Shown here piece by piece: positions 1 through 64,000 of a DNA stretch of 64,000 nucleotides. How positions within the stretch are numbered: the stretch's first letter is position 1; each line of letters begins with the position of its first letter. The notes beneath the pieces were generated by a model. It saw only the letters and a program-made list of their open reading frames with translations. It was not told where the DNA came from and made no database searches. The stretch is from NCBI RefSeq assembly GCF_000617925.1, contig NZ_BAMT01000001.1, forward strand, positions 620,001-684,000. The letters are read 5' to 3'. Origin of the DNA: Methylobacillus glycogenes JCM 2850. Lineage in GTDB: Bacteria > Pseudomonadota > Gammaproteobacteria > Burkholderiales > Methylophilaceae. The position numbers and the translations under genes are program-made.

Positions 1-411
1 CTTGCCGATACTGATGGTTCGGTGAATATTGACCTAATCGGTAGTGTTAACAAGTCTTCTATGCCCACGCTGCATCTCAAGGTGCAGACTACGCTGAAGC
101 TGACTTGTCAGCGCTGCCTGGATTCATTTGAATATCCGCTGGATTTGACTTCTAGTTTCATCATAGTCCCCAGTGAAGCCGCGATTCCATCGCCAGATTC
201 AGATGAATATGACGATGAGGTGGATTATCTGGTGGCGGAAACGCAGATGCCAGTGATAGACCTGGTTGAAGATGAGATATTGCTTGCCTTGCCGCTGGCA
301 CCTAAGCACCCGGATGGGGCTTGTGCTGATGTGAGCAGGGTGGAGTTGGAAAAACCAAGTCCTTTTGCTGTATTAAAGGGTCTTAAAACTGGCAAAAGCC
401 AAAACGATTAG
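1..411 (+). CDS. yceD: YceD family (DUF177) protein, 5' end outside the window
   Basis: The reading frame is open from base 1, so the gene starts upstream; 136 residues of a family usually around 170 are visible. The segment LKLTCQRCLDSFEYPL carries the CxxC motif typical of YceD/DUF177, followed by an acidic stretch (DEYDDEVDYLV) and a C-terminal PLAPKHP motif. The gene sits directly upstream of rpmF, the near-universal context of this family in proteobacteria. YceD proteins have been linked to 23S rRNA maturation and ribosome assembly; the exact role here is inferred from the family. It ends 17 bases before rpmF and is probably cotranscribed with it. Confidence 0.93.
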   Translation, partial: LADTDGSVNIDLIGSVNKSSMPTLHLKVQTTLKLTCQRCLDSFEYPLDLTSSFIIVPSEAAIPSPDSDEYDDEVDYLVAETQMPVIDLVEDEILLALPLAPKHPDGACADVSRVELEKPSPFAVLKGLKTGKSQND

Positions 412-428
412 TTAATTAGGAGTAAATT

Positions 429-608
429 ATGGCCGTTCAACAGAACAAAAAGTCACCATCCAAGCGTGGTATGCACCGCTCCCACGACTTCTTGAGCAAC
501 CCACCGTTGGCAGTTGAGCCAACCACTGGCGAAACCCATCTGCGTCATCACGTTAGCCCTAACGGCTACTACCGTGGTCGCAAGGTCTTGCCTGCCAAGG
601 GTGAGTAA
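429..608 (+). CDS. rpmF: 50S ribosomal protein L32
   Basis: This 59-residue protein begins [20 protein letters not shown] and ends [10 protein letters not shown], the usual L32 pattern: a basic N-terminus with [12 protein letters not shown], and YYRGRKV near the end. L32 is a component of the large ribosomal subunit. A TAGGAG ribosome binding site lies at about 417-422, seven bases before the ATG. It follows yceD closely and is followed by a strong hairpin before plsX, so ribosomal and lipid genes may be partly uncoupled in transcription. No zinc-ribbon cysteines are present, so this is the zinc-independent type. Confidence 0.97.
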
Positions 609-631
609 TTCTTCCTGTATCGCAGGAACAT

Positions 632-658
632 GCGCCAGCCTTTATGGCTGGCGCTTTT
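632..658 (+). terminator. Rho-independent terminator or attenuator after rpmF
   Basis: A perfect 9-bp stem (GCGCCAGCC at 632-640 and GGCTGGCGC at 646-654) with a 5-base loop is followed by TTTT. It lies between rpmF and plsX, only about 23 bases before plsX, so it may reduce rather than abolish read-through into the fatty-acid genes. Confidence 0.75.
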
Positions 659-681
659 GTATCTAACGTCTGATTTTGAGC

Positions 682-1743
682 ATGGATATAACTATTGCTA
701 TTGATGCGATGGGAGGTGACCATGGCCCTCATGTCACCGTTCCCGCCGCCCTAAGTGCTATCAAACAAGATAGCCAATTAAATATTGTTCTGGTTGGTCT
801 CAAGGATGTGATTGAGGCGGAGCTTGCCTCCCATCACGCCACTACCGGCCCGCGCCTGAGAATTCATCACGCCAGTGAAGTCGTGGCCATGGATGAGTCT
901 CCGCAAAGTGCGCTCAAGAACAAAAAAGATTCTTCCATGCGGGTTGCCATCAACCTGGTCAAGAGTGGCGAGGCCAATGCCTGCGTCAGTGCCGGTAATA
1001 CCGGGGCGCTGATGGCAACTGCACGTTTCGTCCTCAAAACCTTGCCTGGCATTGACCGCCCTGCGATTGCCGGGGTGTTGCCTACGCAAAAGGGTGCCAT
1101 CTATATGTTGGACTTGGGTGCCAATGCGGATTGCACGCCTGAGCACCTGCTGCAATTTGCCATTATGGGTGCCATGTTGGTCTCCTGTGTTGAGCATAAA
1201 GAGCGGCCTTCAGTGGGCTTGCTCAATATCGGCTCAGAGGACATCAAGGGTAACGAGGTAGTCAAGCAGGCAGGCGAGCTGCTCAGAGCCAGCCATCTGA
1301 ATTTCTACGGCAATATTGAAGGTAATGACATTTATAAGGGCACGACAGATGTCGTGGTCTGTGATGGCTTTGTCGGCAATGTGGCTTTGAAGACCTCAGA
1401 AGGTCTGGCGCAGATGGTGAACCGCTTCCTGACGCAGGAGTTCAAGCGCAGCTGGTTGACCAAGCTGATGGCCATCATTTCCATGCCAGTACTCAAGGCC
1501 TTTAAACGCAGGCTGGACCCAAGGCGCTACAATGGGGCTACCTTCCTGGGGCTTCGTGGCATTGTGGTAAAGAGTCATGGCGGGGCGGATAGCCTGTCGT
1601 TCCAGTATGCCATCAAGGCCGCTTGCGAAGAGTCGCGGAATGGCGTGCTGAGCCGCATTACCAAGCAACTGGAAATAGAACACCTTAAGCCACAGGCAGA
1701 CCCAGTGGCAGTGCAAGCTGAAAGTGAGAAAGAAGGCTTATGA
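682..1743 (+). CDS. plsX: Phosphate acyltransferase PlsX
   Basis: PlsX converts acyl-ACP to acyl-phosphate, the donor for PlsY in phospholipid synthesis, at the membrane surface. The N-terminus [16 protein letters not shown] is the family signature, followed by [10 protein letters not shown] and [15 protein letters not shown] motifs. With ATG 682 the product is 353 residues, normal for PlsX; an in-frame TTG six bases upstream (676) is possible but less likely. Its stop codon overlaps the fabH start (ATGA at 1740), indicating translational coupling in the plsX-fabH-fabD-fabG-acpP-fabF operon. Confidence 0.97.
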
Positions 1744-2693
1744 GCTATTCGCGCATCGCGGGTACTGGCAGCTATCTGCCAGAAAAAATTCTGACCAATG
1801 CTGATCTTGAACGCATGGTCGAAACTACGGATGAATGGATTTTCAGCCGTACCGGCATCCGCGAGCGCCACATCGCTGCCGATAATGAATTCACCAGTGA
1901 TCTGGCTTTACACGCGGCTAAAAATGCGTTGGAAGCCGCAGGGATCACGGCTCAGGAGTTAGACCTGATTCTGGTGGCGACAACCACGCCCGATCGCGTA
2001 TTCCCCAGTACTGCCTGTTTGCTGCAGCACAAGCTGGGCAATGCAGGCGCGCCAGCGTTTGATATTCAGGCGGTATGCAGTGGCTTTATCTATGCCATGG
2101 CGACTGCTGATCAGTTCATCCGCAGTGGTGCTGCCCGCAAAGTGCTGGTCGTTGGTGCTGAAACCATGTCGCGCATTACAGACTGGACAGACCGTAGCAA
2201 CTGCATACTCTGGGGTGACGGCGCTGGCGCAGTAGTGCTGGAAGCCAGCGATGAGCCAGGCATTATTTCCACACATTTACATGCCGATGGCAGCTATGCG
2301 CGCTTGCTGAATGTGCCAACGGGTGTATCCGAGCGTGCAGGCGATAAAACCATCCATATGGAAGGTAATGCGGTGTTCAAGATCGCGGTCAACACCCTGG
2401 ATGCGATTGTTGATGAAACCTTGGAGGCCAATGGCCTGCAAAAATCCGACATCGATTGGCTGGTGCCGCATCAGGCCAATATTCGCATTCTGCAATCCAC
2501 AGCCCGCAAGCTGGGGATGGATATGGACAGGGTGGTGGTGACCGTAGACAAGCACGGCAATACCTCAGCGGCATCAGTACCGCTGGCGCTGGACGTTGCG
2601 GTGCGTGATGGCCGCATCAAGCGCGGTGAAACCGTGCTGATGGAAGCCTTTGGTGGTGGTTTCACCTGGGGTTCTGTGCTGGTTAAATACTAA
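1740..2693 (+). CDS. fabH: Beta-ketoacyl-ACP synthase III
   Basis: FabH condenses acetyl-CoA with malonyl-ACP to start fatty-acid elongation in the cytosol. The 317-residue protein has the expected catalytic triad: Cys113 in QAVCSGF, His in PHQANIRI and Asn in HGNTSAAS. The N-terminal [12 protein letters not shown] and [10 protein letters not shown] motifs are typical, and the glycine-rich GGGFTWGS lies at the C-terminus. The start overlaps the plsX stop by four bases, so translation is coupled to plsX. Confidence 0.97.
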
Positions 2694-2743
2694 GTGTTGC
2701 ATACCCGATCAAGATTAATTTGCTTTCTTATAAAGAAGACATG

Positions 2744-3673
2744 ATGAAATTTGCTTTTTTCTTCCCCGGTCAAGGCTCTCAGTCTGTAGGCATGATGCAA
2801 GGTTTTGGTGATCTTGCTGTCATCAAAGACACGTTTGTTGAGGCGTCCGACGCCCTGGGCGTGGATTTCTGGCGCATGGCGACCGAAGCCAATGAAGTGC
2901 TGAACCTCACTACCAATACCCAGCCGCTGATGCTGGCTGCTGGCGTGGCAACTTGGCGTGCGTGGCAAGCCCAGGGCGGCGCTGTGCCCAGCTTGCTGGC
3001 AGGGCATAGCTTGGGTGAATACACAGCCCTGGTGGCTGCAGGTGTGATTAGTTATGAGGCAGCATTACCTCTGGTGCGCTTCCGTGCCGAAGTCATGCAG
3101 CGCGCAGTGGGTGAGGGCGTTGGTGCCATGGCGGCAGTGTTGGGTCTGGATGACGATGCCGTACGCGCTGCCTGTGTAGAGGCTGCCCAGGGTGAAGTGC
3201 TTGAAGCCGTTAACCTGAATTCCCCTGGTCAGGTGGTGATCGCTGGTAACAAGGCTGCGGTTGAGCGCGGCATAGAAGTGGCTAAAGCCAAGGGTGCCAA
3301 GCGCGCCTTGTTGCTGCCTGTCAGCGTGCCATCGCATTGCGCACTGATGAAGCCAGCCGCCAATGAATTACAAGATTATCTCAAGGATGTCAGCCTGGCA
3401 GAGGGCAATGTGCCCGTGCTGCACAACGCTGATGTCGCGGCTTATAGCAATGCCGAACAAGTCAAGGATGCGCTGGTGCGTCAGCTTTATAGCCCGGTGC
3501 GCTGGGTTGAGACCGTGCAGGCTGTGCATGCGGCTGGCATTAGCGCCAGTGCGGAATGTGGTCCGGGCAAGGTATTGGCTGGTCTGGTCAAGCGCACAGT
3601 GGCCGAATTGCCATGTATCGCACTGATCAATCAAGAAGCGCTCGCAGAAGCTCAAGCGCAGTTCAATCAGTAA
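2744..3673 (+). CDS. fabD: Malonyl-CoA:ACP transacylase
   Basis: FabD loads malonate from CoA onto ACP. The protein starts MKFAFFFPGQGSQSVGM, contains the nucleophile elbow GHSLGEYTAL (Ser89) and the catalytic His in VPSHCALM. From ATG 2744 it is 309 residues, matching the usual length; a second ATG lies immediately upstream at 2741, and AAAGAAG at 2732-2738 gives better spacing to 2744. The gap to fabH is about 50 bases and fabG follows after 14 bases, within the fatty-acid synthesis operon. Confidence 0.96.
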   Translation: MKFAFFFPGQGSQSVGMMQGFGDLAVIKDTFVEASDALGVDFWRMATEANEVLNLTTNTQPLMLAAGVATWRAWQAQGGAVPSLLAGHSLGEYTALVAAGVISYEAALPLVRFRAEVMQRAVGEGVGAMAAVLGLDDDAVRAACVEAAQGEVLEAVNLNSPGQVVIAGNKAAVERGIEVAKAKGAKRALLLPVSVPSHCALMKPAANELQDYLKDVSLAEGNVPVLHNADVAAYSNAEQVKDALVRQLYSPVRWVETVQAVHAAGISASAECGPGKVLAGLVKRTVAELPCIALINQEALAEAQAQFNQ

Positions 3674-3687
3674 AAGAGGAGACGCTT

Positions 3688-4422
3688 ATGTATGAAGGAC
3701 AAGTAGCCCTGGTCACTGGCGCAAGTCGTGGCATAGGTGCCGCCATTGCCCTGGCTTTGGCCAAGCAAGGTGCCAAAGTGGTAGGCACTGCCACTACAGA
3801 ATCTGGCGCAGCGCAGATTACCACCGCCCTTGAGGCACATGGTGGTCTGGGTCTGGCTTTGGATGTCAATGATGCGGCACAGGTTGAGTCCGTGCTCAAG
3901 CAGATTGCCGAAAAATTCGGCGATGTTAGCATTCTGGTCAACAATGCCGGGATTACGCGCGATACCTTGCTCATGCGCATGAAGGATGCCGATTGGGATG
4001 CAGTGATTGCTACCAATCTGACTTCAGTTTTCCGCATGTCACAAGCCGTGCTGCGCCCCATGATGAAAGCGCGCTTTGGTCGCATCATCAATATTTCATC
4101 GGTAGTGGGTCACATGGGTAACCCAGGCCAGGCTAACTATGCCGCTGCCAAGGCGGGCATGGCAGGCTTTACGCGCTCACTGGCAGCTGAGGTTGGCAGC
4201 CGTGGCATTACCGTCAACTGTATCGCCCCAGGCTTTATCGATACCGACATGACACGTGAATTGCCGGAAAACGTGAAGGAAGAACTGATCAAGCGCGTGC
4301 CACTGGCTCGCTTTGGTGATGTGGAAGATATCGCGGCTGCCGTAACATTTTTCGCTTCACCCTCAGCAGCTTATATCACAGGCGAAACCCTGCATGTGAA
4401 TGGTGGCATGTATATGGCCTAA
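3688..4422 (+). CDS. fabG: 3-oxoacyl-ACP reductase
   Basis: FabG is the NADPH-dependent short-chain dehydrogenase of the fatty-acid elongation cycle. The 244-residue protein has the Rossmann motif TGASRGIG near residues 10-17, the NNAG motif, and the catalytic Ser...Tyr151-x3-Lys155 (NYAAAK). The ATG at 3688 is preceded by AGAGGA at 3675-3680, which decides the start; an open frame further upstream overlaps fabD and is not needed. It is followed after about 115 bases by acpP, which appears to have its own promoter. Confidence 0.97.
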   Translation: MYEGQVALVTGASRGIGAAIALALAKQGAKVVGTATTESGAAQITTALEAHGGLGLALDVNDAAQVESVLKQIAEKFGDVSILVNNAGITRDTLLMRMKDADWDAVIATNLTSVFRMSQAVLRPMMKARFGRIINISSVVGHMGNPGQANYAAAKAGMAGFTRSLAAEVGSRGITVNCIAPGFIDTDMTRELPENVKEELIKRVPLARFGDVEDIAAAVTFFASPSAAYITGETLHVNGGMYMA

Positions 4423-4462
4423 TGGCCGCAGCAAGGCTGTTCTGGCCGTTAGCATTCAGTTT

Positions 4463-4490
4463 TTGAATTCCTAGCGACTTTTGATAGAAT
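4463..4490 (+). promoter_or_regulatory. Candidate sigma-70 promoter for acpP
   Basis: TTGAAT (4463-4468) and TAGAAT (4485-4490) are separated by 16 bases, each one or two bases away from the consensus boxes. The site lies about 48 bases upstream of the acpP start, in the only sizeable gap of the operon. A separate acpP promoter would fit the high level at which ACP is made. Prediction from sequence only. Confidence 0.5.
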
Positions 4491-4537
4491 AGCCCCAGCT
4501 TTTTTAAGCGACTTAAACTTTAAAAGGAATATTTTAG

Positions 4538-4774
4538 ATGTCTGACATCGAACAACGCGTTAAAAAGATCGTTTCCGAACAACTGGGTGCCAATGAAGCT
4601 GACGTTAAGCACGAGTCCTCTTTTGTTGACGATCTGGGTGCTGATTCTCTCGACACCGTAGAATTGGTCATGGCGCTGGAAGAAGAATTTGACTGTGAAA
4701 TTCCTGACGAAGAAGCCGAAAAAATCACTACAGTTCAGCAAGCGATTGACTACGTCAACGCCAACCTGAAGTAA
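4538..4774 (+). CDS. acpP: Acyl carrier protein
   Basis: This 78-residue, strongly acidic protein carries growing acyl chains on 4'-phosphopantetheine. The attachment site is Ser37 in the [15 protein letters not shown] motif, and the rest ([31 protein letters not shown]) is typical AcpP. AAAGGAAT upstream of the ATG provides a ribosome binding site. It lies between fabG and fabF, the canonical position. Confidence 0.98.
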
Positions 4775-4816
4775 GCTTTTCCTCAATATTGATTTCTTAT
4801 TTTTCTTGGAGTTGCC

Positions 4817-6048
4817 TTGTCCAAGCGTAGGGTAGTTGTAACTGGTCTAGGCGTGGTTTCACCCGTAGGTATCGGTGTTGAAACAGCTGGGCCAACCTTG
4901 TTGCCGGCAAGTCCGGTATCACCAATATCACCAAGTTCGATGCCTCGCCATTTGCTTCGCAAATCGCTGGTGAGGTTAAAGAGTTTGACGTGTCGCAGTT
5001 TCTTCCCGCCAAGGATGCCCGTCGTATGGATACCTTTATCCAGTACGGCATGGCAGCTGCTATTGAGGCGGTGAAGGATTCCGGCATTGTGGTCACTGAA
5101 GAAAACGCCGAGCGTATTGGCGTTTCCATTGGTTCTGGTATTGGTGGTCTGCAACTGATCGAGGATACAGACACGGTTTATCACGAGTACGGTCCACGCA
5201 AGATCAATCCATTCTTCATCCCAGGCACCATCATCAACATGATCTCGGGTAACTTGTCCATCCTGTATGGCTTCAAGGGACCGAATGTGGCGATAGTGAC
5301 TGCTTGTACCACAGGTACGCATTCCATCGGTGATGCTGCACGCATGATCGAATATGGCGATGCAGACGTGATGGTGGCAGGCGGTGCTGAGGCTCCCATC
5401 ACCAAGTTGGGGGTAGGGGGCTTTGCTGCTGCCCGGGCATTGTCTACACGCAATGATGATCCTGCTACCGCAAGCCGTCCTTGGGATAAAGACCGCGATG
5501 GCTTTGTGATTGGTGAAGGTGCTGGTGTTCTGGTGCTGGAAGAGTATGAGTCAGCCAAAAAGCGCGGTGCCAAGATTTATGCCGAGCTGGTTGGTTATGG
5601 CATGAGTGCCGATGCTTACCATATGACCGCCCCTAATATGGATGGTCCGCGTCGTTCCATGCGTAACGCCCTCAATAATGCGGGTGTTAACGTGGATCAA
5701 GTGCAGTTCGTCAATGCTCATGGCACTTCAACACCTCTGGGTGATGCCAATGAAACCAATGCCATCAAGGCTGCGTTTGGTGATCATGCCAAGAACCTGG
5801 TGGTGAATTCCACCAAGTCCATGACTGGGCACTTGCTTGGTGGTGCAGGCGGTCTGGAGTCATTGTTTACAGTGCTCTCCATCCATCATCAGGTTTCGCC
5901 ACCAACCATCAATATCTTCAATCAAGATCCAGAGTGTGATCTGGATTTCTGTGCTAACGAAGCACGTGATATGAAAATTGATGTTGCTGTCAAAAACAAC
6001 TTTGGTTTCGGCGGCACCAACGGTAGCCTGGTCTTCCGCAAAATTTAA
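4817..6048 (+). CDS. fabF: Beta-ketoacyl-ACP synthase II (one-base frameshift in this sequence)
   Basis: FabF elongates acyl-ACP with malonyl-ACP. The frame starts at TTG 4817 ([17 protein letters not shown], with CTTGGAG upstream at 4805-4811) but breaks after codon GCT at 4886-4888. Adding one base there restores [13 protein letters not shown] and joins the second frame, giving about 410 residues, the normal FabF length. The catalytic Cys ([14 protein letters not shown]), His ([12 protein letters not shown]) and His ([10 protein letters not shown]) are all intact after the break. The protein is usually essential, so a sequencing deletion is more likely than a real mutation. It ends the operon, before a strong terminator. 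Confidence 0.93.
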
Positions 6049-6074
6049 TCTAGCCCTAGCTAGGTGAAATCCTG

Positions 6075-6111
6075 AAGGCGTGTGCACTAAAACTAAGTGC
6101 ACACGCCTTTT
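6075..6111 (+). terminator. Rho-independent terminator after fabF
   Basis: A 14-bp perfect stem (arms 6075-6088 and 6096-6109, core GGCGTGTGCACT) with a 7-base loop follows the fabF stop by 26 bases and ends in a short T stretch. It closes the fatty-acid synthesis operon. Confidence 0.8.
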
Positions 6112-6275
6112 ATGCACAGATTTGGTGACTGTGACATTTTTAAGTCACTTTCAGCCCTTGATTTAAAACGTGTTTTATAAGTGATTGAAAATTAATTAAT
6201 TTTTATATTGCTCAAAAACAAGGCGATTCCAGCTTATTCCAGTGTTTACGGTGGTTTACGCCATCTTTCCTGCGT

Positions 6276-6310
6276 CAATCCACAAAACTATCCACAGCTT
6301 CTGTGGGTAA
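6276..6310. promoter_or_regulatory. Cluster of three DnaA-box-like 9-mers upstream of pabC
   Basis: Within 35 bases there are CAATCCACA (6276-6284), CTATCCACA (6288-6296) and, on the other strand, TTACCCACA (6302-6310). The last two differ by one base from the DnaA box TTATCCACA. The second and third form a near-perfect inverted repeat around CTT. The surrounding 335-base gap (6049-6383) otherwise holds only the fabF terminator and AT-rich sequence. Function is not known; it could be a DnaA or other repressor site in the pabC promoter region. Confidence 0.35.
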
Positions 6311-6383
6311 GACAAGTCCTACAGCTTTATAAGCCTCCCACTATGCTTTAGGATGGCAGGCATTCTTCATTTACCCCAGCCCC

Positions 6384-7199
6384 ATGAGCTCATCACCTCT
6401 TACCTTGATCAACGGCCAGCCAAGTAATGCAATATCTGTCATGGACAGAGGTTTTGCTTATGGAGACGGTGTTTTTCGCACCATCAAGGTATTGAATGGC
6501 GTGCCGCTGAATTGGGATAGGCATTTTGCAAAACTGCTTGATGACTGCGGCAGACTAAAGCTGGATTGCCCTGATGCCAATGTGTGGCAACAAGATATTG
6601 CCCAATTGTTTGCTGATGCAGGCGACGGTGTTGCCAAATTGATGCTCACACGCGGTATTGCTGAGCGTGGTTATGCTGTTGGTCTATCGCCAGTGACGCG
6701 GGTCAGCCTGCGCAGCAATTTGCCCATTTACCCAGCAGGTCACGCAGAGCAGGGCATACAAGTGCATCTATGCCAGACACGCCTGGCACATCAACCATTG
6801 CTGGCGGGTATCAAACATCTCAACCGTCTGGAAAATGTGCTGGCACGTATGGAGTGGCAAGACGCGGATATCAGTGAAGGCGTGATGCTAGATCAGCAAG
6901 GTTTGGTAATCGAGGGCGTAATGAGCAATATCCTGCTGCGATCCGGTAAAATCCTCAGCACGCCAGATTTACAGCAGTGTGGTGTTGCTGGCGTTACCCG
7001 CCAACAGATATTGTCACTGGCACCACGTCTAGGTTTACAGACTCGGGTAGCGGATATTGCACTGGATGAGTTGATGCAGGCAGATGAGGTATTGATGTGC
7101 AACAGCCTCTATGGTGTGTGGCAGGTAGTAAACTTCAATGGGCGTCGTTGGGTCAGCCAAGACCTGGCGGCGAAATTAAGGCAACTTTTGCAAGGCTAG
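6384..7199 (+). CDS. pabC: Aminodeoxychorismate lyase
   Basis: PabC is a PLP-dependent fold-type IV enzyme that splits 4-amino-4-deoxychorismate to p-aminobenzoate and pyruvate for folate synthesis. The 271-residue protein has the family N-terminus (INGQ...ISVMDRGFAYGDGVFRTI), the PLP lysine in AGIKHLNRLEN and the E-GVMSNIL segment. It is followed one base later by mltG, the standard pabC-mltG-tmk-holB arrangement, so these genes are very likely one transcript starting in the gap upstream. Confidence 0.95.
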   Translation: MSSSPLTLINGQPSNAISVMDRGFAYGDGVFRTIKVLNGVPLNWDRHFAKLLDDCGRLKLDCPDANVWQQDIAQLFADAGDGVAKLMLTRGIAERGYAVGLSPVTRVSLRSNLPIYPAGHAEQGIQVHLCQTRLAHQPLLAGIKHLNRLENVLARMEWQDADISEGVMLDQQGLVIEGVMSNILLRSGKILSTPDLQQCGVAGVTRQQILSLAPRLGLQTRVADIALDELMQADEVLMCNSLYGVWQVVNFNGRRWVSQDLAAKLRQLLQG

Positions 7200-7200
7200 C

Positions 7201-8205
7201 ATGCGTTTTCTGAAGTATCTGTTTTTATTGCTGACATTATTGGTGATCTCCTTTGCGGCTTGGATGGCGTACTTTGTCACCACACCGCTGCAGTTTCCCA
7301 GCGAGACAGTTGCGTTTGAGCTGCGAGCCGGTAGCAGCCTGAGAAGTATTTCCCAGCAACTGGTGGATCAAGGCATGTTGCAAGAGCCATGGAGCTTTAT
7401 TGTGCTGGTGCGCGCCATGCGTATGGCTGGCGGCATCAAAGCCGGGAATTACCTGCTTGAATCCGGCCAGACGCCTTATCAGCTGTTTATCAACCTCAGC
7501 AATGGCAATGTCAGCCAGGACAGCATTACCTTCATTGAAGGCTGGACCTTCGCGCAGATGCGTCAGGCGCTTAATAACCACGAATCGGTACGCCACCTGA
7601 CCATGGCCTATACCGATGAAGAAATCATGCGCAATATAGGCGCTGCTGGCACCTTGCCTGAAGGCATGTTTTTCCCGGATACCTATTACTTCAGTCGCGG
7701 CATGAGTGATCAAGATATCTTGAAGCGCGCCTACACTGCATTACAGAACCGTATGGAAGCCGCATGGCAGCAGCGCAATCCTGCCGTGCCCTATACTTCA
7801 TCCTACGAAGCCTTGATCATGGCCTCCATTGTGGAAAAAGAAACGGGCAAGGCCAGCGAACGGCCTCTGATCGCTGGCGTATTCCTCAACCGCATGCGTA
7901 TGGGTATGCGCCTGCAGACAGACCCCACCGTGATTTATGGCATGGGCGAAAGCTTTGATGGCAATCTGCGTAAGCGTGACCTGATCAAAGATACGCCATT
8001 CAATACCTATACACGCTCAGGCCTGCCACCAACGCCAATCGCGATGGCAGGCATGGCAGCGATTAATGCGGCCCTGCATCCCATGCAGACCGATGCCGTT
8101 TATTTTGTTGGCAAGGGTGATGGCAGCCATCATTTTTCCCGCACCCTGACCGAGCATAACCGTGCTGTGGTGCGTTATCAGTTAAGGGGCGGTAATGCGC
8201 GGTAA
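7201..8205 (+). CDS. mltG: Endolytic murein transglycosylase MltG
   Basis: MltG (YceG) cleaves nascent glycan strands and is thought to set their length, anchored in the inner membrane. The protein has 334 residues with one N-terminal membrane segment (FLKYLFLLLTLLVISFAAWM), a LysM-like region and the YceG catalytic domain with the active-site Glu in ASIVEKETG. PEGMFFPDTY and DPTVIYG motifs are also present. The end overlaps the tmk start by 11 bases. Confidence 0.96.
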   Translation: MRFLKYLFLLLTLLVISFAAWMAYFVTTPLQFPSETVAFELRAGSSLRSISQQLVDQGMLQEPWSFIVLVRAMRMAGGIKAGNYLLESGQTPYQLFINLSNGNVSQDSITFIEGWTFAQMRQALNNHESVRHLTMAYTDEEIMRNIGAAGTLPEGMFFPDTYYFSRGMSDQDILKRAYTALQNRMEAAWQQRNPAVPYTSSYEALIMASIVEKETGKASERPLIAGVFLNRMRMGMRLQTDPTVIYGMGESFDGNLRKRDLIKDTPFNTYTRSGLPPTPIAMAGMAAINAALHPMQTDAVYFVGKGDGSHHFSRTLTEHNRAVVRYQLRGGNAR

Positions 8206-8802
8206 GTTTATAACGCTGGAAGGTATGGATGGTGCGGGCAAGAGTTCGCATATCGCCGCCATCCTGGAAACCTTGCAGGACAAAGGCGTAGAAGTTGTAG
8301 CACGCGTGAGCCTGGCGGCACCAGCCTGGGTGAGCGGCTACGTGAATTGCTTTTGCATGAAGCCATGCATGCTGAAACCGAAACCTTGTTAATGTTTGCA
8401 GCCAGGCGTGAGCATATTGCCCAGGTCATTGCCCCGGCATTAGCGCGTGGTGCCTGGGTGGTTTCAGATCGCTTCACTGATGCTTCCTTTGCCTATCAGT
8501 GCGGTGGCCGTGGTGTAGATCAGACCAAAATGGAGCAGCTTGAGCACTGGGTGCAGCAGGGCTTACAGCCTGATTTAACCTTGCTGTTTGATGTGCCAGT
8601 AGAAGTCAGCGTAGCCAGATTGGCCGCCGCGCGTACCCCAGACAAATTCGAGCGTGAAAGTGCAGAGTTCTTCCACAAAATACGCGAGGGTTATTTGTCT
8701 CGCGCCAAGGCTCATCCAACACGCTTCCGCATTATTGATGGCAATCGCCCACTGGAAACGGTGAGGGCGGAAGTGATTGCCCTATTGCAGGCACTTGCAT
8801 GA
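8195..8802 (+). CDS. tmk: Thymidylate kinase (one-base frameshift in this sequence)
   Basis: Tmk phosphorylates dTMP to dTDP. It starts [18 protein letters not shown] with the P-loop at residues 9-18. After VEVVA (around 8301) the frame shifts; adding one base near 8301-8303 restores the expected [20 protein letters not shown] and links to the second frame, which carries [12 protein letters not shown] and the LID segment [10 protein letters not shown]. The rebuilt protein is about 202 residues, normal for Tmk. The enzyme is normally essential, so the break is probably a sequence error. The stop overlaps holB (ATGA at 8799). Confidence 0.92.
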
Positions 8803-9794
8803 GCGAGCGCTATCCCTGGCATGCCCCTAGCTGGCAGCGTCTGCAGCAGACACGGCAGCGCCGACATCACGCATTGCTGCTGAAAGGCAAGGCGGGCACA
8901 GGCAAGTTGGATTTTGCCGTCACCCTGGCCCAGTCACTGCTCTGCCATGAGCCTGTAGCGGATGGCTATGCCTGTGGCCAATGTGCCAGTTGTGGCTGGT
9001 TTGAGCAAAATAGCCACCCAGATTTCCGCCTGCTGACCCCTGAGCAAGAAACGCCGGACGAAAATACCAGCAGCAAAAAACCAGCACGCAAGAGCACACA
9101 GATATCCGTGGCGCAGGTGCGCGAGCTTGGCGGCTTTCTTGAGCTTTCCAGCCATCAGAATGAAGGCTTGCGCGTGGTGGTGATTCACCCTGCGGATGCA
9201 CTCAATCAAACCTCGGCCAATGCCTTGCTTAAAATGCTGGAAGAGCCGCCACCTGGCGTCATGTTTATTCTGGTGACCAGTCATCCGCAACGCTTGCTAG
9301 CCACCATCATCAGCCGCTGCCAACAGGTGGAAATGCCTGCGCCCAGCACCGAGCAGGCACTCTCATGGCTAGCGCAGCAGCAACTTGCAGACGCTGAGCA
9401 ATGGCTGGCCTATACGGGTGGCTCGCCCTTGCAAGCAAGAGAGGCGGCCAGTGCAGGCGGTATGCAGGCATTGCCAACGCGTTTGGCACAAGGGCAGAAG
9501 CTGGATCCTTTCCAGGCCGCCAGTGAGTTTGCGGCTTTAGGTATGGAAGAAGTGATGACAGCGCTGCAAAAATGGATTTACGACCTGCTGGCAGTCAGGC
9601 TAGAGGTGCAGCCACGCTACCACTTACGGCAGCAAGTGGCTTTGCAAGCCCTGGGCAAGAGCGTAGACTTGAGCGCGTTGTTGACGTTCCAGCGCCAGGT
9701 GGATGATGCACGGCGTTCTGCCACCCATCCCCTCAATCATGAGCTGCAACTTGAAACGCTGATGCTGCAATACAGCAAGCTATTTCCCGGATAA
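8799..9794 (+). CDS. holB: DNA polymerase III delta' subunit
   Basis: HolB is a clamp-loader AAA+ subunit. The 331-residue protein begins with [30 protein letters not shown], has the zinc-module cysteines ([17 protein letters not shown]), the [17 protein letters not shown] motif and the SRC motif (IISRCQQ). The Walker A region GKAGTGK is nearly canonical. Its start overlaps the tmk stop by four bases, and pilZ follows 30 bases downstream, as in many beta- and gammaproteobacteria. Confidence 0.94.
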
Positions 9795-9824
9795 TCTGAC
9801 GCCAGCGAGCAGGAAAACCGCACC

Positions 9825-10190
9825 ATGCAGGATACTACTGATCTCCCCCAAGGCCCGAAACCTAGTGTCATGTCACTTGCCATCAAGGAAAAAGCGGCTT
9901 TGTATGCGGCCTATATGCCTTTTATCAAAGGCGGAGGCCTGTTTGTCCCGACTAATAAGCCATTCAATGTGGGCGATGAAGTGTTTATGCTGATCAGCCT
10001 GCTTGATGACCCCACTAAACTCAAGGTCGCTGGGCGCGTGGTCTGGATCACCCCGGTAGCACATGGCAATCGCCCACAGGGAGTAGGGGTGCAGCTCAGC
10101 GACAAGGACGGCGGGGTAGAAGCCAAGAACAAGATTGAAGCCTTGCTGGGCAATGCCCTCAAATCGCAACGTCCAACGCATACCATGTGA
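9825..10190 (+). CDS. pilZ: Type IV pilus assembly protein PilZ
   Basis: The protein has 121 residues and the single-domain PilZ architecture linked to type IV pilus biogenesis. It has the GGGLFVPT segment, GDEVFMLISLLDDP and a GRVVWITP...GVGVQL strand typical of PilZ. The N-terminal RxxxR motif needed for c-di-GMP binding is not visible, as in the pilus-type PilZ proteins that do not bind the nucleotide. It lies directly after holB, a conserved neighbourhood, and a pilU-like gene is found at the far end of the window. Confidence 0.9.
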   Translation: MQDTTDLPQGPKPSVMSLAIKEKAALYAAYMPFIKGGGLFVPTNKPFNVGDEVFMLISLLDDPTKLKVAGRVVWITPVAHGNRPQGVGVQLSDKDGGVEAKNKIEALLGNALKSQRPTHTM

Positions 10191-10236
10191 GACTGCAGTC
10201 TCACTTTCTCTAACTCCAGAACAGAATTGAAGTTTT

Positions 10237-11013
10237 ATGCTGGTCGATTCCCATTGTCATCTCAACTTTCCTGAATTTCGCAACAATATGCCCGCGCTAC
10301 GTGCTGCCATGCAGAGCGAGGGCGTGGGCCACGCCTTGTGTATTTCGGTAACCTTGCCAGATTTTCCTGAAGTATTGGCGGTGGCAGAAGCCCATGACAA
10401 TTTCTTTGCCTCGGTCGGCGTACACCCGGATTACGAAGATGAGCCTGAGTATAGCGATGAACATTTGTTGGCTCTGGCCGCGCATCCCAAGGTCGTCGCC
10501 ATAGGCGAGACTGGTCTGGATTATTTCCGCTTGCAGGGTGATCTTGAATGGCAGCGTGAACGCTTCCGTAGACATATCCGTGTTGCCAGGCAGGCCAACA
10601 AACCCTTGGTGATCCATACCCGCAACGCCGCCGAAGATACGCTGCGCATCATGCGTGAAGAGCATGCTGATGAAGTGGGCGGCGTCATGCACTGCTTCAC
10701 TGAAAGCCTGCAAGTGGCACAAGCGGCCATAGAGCTTGGCTTCTATATCTCGTTCTCGGGCATTCTCACCTTCAAGAACGCGCTGTCCATCAAAGAAGTG
10801 GCCAAGGCAATACCCTTGGATCGTATCCTGGTGGAAACCGATTCCCCTTACCTGGCCCCTGTGCCTTACCGTGGCAAAACCAATCAGCCCGCCTATGTGC
10901 GCTATGTGGCGGAAGAGCTCGCTAATTTGCGTGGTATCAGCTATCAGGAAGTTGAGCAGGCCACCACCGCCAATTTCTTCCGTCTGTTCAAGGATGCGCG
11001 CCCATGCGCCTGA
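10237..11013 (+). CDS. tatD: TatD-family metal-dependent deoxyribonuclease (YcfH type)
   Basis: This 258-residue TIM-barrel hydrolase has the family metal ligands in order: DSHCHLN, GETGLDYF, VIHTRNA, MHCFTES and VETDSPYLAP. TatD/YcfH proteins are 3'-5' exonuclease-like enzymes. The gene follows holB-pilZ, as in many proteobacteria, and its stop overlaps the next gene by 10 bases. Confidence 0.94.
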   Translation: MLVDSHCHLNFPEFRNNMPALRAAMQSEGVGHALCISVTLPDFPEVLAVAEAHDNFFASVGVHPDYEDEPEYSDEHLLALAAHPKVVAIGETGLDYFRLQGDLEWQRERFRRHIRVARQANKPLVIHTRNAAEDTLRIMREEHADEVGGVMHCFTESLQVAQAAIELGFYISFSGILTFKNALSIKEVAKAIPLDRILVETDSPYLAPVPYRGKTNQPAYVRYVAEELANLRGISYQEVEQATTANFFRLFKDARPCA

Positions 11014-11774
11014 CCATGCTGGGGGTGGGCTCCAGCGCTGGCACGCCAGTGATAGGCTGCCAGTGTAGCACTTGTAACTCCCCAGATCCCCGCAACCATC
11101 GCACCCGGTGTTCCTCAATACTGACGCTGGATAATGGCCGCAATATCCTCATTGATACCGGGCCTGATCTCAGACAACAAGCCTTGCGGGAAAAGATAAA
11201 TCAAGTGGATGCCGTGCTTTACACCCATACCCACGCTGACCACCTGCACGGCATTGATGATCTGCGCGCTTTCTGCCAACGCCAGCGTACCCAGATTCCC
11301 CTCTACGGCAGGCCTGATGCCATGGAGCATATAGTTGCCAAATTTGGCTATGCCATCCGTGAACCTAGCGATTACTGGGATTTACCTATACTGAGCGTCA
11401 ACCCGGTACAGCAGCCATTTGAACTGTTTGGCGCAACGATCACGCCTATCCCCATTCTGCACGGCCGTTTGGAGATGTATGGCTACCGTCTGGGCAAGCT
11501 GGCTTACCTGACCGACGCTTCGGCTATTCCTGATAGCTCCTTGCCTTTGCTTGAAGACCTGGATGTCTTGCTGCTGGACTGCCTGCGCTACACCCCGCAC
11601 TACACCCATTTCAGCCTGGAACAAAGCCTGGAACATGCCGAAAAAATCGGTGCCAAGCAGACCTATCTTATTCATATGACGCACGAGATGGAGTATCAAG
11701 CCGTGAGCAAAATGCTGCCACCTAATGTGCATGTAGGGTATGATGGCCTTCAGCTAGATATAGCTGAATCTTAA
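11004..11774 (+). CDS. MBL-fold metallo-hydrolase (PhnP-like)
   Basis: The 256-residue protein has the metallo-beta-lactamase signature THTHADHLHGIDDLR and N-terminal cysteines (GCQCSTCNSPDPRNHRTRCS) resembling PhnP-type phosphodiesterases. Other ligands are visible in PILHGRLEMYGYRLG, LTDAS and THFSLEQSLEHAEKIG. PhnP itself hydrolyses cyclic phosphodiesters in phosphonate breakdown, but no phn genes are nearby, so the substrate is unknown. The gene overlaps tatD by 10 bases and is probably cotranscribed with it. Confidence 0.88.
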   Translation: MRLTMLGVGSSAGTPVIGCQCSTCNSPDPRNHRTRCSSILTLDNGRNILIDTGPDLRQQALREKINQVDAVLYTHTHADHLHGIDDLRAFCQRQRTQIPLYGRPDAMEHIVAKFGYAIREPSDYWDLPILSVNPVQQPFELFGATITPIPILHGRLEMYGYRLGKLAYLTDASAIPDSSLPLLEDLDVLLLDCLRYTPHYTHFSLEQSLEHAEKIGAKQTYLIHMTHEMEYQAVSKMLPPNVHVGYDGLQLDIAES

Positions 11775-11828
11775 TGACAAGAGCCTGTCACAGGCTTGGT
11801 AAACCTTGAGGAAGAAGGAGTAGCAGTA

Positions 11829-12203
11829 ATGGTGTTGCACAAGAAATTCTGGCTGGTTATCGGCGCCTTGTTGGCCTGTGTTGCGTTTACTGCCCCAGTG
11901 GCAGCCGAGTCCAAGAAAACCACTTATACCGAAGATGAGTTCTTGCGAACCTTTGGCAATAAAACCCGTGAGGCAGTGGCCAAGCAGCTTGGTCAACCCT
12001 TGAAGAAAGAGCAGTCCGTCAAGCCCAGCAATGCATCCAATGTCATTGGCCGTCCGACTGAAAAACAGGGTAAGCCTGACGAAGTGGAAATGTGGTACTA
12101 CAAGGACTTGGTGAAATACGATCCCAAGCGTACCTACAAAACCATAGAACTGACTTTTGTGAATGATAAGTGCGTCAATATTGCATTCTTCAATAATCGT
12201 TAA
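11829..12203 (+). CDS. Conserved hypothetical secreted protein
   Basis: The 124-residue product has a clear signal peptide (MVLHKKFWLVIGALLACVAFTAPVAA). Mature sequence: TYTEDEFLRTFGNKTREAVAKQLGQP, then a charged linker and a beta-rich C-terminus (YKTIELTFVNDKCVNIAFFNN). The EFLRTF...REAVAKQLGQP segment resembles the helix-strand pattern of small BamE/SmpA-like lipoproteins, but no lipobox is seen, so this is only a resemblance. ATG 11829 is chosen because GGAG lies eight bases upstream. A terminator follows, so it may end the tatD operon. Confidence 0.75.
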   Translation: MVLHKKFWLVIGALLACVAFTAPVAAESKKTTYTEDEFLRTFGNKTREAVAKQLGQPLKKEQSVKPSNASNVIGRPTEKQGKPDEVEMWYYKDLVKYDPKRTYKTIELTFVNDKCVNIAFFNNR

Positions 12204-12224
12204 GTCATTATTCAGTATTGAATC

Positions 12225-12248
12225 AAAGCCGGGATTCCCGGCTTTTTA
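12225..12248 (+). terminator. Rho-independent terminator
   Basis: AAAGCCGGGA and TCCCGGCTTT form a stem with a very short loop, followed by TTATTT. It lies about 20 bases after the secreted-protein gene ending at 12203. Confidence 0.8.
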
Positions 12249-12408
12249 TTTGCCTGAAACATTGTGGTGGCTCCTGATATAGCAGCGCTGCAACTCATTA
12301 ATCCAATTTGCCATACCAGCTTATCTGAGCCGTCAGCAAGCAAGCGCCAAGCGCCTGTCAGGGCAACTCTGGTTTGCATAAAGCAGGGCTAAGCGGTAAT
12401 AATCCAGC

Positions 12409-13353
12409 ATGGGCTATCAGTTTCAATCAATCAATTTCACAGGGGCTGCACCAGGCAAACGCCTGATCGTGCTCGGCGGTGTTCATGGCAACGAGGCTTG
12501 TGGTACCGAGGCGATTCAGCGAGTCATCGCCGAATTGCAACAAGGTCAACTGACCATCCGCCAGGGTAGCGTAACCTTTGTCCCGGTTTGCAACCCCAAG
12601 GCGCGGCAGTTGCAGCAACGTTGTGGTGATCGCAACCTTAACCGCAAACTGTTCCCCACGGCCACACCTGTCGAGTTTGAGGATCATGTGGCCAACTGGC
12701 TATGCCCCTTGCTGGCCCAGCATGAAGTCCTGCTGGATCTGCATTCATTCCATACCGCAGGTGCACCTTTTGCCATGCTGGGCCCCAAGAACAACCAAGG
12801 CCAGCTAGAACCTTTTACCCATGATGCCGAGGAAGAATCTCTAGCGCGGCATCTAGGCGTTTCACTGTTTGTTGATGGCTGGCTGGATACCTATGCCGCT
12901 GGCGTCAGGCGCAGACAGTCAGCAATAGGCACAACAGCGCAGCATGATGTTGCCTTTGGCGTAGGCACAACCGAATACATGCGTAGCCAGGGTGGTTATG
13001 GCCTGACGCTGGAGTGCGGCCAGCATGATGATGCGGCTGCGCCTGAGGTGGCGTATCGCGCCATACTCAATACCTTAGCCTGGCTGGGCTTGATTGATGA
13101 CTATGCGCCAGCAGCGGTTAGCGAGCGTCAAACCCTGCGTTTGTTCTCGGTGGTCGATAGGCTCAGTGCCGGGGATCAACTAGCGCAGGAATGGCAAAGT
13201 TTCCAGCAGCTAGCGCCAGGCACACTGATTGGCACGCGCGCCGATGGCAGCGAGCTACGCACGGAAGAACTGGCCTATATCGTTTTCCCCAATCCAGGCG
13301 CAGAGCCGGGCAGTGAATGGTTTTACCTCGCGCGCCCTGTGGAGCGAGTCTAA
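12409..13353 (+). CDS. Succinylglutamate desuccinylase/aspartoacylase family protein
   Basis: The protein has 314 residues and a zinc carboxypeptidase-like fold. The expected zinc ligands are visible as His and Glu in GGVHGNEACG and His in LLDLHSFH; RDLNR-like GDRNLNRKL and the late catalytic Glu in LTLECGQHDD are also present. Enzymes of this family remove acyl groups from N-acyl amino acids. No arginine-succinyltransferase genes are nearby, so the substrate cannot be named. It is followed by the DUF748 gene after 25 bases. Confidence 0.85.
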   Translation: MGYQFQSINFTGAAPGKRLIVLGGVHGNEACGTEAIQRVIAELQQGQLTIRQGSVTFVPVCNPKARQLQQRCGDRNLNRKLFPTATPVEFEDHVANWLCPLLAQHEVLLDLHSFHTAGAPFAMLGPKNNQGQLEPFTHDAEEESLARHLGVSLFVDGWLDTYAAGVRRRQSAIGTTAQHDVAFGVGTTEYMRSQGGYGLTLECGQHDDAAAPEVAYRAILNTLAWLGLIDDYAPAAVSERQTLRLFSVVDRLSAGDQLAQEWQSFQQLAPGTLIGTRADGSELRTEELAYIVFPNPGAEPGSEWFYLARPVERV

Positions 13354-13378
13354 AAACCTGAGTGATTAGCGTGACTGT

Positions 13379-16300
13379 ATGAACAAAATACTCAAGCAGA
13401 TACCAAGCCGAGCCAAAACCCTATTGCTAAGCCTGCCTGTCATGATGACGGCAGGTTTTATCGTCTCATATTTGTTGCTGGGCTATTTTGCCGTTAACCC
13501 GATAGCGCAGCGTGTGCTGCCCTGGGTGGGTGAAAACAAGCTGGCCAGCAAGCTGAGCGCAGGCCGTGTCAGCTTTGACCCGCTGCGTTTGGCATTGACG
13601 GTGGAGCAATTGAATCTATCCACGTCTGAGGGAAGCTCGCTGGCAGGCTTGGAGCGCTTGCATGCCGATCTGGAAGTCTCAGGCATCATGCGCTGGTCCT
13701 GGCGCCTCAAGGACGTGCAGTTAAGCAAACCCCACCTCACGTTTGAAAGCCGCAAGGGCGGAGGCAGCAACTGGTCAGCCCTGATTGCCAAGCTCAATGA
13801 AACGCCGGACGACGAGCCCAAAAAAGGCATGGCGCGACTACTGATAGACCACCTCTTGATTGCGCAGGGCGATATTGAATATATAGACAATAACCGCGCC
13901 GAGACCTTCCGCGCGGTACTTGAACCCCTTGATCTGGAGCTGGATGGCTTCTCCACCTTGCCTGAAGATTTAGGTGATTACGCTATCCTGGCCAAGTTGC
14001 CGGAACAAGGTGGCACGCTGAAGTGGAAGGGTGAGCTTGGTCTGAATCCTTTATTCTCCAATGGCAAGGTAGAGCTGGAAGGCTTGCGCCTGGCCAAGCT
14101 GCTGAAAGTATTGCCACCTGGAACCCTGCCCATCAGGTTGAATGAGGGTAGCCTGAAAACCAGCCTGGATTATGAGTTTGTGCTCAAGGATGACCAGCCG
14201 CATGTCAAGGTCAGCAAGCTGTCCATGCTGCTGGAAGGCTTGACGGCAACGCTGCTGCAATCGCGTGATCAGGCAGGGGCATTGCGCTTGCAGCAGGCGC
14301 AATTGAATTTGCCCAGCCTGGAATACCTGGGCACGCCACAGCCGCAACTGCATTTGCAAGACCTGACACTTGAGTTGCACGAGCTAGGCTTGAGCCAATC
14401 CGGGGTGGCGCTGCTTGAGCTGCCCAGAGTGCAACTGGATGGCCTGGGTTTTGATTTGCAAGCGCGGCAGCTAGATATTGCCAGCGTCAAGCTTGCCAGT
14501 GGCAATCTGCATGCAGTGCGGGATGCCAATGGTGAAATCAATTGGCAGTGGCTACAGCAGGCAGTGCAACAGCCTGAAGAAGTGCAAGCTGCAAAGTCTG
14601 ATACCCAGCCAGAGCAAAATCAAGCCGCGGAGGCTGATCAAGCTGGCTTTAATGTTGTGCTGCATGAGTTGGCGCTGCAAGAATTTGCGCTGGATTTTGA
14701 AGATAAAAGCTTCAAGCAACCTTTAAAACTAGCAGCGCAGGATTTCCAGCTTAATCTGCAGCTGGCTGCGCAAAACGGCAATGTAGAAGTCAGCGAACTC
14801 AATAGCACGCTAGGCCCGCTGCAAGTGCGTTCCGGCCAGGAGAAAAAGCCTGTTGCCACATTGAGCAAGATAGACCTGAGTGGCGGCAAGCTGGATTTGT
14901 CGCAGCGCAAGCTGGATATAGCCGCCATCACCTTGCAAGGCTTGCAGTCCGATATCATCAAAAGCGCCAATGGCATCAACTGGCAAAATCTGCTGCAGAC
15001 AGCGAATGCAACATCACAATCTGCCGAGCCTAAATCTAGCAATACGGCAGACCCAGCAGCACCTGCCTGGAATGTAGAACTGGCACGCCTGGCCCTGCAA
15101 AATGCCGCGCTGCATATCGAAGATCAAACCCCGCAGCAAGCGGTGAAGTTAGACCTGGATAATCTGGGCCTGGAGCTAAGCAAGCTTAGCCTGGATACCA
15201 AGCGCGCCTTGCCAGTGAAGCTGGGCTTTAAGGTGAAGCAGGGCGGTAGCTTCAATCTGGATGGCAAGTTGACACCAGCCACGCTCAATGCCGATTTCAA
15301 GCTAAAACTGAGTGAGCTTTCCCTGCTGCCGTTTGCGCCCTATGTTAATCAGGCGGCGCTGCTAAAGCTCAATGCCGGACAATTCAATAGCGCTGGTCAG
15401 CTCAGCCTCAAGCAGGCTAAGGATATGGAGTACAAGGGCGGCTTTAGTGTAGACAAGCTGGATATCACTGAGGAAGAGGGCGGCCAACCTTTCCTGGGCT
15501 GGCACAGCCTGCTCAGCAACAGCCTGACCCTGAGCAATCACAGCTTGCACATGGCGGAGCTACAAATACATCAGCCCAAGGGCAAATTCATCATCTATGA
15601 GGATAGAAGCCTCAACATCAAGCGCATCATGCGTGATCAGGGGCAATCTGCCGGGCAAGCTCCACTAGCCCAGGCAGCAGCGCCATCAACGGCACAGTCT
15701 CAAACAGAAAAACCCCAGGCTAAAAAAGCGCTGTCTCGCACTGGCAAGACAGCCAAAAGTAAGCCTGCCCAGGCTGAGAGCAAGCCTGTTGCGCCTGTAG
15801 AACCAGCGGCTGCCAAGCCTGACTTTGCCATCGCCATAGAGCGCATACGCATAGATCAGGCGCAGCTGGAGTTTGCCGATCTCTCACTACGGCCGCAGTT
15901 TGGTACTTATATCAACAGCCTCTCTGGTGTCATCAACGGCTTATCCAGTGAGCCACGCGCTACCGCGCAGGTAGAGCTGGATGGCAAGGTAGATGAATTT
16001 GGTTCTGCGCGTATACGTGGCGCTGTACAGCCGTTCCAGGCAACTGAATTTACTGACCTTAAGCTGGTGTTCCGCAATCTGGAAATGAACCGCCTCACGC
16101 CTTACTCGGGCAAATTTGCGGGTAGGCGCATAGATGCGGGCAAGCTATCTGTCGATCTGGAATACAAGATCAAGCAGCGCAAGCTGGCCGGAGAAAACAA
16201 ATTTGTCATCAACAAACTCAAGCTGGGTGAGAAGGTTGAGAGCGAAGATGCGGTGAATCTGCCGCTGGATCTGGCGATAGCCTTGCTGGAAGACAGCAAT

Positions 16301-17048
16301 GGCATTATCGATCTTGATCTGGCCAGTCTCAGGCAGCCTGGATGACCCTGAGTTCAGTTATGGCAAGGTGGTATGGAAAGCCTTGGTGAATGTCTTGGGC
16401 AAAATTGTGACCTCGCCTTTCCGTGCCTTGGGCAATCTGCTGGGCCTGGGTTCAGACAAGCTGGAAGCGCTGGTGTTTGATACGGGTAGCGCCAAGCTGG
16501 CACCGCCAGAGCAGGAAAAGCTCAAGGCACTGAGCACCGCCTTGGCCAAACGCCCCAATCTGCTGCTGTCGATTGCCCCTGTGATTGATGAAAAGCGTGA
16601 TGCCCGCGCCTTGCAAGAGCAATCTGTGCGCAATCAGGTGATCGCCAAGACCGGGGTCAAATTAGCCCCCGGCGAGCAGGCTGGGCCTGTTGATCTGGGT
16701 AATAGCCGTATACGCCTGGCTTTGAGCAAGTTGGTGCGTGAGCAGCTCAGCCATGAAAAAGTGGCGGCTTTACGTAAACAGGCCAAAGACTATGCCAAGG
16801 ATAAAGACGAGCAAGAGGCGCAACAATATGAATACGCTCAAATGCTTGAAGCCCTGGTCAGCAATACCAAGGTAGAGGCTGCCTGGCTACCCACGCTCTC
16901 CCAGGCCAGGGCGCAAGCCGTGCAGCAGTATCTGCAAGTTGAGCAAGGCTTGCCTGCCGAAAGGCTCAAGCTGTTGGAGCCCAAGCAAGTCTCTGCCTCT
17001 GGTACAGAAGTCTCCATGCCGTTGGAGTTGGGCGTAGCTAAACACTAG
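13379..17048 (+). CDS. Large AsmA-like DUF748 protein (one-base frameshift in this sequence)
   Basis: One N-terminal membrane segment (TLLLSLPVMMTAGFIVSYLLLGYFA) is followed by about 1150 residues of repetitive beta-rich sequence typical of AsmA-like proteins, with a long Ala/Gln/Pro/Lys linker around residues 760-820. The frame ends at 16345, but removing one base at 16321-16324 (CTGGCCA for CTGCCA) restores VSGSLDDPEFSYGKVVWKALVN and continues to 17048, giving about 1222 residues. The C-terminal part (APPEQEKLKALSTALAKRPNLLL) is the OmpA-like tail common in DUF748. Proteins of this type span the periplasm and are proposed to move phospholipids to the outer membrane; that role is inferred here. 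Confidence 0.87.
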
Positions 17049-17174
17049 TTACAATATTTTCGGCACTTCTCATCACTGTTGCGGTCGTACCAGGGCGAGT
17101 ACCTTAATCTTGCCCGGGGAAGACATGACATTTAACCCCGGGTCACTTAACCTGAAGTGAGGATGGAAGTCATC

Positions 17175-17414
17175 ATGAAGATCGATATCTACAAGAGCGC
17201 CACCAGCAGCAATAAGTATCTTTCGGTTCTAGCAGGCAGCGATATCAGCAAGGTCGATATCCCAGATCCGGATTATGCCAAGTTGATTCACCAGGCATCT
17301 GCCATCGATGTTGAAGGCGATGTGCACCAGCCGGGCTATGATTCTGGGCTGATTCTCAAGGATATTCAGCAGCACGGTTATCACTTGCATCATGTAAAAC
17401 GCGCTTTCAGCTAG
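17175..17414 (+). CDS. Small conserved hypothetical protein
   Basis: The product is 79 residues, starting MKIDIYKSATSSNKYLSVLAG, with no signal peptide, membrane segment or cysteine. The opening MKIDIYK resembles small betaproteobacterial proteins of the DUF6139 type, but I cannot confirm this. ATG 17175 is chosen for GGAAG at 17165-17169; upstream in-frame GTG 17157 and ATG 17163 are possible. The leader (17100-17160) has two short inverted repeats (CCCGGGG...CCCCGGG and TCACTT...AAGTGA). It ends just before a bidirectional terminator. Confidence 0.65.
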   Translation: MKIDIYKSATSSNKYLSVLAGSDISKVDIPDPDYAKLIHQASAIDVEGDVHQPGYDSGLILKDIQQHGYHLHHVKRAFS

Positions 17415-17450
17415 CGTTTGTTCATCAGCAATCAAGGCTGCAAGTGTGAA

Positions 17451-17476
17451 AAAGGGGGCATAGCCCCCTTTGTTTT
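17451..17476. terminator. Bidirectional terminator between the small gene and ribA
   Basis: AAAGGGGGC (17451-17459) and GCCCCCTTT (17463-17471) form a 9-bp stem around ATA, with A residues before and TGTTTTC after. It can end transcription from the plus-strand small gene and from ribA on the minus strand. Confidence 0.75.
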
Positions 17477-17535
17477 CTCCAGTTTTGCCACTGATCAGCC
17501 GCAGTGCCAATCCAGGCTAACTGCAACTAAGCCAA

Positions 17536-18159
17536 TTAAAGCTCACCAAAATCTGGCCCAGTTTCCTCAGCAATAAAATGCCCCAGCTTATCGCGCTTGG
17601 TCAGTAGATATTGCACGTTATCCTGATTGGGTTGTATCAGCAGCGGAATACGCTGCGTAACGACCAGGCCAGCCTCTTGCAGGCTGCTGACCTTGTCTGG
17701 GTTATTGGTCATTAACTGTAGTGACTGCACGCCGAGGTCACGCAGGATATCGGCGGCAGCCTCATAGCTACGCTGATCTATAGGCAAGCCCAGGTGCAGA
17801 TTGGCATCAACGGTATCCAGCCCCTGATCTTGCAGCGCATAAGCGTGTATCTTGTTAGCCAGGCCTATGCCACGGCCTTCATGGCCCTTGAGATAGAGCA
17901 ACACGCCCCGGCCAGCCTCGGCAATCAGGCTTTGTGCCAGTACCAGCTGTTCACCGCAGTCGCAGCGGTTGGATGAAAAAATGTCGCCAGTCAGGCATTC
18001 AGAATGCACACGCACCAGCACATTTTCATTGCTGAGCACATGCCCGGCCACCAGGGCTACGTGCTCCTGCCCGGTTTTTTCGTCTTGGTATACATGGATA
18101 ATGAATTGGCCGTACTTGGTGGGTAGGGCAGAGGAAGATATTTTTCGGATCGTGCTCAT
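17536..18159 (-). CDS. ribA: GTP cyclohydrolase II
   Basis: RibA opens the imidazole ring of GTP in the first step of riboflavin synthesis. The 207-residue protein is the stand-alone form without a RibB domain. The zinc cysteines are visible in SECLTGDIFSSNRCDCGEQL, followed by the GHEGRGIGLANKIHAY active-site loop and LMTNNPDK. It is monocistronic, transcribed towards the small gene at 17175. I looked upstream (18160 onward) for an FMN riboswitch and saw none. Confidence 0.95.
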   Translation of the reverse strand: MSTIRKISSSALPTKYGQFIIHVYQDEKTGQEHVALVAGHVLSNENVLVRVHSECLTGDIFSSNRCDCGEQLVLAQSLIAEAGRGVLLYLKGHEGRGIGLANKIHAYALQDQGLDTVDANLHLGLPIDQRSYEAAADILRDLGVQSLQLMTNNPDKVSSLQEAGLVVTQRIPLLIQPNQDNVQYLLTKRDKLGHFIAEETGPDFGEL

Positions 18160-18602
18160 ATCGGTGATGCTTTATGCTGAAGCCGCGCTTGTTCCGCGCA
18201 AGGGGGCAGATTAAATTAAAACTGCCAGGGATGCTACCTATTTCATGTCTTGATCAGCTCTAGATAAATTCAAGATCAACTTCGCTTGCCGTGTTTTGGC
18301 GCGCAGTTTTGGGAAATGTTCTTTAGCAGCAATTGTGCCATCGCCAGGCAAGGCTCTCGGCAAGCAATGCGACGGTCATTCTAAGTCGTCATCGCCAGCA
18401 TCAACTGCTGCTGTGGCAGCAAATTCGGCCAATATAGCCATTTTCAGCTGTTGATTGGGAAACAAAGCCTAGCTTACATGCTGCCAATGCAACAGAGGTT
18501 TGCTTGGAATGAATACAGCCTCATGTAAAACAAGGACTTGTGCTGTGGCATGGAGCTTGCAGAACTTCTGGATTAAACGATACAAGATTCAGGGATTGCA
18601 GG
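18160..18602. other. 443-base gap between ribA and ssuD
   Basis: No convincing coding region, riboswitch or repeat is visible. A weak promoter for ssuD can be proposed: TTGGAA (18504-18509), 16-base spacer, TAAAAC (18526-18531). The ribA promoter must also lie here on the opposite strand. Confidence 0.4.
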
Positions 18603-19744
18603 ATGGAGATTTTCTGGTTTATTCCCACGCACGGTGATAGCCGCTATCTGGGAACCAGCCATGGTGGCCGCGCCGTCAGCCACCACTATTTGCGACAAGT
18701 GGCCCAGGCTGCCGATGAGCTGGGTTTCAAGGGGGTACTAATCCCGACAGGCGCTCTTGCGAAGATGCCTGGGTGATTGCTTCCTCGCTGGTCAACTTTA
18801 CCCAGCGGCTTAAATTTCTGGTGGCAATACGGCCTGGCGTAATTTCACCCACGGTGTCGGCTCGCATGGCGGCTACACTGGATAGAATTTCCAATGGGCG
18901 TTTGCTGATCAATGTGGTCAGCGGAGGCGACCCTGATGAGCAGCATGGCGATGGCAATTTCCTTGACCATGCTGAGCGCTATGCCGAGGCGGATGAATTT
19001 CTCAAGGTCTGGCGCGGGGTTGCCGCAGGCGAGACGGTGGATTTTGCTGGAGAGTACATAAAGGTCAGCAATGCCAAGACCATGTACCCCCCGGTGCAAA
19101 AACCTTACCCACCCCTGTTTTTTGGTGGCTCCTCGCCCGAGGCGGTGGAGCTGGCAGCGCAGCAGATTGATGTTTACCTGACCTGGGGCGAGCCTCTGGC
19201 CGCAGTGGCAGAGAAAATCGCCACAGTGCGCGCACGAGCGGCGGCTGTTGGTCGCCAGCTTAAATTTGGCATACGCCTGCATGTGATCGTGCGTGAAACC
19301 AGCGAGCAAGCCTGGCAAGCGGCCGATAGCCTGATCTCGCATCTCAGCGATGACACCATCAGCAAGGCGCAGCAGGCGTTTGCACGTTTTGATTCAGAAG
19401 GGCAACGCCGCATGTCGGCCTTGCATGGCGGGCGGCGCGACCGCTTGTTGGTAGCGCCCAACCTTTGGGCCGGGGTAGGGCTGGTGCGCGGCGGTGCTGG
19501 CACTGCCCTGGTGGGTAACCCCGAGGAAGTGGCGCAGCGCATACAAGAGTATGCGGCCTTGGGCATAGAGTATTTCATCTTCTCCGGCTACCCTCATCTG
19601 GAAGAGTCTTACCGTGTTGCAGAGCTATTGTTCCCGTTGTTGCCAGGCTATGGTTCACAAGCCGACAAGCATCTGGATGGCCCTATAGGTGAGATGGTGG
19701 CCAATGATATTGTGCCGCCCAAACAACAGCAGCAAACGCCTTGA
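18603..19744 (+). CDS. ssuD: FMNH2-dependent alkanesulfonate monooxygenase (one-base frameshift)
   Basis: SsuD releases sulfite from alkanesulfonates with reduced FMN, allowing use of organosulfur compounds. The start [22 protein letters not shown] and the segment GVLIPTG match SsuD. After GVLIPTG the frame breaks; one extra G near 18750-18752 restores [12 protein letters not shown] and joins the frame with [48 protein letters not shown] and [11 protein letters not shown]. The rebuilt length, 380 residues, equals the family norm. No ssuABC transporter or SsuE flavin reductase is in the window, so the gene stands alone; the reductase must be elsewhere. Confidence 0.9.
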
Positions 19745-19830
19745 GGCAGCATGATCACAAAATGAAGTGGCCAAGCGGCCATCTCATATAGCCGTGCAAA
19801 AGCACGGCAACTCATAAGAAAGGAAGGGCG

Positions 19831-20905
19831 ATGGCAAGCAATACCTTACCGCACTGGTTGATACACCATGCCGAAACCCAAGCTCGGCGTATTGCCCTGC
19901 GGCATAAGCAGCAAAGTGTCTGGCATGAGCAGTCTTGGAAAGCCTTGCAGACCGAAATCGTCAAACTGGTTGATGCCCTGGCAGGCTTGGGTTTTGGTGT
20001 GGGCGATACTCTGGTTTTATTGACCCACCCCAGGCGCGAGGCCTTGCTGCTCTCGCTCGCTGCCCAATGGCTGGGTGGCGTGGCCGCCCCCATAGACCCC
20101 TCGCTGGAGAGTGAGACACTCAGCTTGCTGCTGGATCATTTGAAGCCTGGGTTTGTCTTTGCTGAAGCGCAGCAGCAGGTTGCACAGGCGCAGGCCAATA
20201 GCCGTGCCGATGCGCAGATTATTCATGCCGAGCCATTGCCAGGCCATGCCAGCGCTCGCGTGCAGCATTATCAGCGCCTGCTGGATCAAGCCCGGCCTGC
20301 GAGCCGGGCACCGCTGGCAGAGGCCGAGCATTCCGCGTTTGCGCTGTATAGGCTCAATGGCTTGCGGCAGGTGCAAGTGGAACATTTCAGACATGAGGAA
20401 TTGGTGAAAGAGGGCAGGCAGCTGGTGTTTACCGAGCGCCTGGGGCGGCATGAACAAGCCCTGGCCGCCAGAGTTTTCGCCACCAGTGGCTATTTGCGCT
20501 ATGTGCTGGCACCTTGGCTCACCGCAGGTTTTACCCTGAATTTCCCGCAAAGCATAGACACACGTGATGATGACAGGCGTGAACTCAAGCCTACCCTGGT
20601 GGCAGGCACGCGCGATACCTATGAGCGTCTGGAAGGCTGATCAGGCACAATTGCCCCTGCCGGATAGCCTGGCTGGCAGGCTGGTGACTTATGCACTGCG
20701 GCCAGATGGTACGGTGTTACAACGCTTTCTGGGTTATTGGCTGGTGAAGCGGCGTTTACGCAATGTGATTGGCTTTTCCCATATCCGCGTGCCCTTGCTG
20801 ATAGGCCCGGCCTTGCCACAGGAGTCTTTGCAGTTTTTCCGCAGTCTGGATATTCATATCCACACCTGGGATAAAGTGGCTAACTGGCGCACATTAGCAC
20901 CATGA
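19831..20905 (+). CDS. AMP-dependent acyl-CoA synthetase-like protein, truncated and divergent
   Basis: The frame has two parts, joined if one G is removed near 20635-20636 (GAAGGCT to GAAGCT). The rebuilt protein has about 357 residues. The N-terminus (LPHWLIHHAETQARRIALRHK, LGFGVGDTLVLLTHPRREALLL, LGGVAAPIDPS) matches the start of long-chain acyl-CoA synthetases, and GFSHIRVPLLIGPALPQESLQFFRSLDI matches their later core. The ATP-binding TSGTTGxPK motif is replaced by ALYRLNGLRQVQVEH, and the protein ends before the YGxTE and C-terminal lysine domains. It is probably not a working ligase. RBS AAGGAAGG is at 19821-19828. Confidence 0.7.
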
Positions 20906-21008
20906 CCTACAAGCAAGTGCCTGCAACAGCGGCTACGCCTGACAGCGAGATCAAACGCGCATCTTAAGTTGAGTATAAACTTAAAGAGATATAAGGCTTG
21001 CTACTAGC

Positions 21009-21578
21009 TTAACCCGCGCCCATCAGATGCTTGTGCAGTATCAGCGCGCCTATGGTGATCAAAATCAAACCGCCTATGACTTCCACGGTGCGGCGCGAGG
21101 CACCGCCCAGGATACGGCCCAGCATCACCCCTATGGTGACCATGACAAAGGTCACCAAGCCTATGGCAATGGCAACAGGCAGAATGTCTACGTCGAGGAA
21201 GGCCAGACTGACGCCCACACTCATGGCGTCTATGCTGGTGCCAAAAGCGGTCATCGCCAGCAGCACAAAGGAATGGCTGCGCGGCTTTTCCTGCTCCTCG
21301 TGGCTGGGCCTGATGCCAGACCAGATCATGCGCAGGCCCAGTGCGGAGAGTATGGCAAAGGCAATCCAGTGATCCCAGGCGGTGACGTAATTGGCAGCAA
21401 AGCGCCCGGCGCTCCAGCCCACCAGTGGCGTAATTGCCTCTATCACCCCAAAAATCAAACCAGTACGCAGCGCCTCCAGCAGGCGTGGCCTGTGCAACAT
21501 GGCGCCTTTGCCTATGGCAGCAGCAAAGGCATCAGCCGACATGGCCAATGCAAGAAACAATATAGATAAAAAACTCAT
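21009..21578 (-). CDS. mntP: Manganese efflux pump MntP
   Basis: MntP exports Mn2+ across the inner membrane. The 189-residue protein has six hydrophobic segments and the two conserved repeat motifs with acidic residues: [17 protein letters not shown] near the N-terminus and [20 protein letters not shown] in the middle. Its long leader (21579-21750) contains a yybP-ykoY manganese riboswitch, so expression should rise with Mn2+. It runs towards the acyl-CoA-synthetase-like gene; an AT-rich inverted repeat (TTAAGTT...AACTTAA, 20964-20984) lies between them. Confidence 0.95.
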
Positions 21579-21650
21579 GGATAAACTTCAGACTAGGGTT
21601 GGGCATACGCAAAATGGAGATCAGGCCGCCCAACCGCACTGCTGATCACC

Positions 21651-21749
21651 ACTTTGGTCTCGCCAACCAGACAGGCTGCCCGTACCACGACCTAAGCCGA
21701 GAATGTTGATACGGGCGCTTCACTTGGAAGCAGGCTACTCCCCAAAAGG
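21651..21749 (-). promoter_or_regulatory. yybP-ykoY manganese riboswitch upstream of mntP
   Basis: Read on the minus strand, the leader has the conserved elements in order: TTTTGGGGAGTAGCC at the 5' side, ATCAACATTC in the middle and GGCGAGACCAAAG at the 3' side, with the ends pairing as P1 (TTTGG/CCAAA). Two internal hairpin arms (GCCCGTA...TACGGGC) fit the two-leg structure of this riboswitch. Next to the mntP start, GGTTGGGC and GCCCAACC (21597-21604 and 21628-21635 on the plus strand) can form a further hairpin, a plausible expression platform. This class senses Mn2+ and controls mntP in other proteobacteria. Confidence 0.88.
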
Positions 21750-21871
21750 AGGGCGCATTTTACAACAAACTTGAATCCACTGTCATGCGCGGAAAGTGGG
21801 AAAGTACTCTGGAGCCGTCGTGGGCTGTTATGCGACTAACTCATGCAGCAGCTATGAGCTAAAGCAAGTCA

Positions 21872-21928
21872 GCCACACGCTAATGCGTTATAGAAACTCT
21901 GCCACCCGCTAATGCGTTATAGCAACTC
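21872..21928. repeat. Two 28-base direct repeats covering the 3' end of the next gene
   Basis: 21872-21899 and 21901-21928 are identical except for two bases (shared core CGCTAATGCGTTATAG) and are separated by one base. The second copy contains the last codons and stop of the gene at 21917-22285, so the gene end has been tandemly duplicated. Confidence 0.8.
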
Positions 21929-22285
21929 ATTCTGAGCGCGCGTTGCATCTTGGGATTGCTGCGCTTGCCGAGGCTGTGCCTGCATGGTGATTTTGAGTTC
22001 CTCTTTCATCTGGTCCAGCAGTTGCTGCTTTTCGTCATCACTCATCGCCGCAAACTCCTCTGGCGTCACGCCATGGCTGTGCAGCCAAATCCATTGCATG
22101 CGTTCGGCTTCAGACATTTTCATAAACGCCTCCAGCTCACTGGCGGCACTGGAAATATTCACCACACTGGATGCGCCAGCCGCAGCTCCCGTTGCCCCTG
22201 TGCTGCCTGTAGCCTGCGGCAGGGGACGGTTTTGTGCGGCAATGGCGTTTAAATAGCCCGCATTGAATTGCGTGTTGATCTGCAT
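21917..22285 (-). CDS. Hypothetical protein
   Basis: The 122-residue product has a Gly/Ala/Ser/Thr-rich low-complexity N-terminal region (ATGSTGATGAAAGASS) and a helical, charged C-terminal half (SEAERMQWIWLHSHGVTPEEFAAMSDDEKQQLLDQM). No signal peptide or membrane segment is seen. I do not recognise a family; the pattern of a flexible start and a short helical bundle recalls small flagellar or cytosolic accessory proteins, but this is not evidence. The gene end lies in a short tandem duplication. A start codon near 22285 has AAGGGAGCG upstream as a possible RBS. Confidence 0.65.
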   Translation of the reverse strand: MQINTQFNAGYLNAIAAQNRPLPQATGSTGATGAAAGASSVVNISSAASELEAFMKMSEAERMQWIWLHSHGVTPEEFAAMSDDEKQQLLDQMKEELKITMQAQPRQAQQSQDATRAQNELL

Positions 22286-22404
22286 TTTTGCGCTCCCTTG
22301 TTAGTCCTTTTCACGGACTAATGCCGTGGCTTTTTAGCCTAGCATTGAGAATGCAGGGCTAAAGTGCAGAACAAGGCAGCTTATTGCGGCTTATTCACTT
22401 GAAC

Positions 22405-24116
22405 TTACTTGCTTGAACTAGAGGGGGCATGCGCCAGGCTGAGTTGCCATAGCGTGAACTCACCCACCTGCCGCAGCGGCAATGCGGTGATTCCAGGCAG
22501 GGTAGGCTGTTGCGTGCCTATTATCAACAAATGCCCATCATGTGCCAGTTTTGGCGCAATAGCTTCAGGTTTTATCACTGCCACTATGCCTGGGCTATAG
22601 AAAGATAAAGCCCCATCCCCGGGCGCTAGCTGCAGCAAGGCTTGAGATTGCAAATGCTGGGTTTGTGAATTCTGGGTTTGTAAATTTTGGGTTTGTAAAT
22701 CATGCCCCTGCATGATGGACAGCATCATATTGCGGGCATCCCACTTGTCGGTTTGCTGGCTGCGCTGTAGTTCACTGACGTTGTAGAGTAGACAGGTGAG
22801 CATGCTGATCAGCAACACTGGCGTGGCCAATGGGTGTATGACTACGCGCCAGTTAAGCACCGCCAGCAGCACCATGATGCCCGGCATAAGCACCAGCCAA
22901 AGATTGTTCGAGAATATGGATTGAGCGTGCGCTGAGTTAAAACTCCAGCCCAGGGTTTTACCCAGGGCAACAATCAGCGCAATGCCTAAGCCCAGTACCG
23001 CCAAATACAAGCTCCAGCGCAGCCAGCGCCTTTTATTCAGGGTTGCAACAAAATACCCCAGCACAATGGCCAGTGGCGGTGCCAACAGCAAGGCATATTG
23101 CGTTTGCTTGTTGACGGTGAGGCTCAGCAACACCAGTACGACCAATAACCAGAGCGTGGCAAATTTCAGCGGCAGCGGTATTGAGGCTTTACGCTGGGCA
23201 AAGTAATCCTGATACAAGCTGTACAAAGCCGCGGGCAGCAGCAATATCCAGGGCATGAAAAACTCCCAGATATGCGCCAGATACCACCAGGCAGGCTGAG
23301 CGTGATTGCCGCTGATAAAGGTCTCGTCTACCTGTTTGCCAACATAGCTTTGCAACAGATCAGGCATGGTCAACCAAAGCCAGCCATACCAGGCCCCGGC
23401 GACCAATAACAACAGCAGCAGACAACGCCAGTTGAGCAAAGCGGCTAAGCGCCTGGCTTATGCTCAAGCACAGCAAACCCAGCGGTCACCAGCAGCGGGA
23501 TAGCCAGGCCAGCCGGGCCTTTGCTGAGAAAAGCCAGCCCGCTGAACAAGGCCAGGCCCAGGGCAGGCCAAGGTTTTACCTGATTCTGCGTTACCACCTG
23601 ATAACCGCATAAACAGGCGGCACTAATCCACAACATCAGCCCGGCATCTGCTTCCGCACTGCGGCCATAGCGTAGGGCAAGAAAGCTGGTGGCCAGCACC
23701 AAAGCGCTATTGATGGCGGCAGCATAGTGCGAGCGTGCTTGTGTCTTGGCATCGTTGACCGTGCCTGACGGCAGCGCAGCATTGCGCCGCAGCCATTCAA
23801 ACAGCAGCAAAGCCGTGAGCAGGCTAGCCAGCACCGAGGGTAAGCGCGCAGCCCAGGCGGAGACGCCAAACAACTGATAACTGGCGGCGCTCAGCCAATA
23901 GGGCAGCGGTGGCTTTTGCAGCCGCAACTCGCCATTGAGCCTGGGGATGGCGTAATCCCCGCTCAGCAGCATTTCGCGCGCGGTTTCTGCCACGCGTACC
24001 TCCTGCACCTTATATAAAGGCCGCGCCTGCAAGCCTGAGAGCAGGCTGGTGCCCAGTAACAGGCTGAGCAACAGCCAGGCCCAGTAATGTGGTGCTAGCT
24101 TGAGAGTATTAGGCAT
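22405..24116 (-). CDS. GT39/ArnT-like lipid-linked sugar transferase (one-base frameshift)
   Basis: This polytopic inner-membrane enzyme resembles ArnT, which moves a sugar from undecaprenyl phosphate to lipid A or another acceptor. The N-terminal part (from 24116) has EVRVAETAREMLLSGDYAIPRLNG, LQKPPLPYWLSA and FGVSAWAARLPS, all ArnT-like. It stops after LEHKPGA; one extra G near 23451-23453 gives PGRLAALLNW and joins the downstream frame, for about 570 residues and around 12 membrane segments. The C-terminal region contains a 15-base tandem repeat coding for LQTQN-like units. It is last in a four-gene operon, overlapping the epimerase gene by 8 bases. Confidence 0.87.
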
Positions 24117-25119
24117 GGGCTAGTTGAGGCTGCGTGGTAGCGTAGTAATCCTGATACCAGTCACAAAAGCGTTGCAGCCCGCTGGCCAGTGGCGTTTGCG
24201 GACGAAACCCTACCCATGCTTCCAGCGCGGCGGTGTCGGCATAGGTGGCGGGCACATCCCCGGCTTGCATGGGCAAAAACTCCTTGGGCGCAGTTTTCCC
24301 CAGGTGCTGCTCCAGCAGGGCAATAAAGTCCAGCAAAGGGGCAGGCTGGCTATTGCCTATATTAAAAATGCGATAAGGCGCGGTGCTGGTGAGCGGGGTC
24401 GCTGGCTTGTCCAGCACCTTAAGTACCCCTTGAACAATGTCATCTATATAAGTGAAATCACGCAACATTTTTCCGTGATTAAACACCTTGATCGCCCGAC
24501 CGTTGAGGATGGCATCGGCAAACAAAAATGGCGACATGTCCGGGCGGCCCCAAGGGCCATAAACAGTGAAAAAGCGTAAGCCCGTGGTGGGGAATTGATA
24601 TAAATGGCTATAGGTATGCGCCATCAATTCATTGGCTTTCTTGGTGGCGGCATAAAGGCTGACCGGGTGGTCAACCACATTCTGCTCAGAAAACGGCAGC
24701 TTGGTATTGCCGCCATAAACGCTGGAAGAACTGGCGTAAACCAGATGCTTGATACTGCCATGCCTACAGCCTTCGAGGATATTGGTAAAAGCCAGCAGGT
24801 TATTGTCTACATAGCTAAGCGGGGCCTGCAATGAGTGCCTGACCCCGGCCTGCGCCGCCAGATGAATGACCAATTCTGGTTGATATTGCGCAAACATGGC
24901 CGCTGTCTTTTCTGCGTCACGTAAGTCCAGCTGGGCAAAGTTGAATCCCTGATACCCGGGTAGCGTTTGCAATCGAGCCATGCGGGCCTGCTTCAGGCTG
25001 ACATCGTAATAATCATTGAGATTGTCTACGCCCAACACCTGCTCGCCACGGGCCAGCAGGGCAGCCGTTACATGGTGGCCGATAAAACCAGCCGCACCCG
25101 TCAGTAGAATGCGGCTCAT
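24109..25119 (-). CDS. NAD-dependent sugar-nucleotide epimerase (UDP-glucuronate 4-epimerase-like)
   Basis: The 336-residue protein is an extended short-chain dehydrogenase. It has the Rossmann motif TGAAGFIGHH near residue 7, the DNLNDYYDVSLKQARMARL segment typical of UDP-glucuronate epimerases, the catalytic Ser in YASSSSVYG and Tyr-x3-Lys in YAATKKANE, and TGLRFFTVYGPWGRPDM. It probably makes the activated sugar used by the neighbouring glycosyltransferases. The start overlaps the upstream gene by four bases and the end overlaps the ArnT-like gene. Confidence 0.9.
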   Translation of the reverse strand: MSRILLTGAAGFIGHHVTAALLARGEQVLGVDNLNDYYDVSLKQARMARLQTLPGYQGFNFAQLDLRDAEKTAAMFAQYQPELVIHLAAQAGVRHSLQAPLSYVDNNLLAFTNILEGCRHGSIKHLVYASSSSVYGGNTKLPFSEQNVVDHPVSLYAATKKANELMAHTYSHLYQFPTTGLRFFTVYGPWGRPDMSPFLFADAILNGRAIKVFNHGKMLRDFTYIDDIVQGVLKVLDKPATPLTSTAPYRIFNIGNSQPAPLLDFIALLEQHLGKTAPKEFLPMQAGDVPATYADTAALEAWVGFRPQTPLASGLQRFCDWYQDYYATTQPQLAHA

Positions 25120-25466
25120 GATGCCAGCTCCGTTTGCAAGCCAGCCTTGCGCTGGCGGTGTATCAGCATCAGGTTGCGGCTATAAACCAGCGTGCCCGGT
25201 AACTGCCCCAGAATAATGACTGGGTCTAGCCTATGTACACCATAAGCCAGCACTATCAGGCCACCGCCCAGGCTCAGGTACCAAAAGCTAACAGGGATCA
25301 GGCTTTGCCCGTGGCGCTCGCTATAAATCCATTGCACGATAAAACGCATCATAAACATGGTCTGGCCTGCCAGGCCTATTGCCAGCCACAGCAAGTCATA
25401 GCCCGCCATACCGTTGAAATGCTGGTAGAGGCTATCGCCCAGCTGTGAAAAGAGATTACCCAGCAT
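25116..25466 (-). CDS. Small membrane protein with lipid-A biosynthesis N-terminal (LAB_N) domain
   Basis: The 116-residue protein has three or four hydrophobic segments and the LAB_N pattern: GLAGQTMFMMRFIVQWIYSERHGQSLIPVSFWYLSLGGG and GQLPGTLVYSRNLMLI. This domain is found as small free-standing proteins beside GT2/GT39 pairs, and the SMR-like topology suggests a role in handling or flipping lipid-linked sugars; this is inferred from family context. It lies three bases after the GT2 gene and overlaps the epimerase start (ATGA). Confidence 0.85.
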   Translation of the reverse strand: MLGNLFSQLGDSLYQHFNGMAGYDLLWLAIGLAGQTMFMMRFIVQWIYSERHGQSLIPVSFWYLSLGGGLIVLAYGVHRLDPVIILGQLPGTLVYSRNLMLIHRQRKAGLQTELAS

Positions 25467-25469
25467 AGT

Positions 25470-26195
25470 CTAGATCTCCGTACGCTGAGGCAGCTTGGCC
25501 CGTCTTTGCAGCCAGGCCACACCTGCCAGGTCAACAATACCCACCAACAATCTATCCAGCGTGCCATAGTTGGATGCACCATGTTCGCGCTTGCGATGGC
25601 TGACGTGCACCGAAACCACACGCCCGCCACGGCGCTTGATCAGGGCGGGTAAAAAACGGTGCATATGGTCGAAATAGGGCAGGTCGAGGAAGGCCGCACG
25701 TTGAAACAGCTTAAGCCCACAGCCTGTATCTGGCGTATCGTCACGCAGCAGGCGCGAGCGCACGCCATTGGCTATCACCGATGACAAGCGCTTGACTGGT
25801 CCATCCTGACGGCTCTGGCGGCGGTTGCCACCTACCAGCTCCACGCCAGGCTCCAGAGCTGCCAATAGCTTGGGGATATCATAGGGATTGTTCTGCCCAT
25901 CGCCATCCAGCGTGGCAATCCAATCATAACTTGCTGCCAATACACCGCTACGCACGGCGGTACTTTGCCCGCAACTTTTTGCATGACGAATAATGCGCAC
26001 ACCATGCAAAGCTTGCATGGATTTCAAGCTATCCAGCGTGGCATCGGTGCTGCCATCGTCCACATAGATAATCTCGTATTCCATGCCAGAGAGCGCTCCC
26101 ACAATCTCTTGCACCAGTGGCGCTATGTTGTCCTGCTCATTGCGGACAGGCACCACCACAGACAATGCGGGTAAGGCCATATTGGGCAAGTTCAA
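25470..26195 (-). CDS. Polyprenyl-phosphate glycosyltransferase (GT2, ArnC/DPM1-like)
   Basis: The 241-residue GT-A enzyme has LSVVVPVRNEQDNIAPLVQEI, the YVDDGSTDATLD motif, RHAKSCGQSTAVRSG and the catalytic TLDGDGQNNP. Enzymes of this type attach a sugar to undecaprenyl phosphate on the cytoplasmic face. The start is TTG 26195, supported by AAGGAG eight bases upstream on the minus strand; ATG 26180 is an alternative. It is the first gene of the operon GT2 - LAB_N - epimerase - ArnT-like. Confidence 0.9.
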   Translation of the reverse strand: MNLPNMALPALSVVVPVRNEQDNIAPLVQEIVGALSGMEYEIIYVDDGSTDATLDSLKSMQALHGVRIIRHAKSCGQSTAVRSGVLAASYDWIATLDGDGQNNPYDIPKLLAALEPGVELVGGNRRQSRQDGPVKRLSSVIANGVRSRLLRDDTPDTGCGLKLFQRAAFLDLPYFDHMHRFLPALIKRRGGRVVSVHVSHRKREHGASNYGTLDRLLVGIVDLAGVAWLQRRAKLPQRTEI

Positions 26196-26542
26196 AACTT
26201 TTACTCCTTATCAGTCTTTGTTAGGAAGAAGTCAGGAGCAAAAAGTCTGCCACTATTTCGTGTCAATTATTAGTAACTTGTCACAAAAATATAATCCGGG
26301 AGAAAGCATCAAATAGCAATGAACATCGCTAGCGGTTGTTTGTGGTGTATGGCAACGCCACTGATTTCAACATACAGGCATGGCACAGGCAGGAGAATCG
26401 ATCCATTGCGGATCAACTGTCTGGGCAAGCGAGCTGGAACACCTGATCTCTTAATTCGGCAGGTAACTGGCCATGCCTCAGCCTAGGTTTTCTGGGCAGG
26501 AGTTAAGCCTCTCGGGCAAAACTCCGCAGCAGAGAGGGGCAG
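26196..26542. other. 347-base gap upstream of the GT2 operon
   Basis: No coding region is convincing. The minus strand holds the GT2 ribosome binding site (AAGGAG, about 26206-26211) and a TTGACA box near 26257-26262 without a good -10 at normal spacing. Nothing else is evident. Confidence 0.35.
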
Positions 26543-26914
26543 TTAAAAACCATGGAAATACGCAATGTAATAAAAAGCCACCGGGCAAAGCAGCAGATTG
26601 GAAATACACAGCAGGTCGGTCAACTGGTAAATACGGAACAATGACTTGTTGCGGTCAAGAAAACGCTGGCGGAACTTGCTGCTGTTTTGCTTTTTCAAGG
26701 TTTTTACATCAAGAATGTGGCGGTCGATAACAAAATTCAGACCCATGGAGCATGCCGTGCAGACGATGGTCAGCCCCAGGCTGCTAAAGAACAGCTCCGG
26801 GTTATCCATCACATCGGTGAGGGTCAGGGCAAGGATTGGGAAAAGATAGCCTGTCAGCAACAGATAAAAGCTGGAATAGACATAACGCCTGGCTACGGCA
26901 CTATATTCACTCAT
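26543..26914 (-). CDS. Small hypothetical membrane protein
   Basis: The 123-residue product has three strongly hydrophobic segments: YSSFYLLLTGYLFPILALTL, LGLTIVCTACSMGLNFVI and LCISNLLLCPVAFYYIAYF. Basic residues lie between the second and third (RHILDVKTLKKQNSSKFRQRF), suggesting an inner-membrane protein with a cytoplasmic loop. I recognise no family. It stands alone. Two poly-G tracts (7 and 6 G on the plus strand, 26929-26943) lie just upstream of its start. The ribosome binding site is weak, so the start is uncertain. Confidence 0.55.
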   Translation of the reverse strand: MSEYSAVARRYVYSSFYLLLTGYLFPILALTLTDVMDNPELFFSSLGLTIVCTACSMGLNFVIDRHILDVKTLKKQNSSKFRQRFLDRNKSLFRIYQLTDLLCISNLLLCPVAFYYIAYFHGF

Positions 26915-27008
26915 TGGATTTACTCATCGGGGGGGATGGGGGGATAAAAATAAGGTGCGAATATATCATTTTTATTGTTTCCCCGCTGCTATTCCTGCTC
27001 AATCAGGC

Positions 27009-27073
27009 CCTTAAACCAGAACTTTAAATCTGGCCTTTAAATCTAAACCTCAAATCTGAACCTCAAAGCCAGC
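27009..27073. repeat. Degenerate 13-14 base tandem repeat downstream of glgB
   Basis: About five imperfect units follow one another (for example TTTAAATCTGGCC, TTTAAATCTAAACC, TCAAATCTGAACC). They lie in the short gap after the glgB stop. No terminator-like hairpin is obvious there. Confidence 0.55.
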
Positions 27074-27093
27074 CTAGCGCCCCCAATGATTGC

Positions 27094-29301
27094 TCAGCCT
27101 GGCTGATGTTGCAAAATAACGCCGCCCAAGGGGGGTAGGGTCACCAGCAATGATTGCGCTTGCCCCATCCATGGCAAGGCTTCGCTCTGCATGCCTTGGC
27201 CATTACCCTGATTGCTGCCGCCGTAATATTCAGCATCGCTATTAAATAGCTCGCGATACTGCCCGGCCTCAGGCACACCCACGCGGTAGCCAGTGCGCAG
27301 CACCGGGGTAAAGTTGAGCATTACCAGCACAAAGCTGCCATCGCGCGCACGGCGCAAATAATTGATGATGGACTGATCACTATCGCTGCAATCTACCCAT
27401 TCAAAGCCATGCGGGTCAAAATCCAGGTCATGCAAAGCAGGCAATTCTTTGTACAGGCGGGATAAATCCTGGGTCAGGCGCTGTACACCCTTGTGGCACT
27501 CACGCTCCAGCAAGGGCCAATCCAGGCTGCTGTTAACGTTCCACTCGCGGCCCTGGGCAATTTCATTGCCCATAAAGTTGAGCTTTTTGCCAGACATGGT
27601 CATCTGGTAAGTGTGCAGCAGGCGCACATTGGCAAACTTCTGCCAGGCATCGCCAGGCATTTTATCCAGCAAAGAGTGCTTGCCGTGTACTACCTCGTCA
27701 TGGGAGAAGGGCAGCACAAAGTTCTCGCTGTAGGCATACACCTGGCCAAAAGTCAGCTTGTCGTGATGAAAGCGCCTATGTATTGCGTCATGCGCCATAT
27801 AAGCCAGCGTGTCATTCATCCAGCCCATATTCCACTTCATGGAAAAGCCCAGGCCACCTAAATAGACAGGCCGCGAGACCATGGGCCAGGCGGTGGATTC
27901 CTCGGCTATGGTGAGCGCACCGGGGAAATCCTCATGCACCATGATGTTGAGCTGCTTGAGAAAATCAATCGCCTCCAGATTTTCCCGGCCGCCATGGCGG
28001 TTGGGCAGCCATTCACCTGCCTTGCGCGAGTAATCCAGATAAATCATCGAGGCCACGGCATCGACACGCAAGCCGTCGATATGGAACTCCGCCAGCCAGT
28101 AATGCGCGCTGGCCAGCAAAAAGTTTCTTACTTCATTGCGGCCGTAATTGAAGATATATGTACCCCAATCCTGATGCTCGCCCAGGCGTGGGTCTTCATG
28201 CTCAAACAAGGCCGAGCCATCAAAACGTGCCAACGCCCAATCATCCTTGGGGAAGTGCCCTGGCACCCAATCCAGCAACACACCTATGCCAGCCTGGTGG
28301 AATTGGTCTACAAAGTAGCGGAAGTCATCCGGGCTGCCAAAGCGGTTGGTAATGCCAAAATAACCTGTGGTCTGATAACCCCAGGACTCATTAAGCGGGT
28401 GCTCAGAGACGGGCAGCAATTCAATATGGGTATAGCCCATTTCCAGCACATAAGGCAGCAACTGTTCGGCTAATTCGCGGTAACTGAGAAAGCCGCCATT
28501 GGCGTTGCGCCGCCATGAGCCTAAATGAATTTCATAGCAGTTGAAGGGCGCATGCAGCCATTCTGCCTGACCACGCTTTTGCAGCCAGGCACTATCTTGC
28601 CAGGCGTAATGGCTGGCCGGGGTTACCTTGGCGGCGGTGCCGGGCAGGTGCTCAAAGCTGAAGCCATAAGGGTCGGTCTTGGTAAACACCTGGCCGCTAT
28701 GGCGATTGCGAATCTCGAATTTATACAGGCTGCCAGCATCCAGCCCAGGGATGAAAATCTCCCAAACGCCGCTGCCGCCATGCGCGCGCATCGCATGTAC
28801 GCGGCCATCCCAGTGATTGAAATTGCCCACCACGCTCACACGCTCGGCATTGGGCGCCCACACCACAAAGCGCACGCCTGCCACACCCTGTTGCTCGCCA
28901 GCATGGGCACCAAAGGTTTGGTAAGCCTGCTTCAGCCTGCCTTCGGCAAACAGATAAAGCTCATCGCTGGAAAGCGCAGTCCAGAAAGAATAAGCGTCAT
29001 GGGTTTCCCAGCTATGGCCGTTGGATTCAAGCTTCAGCCTGCAAGGCACAGGGGGCGCAACACTGCCCATCCACTCAAACAAACCGCTTTCATGCACACG
29101 CTGCAACGGCTGCCAGGCCTGGCCGTCATGCACCCAAACATTGGCCACATGCGGCTGAAACACGCGCAGCACATATTGCTGCCCACTTTGATGCAAGCCT
29201 AAATAAGAAAATGGATCATGGTGGCGTGCGTTGAGAATGTGGGAGAACTGAGGGTCTAATCTTGTTTTCGCCAATCTGAATATCCAGTCTTGTGAGAGCA
29301 C
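27094..29301 (-). CDS. glgB: 1,4-alpha-glucan branching enzyme
   Basis: GlgB introduces alpha-1,6 branches into glycogen. The 735-residue GH13 protein has an N-terminal CBM48 region ([32 protein letters not shown]), the barrel motifs [13 protein letters not shown], the nucleophile region [15 protein letters not shown], the acid/base Glu in IAEESTAWP and [10 protein letters not shown], and a C-terminal beta domain. Start is GTG 29301. It is transcribed away from glgC, with a 177-base shared promoter region between them. Confidence 0.96.
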
Positions 29302-29478
29302 GCAGTTATAGGGGTCATGCCGGGTAACAAGGATTTTTCCATGCTGGTAATAGCGAGTAGGAACCTTCGTGCCTATAATGGTTCAGAGCAAGCAGTATAA
29401 AGGGGATACGTCTGTTCCGCCTCGCCCGTCAGGGCATACAAAAAGCGAAGCACCAACTATAAATCAGGAGGAGCCAAA

Positions 29479-30762
29479 ATGCAGCAGCCAGAACTAAGTT
29501 CTTCTCGTTTCGTAAGTACCTTAACCAAGAATACTGTGGCCCTGATACTCGCTGGCGGCAAGGGTAGCCGCCTCAAGGACCTCACCAACTGGACGGCCAA
29601 GCCGGCCGTGCCGTTTGGTGGCAAATTCCGCATCATTGATTTTCCGCTGTCCAATTGCATCAACTCTGGCGTACGTCGCATAGGCGTGGTGACGCAATAC
29701 AAGGCGCACACCCTGATTCAGCATATCCAGCGCGGCTGGGGTTTCTTGCGTGGTGAGTTCAACGAATTTGTTGAGCTGCTGCCCGCGCAGCAACGCGTGC
29801 AGGAAGAATGGTACAAAGGCACGGCCGATGCCGTGTTTCAAAACCTAGATATCCTGCGCCAGACCAGCGCTGAGTTTGTGCTGATTTTGGCGGGCGATCA
29901 TATTTACAAAATGGATTACGGCCAGATGCTGGCAGCCCATGTGCGCAACAAGGCCGACATGACCGTGGCTTGCGTGCATGTGCCCGTGAGGGAAGCCAGC
30001 GCTTTTGGCGTAGTCAGCGTGGATGAGCAAGACCGCATCAGAGACTTCAAGGAAAAACCCAAAGACCCAGAAGGCCTGCCCGGCGACCCTGACCATGTGT
30101 TGGCCAGCATGGGCATTTATGTCTTCAACGCCGCGTTTTTGTATGAACAACTGATACGCGATGCCGATGACCCGCACTCCAGCCATGATTTTGGTCATGA
30201 CATCATCCCTTATCTCATCAAAAAATACCGCGTGTTTGCGCATCGCTTTACTGATAGTTGCGTGGGTGCAGCCGATGGCAACTACTACTGGCGCGATGTT
30301 GGGACCGTGGATGCCTATTGGGAAGCCAATATGGAGCTAACCAAAGTGGTGCCCGAGCTTAACCTCTATGACAGGCAATGGCCCATCTGGACTTATCAGG
30401 AGCAATTGCCGCCAGCCAAGTTTGTGTTTGATAACGAAGAGCGGCGCGGACATGCCACAGACTCACTGATTTCTGGTGGATGCATCATCAGCGGCGCCAA
30501 TATACGAAACTCTGTGCTGTTTTCCGATGTCAGGGTTAATAGCTATAGCAGCATTGAGCACTCGGTGCTATTACCCAAGGTAGATGTAGGCCGCCACGTG
30601 ATATTAAAGCGGGTGGTGGTGGATAACGGCGCGCGTATCCCGGATGGTATGGAAATAGGCGTAAATCTGGAGCAGGATAAAAAACGCTTCCATGTCACAG
30701 AGTCAGGCGTGGTGCTGGTAACACCCGATATGCTGGGGCAAAACCTGCACCATATACGCTGA
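29479..30762 (+). CDS. glgC: Glucose-1-phosphate adenylyltransferase
   Basis: GlgC makes ADP-glucose, the donor for glycogen synthase, and is the usual control point. The 427-residue protein has [34 protein letters not shown] (pyrophosphorylase and regulator-binding region), [18 protein letters not shown], the FKEKP substrate motif and a C-terminal left-handed beta-helix. AGGAGG lies directly upstream of the ATG. No glycogen synthase (glgA) is in the window. The GH57 genes follow on the same strand after 139 bases. Confidence 0.96.
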
Positions 30763-30901
30763 ACAAGCGAGTAACACAGGCGGTACCGCACGTTGATTGA
30801 AAAGCTTGGCTGAGAGTATTTTGTTTAAAGTGTTAAATTAAATAATCCAGCCAAGCCATTGTTTAAGCAAGACTGTTTAAGCACTAAACGTAAAGGTGGA
30901 T

Positions 30902-32635
30902 ATGACTGCTCCAAAGCTTTACCTCAACCTGTACTGGCACATGCATCAGCCCGATTACCGCGATACCTTAAGCGGTGAATACGTGCTGCCCTGGACCTAT
31001 CTGCACGCCATCAAGGACTACACCGATATGGCGTATCACCTTGAAAGCAACCCCAAGGCCCGCGCCAGCTTCAACTTTGTACCCGTATTGCTGGATCAGC
31101 TGGAAGATTACAGCCAGCAGTTTGCACAGGGCCACCTGCGCGACCCCTTGCTGGCGCTGCTAGCCAAGGAGGACATGAACGCCCTAAACGAGGAAGAGCG
31201 CTACCTCATCCTCGATAGCTGCTTCAAGGGCCATCACGAAAAAATGCTGGCACCATTTGCCTACTACCAGTGCCTGCACAATATGTACACCAAGCTTGAG
31301 CCGCTGGGCCAGAGCATGTTCAACTACCTTTCCGGCCAATACATGGCCGATCTTATTGTCTGGTATCACCTGGCCTGGACCGGGGAGAGCGTCAGGCGCA
31401 ACAGCAGCGAGATACAAGCCCTGATGGAAAAGGGCAGCCAGTTTACGCTGGAAGACAGGCAGACACTGCTGCGGGTGATTGCCGAGTTAATCAGTGGCTT
31501 AATCCCGCGCTACCGCGCCCTGGAAACCAGCGGCCAGATTGAAATTTCCAGCACCCCACATTACCACCCCATATTGCCGCTGCTACTGGATTTTCGCTCC
31601 ACGCGCGACGCCATGCCTTATGCCCCCTTGCCGCATACCCTGCAATATCCCGATGGCCGCCAACGTGCCCGCGCGCATATAGAAGAAGCGCAAGCCTCGC
31701 ACAAACAACGCTTTGGTAAACTGCCCAAAGGCATGTGGCCCGCCGAAGGTGCGGTATCGTATGAGGCGCTTACATTGCTGGCAGAACACGGCGTGCAATG
31801 GGCCGCCACCGGGGAGGGCGTGCTGGCCAACAGCCTGTATAAATCCTTTGATACCAGCGAGCTACCACCGCGGCAGGAATACCTCTACAAACCCTACCGC
31901 GTCAGCAGTGGCTTGCAAGACATCATCTGCTTCTTCCGCGATGATCACCTCTCCGACAAAATCGGGTTTGAATACTCCACCCAACATGCAGACCAAGCCG
32001 TAGCCGACTTTATTGCCAGCCTGGAGCAAATCCATGCGGGCAATAGCAGTGAAAAATCCAGAGTAGTCAGCGTGATACTCGATGGTGAAAACGCCTGGGA
32101 ATACTACCCCTACAACGGCTATTACTTCCTGAGCCAGCTGTATGCCGCCTTGAGCGAGCATGAGCATATTGTTTTGGCCACCCCCAGCGAAATTGCCAGC
32201 CAATGCCGCAAGCCCAGCTCTAACCTGCCGCTGGGGCATTTGCCAACCATAGCGGCGGGTAGCTGGGTGTATGGCAGCTTTAGCACCTGGATAGGCAGCC
32301 CAGATAAAAACCTGGGCTGGGATTTGCTGTGCGAGGCCAAGCAAGCCTATGACGAAGTATTGCGTGAAGGCCTGCTCAATGATGACGAGCAAGCGGCAGT
32401 GGCGCGCCAACTGGCCATATGTGAAGGCTCAGACTGGTTCTGGTGGTTTGGTGATTACAACTCCGCCATCAGCGTGAGCAGCTTTGACCAGCTTTATAGA
32501 CGCAACCTGAGCAATCTCTACCATTTACTCAACCTGGAACCGCCTGCCAACCTGCAGCAATCCATCAGCAGTGGTGCCAGCACATCATCGGCAGCCAATG
32601 CAGGCACCATGCGTAGAGGGCAAGAAACTCCCTAA
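30902..32635 (+). CDS. Glycoside hydrolase family 57 (alpha-amylase type)
   Basis: The 577-residue protein has the GH57 start LYLNLYWHMHQPDYRD, the nucleophile Glu in KGMWPAEGAVSYEAL and the acid/base Asp in VILDGENAWEYYPYNG. GH57 enzymes act on alpha-glucans as amylases, pullulanases or branching enzymes; which one cannot be told. ATG 30902 is chosen because AAGG lies five bases upstream; an in-frame GTG at 30896 is also possible. In the 30763-30895 gap, GCTTGGCTG and CAGCCAAGC can pair, of unknown role. No signal peptide is seen, so it should act on intracellular glycogen. Confidence 0.88.
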   Translation: MTAPKLYLNLYWHMHQPDYRDTLSGEYVLPWTYLHAIKDYTDMAYHLESNPKARASFNFVPVLLDQLEDYSQQFAQGHLRDPLLALLAKEDMNALNEEERYLILDSCFKGHHEKMLAPFAYYQCLHNMYTKLEPLGQSMFNYLSGQYMADLIVWYHLAWTGESVRRNSSEIQALMEKGSQFTLEDRQTLLRVIAELISGLIPRYRALETSGQIEISSTPHYHPILPLLLDFRSTRDAMPYAPLPHTLQYPDGRQRARAHIEEAQASHKQRFGKLPKGMWPAEGAVSYEALTLLAEHGVQWAATGEGVLANSLYKSFDTSELPPRQEYLYKPYRVSSGLQDIICFFRDDHLSDKIGFEYSTQHADQAVADFIASLEQIHAGNSSEKSRVVSVILDGENAWEYYPYNGYYFLSQLYAALSEHEHIVLATPSEIASQCRKPSSNLPLGHLPTIAAGSWVYGSFSTWIGSPDKNLGWDLLCEAKQAYDEVLREGLLNDDEQAAVARQLAICEGSDWFWWFGDYNSAISVSSFDQLYRRNLSNLYHLLNLEPPANLQQSISSGASTSSAANAGTMRRGQETP

Positions 32636-32658
32636 CCCCCCTGAGATAGGAGCAAGAC

Positions 32659-34679
32659 TTGGCTAAAACCGTTGCGTTACTACTGGGCGTACACGCCCAC
32701 CAACCGTAGGCAACTTCGAGAGCGTGCTGGACGACGCACATCAACGCTGCTACGGGCCTTTTATCCGCGTGTTGCATGAATACCCGGATTTTCACTTTGC
32801 CATACACCTCAGTGGCTGGCTGCTGGAATACATGCTCAAGCACTTTGCTGAAGATATGGCCCTGCTGCGCGAGATGGTAGAGCGCGGCCAGGCCGAATTA
32901 TTTGGCGCAGGCTTTACCGAGCCGGTGCTGGCCTCCATACCCTCGGTCGATAGAGTAGGGCAGATCAACACCCTCTCCAAATACCTCAAGCAAGAGCTGG
33001 GGCAACAGCCCGTGGGTGCCTGGCTCACCGAGCGCGTGTGGGAATCATCCGTAGTGCCAGCGCTGGCAGATGCAGGCATACGCTACGTCACGGTAGATGA
33101 CTACCACTTCATGTGCAGCGGCAAAGAAAGCAGCGTACTCAATGGCTTTTACACCACGGAAGAAGATGGCCGCAAGGTAGACCTCTTCCCCATCTCCGAG
33201 GCCTTGCGTTACCGCCTGCCGTTTTCACCCGCGCATGAAGTTGTGGGCTATCTGGAAAGTCTGGCGCAAGAAGATGGCCAGGCGGCGGCTGTATATTTTG
33301 ATGACATTGAAAAATTTGGTATTTGGCCAGAAACCTACCAATGGGTGTATGAGCGCGGCTGGCTGCGCCAATTCATAGAAGGCGTGCTCAACTCCGACAT
33401 AATCAAACCCATGCGCTATGCCGATTATCATCAGCAGTCACGCACCAAGGGCGTGGTATACCTGCCCACCACCTCATATATTGAAATGAACGAGTGGACC
33501 CTGCCAGCCGCAGCGGCGCATGAATATGCCGATTTGGTGAGCCGTGAGCGCGATGGTCATCGCTATGAACAAACCAAGCCCTATGTGCGCGGCGGCATCT
33601 GGCGTAACTTCTTCATGCGCTACCCAGAGTCAAACTGGATGCACAAACGCATGCTGGAACTCTCCAAGCGCTACCACGCTTTGCCCAAGGCCAAGCAAAC
33701 CGCCGCCATGCTGCACGCCCTGTATGAAGCCCAGGCCAACGATGCCTACTGGCACGGCCTGTTTGGCGGGCTATACCTGCCGCACCTGCGCCGCGCTATT
33801 TACCAGGCCATTATTCGCCTGGAGGCCCTGCTGGATGAAGTTGAAGCCAGGCCGCAGCAGCAAATACTGGATATAGACCTGGACGGCCATGATGAGTTAT
33901 TCCTGCACAATGGCAGCCTGCAAGCCATCATATTGCTGGATGGCTCTGCCGCCATTGCCGAGCTGGATAGCTACCAGCACAAGCATAACTTTGCCGATAG
34001 CCTGACGCGGCAGGCCGAGCATTACCACCGTAAAGTGCATGCTGCGCAAGCCCCTGCGCACAGCGGCGAGGGCATAGGCAACCCGCACGACCACATGACC
34101 TCCAAGCACGAAATATCACCCGAAGACCTGGCCACCGATAGCCGCCGCCGCGCGCTATTCAATGACAGCTGGGTAGATGGCGGTGGCAACCATCACCCAC
34201 TGCACTATGGCCGTGACGATCACGGTGGGCCAGATTGCGAATTTGCCACCATCTTGCCCAGCCAAAGCTCTGCCTTGCTGCGCAAGCGCTACAGCCTGGA
34301 TAAGCAGCGCCTGAGCGTGAGCTACAGCCTGGCCAACGAACAAGTGAGCGATGGTTACCTGCGCGTGGAAATCAACCTGGCCATGCCCAGCTGCGATGGC
34401 CCGGCCGGGCGCTTCCGCCAGGGAGATCACATACCCGGTGGCTTTGGCCAGCCTTTGAATCAGGACAACCTGGATAAAATCATTCTGGAAGACGAAGTAC
34501 TAGGGGGCGCGGTAGAGCTTAAAACCAGCATCCCTTGCCAGTTCAGCAGCGCGCCGCATTTATCCGTTTCTCAATCTGAAGCCGGGTTTGAGAAAATCAT
34601 GCAGGCCGTGACCTTAACCCTGCAATGGCCAGTTTCTGCCTTGAGTCAGGAGGTGGTGGTGACATTAAAATTCAGTTGA
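32659..34679 (+). CDS. GH57 4-alpha-glucanotransferase/alpha-amylase with DUF1926 domain (one-base frameshift)
   Basis: The start is TTG 32659 (RBS GGAG at 32648-32651): AKTVALLLGVHAHQP, then a stop. One extra G near 32706 restores VGNFESVLDDAHQRCYGPF and joins the long frame, giving about 673 residues. The protein follows the Thermococcus 4-alpha-glucanotransferase pattern: LTERVWESS (nucleophile Glu), VDDYHFMCSG, DDIEKFGIWPETYEW-like DDIEKFGIWPETYQW (acid/base Asp), YWHGLFGGLYLPHLRR, and a C-terminal DUF1926 beta domain ending in LSVSQSEAGFEK. It should rearrange maltodextrins, next to the other GH57 gene and a glucokinase. Confidence 0.88.
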
Positions 34680-34749
34680 GTATATTAAGAAAATCAGCTT
34701 GTTAAATAATTAATTTAAAGCAATGAATTAATAATAAAAGGTGATAGGG

Positions 34750-35671
34750 ATGAGCACAATAATAGAACGTCTGGGAGTGGATATCGGTGGCACCAACCTG
34801 CGAGTTGGCGTGGTGCGTGGGCTGGAAGTAGTGCATGAGCTGCGCTTTCCGGCGGATTTTTCTAGCATATGCAAACAACACGCCCCGGCCACCGCCTGGC
34901 AAGAAATATTGCGCATCACCCTAAGCGCCCTACAACAAGTAGTGGCTGAATACCCGCGCGTGGCTGGCGTGGGCATAGGCTTCCCTGGGTTTATCAGCTG
35001 AGAGTGGGCGGGTAGTGCAATCACCCAACCTGCCTGGCCTGCGCGATGTAGACCTGGCAGGCGAGCTATCTGATTTATTAGGCCTGCCAGTAAAGGTTGA
35101 AAATGACGCGCTGGTGGCCGCCTTTGGTGAATACATGCTGCTGGCAGAAAAACCCCGCAGCATGGTTTACCTGGGCCTGGGCACAGGCGTGGGCGGCGGC
35201 CTGATACACGGCGGCCAGCCTTACCCAGGTGATCACGGCATGGCCATGGAAGTAGGGCACATCATTGTTACCCCCCACGGCAGAAAGTGCGGCTGTGGCA
35301 ACCTGGGCTGTCTGGAGCAATACGCCGCTGCCACTGGCGTAATTGCCAGCTATGCCGAGGCCACAGGTGAGCAGTTATTGGCGCATGAGATTGCCGCCAG
35401 AGCCAAAGCAGGGGATAGCCACGCCCAAGCGGCTTATGACCTGGCTGGCAGCACGCTGGGCATAGCCATTGCCCACCTGGCTAAAACCCTAGACCCAGCC
35501 CTGGTGCTGATAGGCGGCGGCATGAGCCAGGCCTGGCCGCTGATGCAGAAGGCGCTTAAGGATCAGCTGCATCAGGATTTGATTCCAGTGTTGAGAGATA
35601 AAACCCAGATTGTGGTTTCTGGGAGTGGCGATCAGGCGGGGATTATTGGGGCGGCTTATTTGACGGCTTAA
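34750..35671 (+). CDS. glk: ROK-family glucokinase (frameshift in this sequence)
   Basis: This ROK kinase probably phosphorylates glucose released from glycogen. The first part has the phosphate motif ERLGVDIGGTNLRVGVVRG and ends GIGFPGFIS-stop. The second, shifted by one, continues ESGRVVQSPNLPGLRDVDL, VENDALVAAFGE, GTGVGGGLIHGG, the ROK zinc motif CGCGNLGCLEQYAA and VLIGGGMSQ. Removing one T near 34999, or adding two C, rebuilds about 306 residues. The gene closes the glgC-GH57-GH57 cluster. Glucose specificity is inferred from context. Confidence 0.85.
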
Positions 35672-35749
35672 ATAAGACTACCTCTCCAATCTAAAATGTA
35701 GAAGAATAGTTTTCAAGAAACTAAAACTTGGGGGGCATTTTTCCAATTA

Positions 35750-37963
35750 TTAATGCGAAGAAATAAGTTTGATTTGACCAGAGAATTTTGTATTAATGAA
35801 GTCAATTACATCCTTACAACTGTTAATTACATTGATCTCTAGATAAGCCTTTTCGTTTCTAATAACCCCATGTGAAGAGTCGTTGATCATAGAGTAAATG
35901 TAAACATTGGCAGAAAAGTGTTGGTCTAAATATTCTCTTAATGATAAATAGGGATTCTCGAATCTGTTTACCGTTTCAAGAATATGCCTAATGGAATTCG
36001 GCGTTGTGTGAGAAGGTTTTTTATTGCCGATACTTGTATCATAAACATCTTTAAGATGTTGTTCATAAGGCATCAAAAGCTCCTTTCCAATCGATTTAAG
36101 TTCATTATTTGAAAGGCAAAAACTATCACTTATAATATTATTCCGAATTAACAAACTCATAAATTCAATATTGTGAGTTAAAAGTAAAAATCTTGACCTT
36201 CCGAAGTTGAAAAGAAGTTCCAGCCGCCTTAAAAGCTGAGAAATTGAATATACATAATGAAAATCCATGCTTGAAATTGGATCGTCAATGATGAAAAATA
36301 ATTTATCATAATCTTCTTCTGAGCCAATTAAAGTATGTGTTTCAGCTAGAAAGAAGCAAAACGAAACTATGCTTTTCTCACCGTCACTTAGTACATCACT
36401 AGCATTATCAAGAAGTGTATTTTTTTCAAATTTCAAACAAAATTTTTCATGATCTAAAGAGTATTTCTTCTCGAAAACTTGACTAAGTAAAGTTTCAAAT
36501 GTTTTCGCTACTAGATCTTTCTTGCTGGATTTATTGGAATTTTCTTTAAGCAATATTTCAGTGTTTAATTTTGTTTTCTCTTCAAGTAAAATATTTGTTT
36601 CAATTAATAAATCAGTAATAGATTTTTTCACTTCCAAATATTTTGAAGTGCATAACCGTTTTTTAACAATTAATTTTTCATTAGCGGAATCATTTTTTAC
36701 AGAATTAATCTTTTGAATTAATTTATTTCTGGTGTTTTCGTATTTTTCCAATTGCGCAGAGAATTCTTTTATTGATGAGAATCCTTGAAGTAAATCTTTT
36801 TCAGGAAAATAAATTTCTATATTTTCAATTTTAGATTTCAACATTGAAATAAATTTATTGATAATTTCAATTACATAATCCGTTCCAACAAAATCTTCAA
36901 GCGTGGTTTCTGAAAATGAAGGAATGAATTCTTTTACTTTGTTGAAATTATTTTTTGAAACGGCATCAGTGCTGCTGGCTGATTTTATTTTGGTAGTTAA
37001 ATTATCAAAGTTCCGAATAAGTATAGAGCAATTGTCAATTACACTAGCTTCATTTCCTTTGAAATAATTTTTATATTCTTGAATTAGTTTATTGCTTTCT
37101 TGGGATAAGGATTGTTCGCAGAATGGGCAGTCATCTTGCAGATGCTTTAAGCCTTCTTGTATAAAAGATTGTTTTGATACGACCTTACCCTTAAAGGCCT
37201 CATCTATCCTACTAACTTCATGGCTCAAAGATAATACTTTGAATGCATTGTCTAAAAAATCTAGGGATAAATTTGTGTTGAATGCCAAAATATCCGGTAT
37301 GTCATCCGGCATGGTGTTAAGTTTCGTATTTACTTTTAAAAGTTCTTTGAAAGATATTTTTTCATCATAATCTAATTTGTTCTGCATCAAGTTTTCTAAT
37401 GAGAAATTTTTGTATTCAGTAATAGATTTTCTTATCCCTAGACCTTCTAAATCAAGCAAGGCATTTGCAAATTTATCGCTAATATTTTTATGATTATTTT
37501 GAATTTTATTTTCGATGTTATTTAAATTTATTTTTTCATTAGTTAAGTCAATTTGGATTTTTCCTAAAATATATCCTTCGATTTCTCCATTTGGCTTGTA
37601 ATTGTATGTCTCTAAATTATCTTTAGTATAATCATTATTAAAAACGTGGAATATGTAGTCGGTTTTATTTGAAACAGTAGGGGCGGCACCTTTTTTAATA
37701 TATATGTCAAGTTTTTTACTTGTTGACCCATCATTAATGCTCAACTCTAATGAACCACTATCCTTTCCGAAAGATAGCAATTTATTTGCTTTAACTGCAT
37801 CTTGACTTCGGATTAATCGAAAGCATTTACTTAGAAATGACTTGCCCGTGCCATTCGGCGCATATATGCCTAATTTTAAGGAGCTGGTCTTTACAGATTG
37901 TTTGAAATTCTGATGCGGGCCAACATTCCCCACAGCAAGATCAATGTCAATTTTTTTGCTCAT
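35750..37963 (-). CDS. ABC/SMC-type ATPase resembling PrrC/RloC anticodon nucleases
   Basis: The 737-residue protein has the Walker A motif GIYAPNGTGKS (residues 32-42), a long helical middle with a CPFC motif at 279-282 resembling a zinc hook, an ABC signature LSDGE (525-529), Walker B IIDD (558-561) and an H-loop THN (596-598). After the ATPase come Arg659-x3-Glu663 and His698 in NDSSHG, close in order and spacing to the Arg-Glu-His triad described for the PrrC anticodon nuclease. The gene is markedly AT-rich compared with its neighbours. It follows the DUF2726 gene by 11 bases, probably as one transcript. A defence role (tRNA cleavage on phage attack) is inferred. Confidence 0.8.
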   Translation of the reverse strand: MSKKIDIDLAVGNVGPHQNFKQSVKTSSLKLGIYAPNGTGKSFLSKCFRLIRSQDAVKANKLLSFGKDSGSLELSINDGSTSKKLDIYIKKGAAPTVSNKTDYIFHVFNNDYTKDNLETYNYKPNGEIEGYILGKIQIDLTNEKINLNNIENKIQNNHKNISDKFANALLDLEGLGIRKSITEYKNFSLENLMQNKLDYDEKISFKELLKVNTKLNTMPDDIPDILAFNTNLSLDFLDNAFKVLSLSHEVSRIDEAFKGKVVSKQSFIQEGLKHLQDDCPFCEQSLSQESNKLIQEYKNYFKGNEASVIDNCSILIRNFDNLTTKIKSASSTDAVSKNNFNKVKEFIPSFSETTLEDFVGTDYVIEIINKFISMLKSKIENIEIYFPEKDLLQGFSSIKEFSAQLEKYENTRNKLIQKINSVKNDSANEKLIVKKRLCTSKYLEVKKSITDLLIETNILLEEKTKLNTEILLKENSNKSSKKDLVAKTFETLLSQVFEKKYSLDHEKFCLKFEKNTLLDNASDVLSDGEKSIVSFCFFLAETHTLIGSEEDYDKLFFIIDDPISSMDFHYVYSISQLLRRLELLFNFGRSRFLLLTHNIEFMSLLIRNNIISDSFCLSNNELKSIGKELLMPYEQHLKDVYDTSIGNKKPSHTTPNSIRHILETVNRFENPYLSLREYLDQHFSANVYIYSMINDSSHGVIRNEKAYLEINVINSCKDVIDFINTKFSGQIKLISSH

Positions 37964-37974
37964 CTGATTACCCC

Positions 37975-38610
37975 CTAAGCAGTTAGTTTAATTGCTTTTG
38001 CTATTTCTTCCGAAAGTGGCATTGATTCTGCATGCCATCTAATTAAATTAACTCCAGCAGCTTTAAGACTTTCTTCTTTTTTCTTATCCAGTTGTTTAAT
38101 TTTTTCATTGTTGTGCGATCTATCGTCCAATTCTATTGCGGCAACGATTGTGAAGTCCCTGAGACATACAAGATAATCAACACTTTGTTGAGCAATTCGA
38201 TTTTGTAGTGCATAGGATTGTCCGGCTCTTTTAAACCAGGATGCATTTTTGATTCTGATAAATCGGCTGATCTGGACTTGGGGAAGAATAATGCACTCTG
38301 GCAGCGCTTTAACTAAGCGATAGTAGAAAACTGCTTCAGTTGCTGTTAGTGGTTTGCGCTGTTCGTAAGGTAGTTTTTCAGCAGGGGTTGAGGGTGCTGC
38401 AAGCGATGGAGGCTTGGCCTTAGGAGGTATGTCAATTACCACATCGGCTGGATTAAGTTGAAAATCAGCATTAAATCCAGTTGAGCGGAATCGTTTGGGT
38501 TTATTCCATTCGCGGAGGAAGAGTATTGCAACCTTGATGGCCGCTATAATCAATAGTATAGGTATTAGTTGCTTTAATACACCGAAAATAATATCTGTTG
38601 GATTAATCAC
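37975..38610 (-). CDS. DUF2726 protein with N-terminal membrane segment
   Basis: The 211-residue product has one N-terminal hydrophobic segment (LKQLIPILLIIAAIKVAILFL), a Pro-rich linker and a C-terminal DUF2726 domain: VDYLVCLRDFTIVAAIELDDRSH, then LDKKKEESLKAAGVNLIRWHAE. The IELDD acid cluster and following lysines resemble a PD-(D/E)XK-like nuclease core; the activity is not proven. The start is GTG 38610 with a strong GGGGAGG five bases upstream. It precedes the ATPase gene, and base composition is AT-rich. Confidence 0.78.
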   Translation of the reverse strand: MINPTDIIFGVLKQLIPILLIIAAIKVAILFLREWNKPKRFRSTGFNADFQLNPADVVIDIPPKAKPPSLAAPSTPAEKLPYEQRKPLTATEAVFYYRLVKALPECIILPQVQISRFIRIKNASWFKRAGQSYALQNRIAQQSVDYLVCLRDFTIVAAIELDDRSHNNEKIKQLDKKKEESLKAAGVNLIRWHAESMPLSEEIAKAIKLTA

Positions 38611-38709
38611 TAAAGCCTCCCCATAAAAATTTAGTGATGTTGATTATTTTTCAAATATTTTATTTCAACTTCTTTTTTTTATTGATATTAGTTGTTTCTG
38701 ATTAACCGA

Positions 38710-38958
38710 CTAATCGACCAATGAATCACTTTCTGGATTTCGCTGCTTCACACTTGTGTTGTCTGTAAGTAAATAAGCCGCAAATTCTGGCCAGTGTTTT
38801 GCCACAATTTCAAGTATTCCTGCCTTTGGCTCATGCCTACCTTGTTCTATGCCAATCAAAGTGCCTTTAGCGATGCCTGTGATGTCGGCGAATTCTTGCC
38901 TGCCCATGTCCAGGCTTTCTCGTATTGTTCTTATTTTTCTTCCAGCAGTGCTTGACAT
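38710..38958 (-). CDS. XRE-family HTH transcriptional regulator
   Basis: The 82-residue protein is a compact Cro/CI-type helix-turn-helix: GRKIRTIRESLDMGRQEFADITGIAKGTLIGIEQGRHEPKAGILEIVAKHWPEFAAYLLT. It is likely the repressor of this small island. It lies 99 bases upstream of the DUF2726 gene on the same strand and so may be cotranscribed with it, and it is divergent from the Cox-like gene. A perfect inverted repeat in the shared promoter region is its likely operator. Confidence 0.8.
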   Translation of the reverse strand: MSSTAGRKIRTIRESLDMGRQEFADITGIAKGTLIGIEQGRHEPKAGILEIVAKHWPEFAAYLLTDNTSVKQRNPESDSLVD

Positions 38959-38994
38959 GTGTGCGTGAATGTCCTTGCAGTGTGTTTTGAGGTG

Positions 38995-39010
38995 TATGTG
39001 AAATCACATA
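38995..39010. promoter_or_regulatory. Operator palindrome between the XRE and Cox-like genes
   Basis: TATGTGA and TCACATA form a perfect 7-bp inverted repeat with a 2-base spacer. It lies 5 bases upstream of a consensus -10 box TATAAT (39015-39020) facing the plus-strand gene, so a bound repressor would block that promoter. Its position between two divergent HTH genes matches a phage-type switch. Confidence 0.7.
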
Positions 39011-39046
39011 TATTTATAATGATATGCAAAGGAGCCTAGCGCGATT

Positions 39047-39340
39047 ATGGACACCCCAATCAAAACTAGTCAATTACCTGCTGTGCCTGTGATGTCTCGT
39101 AGCAAATTTGCTGATCTGGTTGGGGTGTCTATTAACACCGTTACCGGATGGATTAACCGGGGTTATTTGCCTGTGATAAGAATAGGTAAATATCGGCTGG
39201 TGAATCTGGCGCTGCTGCACAAGCTGGCTTATGAAAATGCTTACCCCTCTACGGATGCATTTAAGCCACGTGCAGCAAGTCAACATGAGGGTGCTGAAAG
39301 CCCAGACGCGCCGGAGCAGGGCCATGAAGACTTTGATTGA
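39047..39340 (+). CDS. Cox/Apl-like helix-turn-helix DNA-binding protein
   Basis: The 97-residue protein has a winged/MerR-like HTH: SRSKFADLVGVSINTVTGWINRGYLPVIRIGKYRLVNLALL, resembling P2-type Cox/Apl excisionase-regulators, followed by an acidic disordered tail (GAESPDAPEQGHEDFD). It has AAGGAG upstream and a TATAAT box next to the operator palindrome. No integrase or phage structural gene is in the window, so this looks like the remaining switch of a mobile element. The role as excisionase is inferred. Confidence 0.72.
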   Translation: MDTPIKTSQLPAVPVMSRSKFADLVGVSINTVTGWINRGYLPVIRIGKYRLVNLALLHKLAYENAYPSTDAFKPRAASQHEGAESPDAPEQGHEDFD

Positions 39341-39453
39341 TTAAGCAATCTTCAAATTAGCCTTAAGGGCAGGGCTGGAGAAACTGCAAGGTTGTACCAG
39401 CCCTTAAACAAGCGCCGTGCCGGGCGCTGGCAAGCGCACGCAATCTGCATTAA

Positions 39454-39473
39454 AATAATAACTATTCTCGTTT
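39454..39473. promoter_or_regulatory. Candidate Fur box upstream of the fecI-like gene
   Basis: AATAATAACTATTCTCGTTT matches the common Fur-box form AATGATAATGATTCTCATTT at 16 of 20 positions. It lies 25 bases before the sigma-factor start, where Fur would normally repress iron-uptake signalling genes. The upstream gap also has a hairpin (AGGGCTGG 39371-39378 and CCAGCCCT 39397-39404) that may end the Cox-like transcript. Confidence 0.6.
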
Positions 39474-39498
39474 AATGCCTGTTTAAGCCTGCGTTTTC

Positions 39499-40020
39499 AT
39501 GAAACCCCAGCCAGCCCTCAGCCTTTCTCTGATTGGTCAACTTTATCAAGAGCATCATCGCTGGCTGGTGAAGTGGCTTTATCAGCGCCTGGGCTGCCCG
39601 CATGATGCGGCAGATTTGGCGCAAGATACCTTTACCCGGGTGCTCAGCGCACGTGAGCGGCTTTACCTCACTGAAGCCAAGGCTTTACTCACGCTGATAG
39701 CCAAAGGTTTGCTCATAGATCATTACCGCCGTGCGGTGCTGCAGCAGCAGTTTATGCAGGCGCTGGCCAGCCTGCCGCCTGCAGAAATCCCCTCACTTGA
39801 GGCGCAGGCACTGGCGCTGGAGGCGCTGCTGGCGGTGGATAATATGTTGGCCAGCCTGCCAGATGCAGTGCGGCAGACGTTTTTGCTCTCGCAGTTGCAG
39901 GGCTTGAGTTATCAGCAAATTGCCCAGCAGTTGGGCGTCTCCCTCAGCTCTGTGCAGCAGTATATGACCCGTGCTTATGCTGCCTGTTATGCCGCGGCTT
40001 ACCCGGCTGAACCTCTTTAG
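39499..40020 (+). CDS. FecI-type ECF sigma factor
   Basis: The 173-residue protein has sigma-70 region 2 (LYQEHHRWLVKWLYQRLGCPHDAADLAQDTFTRVL) and region 4 (LPDAVRQTFLLSQLQGLSYQQIAQQLGVSLSSVQQYMTRAY), the FecI pattern. It should direct RNA polymerase to the receptor gene downstream when the FecR-like protein signals. It lies two bases before the anti-sigma gene. A Fur-box candidate precedes it, consistent with iron control. Confidence 0.92.
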   Translation: MKPQPALSLSLIGQLYQEHHRWLVKWLYQRLGCPHDAADLAQDTFTRVLSARERLYLTEAKALLTLIAKGLLIDHYRRAVLQQQFMQALASLPPAEIPSLEAQALALEALLAVDNMLASLPDAVRQTFLLSQLQGLSYQQIAQQLGVSLSSVQQYMTRAYAACYAAAYPAEPL

Positions 40021-40022
40021 CT

Positions 40023-41042
40023 TTGCCTCGCCGTATGCACCCTGATCAACGCGTTGTTGAAGAAGCCATTGCCTGGATGGTGACCTTGCAGTCTGGCCAT
40101 GCCAGCACTGAAGACCACGCCGCCTGCCTGCGCTGGCAGGCGCAGCACCCACAACATAAGCTGGCCTGGGAGCGCTTGCGTGATTTATCGCAGCCCATGC
40201 AGCAGGTGGCACCTGCGCCCGCCATTAAACACCTGGCCATGCAAACGCTGGCAGATAACGCCCGCACCGAGCAAAAGGTGCAGGCTTTGATGCAGCGCCG
40301 TCAGGCGCTCAAGCTGTTGTTGCTGGTGAGTGGCAGTGCAGGGCTGCTGGGCCTGGGTTATAAGCAATTACCCTGGCAGCCCATGCTGGCCCAGTACACC
40401 ACACGGGTGGGGCAAAACAAGCGGGTGATGCTGGCCGATGGCACTGAGCTGCTGCTTAACACCGCCACCGCGCTGGATAGTGATTTTGATGCCAGCACCC
40501 GCCGCCTGCGTTTTTATCATGGTGAGGTTTTGCTGACTACCGGGCATGAATCACCTGCACAACAGGCCAATACCGCCCACAGACCATTTATTGTAGAAAC
40601 CGCGCAGGGCAGCCTGCGGGCGCTGGGCACGCGCTTTTTGGTGCGTCAGCGTGAGCAGGGCATAGGGCTGGCGGTGTTTGAGGGGGCGGTGGAGGTGAAT
40701 AACGGTGCGCAGCGGCAGATTGTGCAGGCAGGGCAGCAGTTAGAATTCAGCCGCGCCAGCATAGGCGCAGTGCAAAGCCTAAACCCAGATGCCAGCGCCT
40801 GGGTAGATGGCCTGCTGATTGCCAGGGCCATGCCACTGGGGCAGTTTTTGCAGGAGTTAAACCGTTATCGTCGTGGCCATATCAGCTGTGACCCGGCGCT
40901 GGCCCAGCTGACTATTTCTGGCGTTTTCCCCTTGCAGCAGCCAGAGCGGGTGCTGCAAGCGGTGCAAGAGACTTTGCCTGTGCGCGTGGTGCAATATTGG
41001 CATTACTGGGTGCGGGTGTTGCCGCCAGCGGCGCAGGCTTGA
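40023..41042 (+). CDS. FecR-type anti-sigma factor/regulator
   Basis: The 339-residue protein begins with the cytoplasmic FecR_N/DUF4880 segment (AIAWMVTLQSGHASTEDHAACLRWQAQHPQHKLAWERL), has one membrane segment (LKLLLLVSGSAGLLGLGY) and a periplasmic FecR domain (VMLADGTELLLNTATALDSDF, VETAQGSLRALGTRFLVRQ). It passes the signal from the receptor's N-terminal domain to the sigma factor. The start may be TTG 40023 or ATG 40035; neither has a strong ribosome binding site. A terminator-like hairpin follows. Confidence 0.9.
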   Translation: MPRRMHPDQRVVEEAIAWMVTLQSGHASTEDHAACLRWQAQHPQHKLAWERLRDLSQPMQQVAPAPAIKHLAMQTLADNARTEQKVQALMQRRQALKLLLLVSGSAGLLGLGYKQLPWQPMLAQYTTRVGQNKRVMLADGTELLLNTATALDSDFDASTRRLRFYHGEVLLTTGHESPAQQANTAHRPFIVETAQGSLRALGTRFLVRQREQGIGLAVFEGAVEVNNGAQRQIVQAGQQLEFSRASIGAVQSLNPDASAWVDGLLIARAMPLGQFLQELNRYRRGHISCDPALAQLTISGVFPLQQPERVLQAVQETLPVRVVQYWHYWVRVLPPAAQA

Positions 41043-41064
41043 GTTGGCTGAGAATCAGGCTTTA

Positions 41065-41092
41065 GCTAGCTGGCATTAGCTAGTTATTTTTT
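41065..41092 (+). terminator. Terminator-like hairpin after the FecR-type gene
   Basis: CTAGCT and AGCTAG (41066-41071 and 41078-41083) pair around a 6-base loop and are followed by a T-rich tract TTATTTTTT. It separates the sigma/anti-sigma pair from the receptor gene, so the receptor may have its own sigma-dependent promoter in 41093-41195. Confidence 0.5.
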
Positions 41093-41195
41093 GCGCGCTT
41101 AGGTGTTTTTTAAAATATGTCTCAAATTTTTCTGCAGTTTTTGTTTTCTGCTTCGGTATATCAGGTGCAAACCCGCTAATTGTTAAGGAAGCACC

Positions 41196-43703
41196 ATGTC
41201 TCACCAGCCGCAGAAGCTTTCTGCATCCGCATTTTCATCATTTACAACCTCATCCCCATTTTCCGCCAGCAGGCTAAAGCACGCCTTGCAGCAGGCATCG
41301 CTAGCTGCTGCCATCAGTGTGCCGCTGTTGCAGCCCGTGTGGGCGGCTGAGACGCTGGCAGATGCCAGCCTGAGCCAACATCATTATCAGGTAAGTGCCG
41401 GGCCATTAGAGGCCGCGCTCACTGAGTTTGCCAAGCAGGCGGGCATTCTGCTTTCTTTTGAGCCAGAACTGGTGGCAGGCAAGCGCAGCGCCGGGCTGAG
41501 CGGCAGCCATAGCGTAAACCAGGGCTTTGAAAAGCTGCTCAAGGGCAGCGGGCTGGATGTGGTGGTCAACAGCAATGGCAATTTTGGCCTGAAAAAGCTG
41601 CCCGAATCAGCGCTGCATGGCGGCAGCCTGCCTGAGGTCATGGTGGCAGCGCAGCGCCAGACCGCCTCGATTGATACGCTGATGCCCAGCTATAGCGGCG
41701 GTCAGGTAGCCACAGGCGGGCGCGTGGGCCTGCTGGGTAACCGTGATTTTATGGATACGCCATTCAACATCAGCGCTTATACCAGCAGCATGATTCAAAA
41801 CCGCCAGGCGGCCACCATTGCCGATGTGATTGATAACGACCCTTCGGTACGTAACGGCAACCCACGTGGCGGACGCTTTGATCAGTTTTCCATCCGTGGT
41901 GTGACGTTTATGAATAGCGATGTGGCGTTCAACGGCTTGTTTGGTATTTTGCCTACCTATGCCGTGGCGGCGGAATCTGCTGAGCGGGTGGAGGTGCTTA
42001 AGGGTGCCAGTGGCATGTTGAATGGCATGGTGCCCAGCGGCGGTGGGGCAGGGGGCATGATTAATATTGTGCCCAAGCGCGCGGGTGATAAAGATATCAC
42101 CCAGTTTACCGTCAGCCATGCCAGTGAATCGCAATTTGGTGGCCATATGGATGCAGGCCGCCGCTTTGGCCCCGATAACGCCTTTGGCATACGCTTTAAC
42201 GGCGTTTACCAAGACCCAGGCGAGCTGGCCTTTGATCATCAATCGCGTGAAAGCGCGCTGGGTGCGCTGGCGCTGGATTTCCGTGGTGAAGCGCTGCGCC
42301 TCTCGCTGGATGTAGGCCACCAAAAGCGCAATATCAATGCACCGCCAGAGCGCGTCACCCTGGCCAACACCGCCGGGGTGCTGGCGCAAGTGCCCGATGC
42401 CAAGCGCATAGATAACAACTACGAGCCATCCTGGACTTACACCAACACGCAAGATAACTACAGCGCCGCGCGCGGTGAATATGACCTCAACAGCCAGTGG
42501 ACAGTGTTTGCCGCCGCAGGCGCACGCCAGGGCGAATATGAGTTTTTACGCGTTAACCCTGTGGTGCTCAGCAACGGCAATTTCAGCAATGTGCGCGGCC
42601 GTTTGTTCAGCCGCTATGAGCGCGTGCGCTCGTTAGAGGTGGGCGTGCGTGCCAACCTTGAAACTGGCCCGGTGAAACATGCGCTCACCCTGACCGGCAA
42701 TCGTTACCGCATGGAATATGGCAACCTTGATCACCGCCTGGGCCTGGTTAATTCCAATATCTACGCGCCCGCGCAGGTGCTCAGCCCCAACCTCAATGGC
42801 CTGGCCGATGACATCAGCAAAACCAATACCAGCGATTTAGGCAGCATTGCCCTGGTGGATAACCTCACCATGCTCGATGGCAAGCTGCAACTGGTGCTGG
42901 GCGCACGCTCGCAACACGTTAACTCGCATAACTTTGAAGATGTCACCCGCTATAACGAAAAGACGCTAACGCCGCTGGCGGCTTTTCTGATTCGCCCCAA
43001 CCGTCAGGTTTCCGTCTTTGGTAGCTATATCGAAAGCCTGCGCCAGGGCGATGTTATCCCCACAGGCACAGGCTGCAATGGCCTGGAATGCGCCAATGCA
43101 GGCGGCCTGCTGGCCCCGGTGAAGTCCAAACAGCTGGAAATTGGCACCAAGCTGGATTTTGGCAGCTTTGCCACCAGCATCAGCCTGTTCCAGCTTGAGC
43201 AACCCACGGCCTATGCCGTAGGCCAGGTGTTTGGCATCAACGGCAAGCAACGTAACCGTGGCCTTGAGCTGAATGTGTTTGGCGAGCCATGGACGCATCA
43301 CCGCGTGCTGGGTGGCTTGATGTTGCTGGATACCGAAATGGTGAAAAGTGCAGGCGGCATTAACGATGGCAACCGCATCTTTGGCACCTCACGTGCCAAC
43401 TTCAACCTTAACTGGGAGTGGGATACGCCCATGGAAGGCCTAACGCTGACCGCACGCAGCATCTACAGCAGCTCGCAGTATTACGATGCCGCCAATACGC
43501 GCAAGATACCTGCGTGGACGCGCTTTGACATAGGCGCGCGCTATGCTACTACCGCGCATGGTCAGCCGCTGACCTTGCGGGCCAGTGTGGAGAATTTGTT
43601 TGATCGGCAGTATTGGTCTTCTACCGCTGCGGCGTCAGGTTCTATGGGGTTGAGTATAGGCACGCCTAGGATGTTGCTGATGTCGGCGACTGTGGATTTT
43701 TGA
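41196..43703 (+). CDS. TonB-dependent siderophore receptor with STN signalling domain
   Basis: The 835-residue outer-membrane receptor has a signal region, then an STN domain (YQVSAGPLEAALTEFAKQAGILLSFEPELVAG...SGLDVVV), a plug domain (NRQAATIADVIDNDPSVRNGN, FSIRGVTFMNSDV, VEVLKGASGMLNGMVPSGGGAGGMINIVPKRA) and a 22-strand barrel ending in aromatic residue F after MSATVDF. The STN domain is what contacts FecR, so the three genes form a cell-surface signalling set for a ferric siderophore. The ligand is unknown. AAGGAAG precedes the ATG. Confidence 0.93.
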   Translation: MSHQPQKLSASAFSSFTTSSPFSASRLKHALQQASLAAAISVPLLQPVWAAETLADASLSQHHYQVSAGPLEAALTEFAKQAGILLSFEPELVAGKRSAGLSGSHSVNQGFEKLLKGSGLDVVVNSNGNFGLKKLPESALHGGSLPEVMVAAQRQTASIDTLMPSYSGGQVATGGRVGLLGNRDFMDTPFNISAYTSSMIQNRQAATIADVIDNDPSVRNGNPRGGRFDQFSIRGVTFMNSDVAFNGLFGILPTYAVAAESAERVEVLKGASGMLNGMVPSGGGAGGMINIVPKRAGDKDITQFTVSHASESQFGGHMDAGRRFGPDNAFGIRFNGVYQDPGELAFDHQSRESALGALALDFRGEALRLSLDVGHQKRNINAPPERVTLANTAGVLAQVPDAKRIDNNYEPSWTYTNTQDNYSAARGEYDLNSQWTVFAAAGARQGEYEFLRVNPVVLSNGNFSNVRGRLFSRYERVRSLEVGVRANLETGPVKHALTLTGNRYRMEYGNLDHRLGLVNSNIYAPAQVLSPNLNGLADDISKTNTSDLGSIALVDNLTMLDGKLQLVLGARSQHVNSHNFEDVTRYNEKTLTPLAAFLIRPNRQVSVFGSYIESLRQGDVIPTGTGCNGLECANAGGLLAPVKSKQLEIGTKLDFGSFATSISLFQLEQPTAYAVGQVFGINGKQRNRGLELNVFGEPWTHHRVLGGLMLLDTEMVKSAGGINDGNRIFGTSRANFNLNWEWDTPMEGLTLTARSIYSSSQYYDAANTRKIPAWTRFDIGARYATTAHGQPLTLRASVENLFDRQYWSSTAAASGSMGLSIGTPRMLLMSATVDF

Positions 43704-43732
43704 TGGTTTGAGCTTGAGTTGAGGGTGGAGAG

Positions 43733-43762
43733 AACGGGGGCCTATGGGTTCCCGTTTTTTTT
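43733..43762 (+). terminator. Terminator after the TonB receptor gene
   Basis: AACGGG (43733-43738) and CCCGTT (43751-43756) form a stem with a 12-base loop, followed by a run of T. It is 30 bases after the receptor stop. Confidence 0.6.
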
Positions 43763-43778
43763 GCTATGGAGGTGAGGT

Positions 43779-44023
43779 GGGTGGTCTTGACACATGCTGG
43801 GGTTGGCGAGAGATTTTGTTTCGCCTTGTCGGGCGAGTGCCTTTCTTTTGCTTCGCCGAAAAGAAATGTAAGCAAAGAAAAGGCGACCCGATTCCTGCGT
43901 CCCGGCTACGCCGGGCAACCTGCGTTGCTCACAGTTTCTGGGGTCTTGCTCAAACTCGCTACGCTCAGACAGTCGCAAGCCCTTAATCCAGAAACTGCTG
44001 CGCTACTCGGCGCACTCAACGGG
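43779..44023 (+). repeat. Structured intergenic repeat, copy A
   Basis: This roughly 245-base unit has an inverted homologue at 44170-44437. Shared blocks include TTTTGTTTCGCCTTGTCGGG, GAGTGCCTTTCTTTTGCTTC, AAAGAAAAGGCGACCCG, ACCTGCGTTGCTC and CTCAAACTCGCT. It contains a 10-bp stem CAGTTTCTGG (43932-43941) with CCAGAAACTG (43988-43997). Several short open frames overlap it on both strands, but they look like by-products of the repeat, not genes. Confidence 0.85.
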
Positions 44024-44169
44024 AACAACTTCAAAAGCCTGGGGTTAAGTAGCAGGAATGGAAATTGAAACCACGAATATCTCGGCCACATTGCACATGT
44101 TGTAGACCAAGCCACATTCACTTATTAATCATTATCGCCACTTGATCCGGAGCCTTTGACTTTCCCTCC

Positions 44170-44437
44170 CGTTTAGACCCGCCGAGTAGCGCAGGGTTTA
44201 TCGGATCAGGGCGCGCGACTGTCTGAGCGCAGCGAGTTTGAGCGTGACCCCGATAAATCCGAGCAACGCAGGTTACCCGGCTGTAAGCCGGGGCGGGGAT
44301 ATCCGGGTCGCCTTTTCTTTGGTGATCTTTCTTTTGGCGAAGCAAAAGAAAGGCACTCGCCCGACAAGGCGAAACAAAACCTCTCGCTACCCGCAGCAGG
44401 GGACAAGTTAACAAATCCTGCCAAGACCATCTCCTGC
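44170..44437 (-). repeat. Structured intergenic repeat, copy B (inverted)
   Basis: This is the reverse-complement homologue of copy A, separated from it by about 146 bases. At the place of copy A's stem it has a different but equally paired stem, TTTATCGG (44197-44204) and CCGATAAA (44250-44257), so pairing is kept while the sequence changed. The two copies form a large inverted repeat in the 787-base gap 43704-44490, which has no other gene. Confidence 0.85.
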
Positions 44438-44455
44438 ACTTAAGCAATTTTTGTA

Positions 44456-44484
44456 TTGACATCGTACATACAAAATATCATATT
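44456..44484 (+). promoter_or_regulatory. Promoter of the toxin-antitoxin pair
   Basis: A consensus -35 box TTGACA (44456-44461) is followed after 17 bases by CATATT (44479-44484) as a -10, seven bases before the antitoxin ATG. The -35 region lies within the dyad TGTA...TACA (44452-44469), where an autoregulating antitoxin could bind. Confidence 0.45.
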
Positions 44485-44490
44485 CCCCCT

Positions 44491-44831
44491 ATGTCTAAAA
44501 ATTACCCATTACCAACGGAAAACCTGGCGACCAATAGCCTAAAGGTCGCCGAATCCCAAGTACACTAGACACCAAAGGCAGCATCAGCCTGCGCATTGAA
44601 GCCAACACCCGCAAATTAATCGATGATGCCGCAGCGGTGCTGGGCAAAACCCGTACCGAGTTCATGATAGACAGCGCCAGACAGCAGGCTGTTGATGTAT
44701 TGCTAGATCAGCGCTTGTTTATGCTGGACATCCAGCGTTTTGATGCCTTTATGCATGCGCTGGATAACCCGCCTGCACCTGGCCCTAAATTGCAGGCATT
44801 GCTACGCAAAGCACCAGCCTGGCAAAAGTAA
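44491..44831 (+). CDS. DUF1778-type antitoxin (one-base frameshift in this sequence)
   Basis: The frame from ATG 44491 (MSKNYPLPTENLATNSLKVAESQ) hits a stop near 44566. In the next frame the conserved part follows: LDTKGSISLRIEANTRKLIDD, LGKTRTEFMIDSARQQAVDVLLDQRLF and a C-terminal tail (FMHALDNPPAPGPKLQALLRKAP). Adding one base around 44562-44566 gives a 113-residue ribbon-helix-helix antitoxin of the TacA/DUF1778 type. It lies directly before a GNAT toxin gene. Such antitoxins bind the toxin with their tail and repress the operon. Confidence 0.8.
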
Positions 44832-44840
44832 GAAGCCATC

Positions 44841-45350
44841 TTGCAACATTCAAGCTCCAGCCTTACACCACCTACACCCCTGACTGCTGAGCATGAGCTT
44901 GCCGGGTTTGATTGCGCTGAGCCTGCTTTGAATCAATGGCTGCTGCATAAAGCACTCAAGAACGAAAGCCGTTTCTCTCGTACTTACGTGGTGTGTGATG
45001 GGCTGCGCGTTGTGGCTTATTACTGCATTTCTGCTGGGGCTGTGACACGCATGTCCGCTCCGGGCAAGGTGCGCCGTAATGCGCCGGATAGTATTCCTGT
45101 GTCGGTGATAGGCAGGTTGGCAGTAAGTCGGGAATATGCAGGCAGTGGGCTGGGTGCAGATATGCTGGCAGATGCACTGCGCCGCATTGCCATTGCCGCG
45201 CAGACTATAGGCATTAGTGCGGTGTTGGTGCATGCCAAGAGTGATGCTGCGAAAGCGTTTTATATGCGTTGTGCTGAGTTTGTTGAATATCCGGAAGATA
45301 GCCGGACATTGTTTCTGGCGATAGAAACGGTGATTGCAGCTTTTGGCTAA
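44841..45350 (+). CDS. GNAT acetyltransferase toxin (TacT-like)
   Basis: The 169-residue protein has the TacT pattern: LTAEHELAGFDCAEPALNQWLLHKAL, VVAYYCISAGAV, the acetyl-CoA motif VIGRLAVSREYAGSGLGADMLADALRRI and a C-terminal FYMRCAEFVEYPE. TacT toxins acetylate aminoacyl-tRNA and stop translation. The likely start is TTG 44841, with AGAAG upstream and 9 bases after the antitoxin stop. It is intact, unlike its antitoxin as sequenced. A strong terminator follows. Confidence 0.87.
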   Translation: MQHSSSSLTPPTPLTAEHELAGFDCAEPALNQWLLHKALKNESRFSRTYVVCDGLRVVAYYCISAGAVTRMSAPGKVRRNAPDSIPVSVIGRLAVSREYAGSGLGADMLADALRRIAIAAQTIGISAVLVHAKSDAAKAFYMRCAEFVEYPEDSRTLFLAIETVIAAFG

Positions 45351-45362
45351 GCGGGTTGCAGA

Positions 45363-45394
45363 AAAAAAACGGGAACCAGGGTTCCCGTTTTTTT
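45363..45394. terminator. Bidirectional terminator between the toxin and the beta-glucan gene
   Basis: A 14-bp stem (A-run plus CGGGAAC at 45363-45376, GTTCCCG plus T-run at 45381-45394) with a 4-base loop has A on one side and T on the other, so it can work in both directions between convergent genes. Confidence 0.85.
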
Positions 45395-45414
45395 ATTGCG
45401 CCAAGATTTACTGC

Positions 45415-47990
45415 TTAGCTTTTAGTCGGCTTATCTGGCATCTGCGCGATGATCTGGCAGGCCAGGGTGCTGAGGTAAGGCAGGGACTGCAAGGTCAGCA
45501 TGGTGACCCAAAGCTGGGCATCCAGGTTGCTCACACCACGGGCATACATCATGGCGCAGGCCGAGACTATCAGCGCCAGTAACAGCAGCACTTCTTCCCG
45601 AATAGGGGTCAGCAGGCTGAAGATGCTGCCTTTGACTGCCTTGCCCTTGTTGGTGGTTTTGAACACGCCACGCTTTTGAATCAAGCCCATCATGATGCCG
45701 CGTGCAATGGTGTGGGACAGGCCCAGGCCAGCCAGCGAGGCACCGAGGATGTCAGACCATTTGCAGTCCATGGTTTTGCGGTAGAGGATAGGCCCCAACG
45801 CACCCTTGACCACCAGGAAGCACAGCACCGGGGTCAACATGATGGTGACTGGCAAGCTGAAGGACTTGGGGAAGGCCAGCATGGCCAGGGTCCAGCCTAT
45901 GGAGCTCATGGTGAAGATGAGTTGCAGGCCATCACCCAGCCAACCGAACCAGCCTGTGAGGAAGTGGTAGCGCTGGCCGAAGGTGAGGGTGGATTTACCC
46001 AGCAACTTGGGCATGTGGTGCTTGAGAATCTGCATGGCACCAAAAGCCCAGCGGAAGCGTTGCGACTTCAGTGCCTCGAAGTTGGCAGGGGTGAGGCCAC
46101 GGCCAAAGGTGCGGTCTATATAGCGTAGCTCATAGCCACCTTCCAGCAGGCGTAGGCCCAGCTCGGTATCTTCGCAGATGCACCACTCAGACCAGCCACC
46201 CAGATCAACCAGGGCATTGCGGCGCACCAGGGTCATGGTGCCGTGCTGAATTAGCGCGTTACGCTCGTGCCTGTGGTGCATGCCTATGCGGAAGAAGCCT
46301 TCAAACTCCCAGTTGCTCATGCGGCGGAAGAAGTTGTTTTCAAAATCGCGGTGTGCCTGCGGTGCTTGCACCACAGCTACGCCTTGATCGCCGAAGTGCG
46401 GTATCAGCACGGCAAGCCAGTCTGGGGTAACTTCGTAATCGGCATCCACCACGCCTATGACTTCTGCGCGCGGGTCGGTTTCTTGCAGCGCAAAGTTAAG
46501 CGCACCCGCCTTAAAGCCTGGCCATTGTGCAGGTGGTAGAACTTGAAGTTGTCCGGCAGGGTGGCCATGTAGGCTTCTACTGGCTTCCACTTGCTTTCGT
46601 CCTTGGTGTTGTTGTCTATCACCAGCACTTCAAAGTTCTGGTAATCCAGGTTCACCAGGCTTTTGATGGTGGTAATCACCATATCGGGCGGCTCGTTGTA
46701 GCAGGCCAGGTGTATGGAGACAAAAGCCTGTTTCTCGGCAGGCACTGGCTCAGCCGGGGTGTAGGCGCGTATCCAGTAGCCCTTGAACATGACTTCACTG
46801 AATTCCACCGCGTAGATCATCAGCACGGCGGAGGTCATCAGCAAGGCCATGATTAGGCCCACCAGGATGATCATGTCACGCAGGGAGTAGTAGTAATCGC
46901 CAGGCAGGTTCCAGGTGACCACCAGCACGGTGATACACGCTTGCAGCAATACGGCCAGCGAGATCTGCGCGCCTGTGCCCCATTGGCGGAAGCGCACGGC
47001 TACAAAGAAGATGGGGATAAAGGCCAGCAGGGAGCCCCAGAGTGCCTTGGATACCCAGCGTAAATCCTTGGGCACCGCGCCATGCAGGGAGTATTTCTCG
47101 TGGCGCTCGGCATCAAACATGCCCCAGTACGCCCCCGCCCAGCCTTCAATTTTGACTTTCCACGGCTGGTCTATGGCTTCCATCAGGTAGTAGTCATAGT
47201 TTTCGTTGGCCACTTTGGCGAGGAACTCACGCACAAACAGGGCCTGGTTAACGTTGGAGGCCACAGAGGCATCAATGGTGGGGCCTTTGCTCGGCCAGCC
47301 AATTTCGCCAATGACGATTTTCTTGCGTGGGTATTTGTCCATCAGCTCGCGGTAGCGCTCAAAGGCGTAATCCACGGCTTTTTCTGCGGGCAGACCTTCA
47401 TGGTAGGGCAGCAGGTGCACGGTGATAAAGTCTACGTGCTTGACCAGTTGCGGATAGCGGAGCCAGACGTGCCAAGGCTCGGCTGTAGAAACTGGCACGC
47501 GTGAAACGCGTTTGGCTTCTTCCAGATAACCTATCATTTCATCGACATTGAGGTCGGCACGCAGCATGGCTTCGTTGCCGACAATAATGCGTTCTATATT
47601 GGGGTAGAGCGCGGTACGGGCCAACAGCGCATCCAGCTCGCGCTTGTTGTCTTCTTTATCTGGGCCCAGCCAGGCACCCGCAGTGACTTTCAACCCCAGT
47701 TGCGCGGCCAGGGCCGTGGTTTCCGGGTTTTCCAGCGCGCCATAGATACGGATGCGGTTGGTATAGGGCTTGAGCAGTTCCAGATCCTTGAGAATCTCGT
47801 TGGTGCTCGGGTATTTGCGCTCTTGCGGGCTTTGGCCGATTTGATAACCACTGTAGGCAAAACCATTGACGATGCGGGGGGCATCCATCAGCGGCAGGGC
47901 GCGGTTGATGATTTCCCAGATGCCGAAATGCAAGAGGGTGACCGCCAAGGCAATCAGCAACGCTTTGCTGTATTTATTAATGAATTTCAT
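45415..47990 (-). CDS. GH17-GT2 fusion, beta-glucan synthase-like (one-base frameshift)
   Basis: The N-terminal half (from 47990) has a membrane segment and a GH17 domain with both catalytic Glu (IIVGNEAML, VIGEIGWPSKG), then membrane helices and a GT2 start (FVSIHLACYNEPP). It breaks after FYHLHN; one base near 46524-46525 gives NWPGFKAGALNFAL and joins the second frame with VVDADYEVTPDWL (DxD), CEDTELGLRL, and QRFRWAFGAMQ, followed by more membrane helices. The rebuilt protein is about 858 residues and combines a processive glycosyltransferase with a transglycosidase, as in NdvB/NdvC-type cyclic beta-glucan synthesis. It is 54 bases after the GH17 gene on the same strand. Confidence 0.87.
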
Positions 47991-48044
47991 AGGCTTATAT
48001 GGTCTTTTTGAGGGGTTGCCACTTGGTGTGAGATTGAGCCGCCA

Positions 48045-49652
48045 TTAGTTGCGTGCTCCCTTGCGCGGCCAGCTGGCAAATGCCAGCAATAGCACCAGGC
48101 CTAGCCATAAGAGTGCGTGGGTATTCAACGGTTCAATGATCAGGCTAATCAGCGCCAGAATCACGGCAAAGACATTGAGCTTGCGATAGCGGCCAAAGCT
48201 GGTGCGCTGCAGGCTGCCAAGCAAGGCCAGGCCTATGGAGTATTGCAGCACTGGCAATGCATAAAGCGCCAGCGGGAAATCACGGTAACGACCATCCAGC
48301 AGGTACAGCACATGACCTACCGCCGGGTTAAGCTGGAAATCACGCGGGATAAAGCTCATTTTGGTAATCAGCAAGAAGCTGGTGATAAGCCCCGCCATGA
48401 CCAGCACAAACAGCAGGGTGTGGCCCAGCTTGTTTTGCCCACGCGCCAAAATACTGGGGAGGTTGAGCAGGGCAACTATGCCGACCAGGGTAATGCCTAT
48501 CAGCACGCTCCATTCGGTCAGATCGCGGCAGGCGGCTTGCAGGTAGCCCCATTGCACATAGGCCGTGGCACCAGTGAGCAAGCCCAGGCTGCCCATGCCG
48601 ATCAGGGCAGGCAGGCTGCGCTCACGCGTACCAACTGTGATGGCGAGGAACAGCACCAGCCCGGCAAAGCCCCAGCATAGTGGCATCCAGCCATCATTGC
48701 GCTCAGCTACTGGGCCTTTGAACTCAAACTTGGGTTGCAGATCGGTATCGTACAGCCCCCAGAAGCCGCCAACCGTGCCTTCAAGGTCACGCTTCCAGGG
48801 TTGGTCTACGGCCTCAATCAGGTTGTAATGCCAGCCTTTTTGATCTGCCAACACCAAAAACTGGCGCAGATAGCTGGCCTGGTTAACCAGGCTGGGCACG
48901 GAGGCATTGCGGTGCTTGCCAACCGAGGGCCAGCCGGTTTCGCCGATGAATAATGGTTTTGTGAAGGTCTTGGCCATGGTGCCCATGACTTCTTCGGCAT
49001 GGTGCAGGGCGTTGTCTATATCTTGCGGGTCATCTTCCCAATACGGCAGCACATGCACGGTGATGTAATCCACGCCTTGCTCCATGCGCGGGTGCTTGAG
49101 CCAGAATTCCCAGACATCGGCATAGGTCACAGGCACTTCGGTGCGCTTTTGTGCCTCTTGCAGATAGGCCAGCATCACTTCTTCGGTCTGCTCTTTGCGT
49201 AGCAGTACTTCATTGCCAATGATCAGGCCCTTGACGGTATCAGGGTACTGGTTGGCCAGGTCTATGGCGCGGTTGAATTCGGTATCGTTCTCTTGCTTGA
49301 CGTAACCTATCCAGGCACCCAGCAATACTTTCAGGCCCAGCTTGGAAGCGGCTTCTGGCACATAATCCAGACCCTGGCTGACCGAATAGGTGCGTACACA
49401 GTCAAAGCGCTGTGACAGCAGTTGCAGATCTCTATCTATTCTGGCTTTGCTGGCCACTGTGGTGGCGATGAAGGGGGTTTCACCCTTGCCATAATAAGGA
49501 GCGTAAGAAACACAGTTGAGTTTGCCATTGGCAGGCAGGGGCGCCTCGGGAATGCTGACGGGTTGATTCTGTTGCCAGAACCAGCCTGCGAGCAGGACGA
49601 TTAACACCATATTGAAGATACTGTAACGCCACAAGGCAGCAGGTTTGAGCAT
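48045..49652 (-). CDS. Membrane-anchored GH17 beta-1,3-glucan enzyme
   Basis: The 535-residue protein has an N-terminal membrane segment, a GH17 domain with acid/base Glu in GLIIGNEVLL and nucleophile Glu in LFIGETGWPSVG, and about eight C-terminal membrane helices. GH17 enzymes in bacteria act as beta-1,3-glucan transglycosylases on growing chains. It is the first gene of a two-gene operon with the GH17-GT2 fusion, and both have related GH17 domains, which suggests one duplicated from the other. The substrate is inferred. Confidence 0.88.
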   Translation of the reverse strand: MLKPAALWRYSIFNMVLIVLLAGWFWQQNQPVSIPEAPLPANGKLNCVSYAPYYGKGETPFIATTVASKARIDRDLQLLSQRFDCVRTYSVSQGLDYVPEAASKLGLKVLLGAWIGYVKQENDTEFNRAIDLANQYPDTVKGLIIGNEVLLRKEQTEEVMLAYLQEAQKRTEVPVTYADVWEFWLKHPRMEQGVDYITVHVLPYWEDDPQDIDNALHHAEEVMGTMAKTFTKPLFIGETGWPSVGKHRNASVPSLVNQASYLRQFLVLADQKGWHYNLIEAVDQPWKRDLEGTVGGFWGLYDTDLQPKFEFKGPVAERNDGWMPLCWGFAGLVLFLAITVGTRERSLPALIGMGSLGLLTGATAYVQWGYLQAACRDLTEWSVLIGITLVGIVALLNLPSILARGQNKLGHTLLFVLVMAGLITSFLLITKMSFIPRDFQLNPAVGHVLYLLDGRYRDFPLALYALPVLQYSIGLALLGSLQRTSFGRYRKLNVFAVILALISLIIEPLNTHALLWLGLVLLLAFASWPRKGARN

Positions 49653-49939
49653 AATGGTGATGAGTCTATGAGCGATATTGTTGAGGAATGCCCCAAGAAA
49701 GAGGGCTATTTTTTTATTTACGATGCTTGATTGATTATTTTTTGCATCGTATTGCTGACCACGATCATGATGCCGAGGTTCAGTAAGTTGGCTATATTAA
49801 TGCACCTTGCAGGCAAAAACAAAAAACTAGCCGTGTTATAAATGGCCGCCAGTGCCGCTTAAGGCTGAGCTGGCGTGTTAAGAAATATTAAGGCCGGGCT
49901 TGCAGAGATTACGCTTATACGCGTTACAATAGCCCGCTA
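49653..49939. other. Divergent promoter region between the GH17 gene and a secreted-protein gene
   Basis: The gap has an inverted repeat TACGATGC (49719-49726) and GCATCGTA (49744-49751), which could be an operator or part of a leader hairpin for the minus-strand beta-glucan operon. Facing the plus strand, TTGCAG (49900-49905) and TACAAT (49925-49930) form a possible promoter with a long 19-base spacer. Nothing else is evident. Confidence 0.4.
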
Positions 49940-49960
49940 ATGTTATCCAGAGCCCCCCTG

Positions 49961-50482
49961 ATGAAAAAAATCGTCATCGTTTCAGCCATGCTGGCGTTTT
50001 CCAGCGTGGCTTTTGCTAAGCCTACTTTTACTGGCAATAACTACACCGGCCTCTATGAGTGCAAAGGTGAAAATTCTTCTATCGGTGCTTATGACGTTGT
50101 GGTGGCCTTGCGCCTCAATCGTGTCAGCAGCCATGGCAAGTTCGGTGCATATTATTATGAGACCGAGACTGTCAATTCCACGGTTTACCATGGCCAGGCT
50201 GTGGCCGATGGCAACCGTCTCGCCATCAGTTTCAATATCCGCGACAAGAAAAACAATGTCGATCACAGCACTGGCATTGCCACTATCAAGAAGATAGGCA
50301 AGGACAGATGGAGCTTCCGCAAGGAGTACTTCGAGCCTGATGATAGCGGCGGCAGCTACGGTACTGAAGATTGCGTGATGAAGGTGCTGACAGCCGAAGA
50401 GAAAAAGGCCATGGAACATAAGACCCAGGAAAAAGCTGTTCCCAAGCCTGCTGCCGTGGCTCCACGCAGCAAACCGCAATAA
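49961..50482 (+). CDS. Hypothetical secreted protein
   Basis: The 173-residue product begins MKKIVIVSAMLAFSSVAFAK, a clear signal peptide. The mature part is beta-rich (YTGLYECKGENSSIGAYDVVVALRLNR, YHGQAVADGNRLAISFNIRD) with two cysteines likely forming a disulfide, and a Lys/Pro/Ala-rich tail. I do not recognise a family. ATG 49961 is chosen because it gives the signal peptide directly; ATG 49940 is in frame but adds residues before it. A terminator follows closely. Confidence 0.75.
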   Translation: MKKIVIVSAMLAFSSVAFAKPTFTGNNYTGLYECKGENSSIGAYDVVVALRLNRVSSHGKFGAYYYETETVNSTVYHGQAVADGNRLAISFNIRDKKNNVDHSTGIATIKKIGKDRWSFRKEYFEPDDSGGSYGTEDCVMKVLTAEEKKAMEHKTQEKAVPKPAAVAPRSKPQ

Positions 50483-50496
50483 ACCACGCACATAAG

Positions 50497-50522
50497 AAAA
50501 AAGGCCCGAATGGGCCTTTTTT
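50497..50522 (+). terminator. Rho-independent terminator
   Basis: An 11-bp stem (AAAAAAGGCCC, 50497-50507, and GGGCCTTTTTT, 50512-50522) with a 4-base loop ends in T. It follows the secreted-protein gene by 15 bases and can also serve the convergent deacetylase gene. Confidence 0.85.
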
Positions 50523-50584
50523 ATTGTTGCAGTGCGGCTAGGGTTTCAGCCCCTGTAAAGCGTAACAATGACCAGTCACCATCT

Positions 50585-51463
50585 TCAGTGGCGCTCCTGA
50601 ATGACTTTAAGCATGCGGCTGCCGCGTTCAGGCTGGATAGCCAGGTTTTGCAGCATTTCCCCAAATGCCAGGCTGGATAAAGCCTGGTACTCCATAGGTC
50701 TGGCCTGGGCGATAGGGTCGATTACCGCATCGGTCTTATTTTGAGCATTATTGCTATCGCCGTTTATGTTATCGCTCTCTAAGCTCATGCCGGGGTGGCA
50801 CATCAGCGCTGCCTGGCGGCCTTGCTCTGCTTCACTCTTGGCGATGTTAAGCCAGCGTTGCAATTTCATGCCGTAATCGGGCAGGCCTTGGTCAAAGCCA
50901 TAAACTCCCAGCAATAAGTCGCTAGTGCGGAAGCCGCGCGCTCTGGCGTGTTGTTGCAGACGATTTGCGCCGAGTGCAGCGATGATGTTGCCCTTGAGGC
51001 CATCGCCTTGCGGCCGGGAAATGCGTATCCAGGGTAGCTGGCCTTCATAGCGTGCCTGCAGCTCTTGCAGCAGCAAATCGCGGATTTGCGGCAATTGATG
51101 CACGTGCTGATGACCATCGACATAATCAGGGGGGGCGTCTAAGGCGGCTTCAAAGCTATCTAGTTGCTGGGCAATATTGGCGCGTATCTGTTGTTTGTCC
51201 AGGCTGCGCAGCAGGCTGCGCATGACTAGCTGCGGGTGCTGATGACGCAGGGTCTGGCTGTATTGCGTGAAATCCAGATGCAGGCCTATGTCTGCCATAC
51301 GCCTGACCTCGGCAGTGAGCAACTTGGCGGCGCTGGGCCAGCGTGGGCTCAAGCTCATGCAAGAGGTCGCTGTTAGTCTGCCTTGGCGTATCAGCGCCAC
51401 AATGGCCTGGTCAATCGCGGCACTTTGTCCGTAATCATCCGCGCTTATTATCAGTGCAACCAT
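50585..51463 (-). CDS. ChbG/HpnK (YdjC)-family carbohydrate deacetylase
   Basis: The 292-residue protein has the YdjC motifs: LIISADDYGQSAAIDQAI (metal-binding Asp), MADIGLHLDFTQY and YVDGHQHVHQLPQI. These enzymes remove acetyl groups from sugars. It is last in a minus-strand group with GtrA-like, GT2 and GT39 genes, so it may deacetylate a lipid-linked amino sugar, as ArnD does in the lipid A arabinose pathway; that is inferred. The gap to gtrA is 64 bases. Confidence 0.85.
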   Translation of the reverse strand: MVALIISADDYGQSAAIDQAIVALIRQGRLTATSCMSLSPRWPSAAKLLTAEVRRMADIGLHLDFTQYSQTLRHQHPQLVMRSLLRSLDKQQIRANIAQQLDSFEAALDAPPDYVDGHQHVHQLPQIRDLLLQELQARYEGQLPWIRISRPQGDGLKGNIIAALGANRLQQHARARGFRTSDLLLGVYGFDQGLPDYGMKLQRWLNIAKSEAEQGRQAALMCHPGMSLESDNINGDSNNAQNKTDAVIDPIAQARPMEYQALSSLAFGEMLQNLAIQPERGSRMLKVIQERH

Positions 51464-51527
51464 AGTATGACCTCATTACCTTGTGCCAGACCCACTGCAA
51501 ACCGCTTGAGTCAGGCAATCAAGGTGC

Positions 51528-51911
51528 TCAGTTTTTATGCTTGAATGCCCAGTGGCGACTCAAAAGATAGGTGCTTACCGCGACTATGCCCATCACCAGG
51601 CCCAGGGCCAGCCAGAAGGGCAGTATGGTGTAGTTCAGCAGGCTCAGCACCATGATTTGATTGGCGGCAAAGCCGCTGCAGGCAAGCAACAAGTAGCGCG
51701 GCAGCGCTTGTTTGTGTTGGCTGCCGTTGCCAGCAAAGGAAAAGGTCTGGTGACCAATATAACTGACGGGGAACGCCAGCAAGAAAGCCAGCAGGTTAGC
51801 GCTGCCGGGGTTAAGGTCTAGCACGCCTTCCATAAAGACTGCGGACAGGTAATGCACTGCTGAAGCGGCAGCCCCAACCAGAGTAAACCATGTAGCTGAG
51901 CCTAACTTCAT
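51528..51911 (-). CDS. GtrA-family membrane protein
   Basis: The 127-residue protein has four hydrophobic segments and GtrA motifs: FTLVGAAASAVHYLSAVFM, NLLAFLLAFPVSYIGHQTFSF and YLLSRHWAFKH. GtrA proteins are thought to flip lipid-linked sugars across the inner membrane. The start overlaps the GT2 stop by four bases, so the two are translationally coupled, the classical GtrA-GtrB arrangement. Confidence 0.9.
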   Translation of the reverse strand: MKLGSATWFTLVGAAASAVHYLSAVFMEGVLDLNPGSANLLAFLLAFPVSYIGHQTFSFAGNGSQHKQALPRYLLLACSGFAANQIMVLSLLNYTILPFWLALGLVMGIVAVSTYLLSRHWAFKHKN

Positions 51912-52924
51912 TCAGCAGCTTGGTGGGATTGATAGGCGGCGGATACTTCGGCCACGATGTAAGGCGGCCTGCCTTTGACTTCGTCGTAGATACGCGCGAT
52001 GTATTCGCCCAGAATGCCGATAAACAGCAACTGGATGCCGGAGAAGAACATCAGGCTTGCGACCACGGTAGGCCAGCCTGGAATCGATTCATCAAATATC
52101 CATTTTTCCAGGATGACCCAGAAGCCATAGACAAAGGAAATCAGCGCCAGCAACGCGCCAACGGCGCTAGCCAGACGCAAAGGAATAACCGAGAAGCTGG
52201 TAATGCCAGTCCAGGCCAGTTGCATGAGCTTGATGCGCGAGAAGGTGCTGACGCCGTGGCTGCGCGGCAAGGGGGTGTAGGGGATGCCTATGGAGCGGTA
52301 GCCTACCCAGGCATACATACCCTTCATAAAACGGTTGCGCTCGGGCAGGGCGCGCAAGGCATCTACCACATTCCGATTCATCAGGCGGAAATCGCCTGCA
52401 TCACGCGGAATGGTGATGCGCTCACCCAGGGTCATGATTTCATAAAACACGCGTGAGCCCCAGCGCTTGAAGCCTGGTTCTACATGCCTGTCCTGGCGCA
52501 CGGCATACACCATGTCATAACCTTCACGCCATTTTTCCAGCATGTCGTTGATCAGCTCTGAGGAGTGCTGGCCATCGGCATCCATGCAGATGACGATATC
52601 GCCGCTGGCATGCTCCAGCCCGGCGGTAATGGCGTACTCCTTGCCGAAATTACGTGAGAAGCGCACCAGGGTGGTACGCAGATAAGCGGGCAGGTCGCGC
52701 ACAATGTTAGAGGTCTGGTCACGGCTGCCGTCATCTATCACCACTACATCCCAATGCGGGCTCAGCGTTGCCAGTTGATTGGCGATATTTTCTACGGTGG
52801 CGGTAATGGCCGCAGCTTCGTTATAGGCAGGCACAATGACCGTGATGTGCGGGTTGGCCAGGGTTCGGTCTTGAAAACCTTGGCCCTGAATGCTGTGATC
52901 TGTCGTCCTGAGGTCTGTCGTCAT
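51908..52924 (-). CDS. GtrB-like polyprenyl-phosphate glycosyltransferase (GT2)
   Basis: The 338-residue protein has ITVIVPAYNEAAAITATVENI, VVIDDGSRDQT, FSRNFGKEYAITAGLEHASGDIVICMDADGQH, the DAGDFRLMNR segment and two C-terminal membrane helices, the GtrB/DPM1-like layout. It transfers a sugar from its nucleotide to undecaprenyl phosphate. It overlaps the gtrA-like gene and follows the GT39 gene by 31 bases. Confidence 0.92.
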   Translation of the reverse strand: MTTDLRTTDHSIQGQGFQDRTLANPHITVIVPAYNEAAAITATVENIANQLATLSPHWDVVVIDDGSRDQTSNIVRDLPAYLRTTLVRFSRNFGKEYAITAGLEHASGDIVICMDADGQHSSELINDMLEKWREGYDMVYAVRQDRHVEPGFKRWGSRVFYEIMTLGERITIPRDAGDFRLMNRNVVDALRALPERNRFMKGMYAWVGYRSIGIPYTPLPRSHGVSTFSRIKLMQLAWTGITSFSVIPLRLASAVGALLALISFVYGFWVILEKWIFDESIPGWPTVVASLMFFSGIQLLFIGILGEYIARIYDEVKGRPPYIVAEVSAAYQSHQAAE

Positions 52925-52955
52925 GTGGCGCTCTTATTTTCTCGGGGAAGATGAC

Positions 52956-54578
52956 TCAGTGAGGCTTGGTTGCGATACGCGGCTTGCGCTGGTGCGCCAA
53001 TAGATCGCGTCTATCTTTGATAATGGCCAGTTTCACACCCATGCGTTCGACCTCACCAATGATTTTTCCGTTCAATACATTGTCGCAACCCATATTGGTG
53101 GTCGAAAGATAGAAATCGGCAGCTTCCCAGTTTTTGGTGACACTGAAGCGTCTATCGAGATAGGCCGTGCCTTGGATATTCTCAGCGCATACCGCCACCA
53201 GATAAGGCACGATCTTGCCTTGGGCATCGTGCCTGGGTTTGCTGGTAATTTCTTCTTCCAGCATATCTGAGGCTTCACGCAGGCTGCTAGACCAGTAATC
53301 ACCTTCCCACTCAGACTCAGCCTCTGCCATATCACCAGCCAGCTGGTTGTAATAAATGTATTCATAAGGGTGCAGGCGCGCCAGGGTAACTACTGTCCAC
53401 ACCCCCAGCAGTACGCAAAGCAAAGACAGGCCGTAGCGCAGCTTGGGTAGCCCGCCTAGGGTATCCCAGGCCAGGGTGAGCCCCAAGCCTGCCAGCACGG
53501 CGATAGGTGGCACCACAAAGGTGAAGTGGCGGATGCGTTATAGAGCGCAGGCTTGTCGATAACATTGAACAGAATAGGGAACAGGGCGGCAAGCAATAAG
53601 GTTGCCCAGGCCAGGGTTTTGTCATGACGACTTATCCAACTGCGCCAGTGCACTGCCGCGGCCAGTACCAGGCCAATCAAGCCCAGCAGAAACACTTCTG
53701 GCAGGCGCACCAGCAAATAGGCGGGTAGGTAGTAGCGTGGCACTTCACCTATATTCATAACATGGCCATCCATGATGGTGAGCATGTTGAAGGCAAAGTG
53801 CGAGAAGGACTTGGCGGCTTCCAGCGGATGATCGGGTGACATGACGCCCCAGGGCCAGAAGATGGCCATGAGGATAAAGGCCACAACGCCCGCAGGAATG
53901 AGGGCAATACTACTTTGCAGCCAGAAACGCAGGCGCGGCAGTATGCCTTGTACATTCAATAGCCCGGCCAGGCCTAGCACCAGCAAAAGATACATCACGG
54001 CGAACACACCCCCTATGCGCAAGCCCAGTGCGCAACCTACGGCAATGCCTAATTTGACGGCCAGCTTGAGCGGCGGGCGCGGCAGGCGTTCTGCAATCAG
54101 CATGGTGTAATAAAGCGCCCAGGTCATGCAGGTGGCAAAGGGCACATCTTTGGTGTGGGTGAACATGGCGCCAGTCCAGGCGCCAGTGATGCTGAGCAGC
54201 AACACGGTAAAGAAACCAGCGCGCTCTCCGCCCAGCAGACGGGCGATTTTGTAGGCGGCCACAATGCCAGCCAGGCCAAACAGACCGGAAAGCAGATGGC
54301 GCATATCCCACACCCAGATGGGTAATATGCGCTCCAGCAGCGCGGCAATCAGATCAAAAAAACCACCGTAAAGAAACAGGTTGCGATATTCAAATGCGGA
54401 CTTGTCAGCAAAGCCCGAACTGTAGAAATCCAGCAGCAATCGACCATAGACATGCTGCACTTCCTCGTCGTTGCTGATGCCGTACTGGTAGAAGGTAAAG
54501 GCAATAAAAAGGCCCAGGGCTGCAAACAGCGCTAGCTCATACGACGGTACACGACAGTGGTTAGCAATTGCCGCTCAT
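52956..54578 (-). CDS. GT39-type membrane glycosyltransferase (frameshifted in this sequence)
   Basis: A multi-spanning PMT/GT39-like enzyme that should use the lipid-linked sugar made by the neighbouring GT2. The conserved start YGISNDEEVQHVYGRLLLDFY lies around 54450-54480, before the first in-frame GTG (54460), so the true start must be upstream; ATG 54578 would serve if one base near 54563 is removed. A second break near 53535-53537 (one missing G, restoring ALYNGIRHFTFVVPPIAVLAG) joins the C-terminal part, which ends at 52956. Motifs HTKDVPFATCMTWALYY and LGLRIGGVFAVMYLL fit the family. The start is uncertain. Confidence 0.78.
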
Positions 54579-54691
54579 TTTGTCTGAAAATGGAGCGGCG
54601 ATTATACAATCAGGCCGAATAATTTTGCTTGGGTTTTTTCAGTGATTCTGGCGGGGATTTTGCCGGATTTGTACGCAGCGTAAAGCCAGCG

Positions 54692-55762
54692 CTATTGGTG
54701 ACTTGCTGCATGTTGCTGCAAAGCCCAGGATACGTGTTCACGCACCAGGGCTGAAGGGTCGTTTTTCCGTTGCAATAGTGCGGCATAGACCTCGGGAGAG
54801 TAGGGCGCATTGCCCAGGCCCACCGCGATATTTCTTAACCATTGCTCATGACCTATGCGGTAAATGGCACTGCCTGCCATCTTGTCCTTGAAGGTTACCT
54901 CGTCCCAGGCAAACAAACTCACCAGGCTGGCTTGATCCAGTCCATGTCTGACCTGAAAATCTGGCTGCTGAGTCATTTGTGCAAAGCGGTTCCAGGGGCA
55001 GGTGAGCTGGCAGTCGTCACAGCCATAGACCCGGTTACCTATCATGGGCCGTAGCGGCTCGGGAATGCTGTCCTTGAGTTCTATGGTGAGATAAGAAATG
55101 CAGCGTCTGGCATCTACTTGATAGGGCGCAACGATGGCACCTGTTGGGCAGGCGTCAATACAGGCGTTGCACTTGCCACAATGGTTGCTGAGTGGCGCAT
55201 CCACAGGCAAGGGCAGGTCGGTATAAATTTCGCCGAGGAAAAACCACGAGCCAGCCGTGCGCGATAGCAACAGCGTATGCTTGCCACGCCAGCCCAGCCC
55301 GGCTTTTTCTGCCAGCTCCACCTCCAGCACGGGGGCGCTATCGGTAAAGACGCGGTAGCCAAATTCGCCTATCTGGCTGGCAATTTTCTCGCTGAGCTTT
55401 TGCAAACGGTTACGCAAGACCTTGTGATAATCACGCCCCAGGGCATAACGTGAAATAAACGCCAGGCTGCCTTCGTGCATGACTTCATCGCTGGCCCGGC
55501 TGTCTGGTGGCAGATAGTCCATGCGTGCGGAAATAATACGCACTGTTCCTGGCACCAATTCGGCAGGACGGGTGCGCTTGTCGCCGTGTTTTGCCATATA
55601 ATCCATGGCACCGTGGAAGCCGTTCTCTATCCATTGCCGGTGGCGCGGTTCGGCCGCAGATAAATCGGTGTCGGTAATACCGATTTGGCCAAAGCCTAAT
55701 TCCACACCCCAGCGCTTGATATCGGCAGCCAGCGCTTCCAGGTTGTTTAAAGTTTGAGACAT
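54692..55762 (-). CDS. queG: Epoxyqueuosine reductase
   Basis: QueG reduces epoxyqueuosine to queuosine in tRNA, using a cobalamin cofactor and two [4Fe-4S] clusters. The 356-residue protein has the ferredoxin motifs CGKCNACIDACPTGAI and GCDDCQLTCPWN and the N-terminal ADIKRWGVELGFGQIGITDTDL. A C-terminal HEAT-like repeat region is visible. Its ATG at 55762 directly abuts the tsaE ATG (55763) on the other strand, so no bases lie between the two divergent genes. Confidence 0.95.
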   Translation of the reverse strand: MSQTLNNLEALAADIKRWGVELGFGQIGITDTDLSAAEPRHRQWIENGFHGAMDYMAKHGDKRTRPAELVPGTVRIISARMDYLPPDSRASDEVMHEGSLAFISRYALGRDYHKVLRNRLQKLSEKIASQIGEFGYRVFTDSAPVLEVELAEKAGLGWRGKHTLLLSRTAGSWFFLGEIYTDLPLPVDAPLSNHCGKCNACIDACPTGAIVAPYQVDARRCISYLTIELKDSIPEPLRPMIGNRVYGCDDCQLTCPWNRFAQMTQQPDFQVRHGLDQASLVSLFAWDEVTFKDKMAGSAIYRIGHEQWLRNIAVGLGNAPYSPEVYAALLQRKNDPSALVREHVSWALQQHAASHQ

Positions 55763-56248
55763 ATGAGTGACGATTTTACACTGGCACTGGCTGATGAAGC
55801 AGCTACCCTTGCTTTAGGCGCACATCTGGCGCAAGTCTTGGTGCCTGGCATCAATATCTATCTGCATGGCAACCTAGGGGCTGGCAAGACCACGCTGGTG
55901 CGTGGGCTGCTGCACGCTTTAGGGCACCAAGGCAAGGTCAAAAGCCCGACTTATACCCTGGTTGAGCCTTATGTTGTGGCGTCTGATGACAATGCGGCAT
56001 TGAACTTATACCACTTTGACCTGTATAGATTCATTGACCCGGAAGAGTGGGAGGCCGCAGGCTTCAGGGATTATTTCAATCCTCAATCCATCTGCCTGGT
56101 GGAGTGGCCGGAGAAAGCCCATGGCTTACTCCCTGCTGCTGATCTCGATATTCATATTGGTTTAAGCCCGAGCCCGCAAACTGCAGGCAGGCAAGTCAGT
56201 ATTTCCGCCAATACAGCGTCTGGAAAGCAATGTCTCGCAAAACTCTAA
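55763..56248 (+). CDS. tsaE: tRNA threonylcarbamoyladenosine biosynthesis ATPase TsaE
   Basis: TsaE is the ATPase that works with TsaB and TsaD to make t6A in tRNA. The 161-residue protein has the P-loop LHGNLGAGKTTLVRG, SPTYTLVEPY, FDLYRFIDPEEWEAAGF and LVEWPEKA. The ATG at 55763 is chosen over an in-frame TTG nine bases upstream. It overlaps amiC by 19 bases, so the pair is cotranscribed. Confidence 0.94.
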   Translation: MSDDFTLALADEAATLALGAHLAQVLVPGINIYLHGNLGAGKTTLVRGLLHALGHQGKVKSPTYTLVEPYVVASDDNAALNLYHFDLYRFIDPEEWEAAGFRDYFNPQSICLVEWPEKAHGLLPAADLDIHIGLSPSPQTAGRQVSISANTASGKQCLAKL

Positions 56249-57603
56249 ATCATCTATGCATGCTGTTATTGCTCACGCTGGGCTGTTTCAGCCTGATGCT
56301 GCCCAGCAATGCTGCTGACAATATCCAGATCTCTGCGGCGCGAGTCTGGCCTGCTGCCGACTACACCCGTATTACCTTGGAAACCAGCAAACCTGTCACG
56401 CATCATTTGGTGATGCTGAAGGACCCAGAGCGTCTGGTGCTGGATCTTGATGAAGTTGAACTTGGGCCTACGCTGAAATCGCTGAGCGAAAAAATCAACG
56501 CCAATGATCCTTATATACGTCAGGTGCGCGTAGGCAACTTCAAGCCCGGTGTGGTGCGTATCGTGGTGGACCTCAAGGCCGAGATCAAGCCGCAGGTATT
56601 CAGCCTGCCGCCTGCGGGTGATTACAAGGACAGATTGGTGCTGGATATTTATCCTGCGCAAGACCCACTGATGGCCATGCTGGAGCAACGCGGCAAGCCC
56701 GAGACTGCGGAAACGCCACTGCCTGAGCTGCAAGTGGCGCCTGAGTCGCCCGTGATTTCCAGCGTTAACCCGGATGTCAGCACTGATGCTGTGCCTGCGC
56801 CCAAGCCTGCAACGCCGGGCGCACCCGCTACTGTGCCAACGGCGCCATCGGCAGTGATTGCGCCTTCCATCAACAAAAAAGCCGACCCACGCATGATCAC
56901 CATTGCCATTGATGCTGGGCATGGTGGTGAAGATCCGGGTGCCAAGGGTGCCAAAGGTTCGTATGAAAAGAATGTGACCCTGGCGATTGCCAAAAAGCTC
57001 AAGGTGGCTGTGGATGCAGAGCCCAATATGCGTGGTGTACTGACCCGCGATGGCGATTACTTTATTCCGCTGCATGGGCGCGTGGTCAAGGCACGCAAGA
57101 TGCAGGCTGACTTGTTTGTTTCTATACACGCAGATGCAGCACTGAGTGCGCAGGCCAAAGGCTCATCTGTGTTTGCGCTGTCTGAAACCGGGGCTACCAG
57201 TGCCATGGCGCGCCTGCTGGCGCAAAAAGAAAACCAGTCTGACTTGATAGGGGGCGTCAGCTTTGACGTCAAAGACCCTTATCTGGCGCGCACACTGCTG
57301 GATTTGTCGCAGACTGCCACCATCAACGATAGTCTGAAGTTGGGTAAATCGGTGCTGGATCACGTGGGCACCATGAATACCCTGCATAAACGTCAGGTGG
57401 AGCAAGCTGGGTTTGCGGTGCTGAAATCTCCCGATATCCCTTCCATTCTGGTAGAAACGGCTTTCATCACCAACCCCGATGAAGAGCGAAAACTGAACGA
57501 CAATGCGCATCAGGATAAGCTGGTGAGCGCCATACTATCCGGTATCAAGAAATACTTTGCTGCCAATCCACCGCTAGCTAAAACCCGAGTGGTTGAAAGA
57601 TAA
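56230..57603 (+). CDS. amiC: N-acetylmuramoyl-L-alanine amidase (AmiC-type)
   Basis: The enzyme cleaves the stem peptide from peptidoglycan during cell separation. The 457-residue protein has a signal peptide (LLLLTLGCFSLMLPSNAA), an AMIN domain (ISAARVWPAADYTRITLETS...), a Pro/Ala linker and an Amidase_3 domain with zinc motifs IDAGHGGEDPGAKG, FVSIHADA and the C-terminal catalytic Glu in ILVETAFITNPDEE. It is secreted to the periplasm. It overlaps tsaE, the standard neighbour. Confidence 0.94.
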   Translation: MSRKTLNHLCMLLLLTLGCFSLMLPSNAADNIQISAARVWPAADYTRITLETSKPVTHHLVMLKDPERLVLDLDEVELGPTLKSLSEKINANDPYIRQVRVGNFKPGVVRIVVDLKAEIKPQVFSLPPAGDYKDRLVLDIYPAQDPLMAMLEQRGKPETAETPLPELQVAPESPVISSVNPDVSTDAVPAPKPATPGAPATVPTAPSAVIAPSINKKADPRMITIAIDAGHGGEDPGAKGAKGSYEKNVTLAIAKKLKVAVDAEPNMRGVLTRDGDYFIPLHGRVVKARKMQADLFVSIHADAALSAQAKGSSVFALSETGATSAMARLLAQKENQSDLIGGVSFDVKDPYLARTLLDLSQTATINDSLKLGKSVLDHVGTMNTLHKRQVEQAGFAVLKSPDIPSILVETAFITNPDEERKLNDNAHQDKLVSAILSGIKKYFAANPPLAKTRVVER

Positions 57604-57833
57604 TCTGACACTTGAAAAGGTTAGCGCTGGCCGCCATCAATTGATGTGAACCTGTTGCGCCTCTTGGCACTCTGACAAGGGTATTGATCGAATACAAAAA
57701 TGAAAGCGTTCAGGCTTTCATAGGCCGTCCCCCATCTATCCACCATGGAGCAGGGCGGTACTGCTGGTGATCCACTCCAGCAAATCTGGTGCGTACCAAA
57801 AGTACGTGAATGTGATGTTTAAGGAATTGAACA

Positions 57834-58199
57834 ATGAGTAAATACGCGCTGTATATCAAGCTGCAAGCCCGTCCAGACAAAAGTCATGAGCTGGAAAAGT
57901 TTCTCAAGCAGACACTGCCTACGGTCAAGGATGAAGATGAAACCAAGACCTGGTATGCCTTCAAGCAAGCAGAAAATGCCTATGTGATTTTCGATACCTT
58001 TGGTAGCGAATCCGGGCGTGACGCGCACTTGCAAGGCAAAGCCGTGGCAGCCTTGTTGCAGGTGGCTGATGATTTGTTGGTGCGTGATCCTGAATTTGTG
58101 CCTGTCGATCTGCTGGCGCAGAAAGTTGGCCTGGAAAGCGAAGTCGTTGCTGATAGCAACGTCAAGAAGTACGACCTGCGCTTTATTGACGGCTTATAA
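57834..58199 (+). CDS. Antibiotic biosynthesis monooxygenase (ABM)-like protein
   Basis: The 121-residue protein has the ferredoxin-like ABM fold pattern: KYALYIKLQARPDKSHELEKFLKQTLPTVKDEDETKTWYAFKQAENAYVIFDTFGSESGRDAHLQGKAVAALL. Family members include quinol monooxygenase YgiN and heme-degrading enzymes; the role here cannot be told. AAGGAA precedes the ATG. The 230-base gap before it has only short hairpins (GAAAGC...GCTTTC near 57702-57719). It lies between amiC and mutL, which are often adjacent, so it looks like an insertion into that order. Confidence 0.75.
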   Translation: MSKYALYIKLQARPDKSHELEKFLKQTLPTVKDEDETKTWYAFKQAENAYVIFDTFGSESGRDAHLQGKAVAALLQVADDLLVRDPEFVPVDLLAQKVGLESEVVADSNVKKYDLRFIDGL

Positions 58200-58307
58200 G
58201 CCAATTAAATGTGCTGAGTTAGCTCCAGCAATACCCAGGCAGGTTTCTGGCATCCTGACTAGCAGGTAGAATGTGGCCTCGCCCAATCGTCTGTTAGTGA
58301 CACCAGC

Positions 58308-60224
58308 ATGCCTGCCATCAAGCTTTTACCCGATCAACTCATCAGTCAGATTGCCGCTGGTGAGGTGGTCGAGCGTCCTGCGTCTGCGCTCAAAGAAATA
58401 CTAGAAAATAGTCTCGATGCCGGCAGTACCGATATTGCCGTTACGCTGCTAGGCGGTGGCATCAAGCAGATGCGCGTGGCCGACAATGGTACTGGTATAC
58501 CGCGCGATGAGTTGTCGCTGGCGCTGACGCGTCACGCCACCAGCAAAATCGCCAGTCTTGAAGATCTGGAAAACGTCGCCAGTCTGGGCTTTCGTGGTGA
58601 GGCGCTGGCCAGTATTGCCGCCATTTCGCGCACGCAAATCACCAGCGCGCACGCTGGGGAAAAACATGCTTGGCGCATCGCCTCCGAAGGCGCATACCTC
58701 ACGGATATTGAACCTGCGGCGCTGGATAAAGGCACCATCGTTGATATCCAGGATCTGTATTTCAATACGCCCGCACGGCGTAAATTCCTCAAGACGGAAA
58801 ACACCGAGTTTGGACACTGTGAAGAAGCGTTTAGACGCGTGGCCTTGTCCCGCCCCGATGTCAGTTTTCTGCTGCAACATAATGGCCGTGCCAATATACG
58901 CCTGGGCATCAGCTCGGCTCAACAGCGTTTTCAGGAAGTATTGGGCAAGGATTTTGCCAATGAGTCTTTCTATCTGGATGAGGCCGCTGCTGGCCTGAGG
59001 CTATGGGGCATGGCCGCCAAGCCCACATTTTCTCGCCATGCGCGCGATACGCAATATACCTATGTCAATGGCCGTTTTGTCCGTGACAAGCTGCTGAGTC
59101 ACGCCATACGTCAGGCATATCAAGATGTGTTGCATCATGACAGGCACCCGGCTTTTGTCTTGTTTTTGGAGCTTGACCCTGCTCTGGTGGACGTCAATGT
59201 TCACCCTAGCAAAACCGAAGTGCGCTTCCGCGATGGTCAGTCGGTACACCGATATATTTTCCATGCATTGAATAAATCCCTGGCGGCCCCGGTAGGTATT
59301 ACAGGCTCACTGGCGCAGGAGTTGGCAGTGCCAAGTGCTGGCAGCGGCCAAGCGTCTAGCGGCTTCACACCCAGCTATCCGCGCTTTCAGAGCAATATTG
59401 ACCTCAAAGCCGCCGAATCAGCGCCTGGCTTCTACCGGACTTTGTACTCTGGTATTGCCCCGCAGCAGGAAAACCGCGCCAACACATCTTTTACGCCTTC
59501 TACAGGCTTGGAGCATATAGATACCCAGACTGGGGAAATCAGGTCATTTGGCGAAAGCGGAGCACCTGAGGGAAGCAGATTACCTGGTGAAAGCAGGACA
59601 GCACTGCAAGAAGGCGAGGGCGCACAAGCTTATCCTTTAGGTTTTGCGGTGGCGCAAATTCATGGGGTTTATATCCTGGCACAAAATGTACATGGCTTGG
59701 TGGTGGTGGATATGCATGCCGCCCATGAGCGCATCATGTATGAGCAATTGAAAAACGCACTGGATGCGAGCCGTGTGCCTACCCAGCCCTTGCTAATCCC
59801 TGTCAGCTTCCATGCCGACCGCCTGGAAGTGGCAACAGTACAAGAGCAACAGGCGATGAGTGATAGTGGTTTGCAGCAATTGGGGTTTGATATTGCCGTG
59901 CTATCACCCACCACGCTGGCCGTGCGTGCCATACCCGTGATGCTGCAAGATGCTGATGCCGTGGCCCTCGCGCGCGCCGTGCTGGCTGACCTGCGCCAAT
60001 ATGGCGCCAGCCGGGCTTTCACCGAGCGGCGCAATGAGCTGCTGGGCACCATGGCCTGCCATGCCGCTGTGCGCGCCAACCGCAGCCTGACTTTGCCTGA
60101 GATGAATGCCTTGTTAAGAGATATGGAGGCGACAGAGCGCTCAGGCCAATGCAATCATGGCCGACCCACCTGGTTCCAGGTCAGCATGGCGGAACTGGAC
60201 AAGATGTTTATGCGCGGTAAGTAA
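58308..60224 (+). CDS. mutL: DNA mismatch repair protein MutL
   Basis: MutL links mismatch recognition by MutS to strand removal. The 638-residue protein has the GHKL ATPase motifs IAAGEVVERPASALKEILENSLDAG, VADNGTGIP and GFRGEALASIAAI in the first 110 residues, a variable linker around 340-440 and a C-terminal dimer domain. That domain keeps endonuclease-type motifs: DMHAAHERIMYE, ACHAAVRANRSL and CNHGRPT, so it may nick DNA as in organisms without MutH. miaA follows after the PEP-CTERM gene. Confidence 0.96.
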   Translation: MPAIKLLPDQLISQIAAGEVVERPASALKEILENSLDAGSTDIAVTLLGGGIKQMRVADNGTGIPRDELSLALTRHATSKIASLEDLENVASLGFRGEALASIAAISRTQITSAHAGEKHAWRIASEGAYLTDIEPAALDKGTIVDIQDLYFNTPARRKFLKTENTEFGHCEEAFRRVALSRPDVSFLLQHNGRANIRLGISSAQQRFQEVLGKDFANESFYLDEAAAGLRLWGMAAKPTFSRHARDTQYTYVNGRFVRDKLLSHAIRQAYQDVLHHDRHPAFVLFLELDPALVDVNVHPSKTEVRFRDGQSVHRYIFHALNKSLAAPVGITGSLAQELAVPSAGSGQASSGFTPSYPRFQSNIDLKAAESAPGFYRTLYSGIAPQQENRANTSFTPSTGLEHIDTQTGEIRSFGESGAPEGSRLPGESRTALQEGEGAQAYPLGFAVAQIHGVYILAQNVHGLVVVDMHAAHERIMYEQLKNALDASRVPTQPLLIPVSFHADRLEVATVQEQQAMSDSGLQQLGFDIAVLSPTTLAVRAIPVMLQDADAVALARAVLADLRQYGASRAFTERRNELLGTMACHAAVRANRSLTLPEMNALLRDMEATERSGQCNHGRPTWFQVSMAELDKMFMRGK

Positions 60225-60488
60225 GCTCAGCCGTTGAAATAATGACAAGTACTTAATTTGTTATGCCGAACTTTCATCAGCTTGGCTAGTGTTTACTGAA
60301 GTGATTTTATTTAAGTTGTTGATTTTATTTGCTTGATATTGCTGAGCTGGCCCTGGAATAGTAGTTGCCTATAAGTATGCGTTACACCAGATTTTACTGA
60401 AGTTAAGTTTGGCTGAACTTGAAGTCTTTTTGCGCTTGGGTTCTAACAAACGCGTACTTTCATTACATACAACTTATTCGGGGCTCAT

Positions 60489-61130
60489 ATGAAAACAACA
60501 CTCAAGATTGCAATTATCTCCGCACTCGCTTTCGCCAGCGCAGGGGTACAAGCTGCCAACATCGTACAAAACGGTAGCTTTGAAGCTGACAACATTGGCA
60601 ATGCCGCCTGGACTTACCTCAACAGCGTTACTGGCTGGCAGTCCAACGGCGTATTCGAAATTCAAAAAGGCGCTACTCAAGGTGGTCAGGCAGGTTTCAA
60701 TGCCGAAGCCTATGATGGCATTCAATACCTGGAACTCAATTCCACCAAGCTGACTTCTGTTTGGCAAAACCTCAGCACTGTAAATGGTGCCAGCTACACT
60801 TTGAGCTTTGCCTTCTCCGGTCGTCCTGATACCCCTAATGGCCTCAAGAGCACATTTGAAGTGTATTGGGGTGACGTCAAGCTGATCAATTCCTCTGCCA
60901 AGGCCAAGAGTGATTGGGTTGAATATACCTTTGAAGACCTGGTAGCGACTGGCAGCAACACTCAGCTTAAGTTTGTATCTCTGGGCCCCACTGCAGCCCC
61001 TAGCTACGGATCTTACCTGGATGGCGTGACTGTCACCGCTGCTGTACCAGAGCCAAGCACCTACGGCATGTTGGCGCTGGGTCTGGGCGTGATGGGTTTG
61101 ATGACACGCCGCCAGCGCAAGCTGGGCTAA
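60489..61130 (+). CDS. PEP-CTERM sorting-domain exported protein
   Basis: The 213-residue protein has a signal peptide (MKTTLKIAIISALAFASAGVQA), a beta-rich domain beginning NIVQNGSFEADNIGN, as in carbohydrate-binding-like exported proteins, and a C-terminal PEP-CTERM signal VPEPSTYGMLALGLGVMGL followed by RRQRK. Such proteins are cleaved and anchored by an exosortase and are usually surface or exopolysaccharide-associated. No exosortase is in the window. It sits between mutL and miaA, two genes that are often adjacent. Confidence 0.9.
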   Translation: MKTTLKIAIISALAFASAGVQAANIVQNGSFEADNIGNAAWTYLNSVTGWQSNGVFEIQKGATQGGQAGFNAEAYDGIQYLELNSTKLTSVWQNLSTVNGASYTLSFAFSGRPDTPNGLKSTFEVYWGDVKLINSSAKAKSDWVEYTFEDLVATGSNTQLKFVSLGPTAAPSYGSYLDGVTVTAAVPEPSTYGMLALGLGVMGLMTRRQRKLG

Positions 61131-61167
61131 GCCTTTAGCAAGAATTAAGCTTAGTATCTGCTTAAAC

Positions 61168-61199
61168 ACGGCCAGGCCATGCTTGGCCGTTTGTTTTTT
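61168..61199 (+). terminator. Terminator after the PEP-CTERM gene
   Basis: ACGGCCA (61168-61174) and TGGCCGT (61184-61190) form a stem with a 9-base loop followed by TTGTTTTTT. It separates the PEP-CTERM gene from miaA. Confidence 0.75.
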
Positions 61200-61267
61200 G
61201 GTAGGCAGCATGGCAGCCCTGTAATACACTGGCGCCTTCTTTGCTGTCCGCTTTTGCCTCCAGGTTT

Positions 61268-62209
61268 ATGTCTTTACTACCTCCCGCTATTTTTCTCATG
61301 GGCCCCACCGCCAGTGGCAAGACTGGCCTTGCGGTTGAGTTGGTTCAAAGCTTGCCACTGGAAATCATCAGTGTGGATTCAGCGCTGGTTTATCAGGACA
61401 TGGATATAGGCACGGCCAAACCAGAGGCTGATGTTTTGGCGCTGGCGCCGCATCACCTGATTAATCTTATTCCACCCACTGAGGTTTATTCTGCGGCCCA
61501 GTTTCGTCAAGATGCCTTGCGCCTGATGGCGGAGATTACTGCACGCGGCAAAATCCCCTTGCTGGTTGGCGGCACCATGTTGTATTTCAAGGCCTTGCAG
61601 CAAGGCCTGGGGGATTTGCCCCAGGCAGATGCTGAAGTGCGCGCTGCCTTGGATGCTGAAGCGGCAGCGATAGGCTGGCCCGCCATGCATGCCAGGTTGG
61701 CAGGCATAGACCCGGACACGGCGGCCAGGCTGCAGCCCACTGATGCGCAGCGCATACAACGCGCCTTGGAAGTGCATGCCTTGACGGGGGAAACCATGAC
61801 GGCCTTGTTTGCACGTCAGTCTGAGCAGCAATTGCCCTATAGGCTGTTGAAGCTGGCTTTGCAGCCTTCAGACAGAGCGGTGTTGCATGCGCGCATTGCC
61901 GAACGTTTTGTCTTGATGCAACAGCAGGGCTTGCTGGCCGAAGTGCAAGCGCTGGTAGAAAAATATCCGCAGTTGCATGCAGAGACAACGGCTATGCGCT
62001 GTGTGGGCTATAGGCAAACCCTGGACTATATGGCGGGTAAGATTAATGCGGAAGAATGGGGCGAGCAGGGGATTGCTGCTACCCGGCAATTGGCCAAGCG
62101 CCAATTGACCTGGTTACGTGGCATGGAAGATACCCTGGTGCTGGATTGCCTGGCGCCGGATTTGCACGCCAGGGCGGGTGAGCAAGTGAGAACGTTTCTA
62201 GCCGCTTAG
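61268..62209 (+). CDS. miaA: tRNA dimethylallyltransferase
   Basis: MiaA adds the isopentenyl group to A37 of UNN-reading tRNAs. From ATG 61268 the protein is 313 residues: [24 protein letters not shown] (P-loop), [52 protein letters not shown] and the C-terminal [18 protein letters not shown] lies just upstream of the start. Its stop shares bases with the stop of the convergent dapC gene (62206-62209). Confidence 0.96.
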
Positions 62210-63395
62210 CGCGAGGCGGCCAATTGGCTGATACGCTCGGCGGCTTCCTGGCATTCAGCCAGCCCAGCCACCAGGGCGATGCGGATGAAACCCTGGCCAG
62301 GGTTGATGCCGTGCGCATCGCGTGCCAGATAGCTGCCTGGTAATACTGTGACGTTGTAATCGCGGTAAAGCTGACGCGCAAACTCGGTATCGGATTGTCC
62401 GGTGTGCGCCCACAGGTAGAAAGCCGCATCTGGCAATTCCACATCCAAGCCTTGTTGCAGCACTGGGGTAACACTCGAGAATTTTTCTGCATACAGACGG
62501 CGGTTTTCAATCACATGCAGTTCATCCTGCCAGGCGGCGATGCTGGCAGACTGCACCACCGGGCTCATGGCGCAGCCATGGTAGGTGCGGTAGAGCAGGA
62601 ATTTCTCCAGTAGCTTGGCATCGCCTGCAACAAAGCCCGAGCGCATGCCGGGCACATTGGAGCGCTTGGACAGCGAGCTGAACACCACCAAATTGCGATA
62701 ATCACGCCCAAGTTGATGCGCAGCCTGCAAAGCACCTAAAGGTGGGCTGGCTTCATCAAAGTAGATTTCCGAATAGCATTCATCCGCGGCAATCACAAAA
62801 CCATAGCGATCAGACAGCGCGAACAGTTCACGCCAGGCTTCAATCTCCATCACCTTGCCGGAAGGATTGCCCGGCGAGCAGACATACACCAGCTGGGTGC
62901 GTTGCAGCACATTTTCAGGCACTTCAGAGAAGGCCATGGTGAAATCATTGCCAGGCACGGTATTGAGGAAATAGGGCTGGGCACCTGCAAGGAAAGCCGC
63001 GCTTCGTAAATCTGGTAGAAGGGGTTGGGGCTGATGACCACAGGCTGTTGTCGGCTGCGATCTATGATCGTCTGGGCAAAGGCAAACAAGGCCTCGCGGC
63101 TGCCGTTAACTGGCACGATTTCAGTTTCCGCATTGAGCGGCGGCAATTGATAGCGGCGACTGATCCAGGCGGAGATGGTTTCGCGCAGCTTGGCACTGCC
63201 CAGCGTGGTCGGGTAGCTCGCCAGACCGTCCAGATTGTTGGCCAGGGCATCGACAATCAGTGCTGGCGTGGCGTGCTTGGGCTCGCCTATGGACAGATTA
63301 ATGGCGCTATATTCCGGGTTGGGCTTGAGGTCAGCAAAGAGCTCGCGCAAGCGCTGGAATGGGTAAGGTTGTAACTGCTGTAGGTCTGGATTCAT
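62206..63395 (-). CDS. dapC: Succinyldiaminopimelate aminotransferase (one-base frameshift)
   Basis: DapC makes N-succinyl-LL-diaminopimelate in lysine and cell-wall synthesis. The N-terminal frame ([53 protein letters not shown]) breaks near 63001-63003; one extra G restores [21 protein letters not shown] and joins the frame with [20 protein letters not shown] and the PLP lysine in [16 protein letters not shown]. The rebuilt protein is about 396 residues, typical for this class I/II aminotransferase. Confidence 0.88.
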
Positions 63396-63498
63396 AGGCT
63401 GGCATTATAAACCCAAGTCCAGGCCTTGGTTGAGGCGTTAGCGCGCAATCATGTTCAACAAGCAGCCTATGTGAGTACTCCAAATCTGAGTACCCCAG

Positions 63499-64000
63499 CT
63501 AATTGCCAAAACCACCTTTGGCGGTTTCATTGGCAAAGCGGATTTTCAGCGAAAGGTCATTGCGTGAATCAGCGCTGGCCAGGGCATTGTCCTCATTGAT
63601 ATCGCCACGGCTAAACAGCTCATAGAGCGACTGATCAAAAGTATGCATGCCGATATCCTGATTATTCGCCATGATTTCCTTGATTTCCTCTAGCTTGGAT
63701 TTGAGGATTAGCTCGGAAATATAAGGCGTATTGATCAAAATCTCCGTAGCCACCACCCGTTTAGTCTTGATGCCAGGAATCAGGCGTTGCGAAATTATGG
63801 CGGCAAGGTTCAGGGAGAGGCTGAGCTGTATTGACTGTTTGCCATCTGGCGGGAAGAACGACAGGATGCGCTCCAGTGCCTGATTGGCATTGTTGGCGTG
63901 CAGAGTGGCCAGGCAAAGATGTCCAGTTTCGGAATAGGCCACCGCATGTTTCATGGTTTCCATATCGCGGATTTCGCCAATCAGAATCACATCAGGTGCC
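63499..64000 (-). CDS. pilU: Type IV pilus retraction ATPase PilU, 5' end outside the window
   Basis: Only the C-terminal 167 residues are visible; the frame is open to the window end. APDVILIGEIRDMETMKHAVAYSETGHLCLATLHANNANQALERILSFFP is the PilT/PilU Walker B, Asp-box and His-box region. The C-terminal tail (FDQSLYELFSRGDINEDNALASADSRNDLSLKIRF) is longer than in PilT and fits PilU, an accessory pilus-retraction motor in the inner membrane. The pilZ gene near 9.8 kb supports a type IV pilus in this organism. Confidence 0.9.
   Translation of the reverse strand, partial: APDVILIGEIRDMETMKHAVAYSETGHLCLATLHANNANQALERILSFFPPDGKQSIQLSLSLNLAAIISQRLIPGIKTKRVVATEILINTPYISELILKSKLEEIKEIMANNQDIGMHTFDQSLYELFSRGDINEDNALASADSRNDLSLKIRFANETAKGGFGN

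Follow-up and report, generated by a model that had tools for sequence, protein, structure and literature searches.

A candidate RloC-type ATPase gene in a probable filamentous-phage cargo slot of Methylobacillus glycogenes

The window, the whole 64,000-nucleotide stretch of Methylobacillus glycogenes JCM 2850 DNA that was analysed, carries an ATPase gene whose product is likely a RloC-type single-gene abortive-infection effector. The gene lies between fecI and the gene for a ROK kinase, in what is likely the cargo slot of a filamentous prophage that has since decayed. By sequence or model, the protein combines an ATP-binding head similar to those of Rad50/SMC proteins, a helical arm that bears a CPFC hook motif, and a HEPN-like C-terminal domain with an invariant triad, and the gene is positioned behind a filamentous-phage repressor. 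Here it is proposed that the head and hook would recognize abnormal DNA, either that of a phage or double-strand breaks, as RloC is reported to do, that ATP turnover would free the HEPN domain, and that this domain would cut RNA, with the anticodon loops of tRNA as its most likely target; protein synthesis would then halt and the infecting phage would fail.

The ATPase and its C-terminal domain

The ATPase gene and its parts are as follows.

35750..37963, minus strand: RloC/PrrC-type ABC ATPase, 737 aa (PADLOC PDC-S06, Pfam AAA_13), with zinc-hook-like insert and C-terminal HEPN-like domain
37118..37129, minus strand: zinc-hook-like motif C279-P-F-C282, between helices in the model, inside a long helical region
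35750..36079, minus strand: HEPN-like (predicted RNase) C-terminal domain, residues 629-737 (AF2 model pLDDT 87.1, VIA, hhalign)
35987..35989, minus strand: codon of Arg659, predicted catalytic triad (53/53 lettered rows; aligned to the triad Arg of PrrC)
35975..35977, minus strand: codon of Glu663, predicted catalytic triad (52/52 lettered rows)
35870..35872, minus strand: codon of His698, predicted catalytic triad (53/53 lettered rows, one of them a stray letter of the fragment L071)

The PADLOC profile PDC-S06 matches the ATPase at E 3.2e-259 over residues 1-735, that is, over its full length, and the PADLOC model for PrrC (7e-13, residues 501-706) and Pfam AAA_13 (residues 33-717) match it as well. 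The AF2 model of the whole protein has a pLDDT of 86.5, and its head resembles Rad50/SMC heads in a fold search (e.g., 3qkt, with Z 17.0 and rmsd 5.1 over 284 aligned residues); PDB sequence searches returned coiled-coil or chance matches only. In the family alignment, which has 62 rows including the window and in which fragments and near-duplicates were kept, the ABC motif residues (of Walker A, signature, Walker B and switch His) G38, K41, S526-G528-E529-K530, D561 and H597 are the same in all lettered rows, and D527 of the signature is kept in 53 of 55. The hook cysteines are equally constant (C279 in 56/56 and C282 in 55/55 lettered rows, as CPxC in the family), while the Rad50_zn_hook profile matches the motif weakly, at E 0.12, under the Pfam cut-off. 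A plain Rad50/SbcC repair protein was set aside because of the C-terminal domain with its invariant triad.

The translated ORF bears out what the earlier note had read from it, namely the CPFC hook-like motif together with R659-x3-E663...H698, spaced 4 and 35 residues apart, and its proposal that this triad is close to that of PrrC also held. The three residues are unchanged in every lettered row, and this invariance across aligned relatives rules out a chance occurrence of the motif; 34 residues lie between Glu and His in the window protein and 36-39 in 51 relatives. In a profile alignment (hhalign) of the ATPase family with 12 PrrC homologues, R659, E663 and H698 fall in register with the PrrC triad at E 1e-14. 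The C-terminal domain alone aligned with that of PrrC at E 1e-4 and a probability of 57%, against 0.2% for DUF2726 as an unrelated control. The PrrC set comprised 12 proteins from 13 of the 14 PrrC loci, without L093 and the partial match L095, and was trimmed upstream of the P-loop.

Because the fold search with the whole model reported the head only, the C-terminal domain was folded separately. In VIA, 11 rows reached Z 5.0-6.5, the maximum of 6.5 being below the caution line of the tool for helical bundles; nine of these 11 are what we take, in part from their titles, to be HEPN-bearing proteins. Foldseek gave no match at E <= 0.001 for this model, and no PrrC or RloC structure appears among the fold-search matches listed, which is no proof of absence. 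The domain is graded HEPN-like with a modest structural fit, as judged from a model in which residues 696-702, including the histidine of the triad, have pLDDT below 50.

The canonical HEPN arginine of the Rx4-6H motif is found in none of the 52 family rows, and all 12 PrrC rows have it as Rx6H. This absence, along with the lack of a significant Foldseek match, is what favors another function of the domain, which may cleave other RNA (mRNA, rRNA) or merely bind RNA, with R-x3-E...H not being an anticodon nuclease site. We consider this unlikely, as the triad is invariant and in register with PrrC, and the matching triad of RloC is needed for tRNA cleavage according to the mutations described in PMC2610378. 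The C-terminal domain probably cuts RNA and is of the RloC/PrrC kind already known. In the ATPase, the Rad50-like/HEPN class gains a concrete member open to testing, whose predicted active site is unusual in having the triad and missing the canonical HEPN arginine.

Known counterparts and distribution

As RloC is described by Davidov & Kaufmann 2008 (PMC2610378), it shares with the window protein a Rad50-like ABC ATPase, a CxxC hook, a C-terminal R-x3-E...H, its size and the usual lack of linked restriction-modification (R-M) genes. The definition given there is Arg-x3-Glu-x36-52-His in proteins of 658-897 aa, and the Glu-to-His gap of the window ATPase, at 34, is two short of that range. The ATPase has most of the published sequence features of RloC and nearly fits its definition.

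Its likeness to PrrC lies in the ABC ATPase motifs, including a (P/F)NGTGK P-loop, and in the triad in register by profile alignment. However, the PrrC homologues are hookless and 339-410 aa long (trimmed), against 737 aa with a hook here, and they have the Rx6H arginine that the ATPase family is without. PrrC also sits in a type I hsd operon, whereas no hsd-like neighbor of the ATPase was found in the window. Classic PrrC was set aside because of the hook and for want of hsd. No R-M genes were recognized by eye at 30000-44000, and when 27 long ORFs taken from 13 loci of PrrC (the prrC neighbors and one PrrC ORF) were compared with the whole 64-kb window, there was no match at E <= 1e-3 except that of the PrrC ORF to the ATPase itself. 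The missing R-M genes pointed out in the earlier note were indeed not seen in the window; they are no peculiarity, as RloC is seldom linked to such genes according to PMC2610378.

PDC-S06, the profile matched over the full length, is a catalogue candidate of PADLOC for single-gene defense, named in a table row of PMC11514479. The suggestion of an undescribed system did not survive this match and the near fit to the published RloC definition, and the ATPase is better described as a good candidate for anti-phage defense of a known type.

The relatives of the ATPase are spread over several phyla and are rare, being present in 2 of 369 genomes of the class and 1 of 398 of the phylum, with the genome of the window counted in both. 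A scan of genome contigs with the single ATPase protein found zero relatives, and an alignment-based scan of the contigs found 53 loci. Plasmids yielded 64 matching records, five of them at a query coverage of at least 80%, whereas a single relative came from viral contigs and a single partial match from phage records. Some relatives are not in filamentous phages but close to R-M and other defense-type genes, and one (L075) is in a tailed-phage context, as judged by eye.

The phage switch, the insert and the cargo slot

The surroundings of the gene comprise the following features.

35672..39450, no strand: insert relative to the same-genus genome G005, ends approximate
38710..38958, minus strand: XRE/HTH_3 repressor-like gene of the Methylophilaceae filamentous-phage switch
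38995..39010, no strand: operator-like palindrome TATGTGAAATCACATA, between the divergent XRE and HTH_17 genes
39047..39340, plus strand: HTH_17 excisionase/Cox-like early regulator gene of the same phage family

The adjacent "phage-type switch" of the earlier note corresponds to the divergent XRE/HTH_17 pair at 38710-39340, which belongs to filamentous phages and turned out to be the informative part. Its HTH_17 protein has 60% identity over 75 aa to that of pMsip02, a Methylovorus filamentous-phage replicon carrying capsid, DUF2523, Zot-domain and integrase genes, and the XRE protein has 49% identity to its counterpart there. Closer counterparts are found in the genome G002 (locus L130; XRE 80%, HTH_17 74%), where capsid-, DUF2523- and Zot-type matches are also present. 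Of the 10 genome regions initially retrieved for HTH_17, 9 have both switch genes, and in four aligned relatives the operator-like palindrome is likewise present, with arms of at least 6 and changes that match each other. PMC13059738 describes a filamentous phage of Methylophilaceae. A scan for regulatory signals gave 20 promoter-like sites, compared with 14.2 (sd 4.1) in shuffles, and 4 terminator-like sites, compared with 2.9, which is too close to the shuffles for the sites to be relied on.

In one of five congeners, G005, fecI comes directly after ROK, about 120 bp away and without the insert; in the other four the fec genes were not found beside ROK, and the empty site is known from this one genome. 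The GC content is 0.298 for the ATPase, 0.398 for the DUF2726 gene that precedes it, 0.442 for XRE and 0.486 for HTH_17, compared with 0.53-0.60 for six neighbor genes, in agreement with the AT-richness noticed earlier for the first two. No convincing att site or direct repeats flank the insert, and queries with pMsip02 proteins and the L130 integrase gave no match to capsid, Zot-type or integrase genes in the window. Because structural and integrase genes were not found in the window, it is the switch and the position of the cargo that support the term prophage remnant, and the insert is probably a remnant of a filamentous prophage at most.

Behind the repressor, the filamentous phages of Methylophilaceae have a variable cargo slot, which in 11 of 13 cases (the window, pMsip02 and 11 others, with no background control for the frequency of defense genes) contains defense-, toxin- or nuclease-type genes. 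The cargo includes AbiL-like, AbiC-like, NERD, RelA/SpoT-domain, HicA and R-M-type genes, and an integrase or integrase fragment marks the border of only 6 of the 13 slots. Filamentous prophages of Vibrionaceae are described as having a variable accessory locus near their border, often by a transcriptional regulator and enriched in defense-type genes (PMC11630473), and the Pf phages of P. aeruginosa as having accessory ORFs beyond int and repressor c, the genes at their boundaries (PMC7549136). These slots are like that of the window in being variable and near the prophage border; unlike them, the window slot belongs to a different phage family, that of Methylophilaceae, and of its phage the cargo and switch alone remain. 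The kind of slot is already known from Vibrio and Pf phages, and what is new is the address of the ATPase in a Methylophilaceae slot; no paper on the ATPase locus or on this slot was found among titles and abstract openings. A cargo slot of the kind known from Vibrio and Pseudomonas is present in methylotrophs too, and the repressor/HTH_17 switch can be used as a marker to seek further defense genes.

The location behind the repressor is also compatible with an ATPase that works chiefly for the prophage, through addiction, by excluding related filamentous phages or by controlling induction, with defense against lytic phages being secondary, as for the Pf-borne KKP (PMC11341870) and PfiAT (PMC7549136). 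Such a role is possible but doubtful, since no antitoxin-like partner was recognized and relatives are found outside filamentous phages, near R-M and defense-type genes and in the tailed-phage context.

The DUF2726 neighbor and the possible mobility of the insert

37975..38610, minus strand: DUF2726 protein, 211 aa, GTG start, with an N-terminal hydrophobic segment and a restriction-endonuclease-like domain

This ORF matches PF10881 at E 9e-21, and DUF2726 is assigned to the restriction endonuclease fold in PMC3710099. Its N-terminus is strongly hydrophobic, with Kyte-Doolittle means of 1.78-2.60 over 19-aa spans that begin at residues 4-18, and 11 bases separate it from the ATPase gene on the same strand, all of which agrees with the earlier description. 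That description had also joined the two genes into one system, which the co-occurrence data do not support: the DUF2726 gene is in none of 60 loci with ATPase relatives (4976 ORFs), an ATPase of the RloC-like kind is in none of nine DUF2726 neighborhoods in the family of the host, and neither gene is in 13 other regions with a slot or a switch (L126-L137, L150, L151; tblastn). The tblastn matches listed for DUF2726 fall only in L101-L109, and phage records gave none. DUF2726 as a conserved partner of the ATPase was rejected on this lack of co-occurrence; judging from these sequence comparisons it is probably no such partner, and most likely it is a second cargo gene of the same slot, acquired independently. 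The difference between a GC content of 0.30 (ATPase) and 0.40 (DUF2726) suggests separate origins.

A true two-gene system, in which the membrane-anchored, nuclease-like DUF2726 protein would sense or cut incoming DNA and trigger the predicted RNase of the ATPase, is on these counts and GC values improbable, even though both AT-rich genes share strand and slot across the 11-bp gap. In its favor, a smaller gene accompanies that of an ATPase in two other slots as well: AAA_21 with a RloB-like gene in pMsip02, and AAA_15 with the gene for a 157-aa protein without Pfam match in L134. We give even less credence to a newly assembled two-component system in the filamentous-phage slot, where DUF2726 would catch or nick phage DNA at the envelope, the ATPase would answer by tRNA cleavage, and cargo plus switch would form a unit mobile with helper filamentous phages.

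It is similarly far from likely that the insert is a small non-autonomous element (a satellite) moved with a helper filamentous phage: the locus is compact, keeps its switch and palindrome and is a single insertion between ROK and fecI, but it has no flanking repeats or att site that were found, and decay of a prophage accounts for it equally well. In favor of a satellite, the assembly has another XRE/HTH_17 pair that is not accompanied by phage genes; against it, no helper was seen, as the assembly, which is 92.8% complete, has a fragment as its sole Zot-domain match.

The Rad50-like ATPase and its family

The insert (35672-39450) and the kinase gene before it hold the following genes:
34741-35671, + strand, ROK kinase gene
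35750-37963, - strand, 737-aa ATPase
37975-38610, - strand, 211-aa DUF2726 protein
38710-38958, - strand, XRE repressor-like gene
39047-39340, + strand, HTH_17 gene

The ATPase and DUF2726 ORFs, the 11-base gap between them, and the CPFC motif (C279-C282) and R659-x3-E663...H698 spacing of the ATPase were found exactly as described in the earlier note. Its remark that both genes are AT-rich also holds, with a GC of 0.298 (ATPase) and 0.398 (DUF2726) vs. 0.53-0.60 in six neighbouring genes; the two regulator genes have 0.442 and 0.486. The ATPase matches Pfam AAA_13 (residues 33-717, 1e-28) and the PADLOC profiles PDC-S06 (residues 1-735, 3e-259) and PrrC (residues 501-706, 7e-13). Single-gene Rad50-like/HEPN ATPases are already known, namely RloC and, as a catalogue candidate, PDC-S06, so the system cannot be called undescribed, as had been suggested.

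An alignment-based scan (one genome per species) found relatives of the ATPase at 53 loci, the seven nearest (36-44% identity) being from Sulfurospirillum, Bacteroidota (three Flavobacteriaceae and one unplaced), Clostridiales and a Methylotenera. In a quick tree of 36 rows, the window ATPase groups with Sulfurospirillum, Methylotenera and Bacteroidota rows (97), outside a large, mostly alphaproteobacterial group. It is rare at E <= 1e-60, present in 2 of 369 class genomes and 1 of 398 phylum genomes, the window's own genome being counted in both. The family alignment has 62 rows, which include the window, fragments and near-duplicates and leave out six loci (the window itself or remote hits). 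The triad proposed earlier proved invariant among homologues wherever a row has a letter (R659 in 53, E663 in 52 and H698 in 53, one being a fragment's stray letter), as did the hook cysteines (C279 in 56, C282 in 55). The E-to-H gap is 34 residues in the window ATPase vs. 36-39 in 51 relatives; the range given for RloC by Davidov & Kaufmann is 36-52 (PMC2610378).

Gene pairs annotated as SbcCD-like ATPase and exonuclease lie next to three alphaproteobacterial plasmid-borne relatives (L005, L006, L008), which may reflect a functional link of one Rad50-like protein to another. Two Flavobacteriaceae have a DUF2130 protein directly 3' of the ATPase (L023:3163-4473, L031:9137-10423), assigned by Pfam match in L031, to which the L023 protein is 87% identical. 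The closest relative (44%, Sulfurospirillum, L022:7714-11325) has a short HsdR-N-terminus-like ORF on one side and a RhuM-like gene on the other, which, with genes read by eye, is a PrrC-like R-M context.

Kinship with PrrC and the predicted active site

The PADLOC PrrC profile matched in 14 of the 299 phylum genomes searched (E <= 1e-40), and an alignable protein came from 12 of the 13 loci tried. The ATPase-family profile aligned with the profile of these 12 proteins at E 1e-14, with its triad in register, which bears out the reading of a PrrC/RloC-like ATPase with a PrrC-type triad (R320/E324/H356 in PrrC, PMC2610378). The C-terminal domain alone (residues 629-737) gave E 1e-4 and a probability of 57%, the triad still in register, and the DUF2726 profile, used as a control in the same comparison, gave 0.2%. 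The canonical HEPN arginine (Rx6H) is present in all 12 PrrC rows, whereas an arginine at any position permitted by Rx4-6H is found in 0 of 52 ATPase-family rows, a firm difference. The HEPN survey describes Rx4-6H as the primary site (PMC3710099), and in RloC the R, E and H are reported as needed, by mutation (PMC2610378). Because the HEPN arginine is absent and the RloC work supports R/E/H, the active site of the ATPase is predicted from the triad alone. This absence is one of the two newest points of the locus, the other being a possible contribution of DUF2726.

The full ATPase model (mean pLDDT 86.5) has a head resembling those of Rad50 and SMC proteins (e.g. 3qkt, Z 17.0, rmsd 5.1, 284 aligned), the other top structural rows having larger rmsd. 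In this full model, confidence is lowest at residues 696-702, which include the histidine. Folded alone, the C-terminal domain is all helical (pLDDT 87.1). VIA-align gave 11 rows with Z 5.0-6.5 (rmsd 3.4-4.3, 88-104 aligned): three HEPN toxin/HEPN-MNT entries, SO_3166-SO_3165, Csm6', Csx1, two Las1 entries, a HEPN protein from A. fulgidus, a nucleotidyltransferase-like protein and a Thermus protein. Below these come rows with Z of 4.5 or less, one Las1 entry among them. On the expected structural likeness, nine of these 11 best rows are taken to be HEPN-bearing, and Foldseek gave no match for the domain at E <= 0.001. A HEPN fold is likely from the models, not proven, since the Z values lie under the VIA-align caution line for helical bundles.

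The RloC nuclease is described as activated by DNA breaks (PMC3874168). By analogy, the hook and head of the ATPase would hold the HEPN domain silent, phage-related DNA would alter its ATP turnover, and this change would lead to the cutting of RNA, most likely tRNA.

The ATPase and the DUF2726 protein as proposed partners

The two proteins had been put forward as a defence pair, and their co-occurrence did not hold in either direction. An HMM built from the window DUF2726 protein and its family homologues found none at E <= 1 in 4976 ORFs of 60 loci with ATPase relatives, several of which end at contig ends, with two contigs represented twice and a few having only remote or partial relatives. 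The neighbour survey drew on 335 ORFs lying at most 4 kb away, from 49 of the 60 loci; Pfam and PADLOC were run on 98 of these (hand-picked, near and long favoured) and on one shorter ORF. The 25 neighbour families listed, of 107, include SMC-type ATPases (6), metallophosphatases (3), DUF2130 (3), Fic (2), methylase families (2 each) and other defence-type families, and DUF2726 is absent among them. DUF2726 homologues occur in 11 of 100 genomes of the host's family, the window's own counted, and tblastn found no such ATPase in the neighbourhoods of nine of the ten others. Because neither search found co-occurrence, the pair is, within the loci covered, peculiar to the window.

The filamentous-phage-type switch and its cargo

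The neighbouring switch is of phage type, as the earlier note had it, both regulators having counterparts on pMsip02 of Methylovorus glucosotrophus (HTH_17 protein, 60% identity over 75 residues; XRE protein, 49%, missing from the annotation table). This 9.8-kb circular record is read here as a filamentous-phage replicon because of its annotated major capsid protein, DUF2523, zonular-occludens-domain protein and integrase. Within the host's family, 8 of 187 genomes have XRE homologues, 12 places in all (E <= 1e-12, window counted). Nucleotide similarity is unbroken from 38,732 to about 39,213-39,222 against L130-L132 and shorter elsewhere, with none in the cargo. A palindrome between the divergent regulators is common to all five sequences aligned (window, L130, L132, L133, L134), with matching changes on both arms. 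No phage genes are shown in the window right of the switch, and the pMsip02 capsid, Zot-type and integrase proteins have no match in it.

The fecI gene starts ~160 bases past the HTH_17 gene. None of the four insert genes is found at the ROK gene of five same-genus genomes; in one (G005), fecI comes next after ROK, ~120 bp away, and the 12 kb fetched at ROK in the other four showed no fec genes. Given this adjacency, about 3.7 kb was either gained in the window or lost in G005; since the switch is homologous to phages, gain is favoured. In the window, the ROK gene falls into an 86-aa and a 218-aa ORF that lie in different frames, the open frame in the five genomes being 307-362 aa; either the gene is broken or this is a sequencing error.

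Cargo of the 13 slots read behind the repressor (12 XRE places, window counted, and pMsip02); int, integrase or integrase fragment bounding the far side (tblastn or by eye)
Window: AAA_13, DUF2726
pMsip02 (int): AAA_21 (PADLOC AbiLi 1e-19), RloB-like (2e-5, under Pfam's cut-off)
L128: no cargo recognised
L130: NERD
L131: DndB, GIY-YIG
L132: Vsr, GHKL-type ATPase, C5 methylase
L133: ParA-like, N6/N4 methylase
L134 (int): AAA_15, 157-aa protein
L135 (int): putative AbiC
L136: HNH_2, C5 methylase
L137 (int): HicA
L150 (int): RelA_SpoT-domain protein, 347-aa protein
L151 (int): DUF4747, 217-aa protein

Outside the window, 30 of the cargo ORFs were scanned by Pfam, 10 of these also by PADLOC. Defence-, toxin- or nuclease-type families are in 11 of the 13 slots, a raw tally with no background rate beside it, and some genes entered as cargo in L131, L132, L133 and L136 may be outside the prophage; an integrase or its fragment bounds six of the 13. 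By tblastn, both the AAA_13 ATPase and DUF2726 are absent from every other slot. Variable accessory loci with defence genes are described for filamentous prophages of Vibrionaceae, often near the border and frequently with a transcriptional regulator as one flanking gene, complete defence systems being given for 8.5% of filamentous loci and incomplete ones for 33.1% (PMC11630473), and for Pf phages, outside int and repressor c (PMC7549136). The window locus adds to two known kinds, the Rad50-like/HEPN ATPases and the filamentous-prophage accessory loci.

One genome (G789) has three slot copies (L134, L150, L151), each with different cargo. The window's own genome has a second switch with XRE and HTH_17 (L128, contig C27 near 220932), with no cargo or phage genes recognised, and a further copy with only an HTH_17 remnant (L129, contig C28 near 757353). 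It also has a Zot-domain assembly protein fragment beside a RadA-like ORF, read by eye (L152, contig C28:730982-731263), which apparently belongs to another filamentous prophage.
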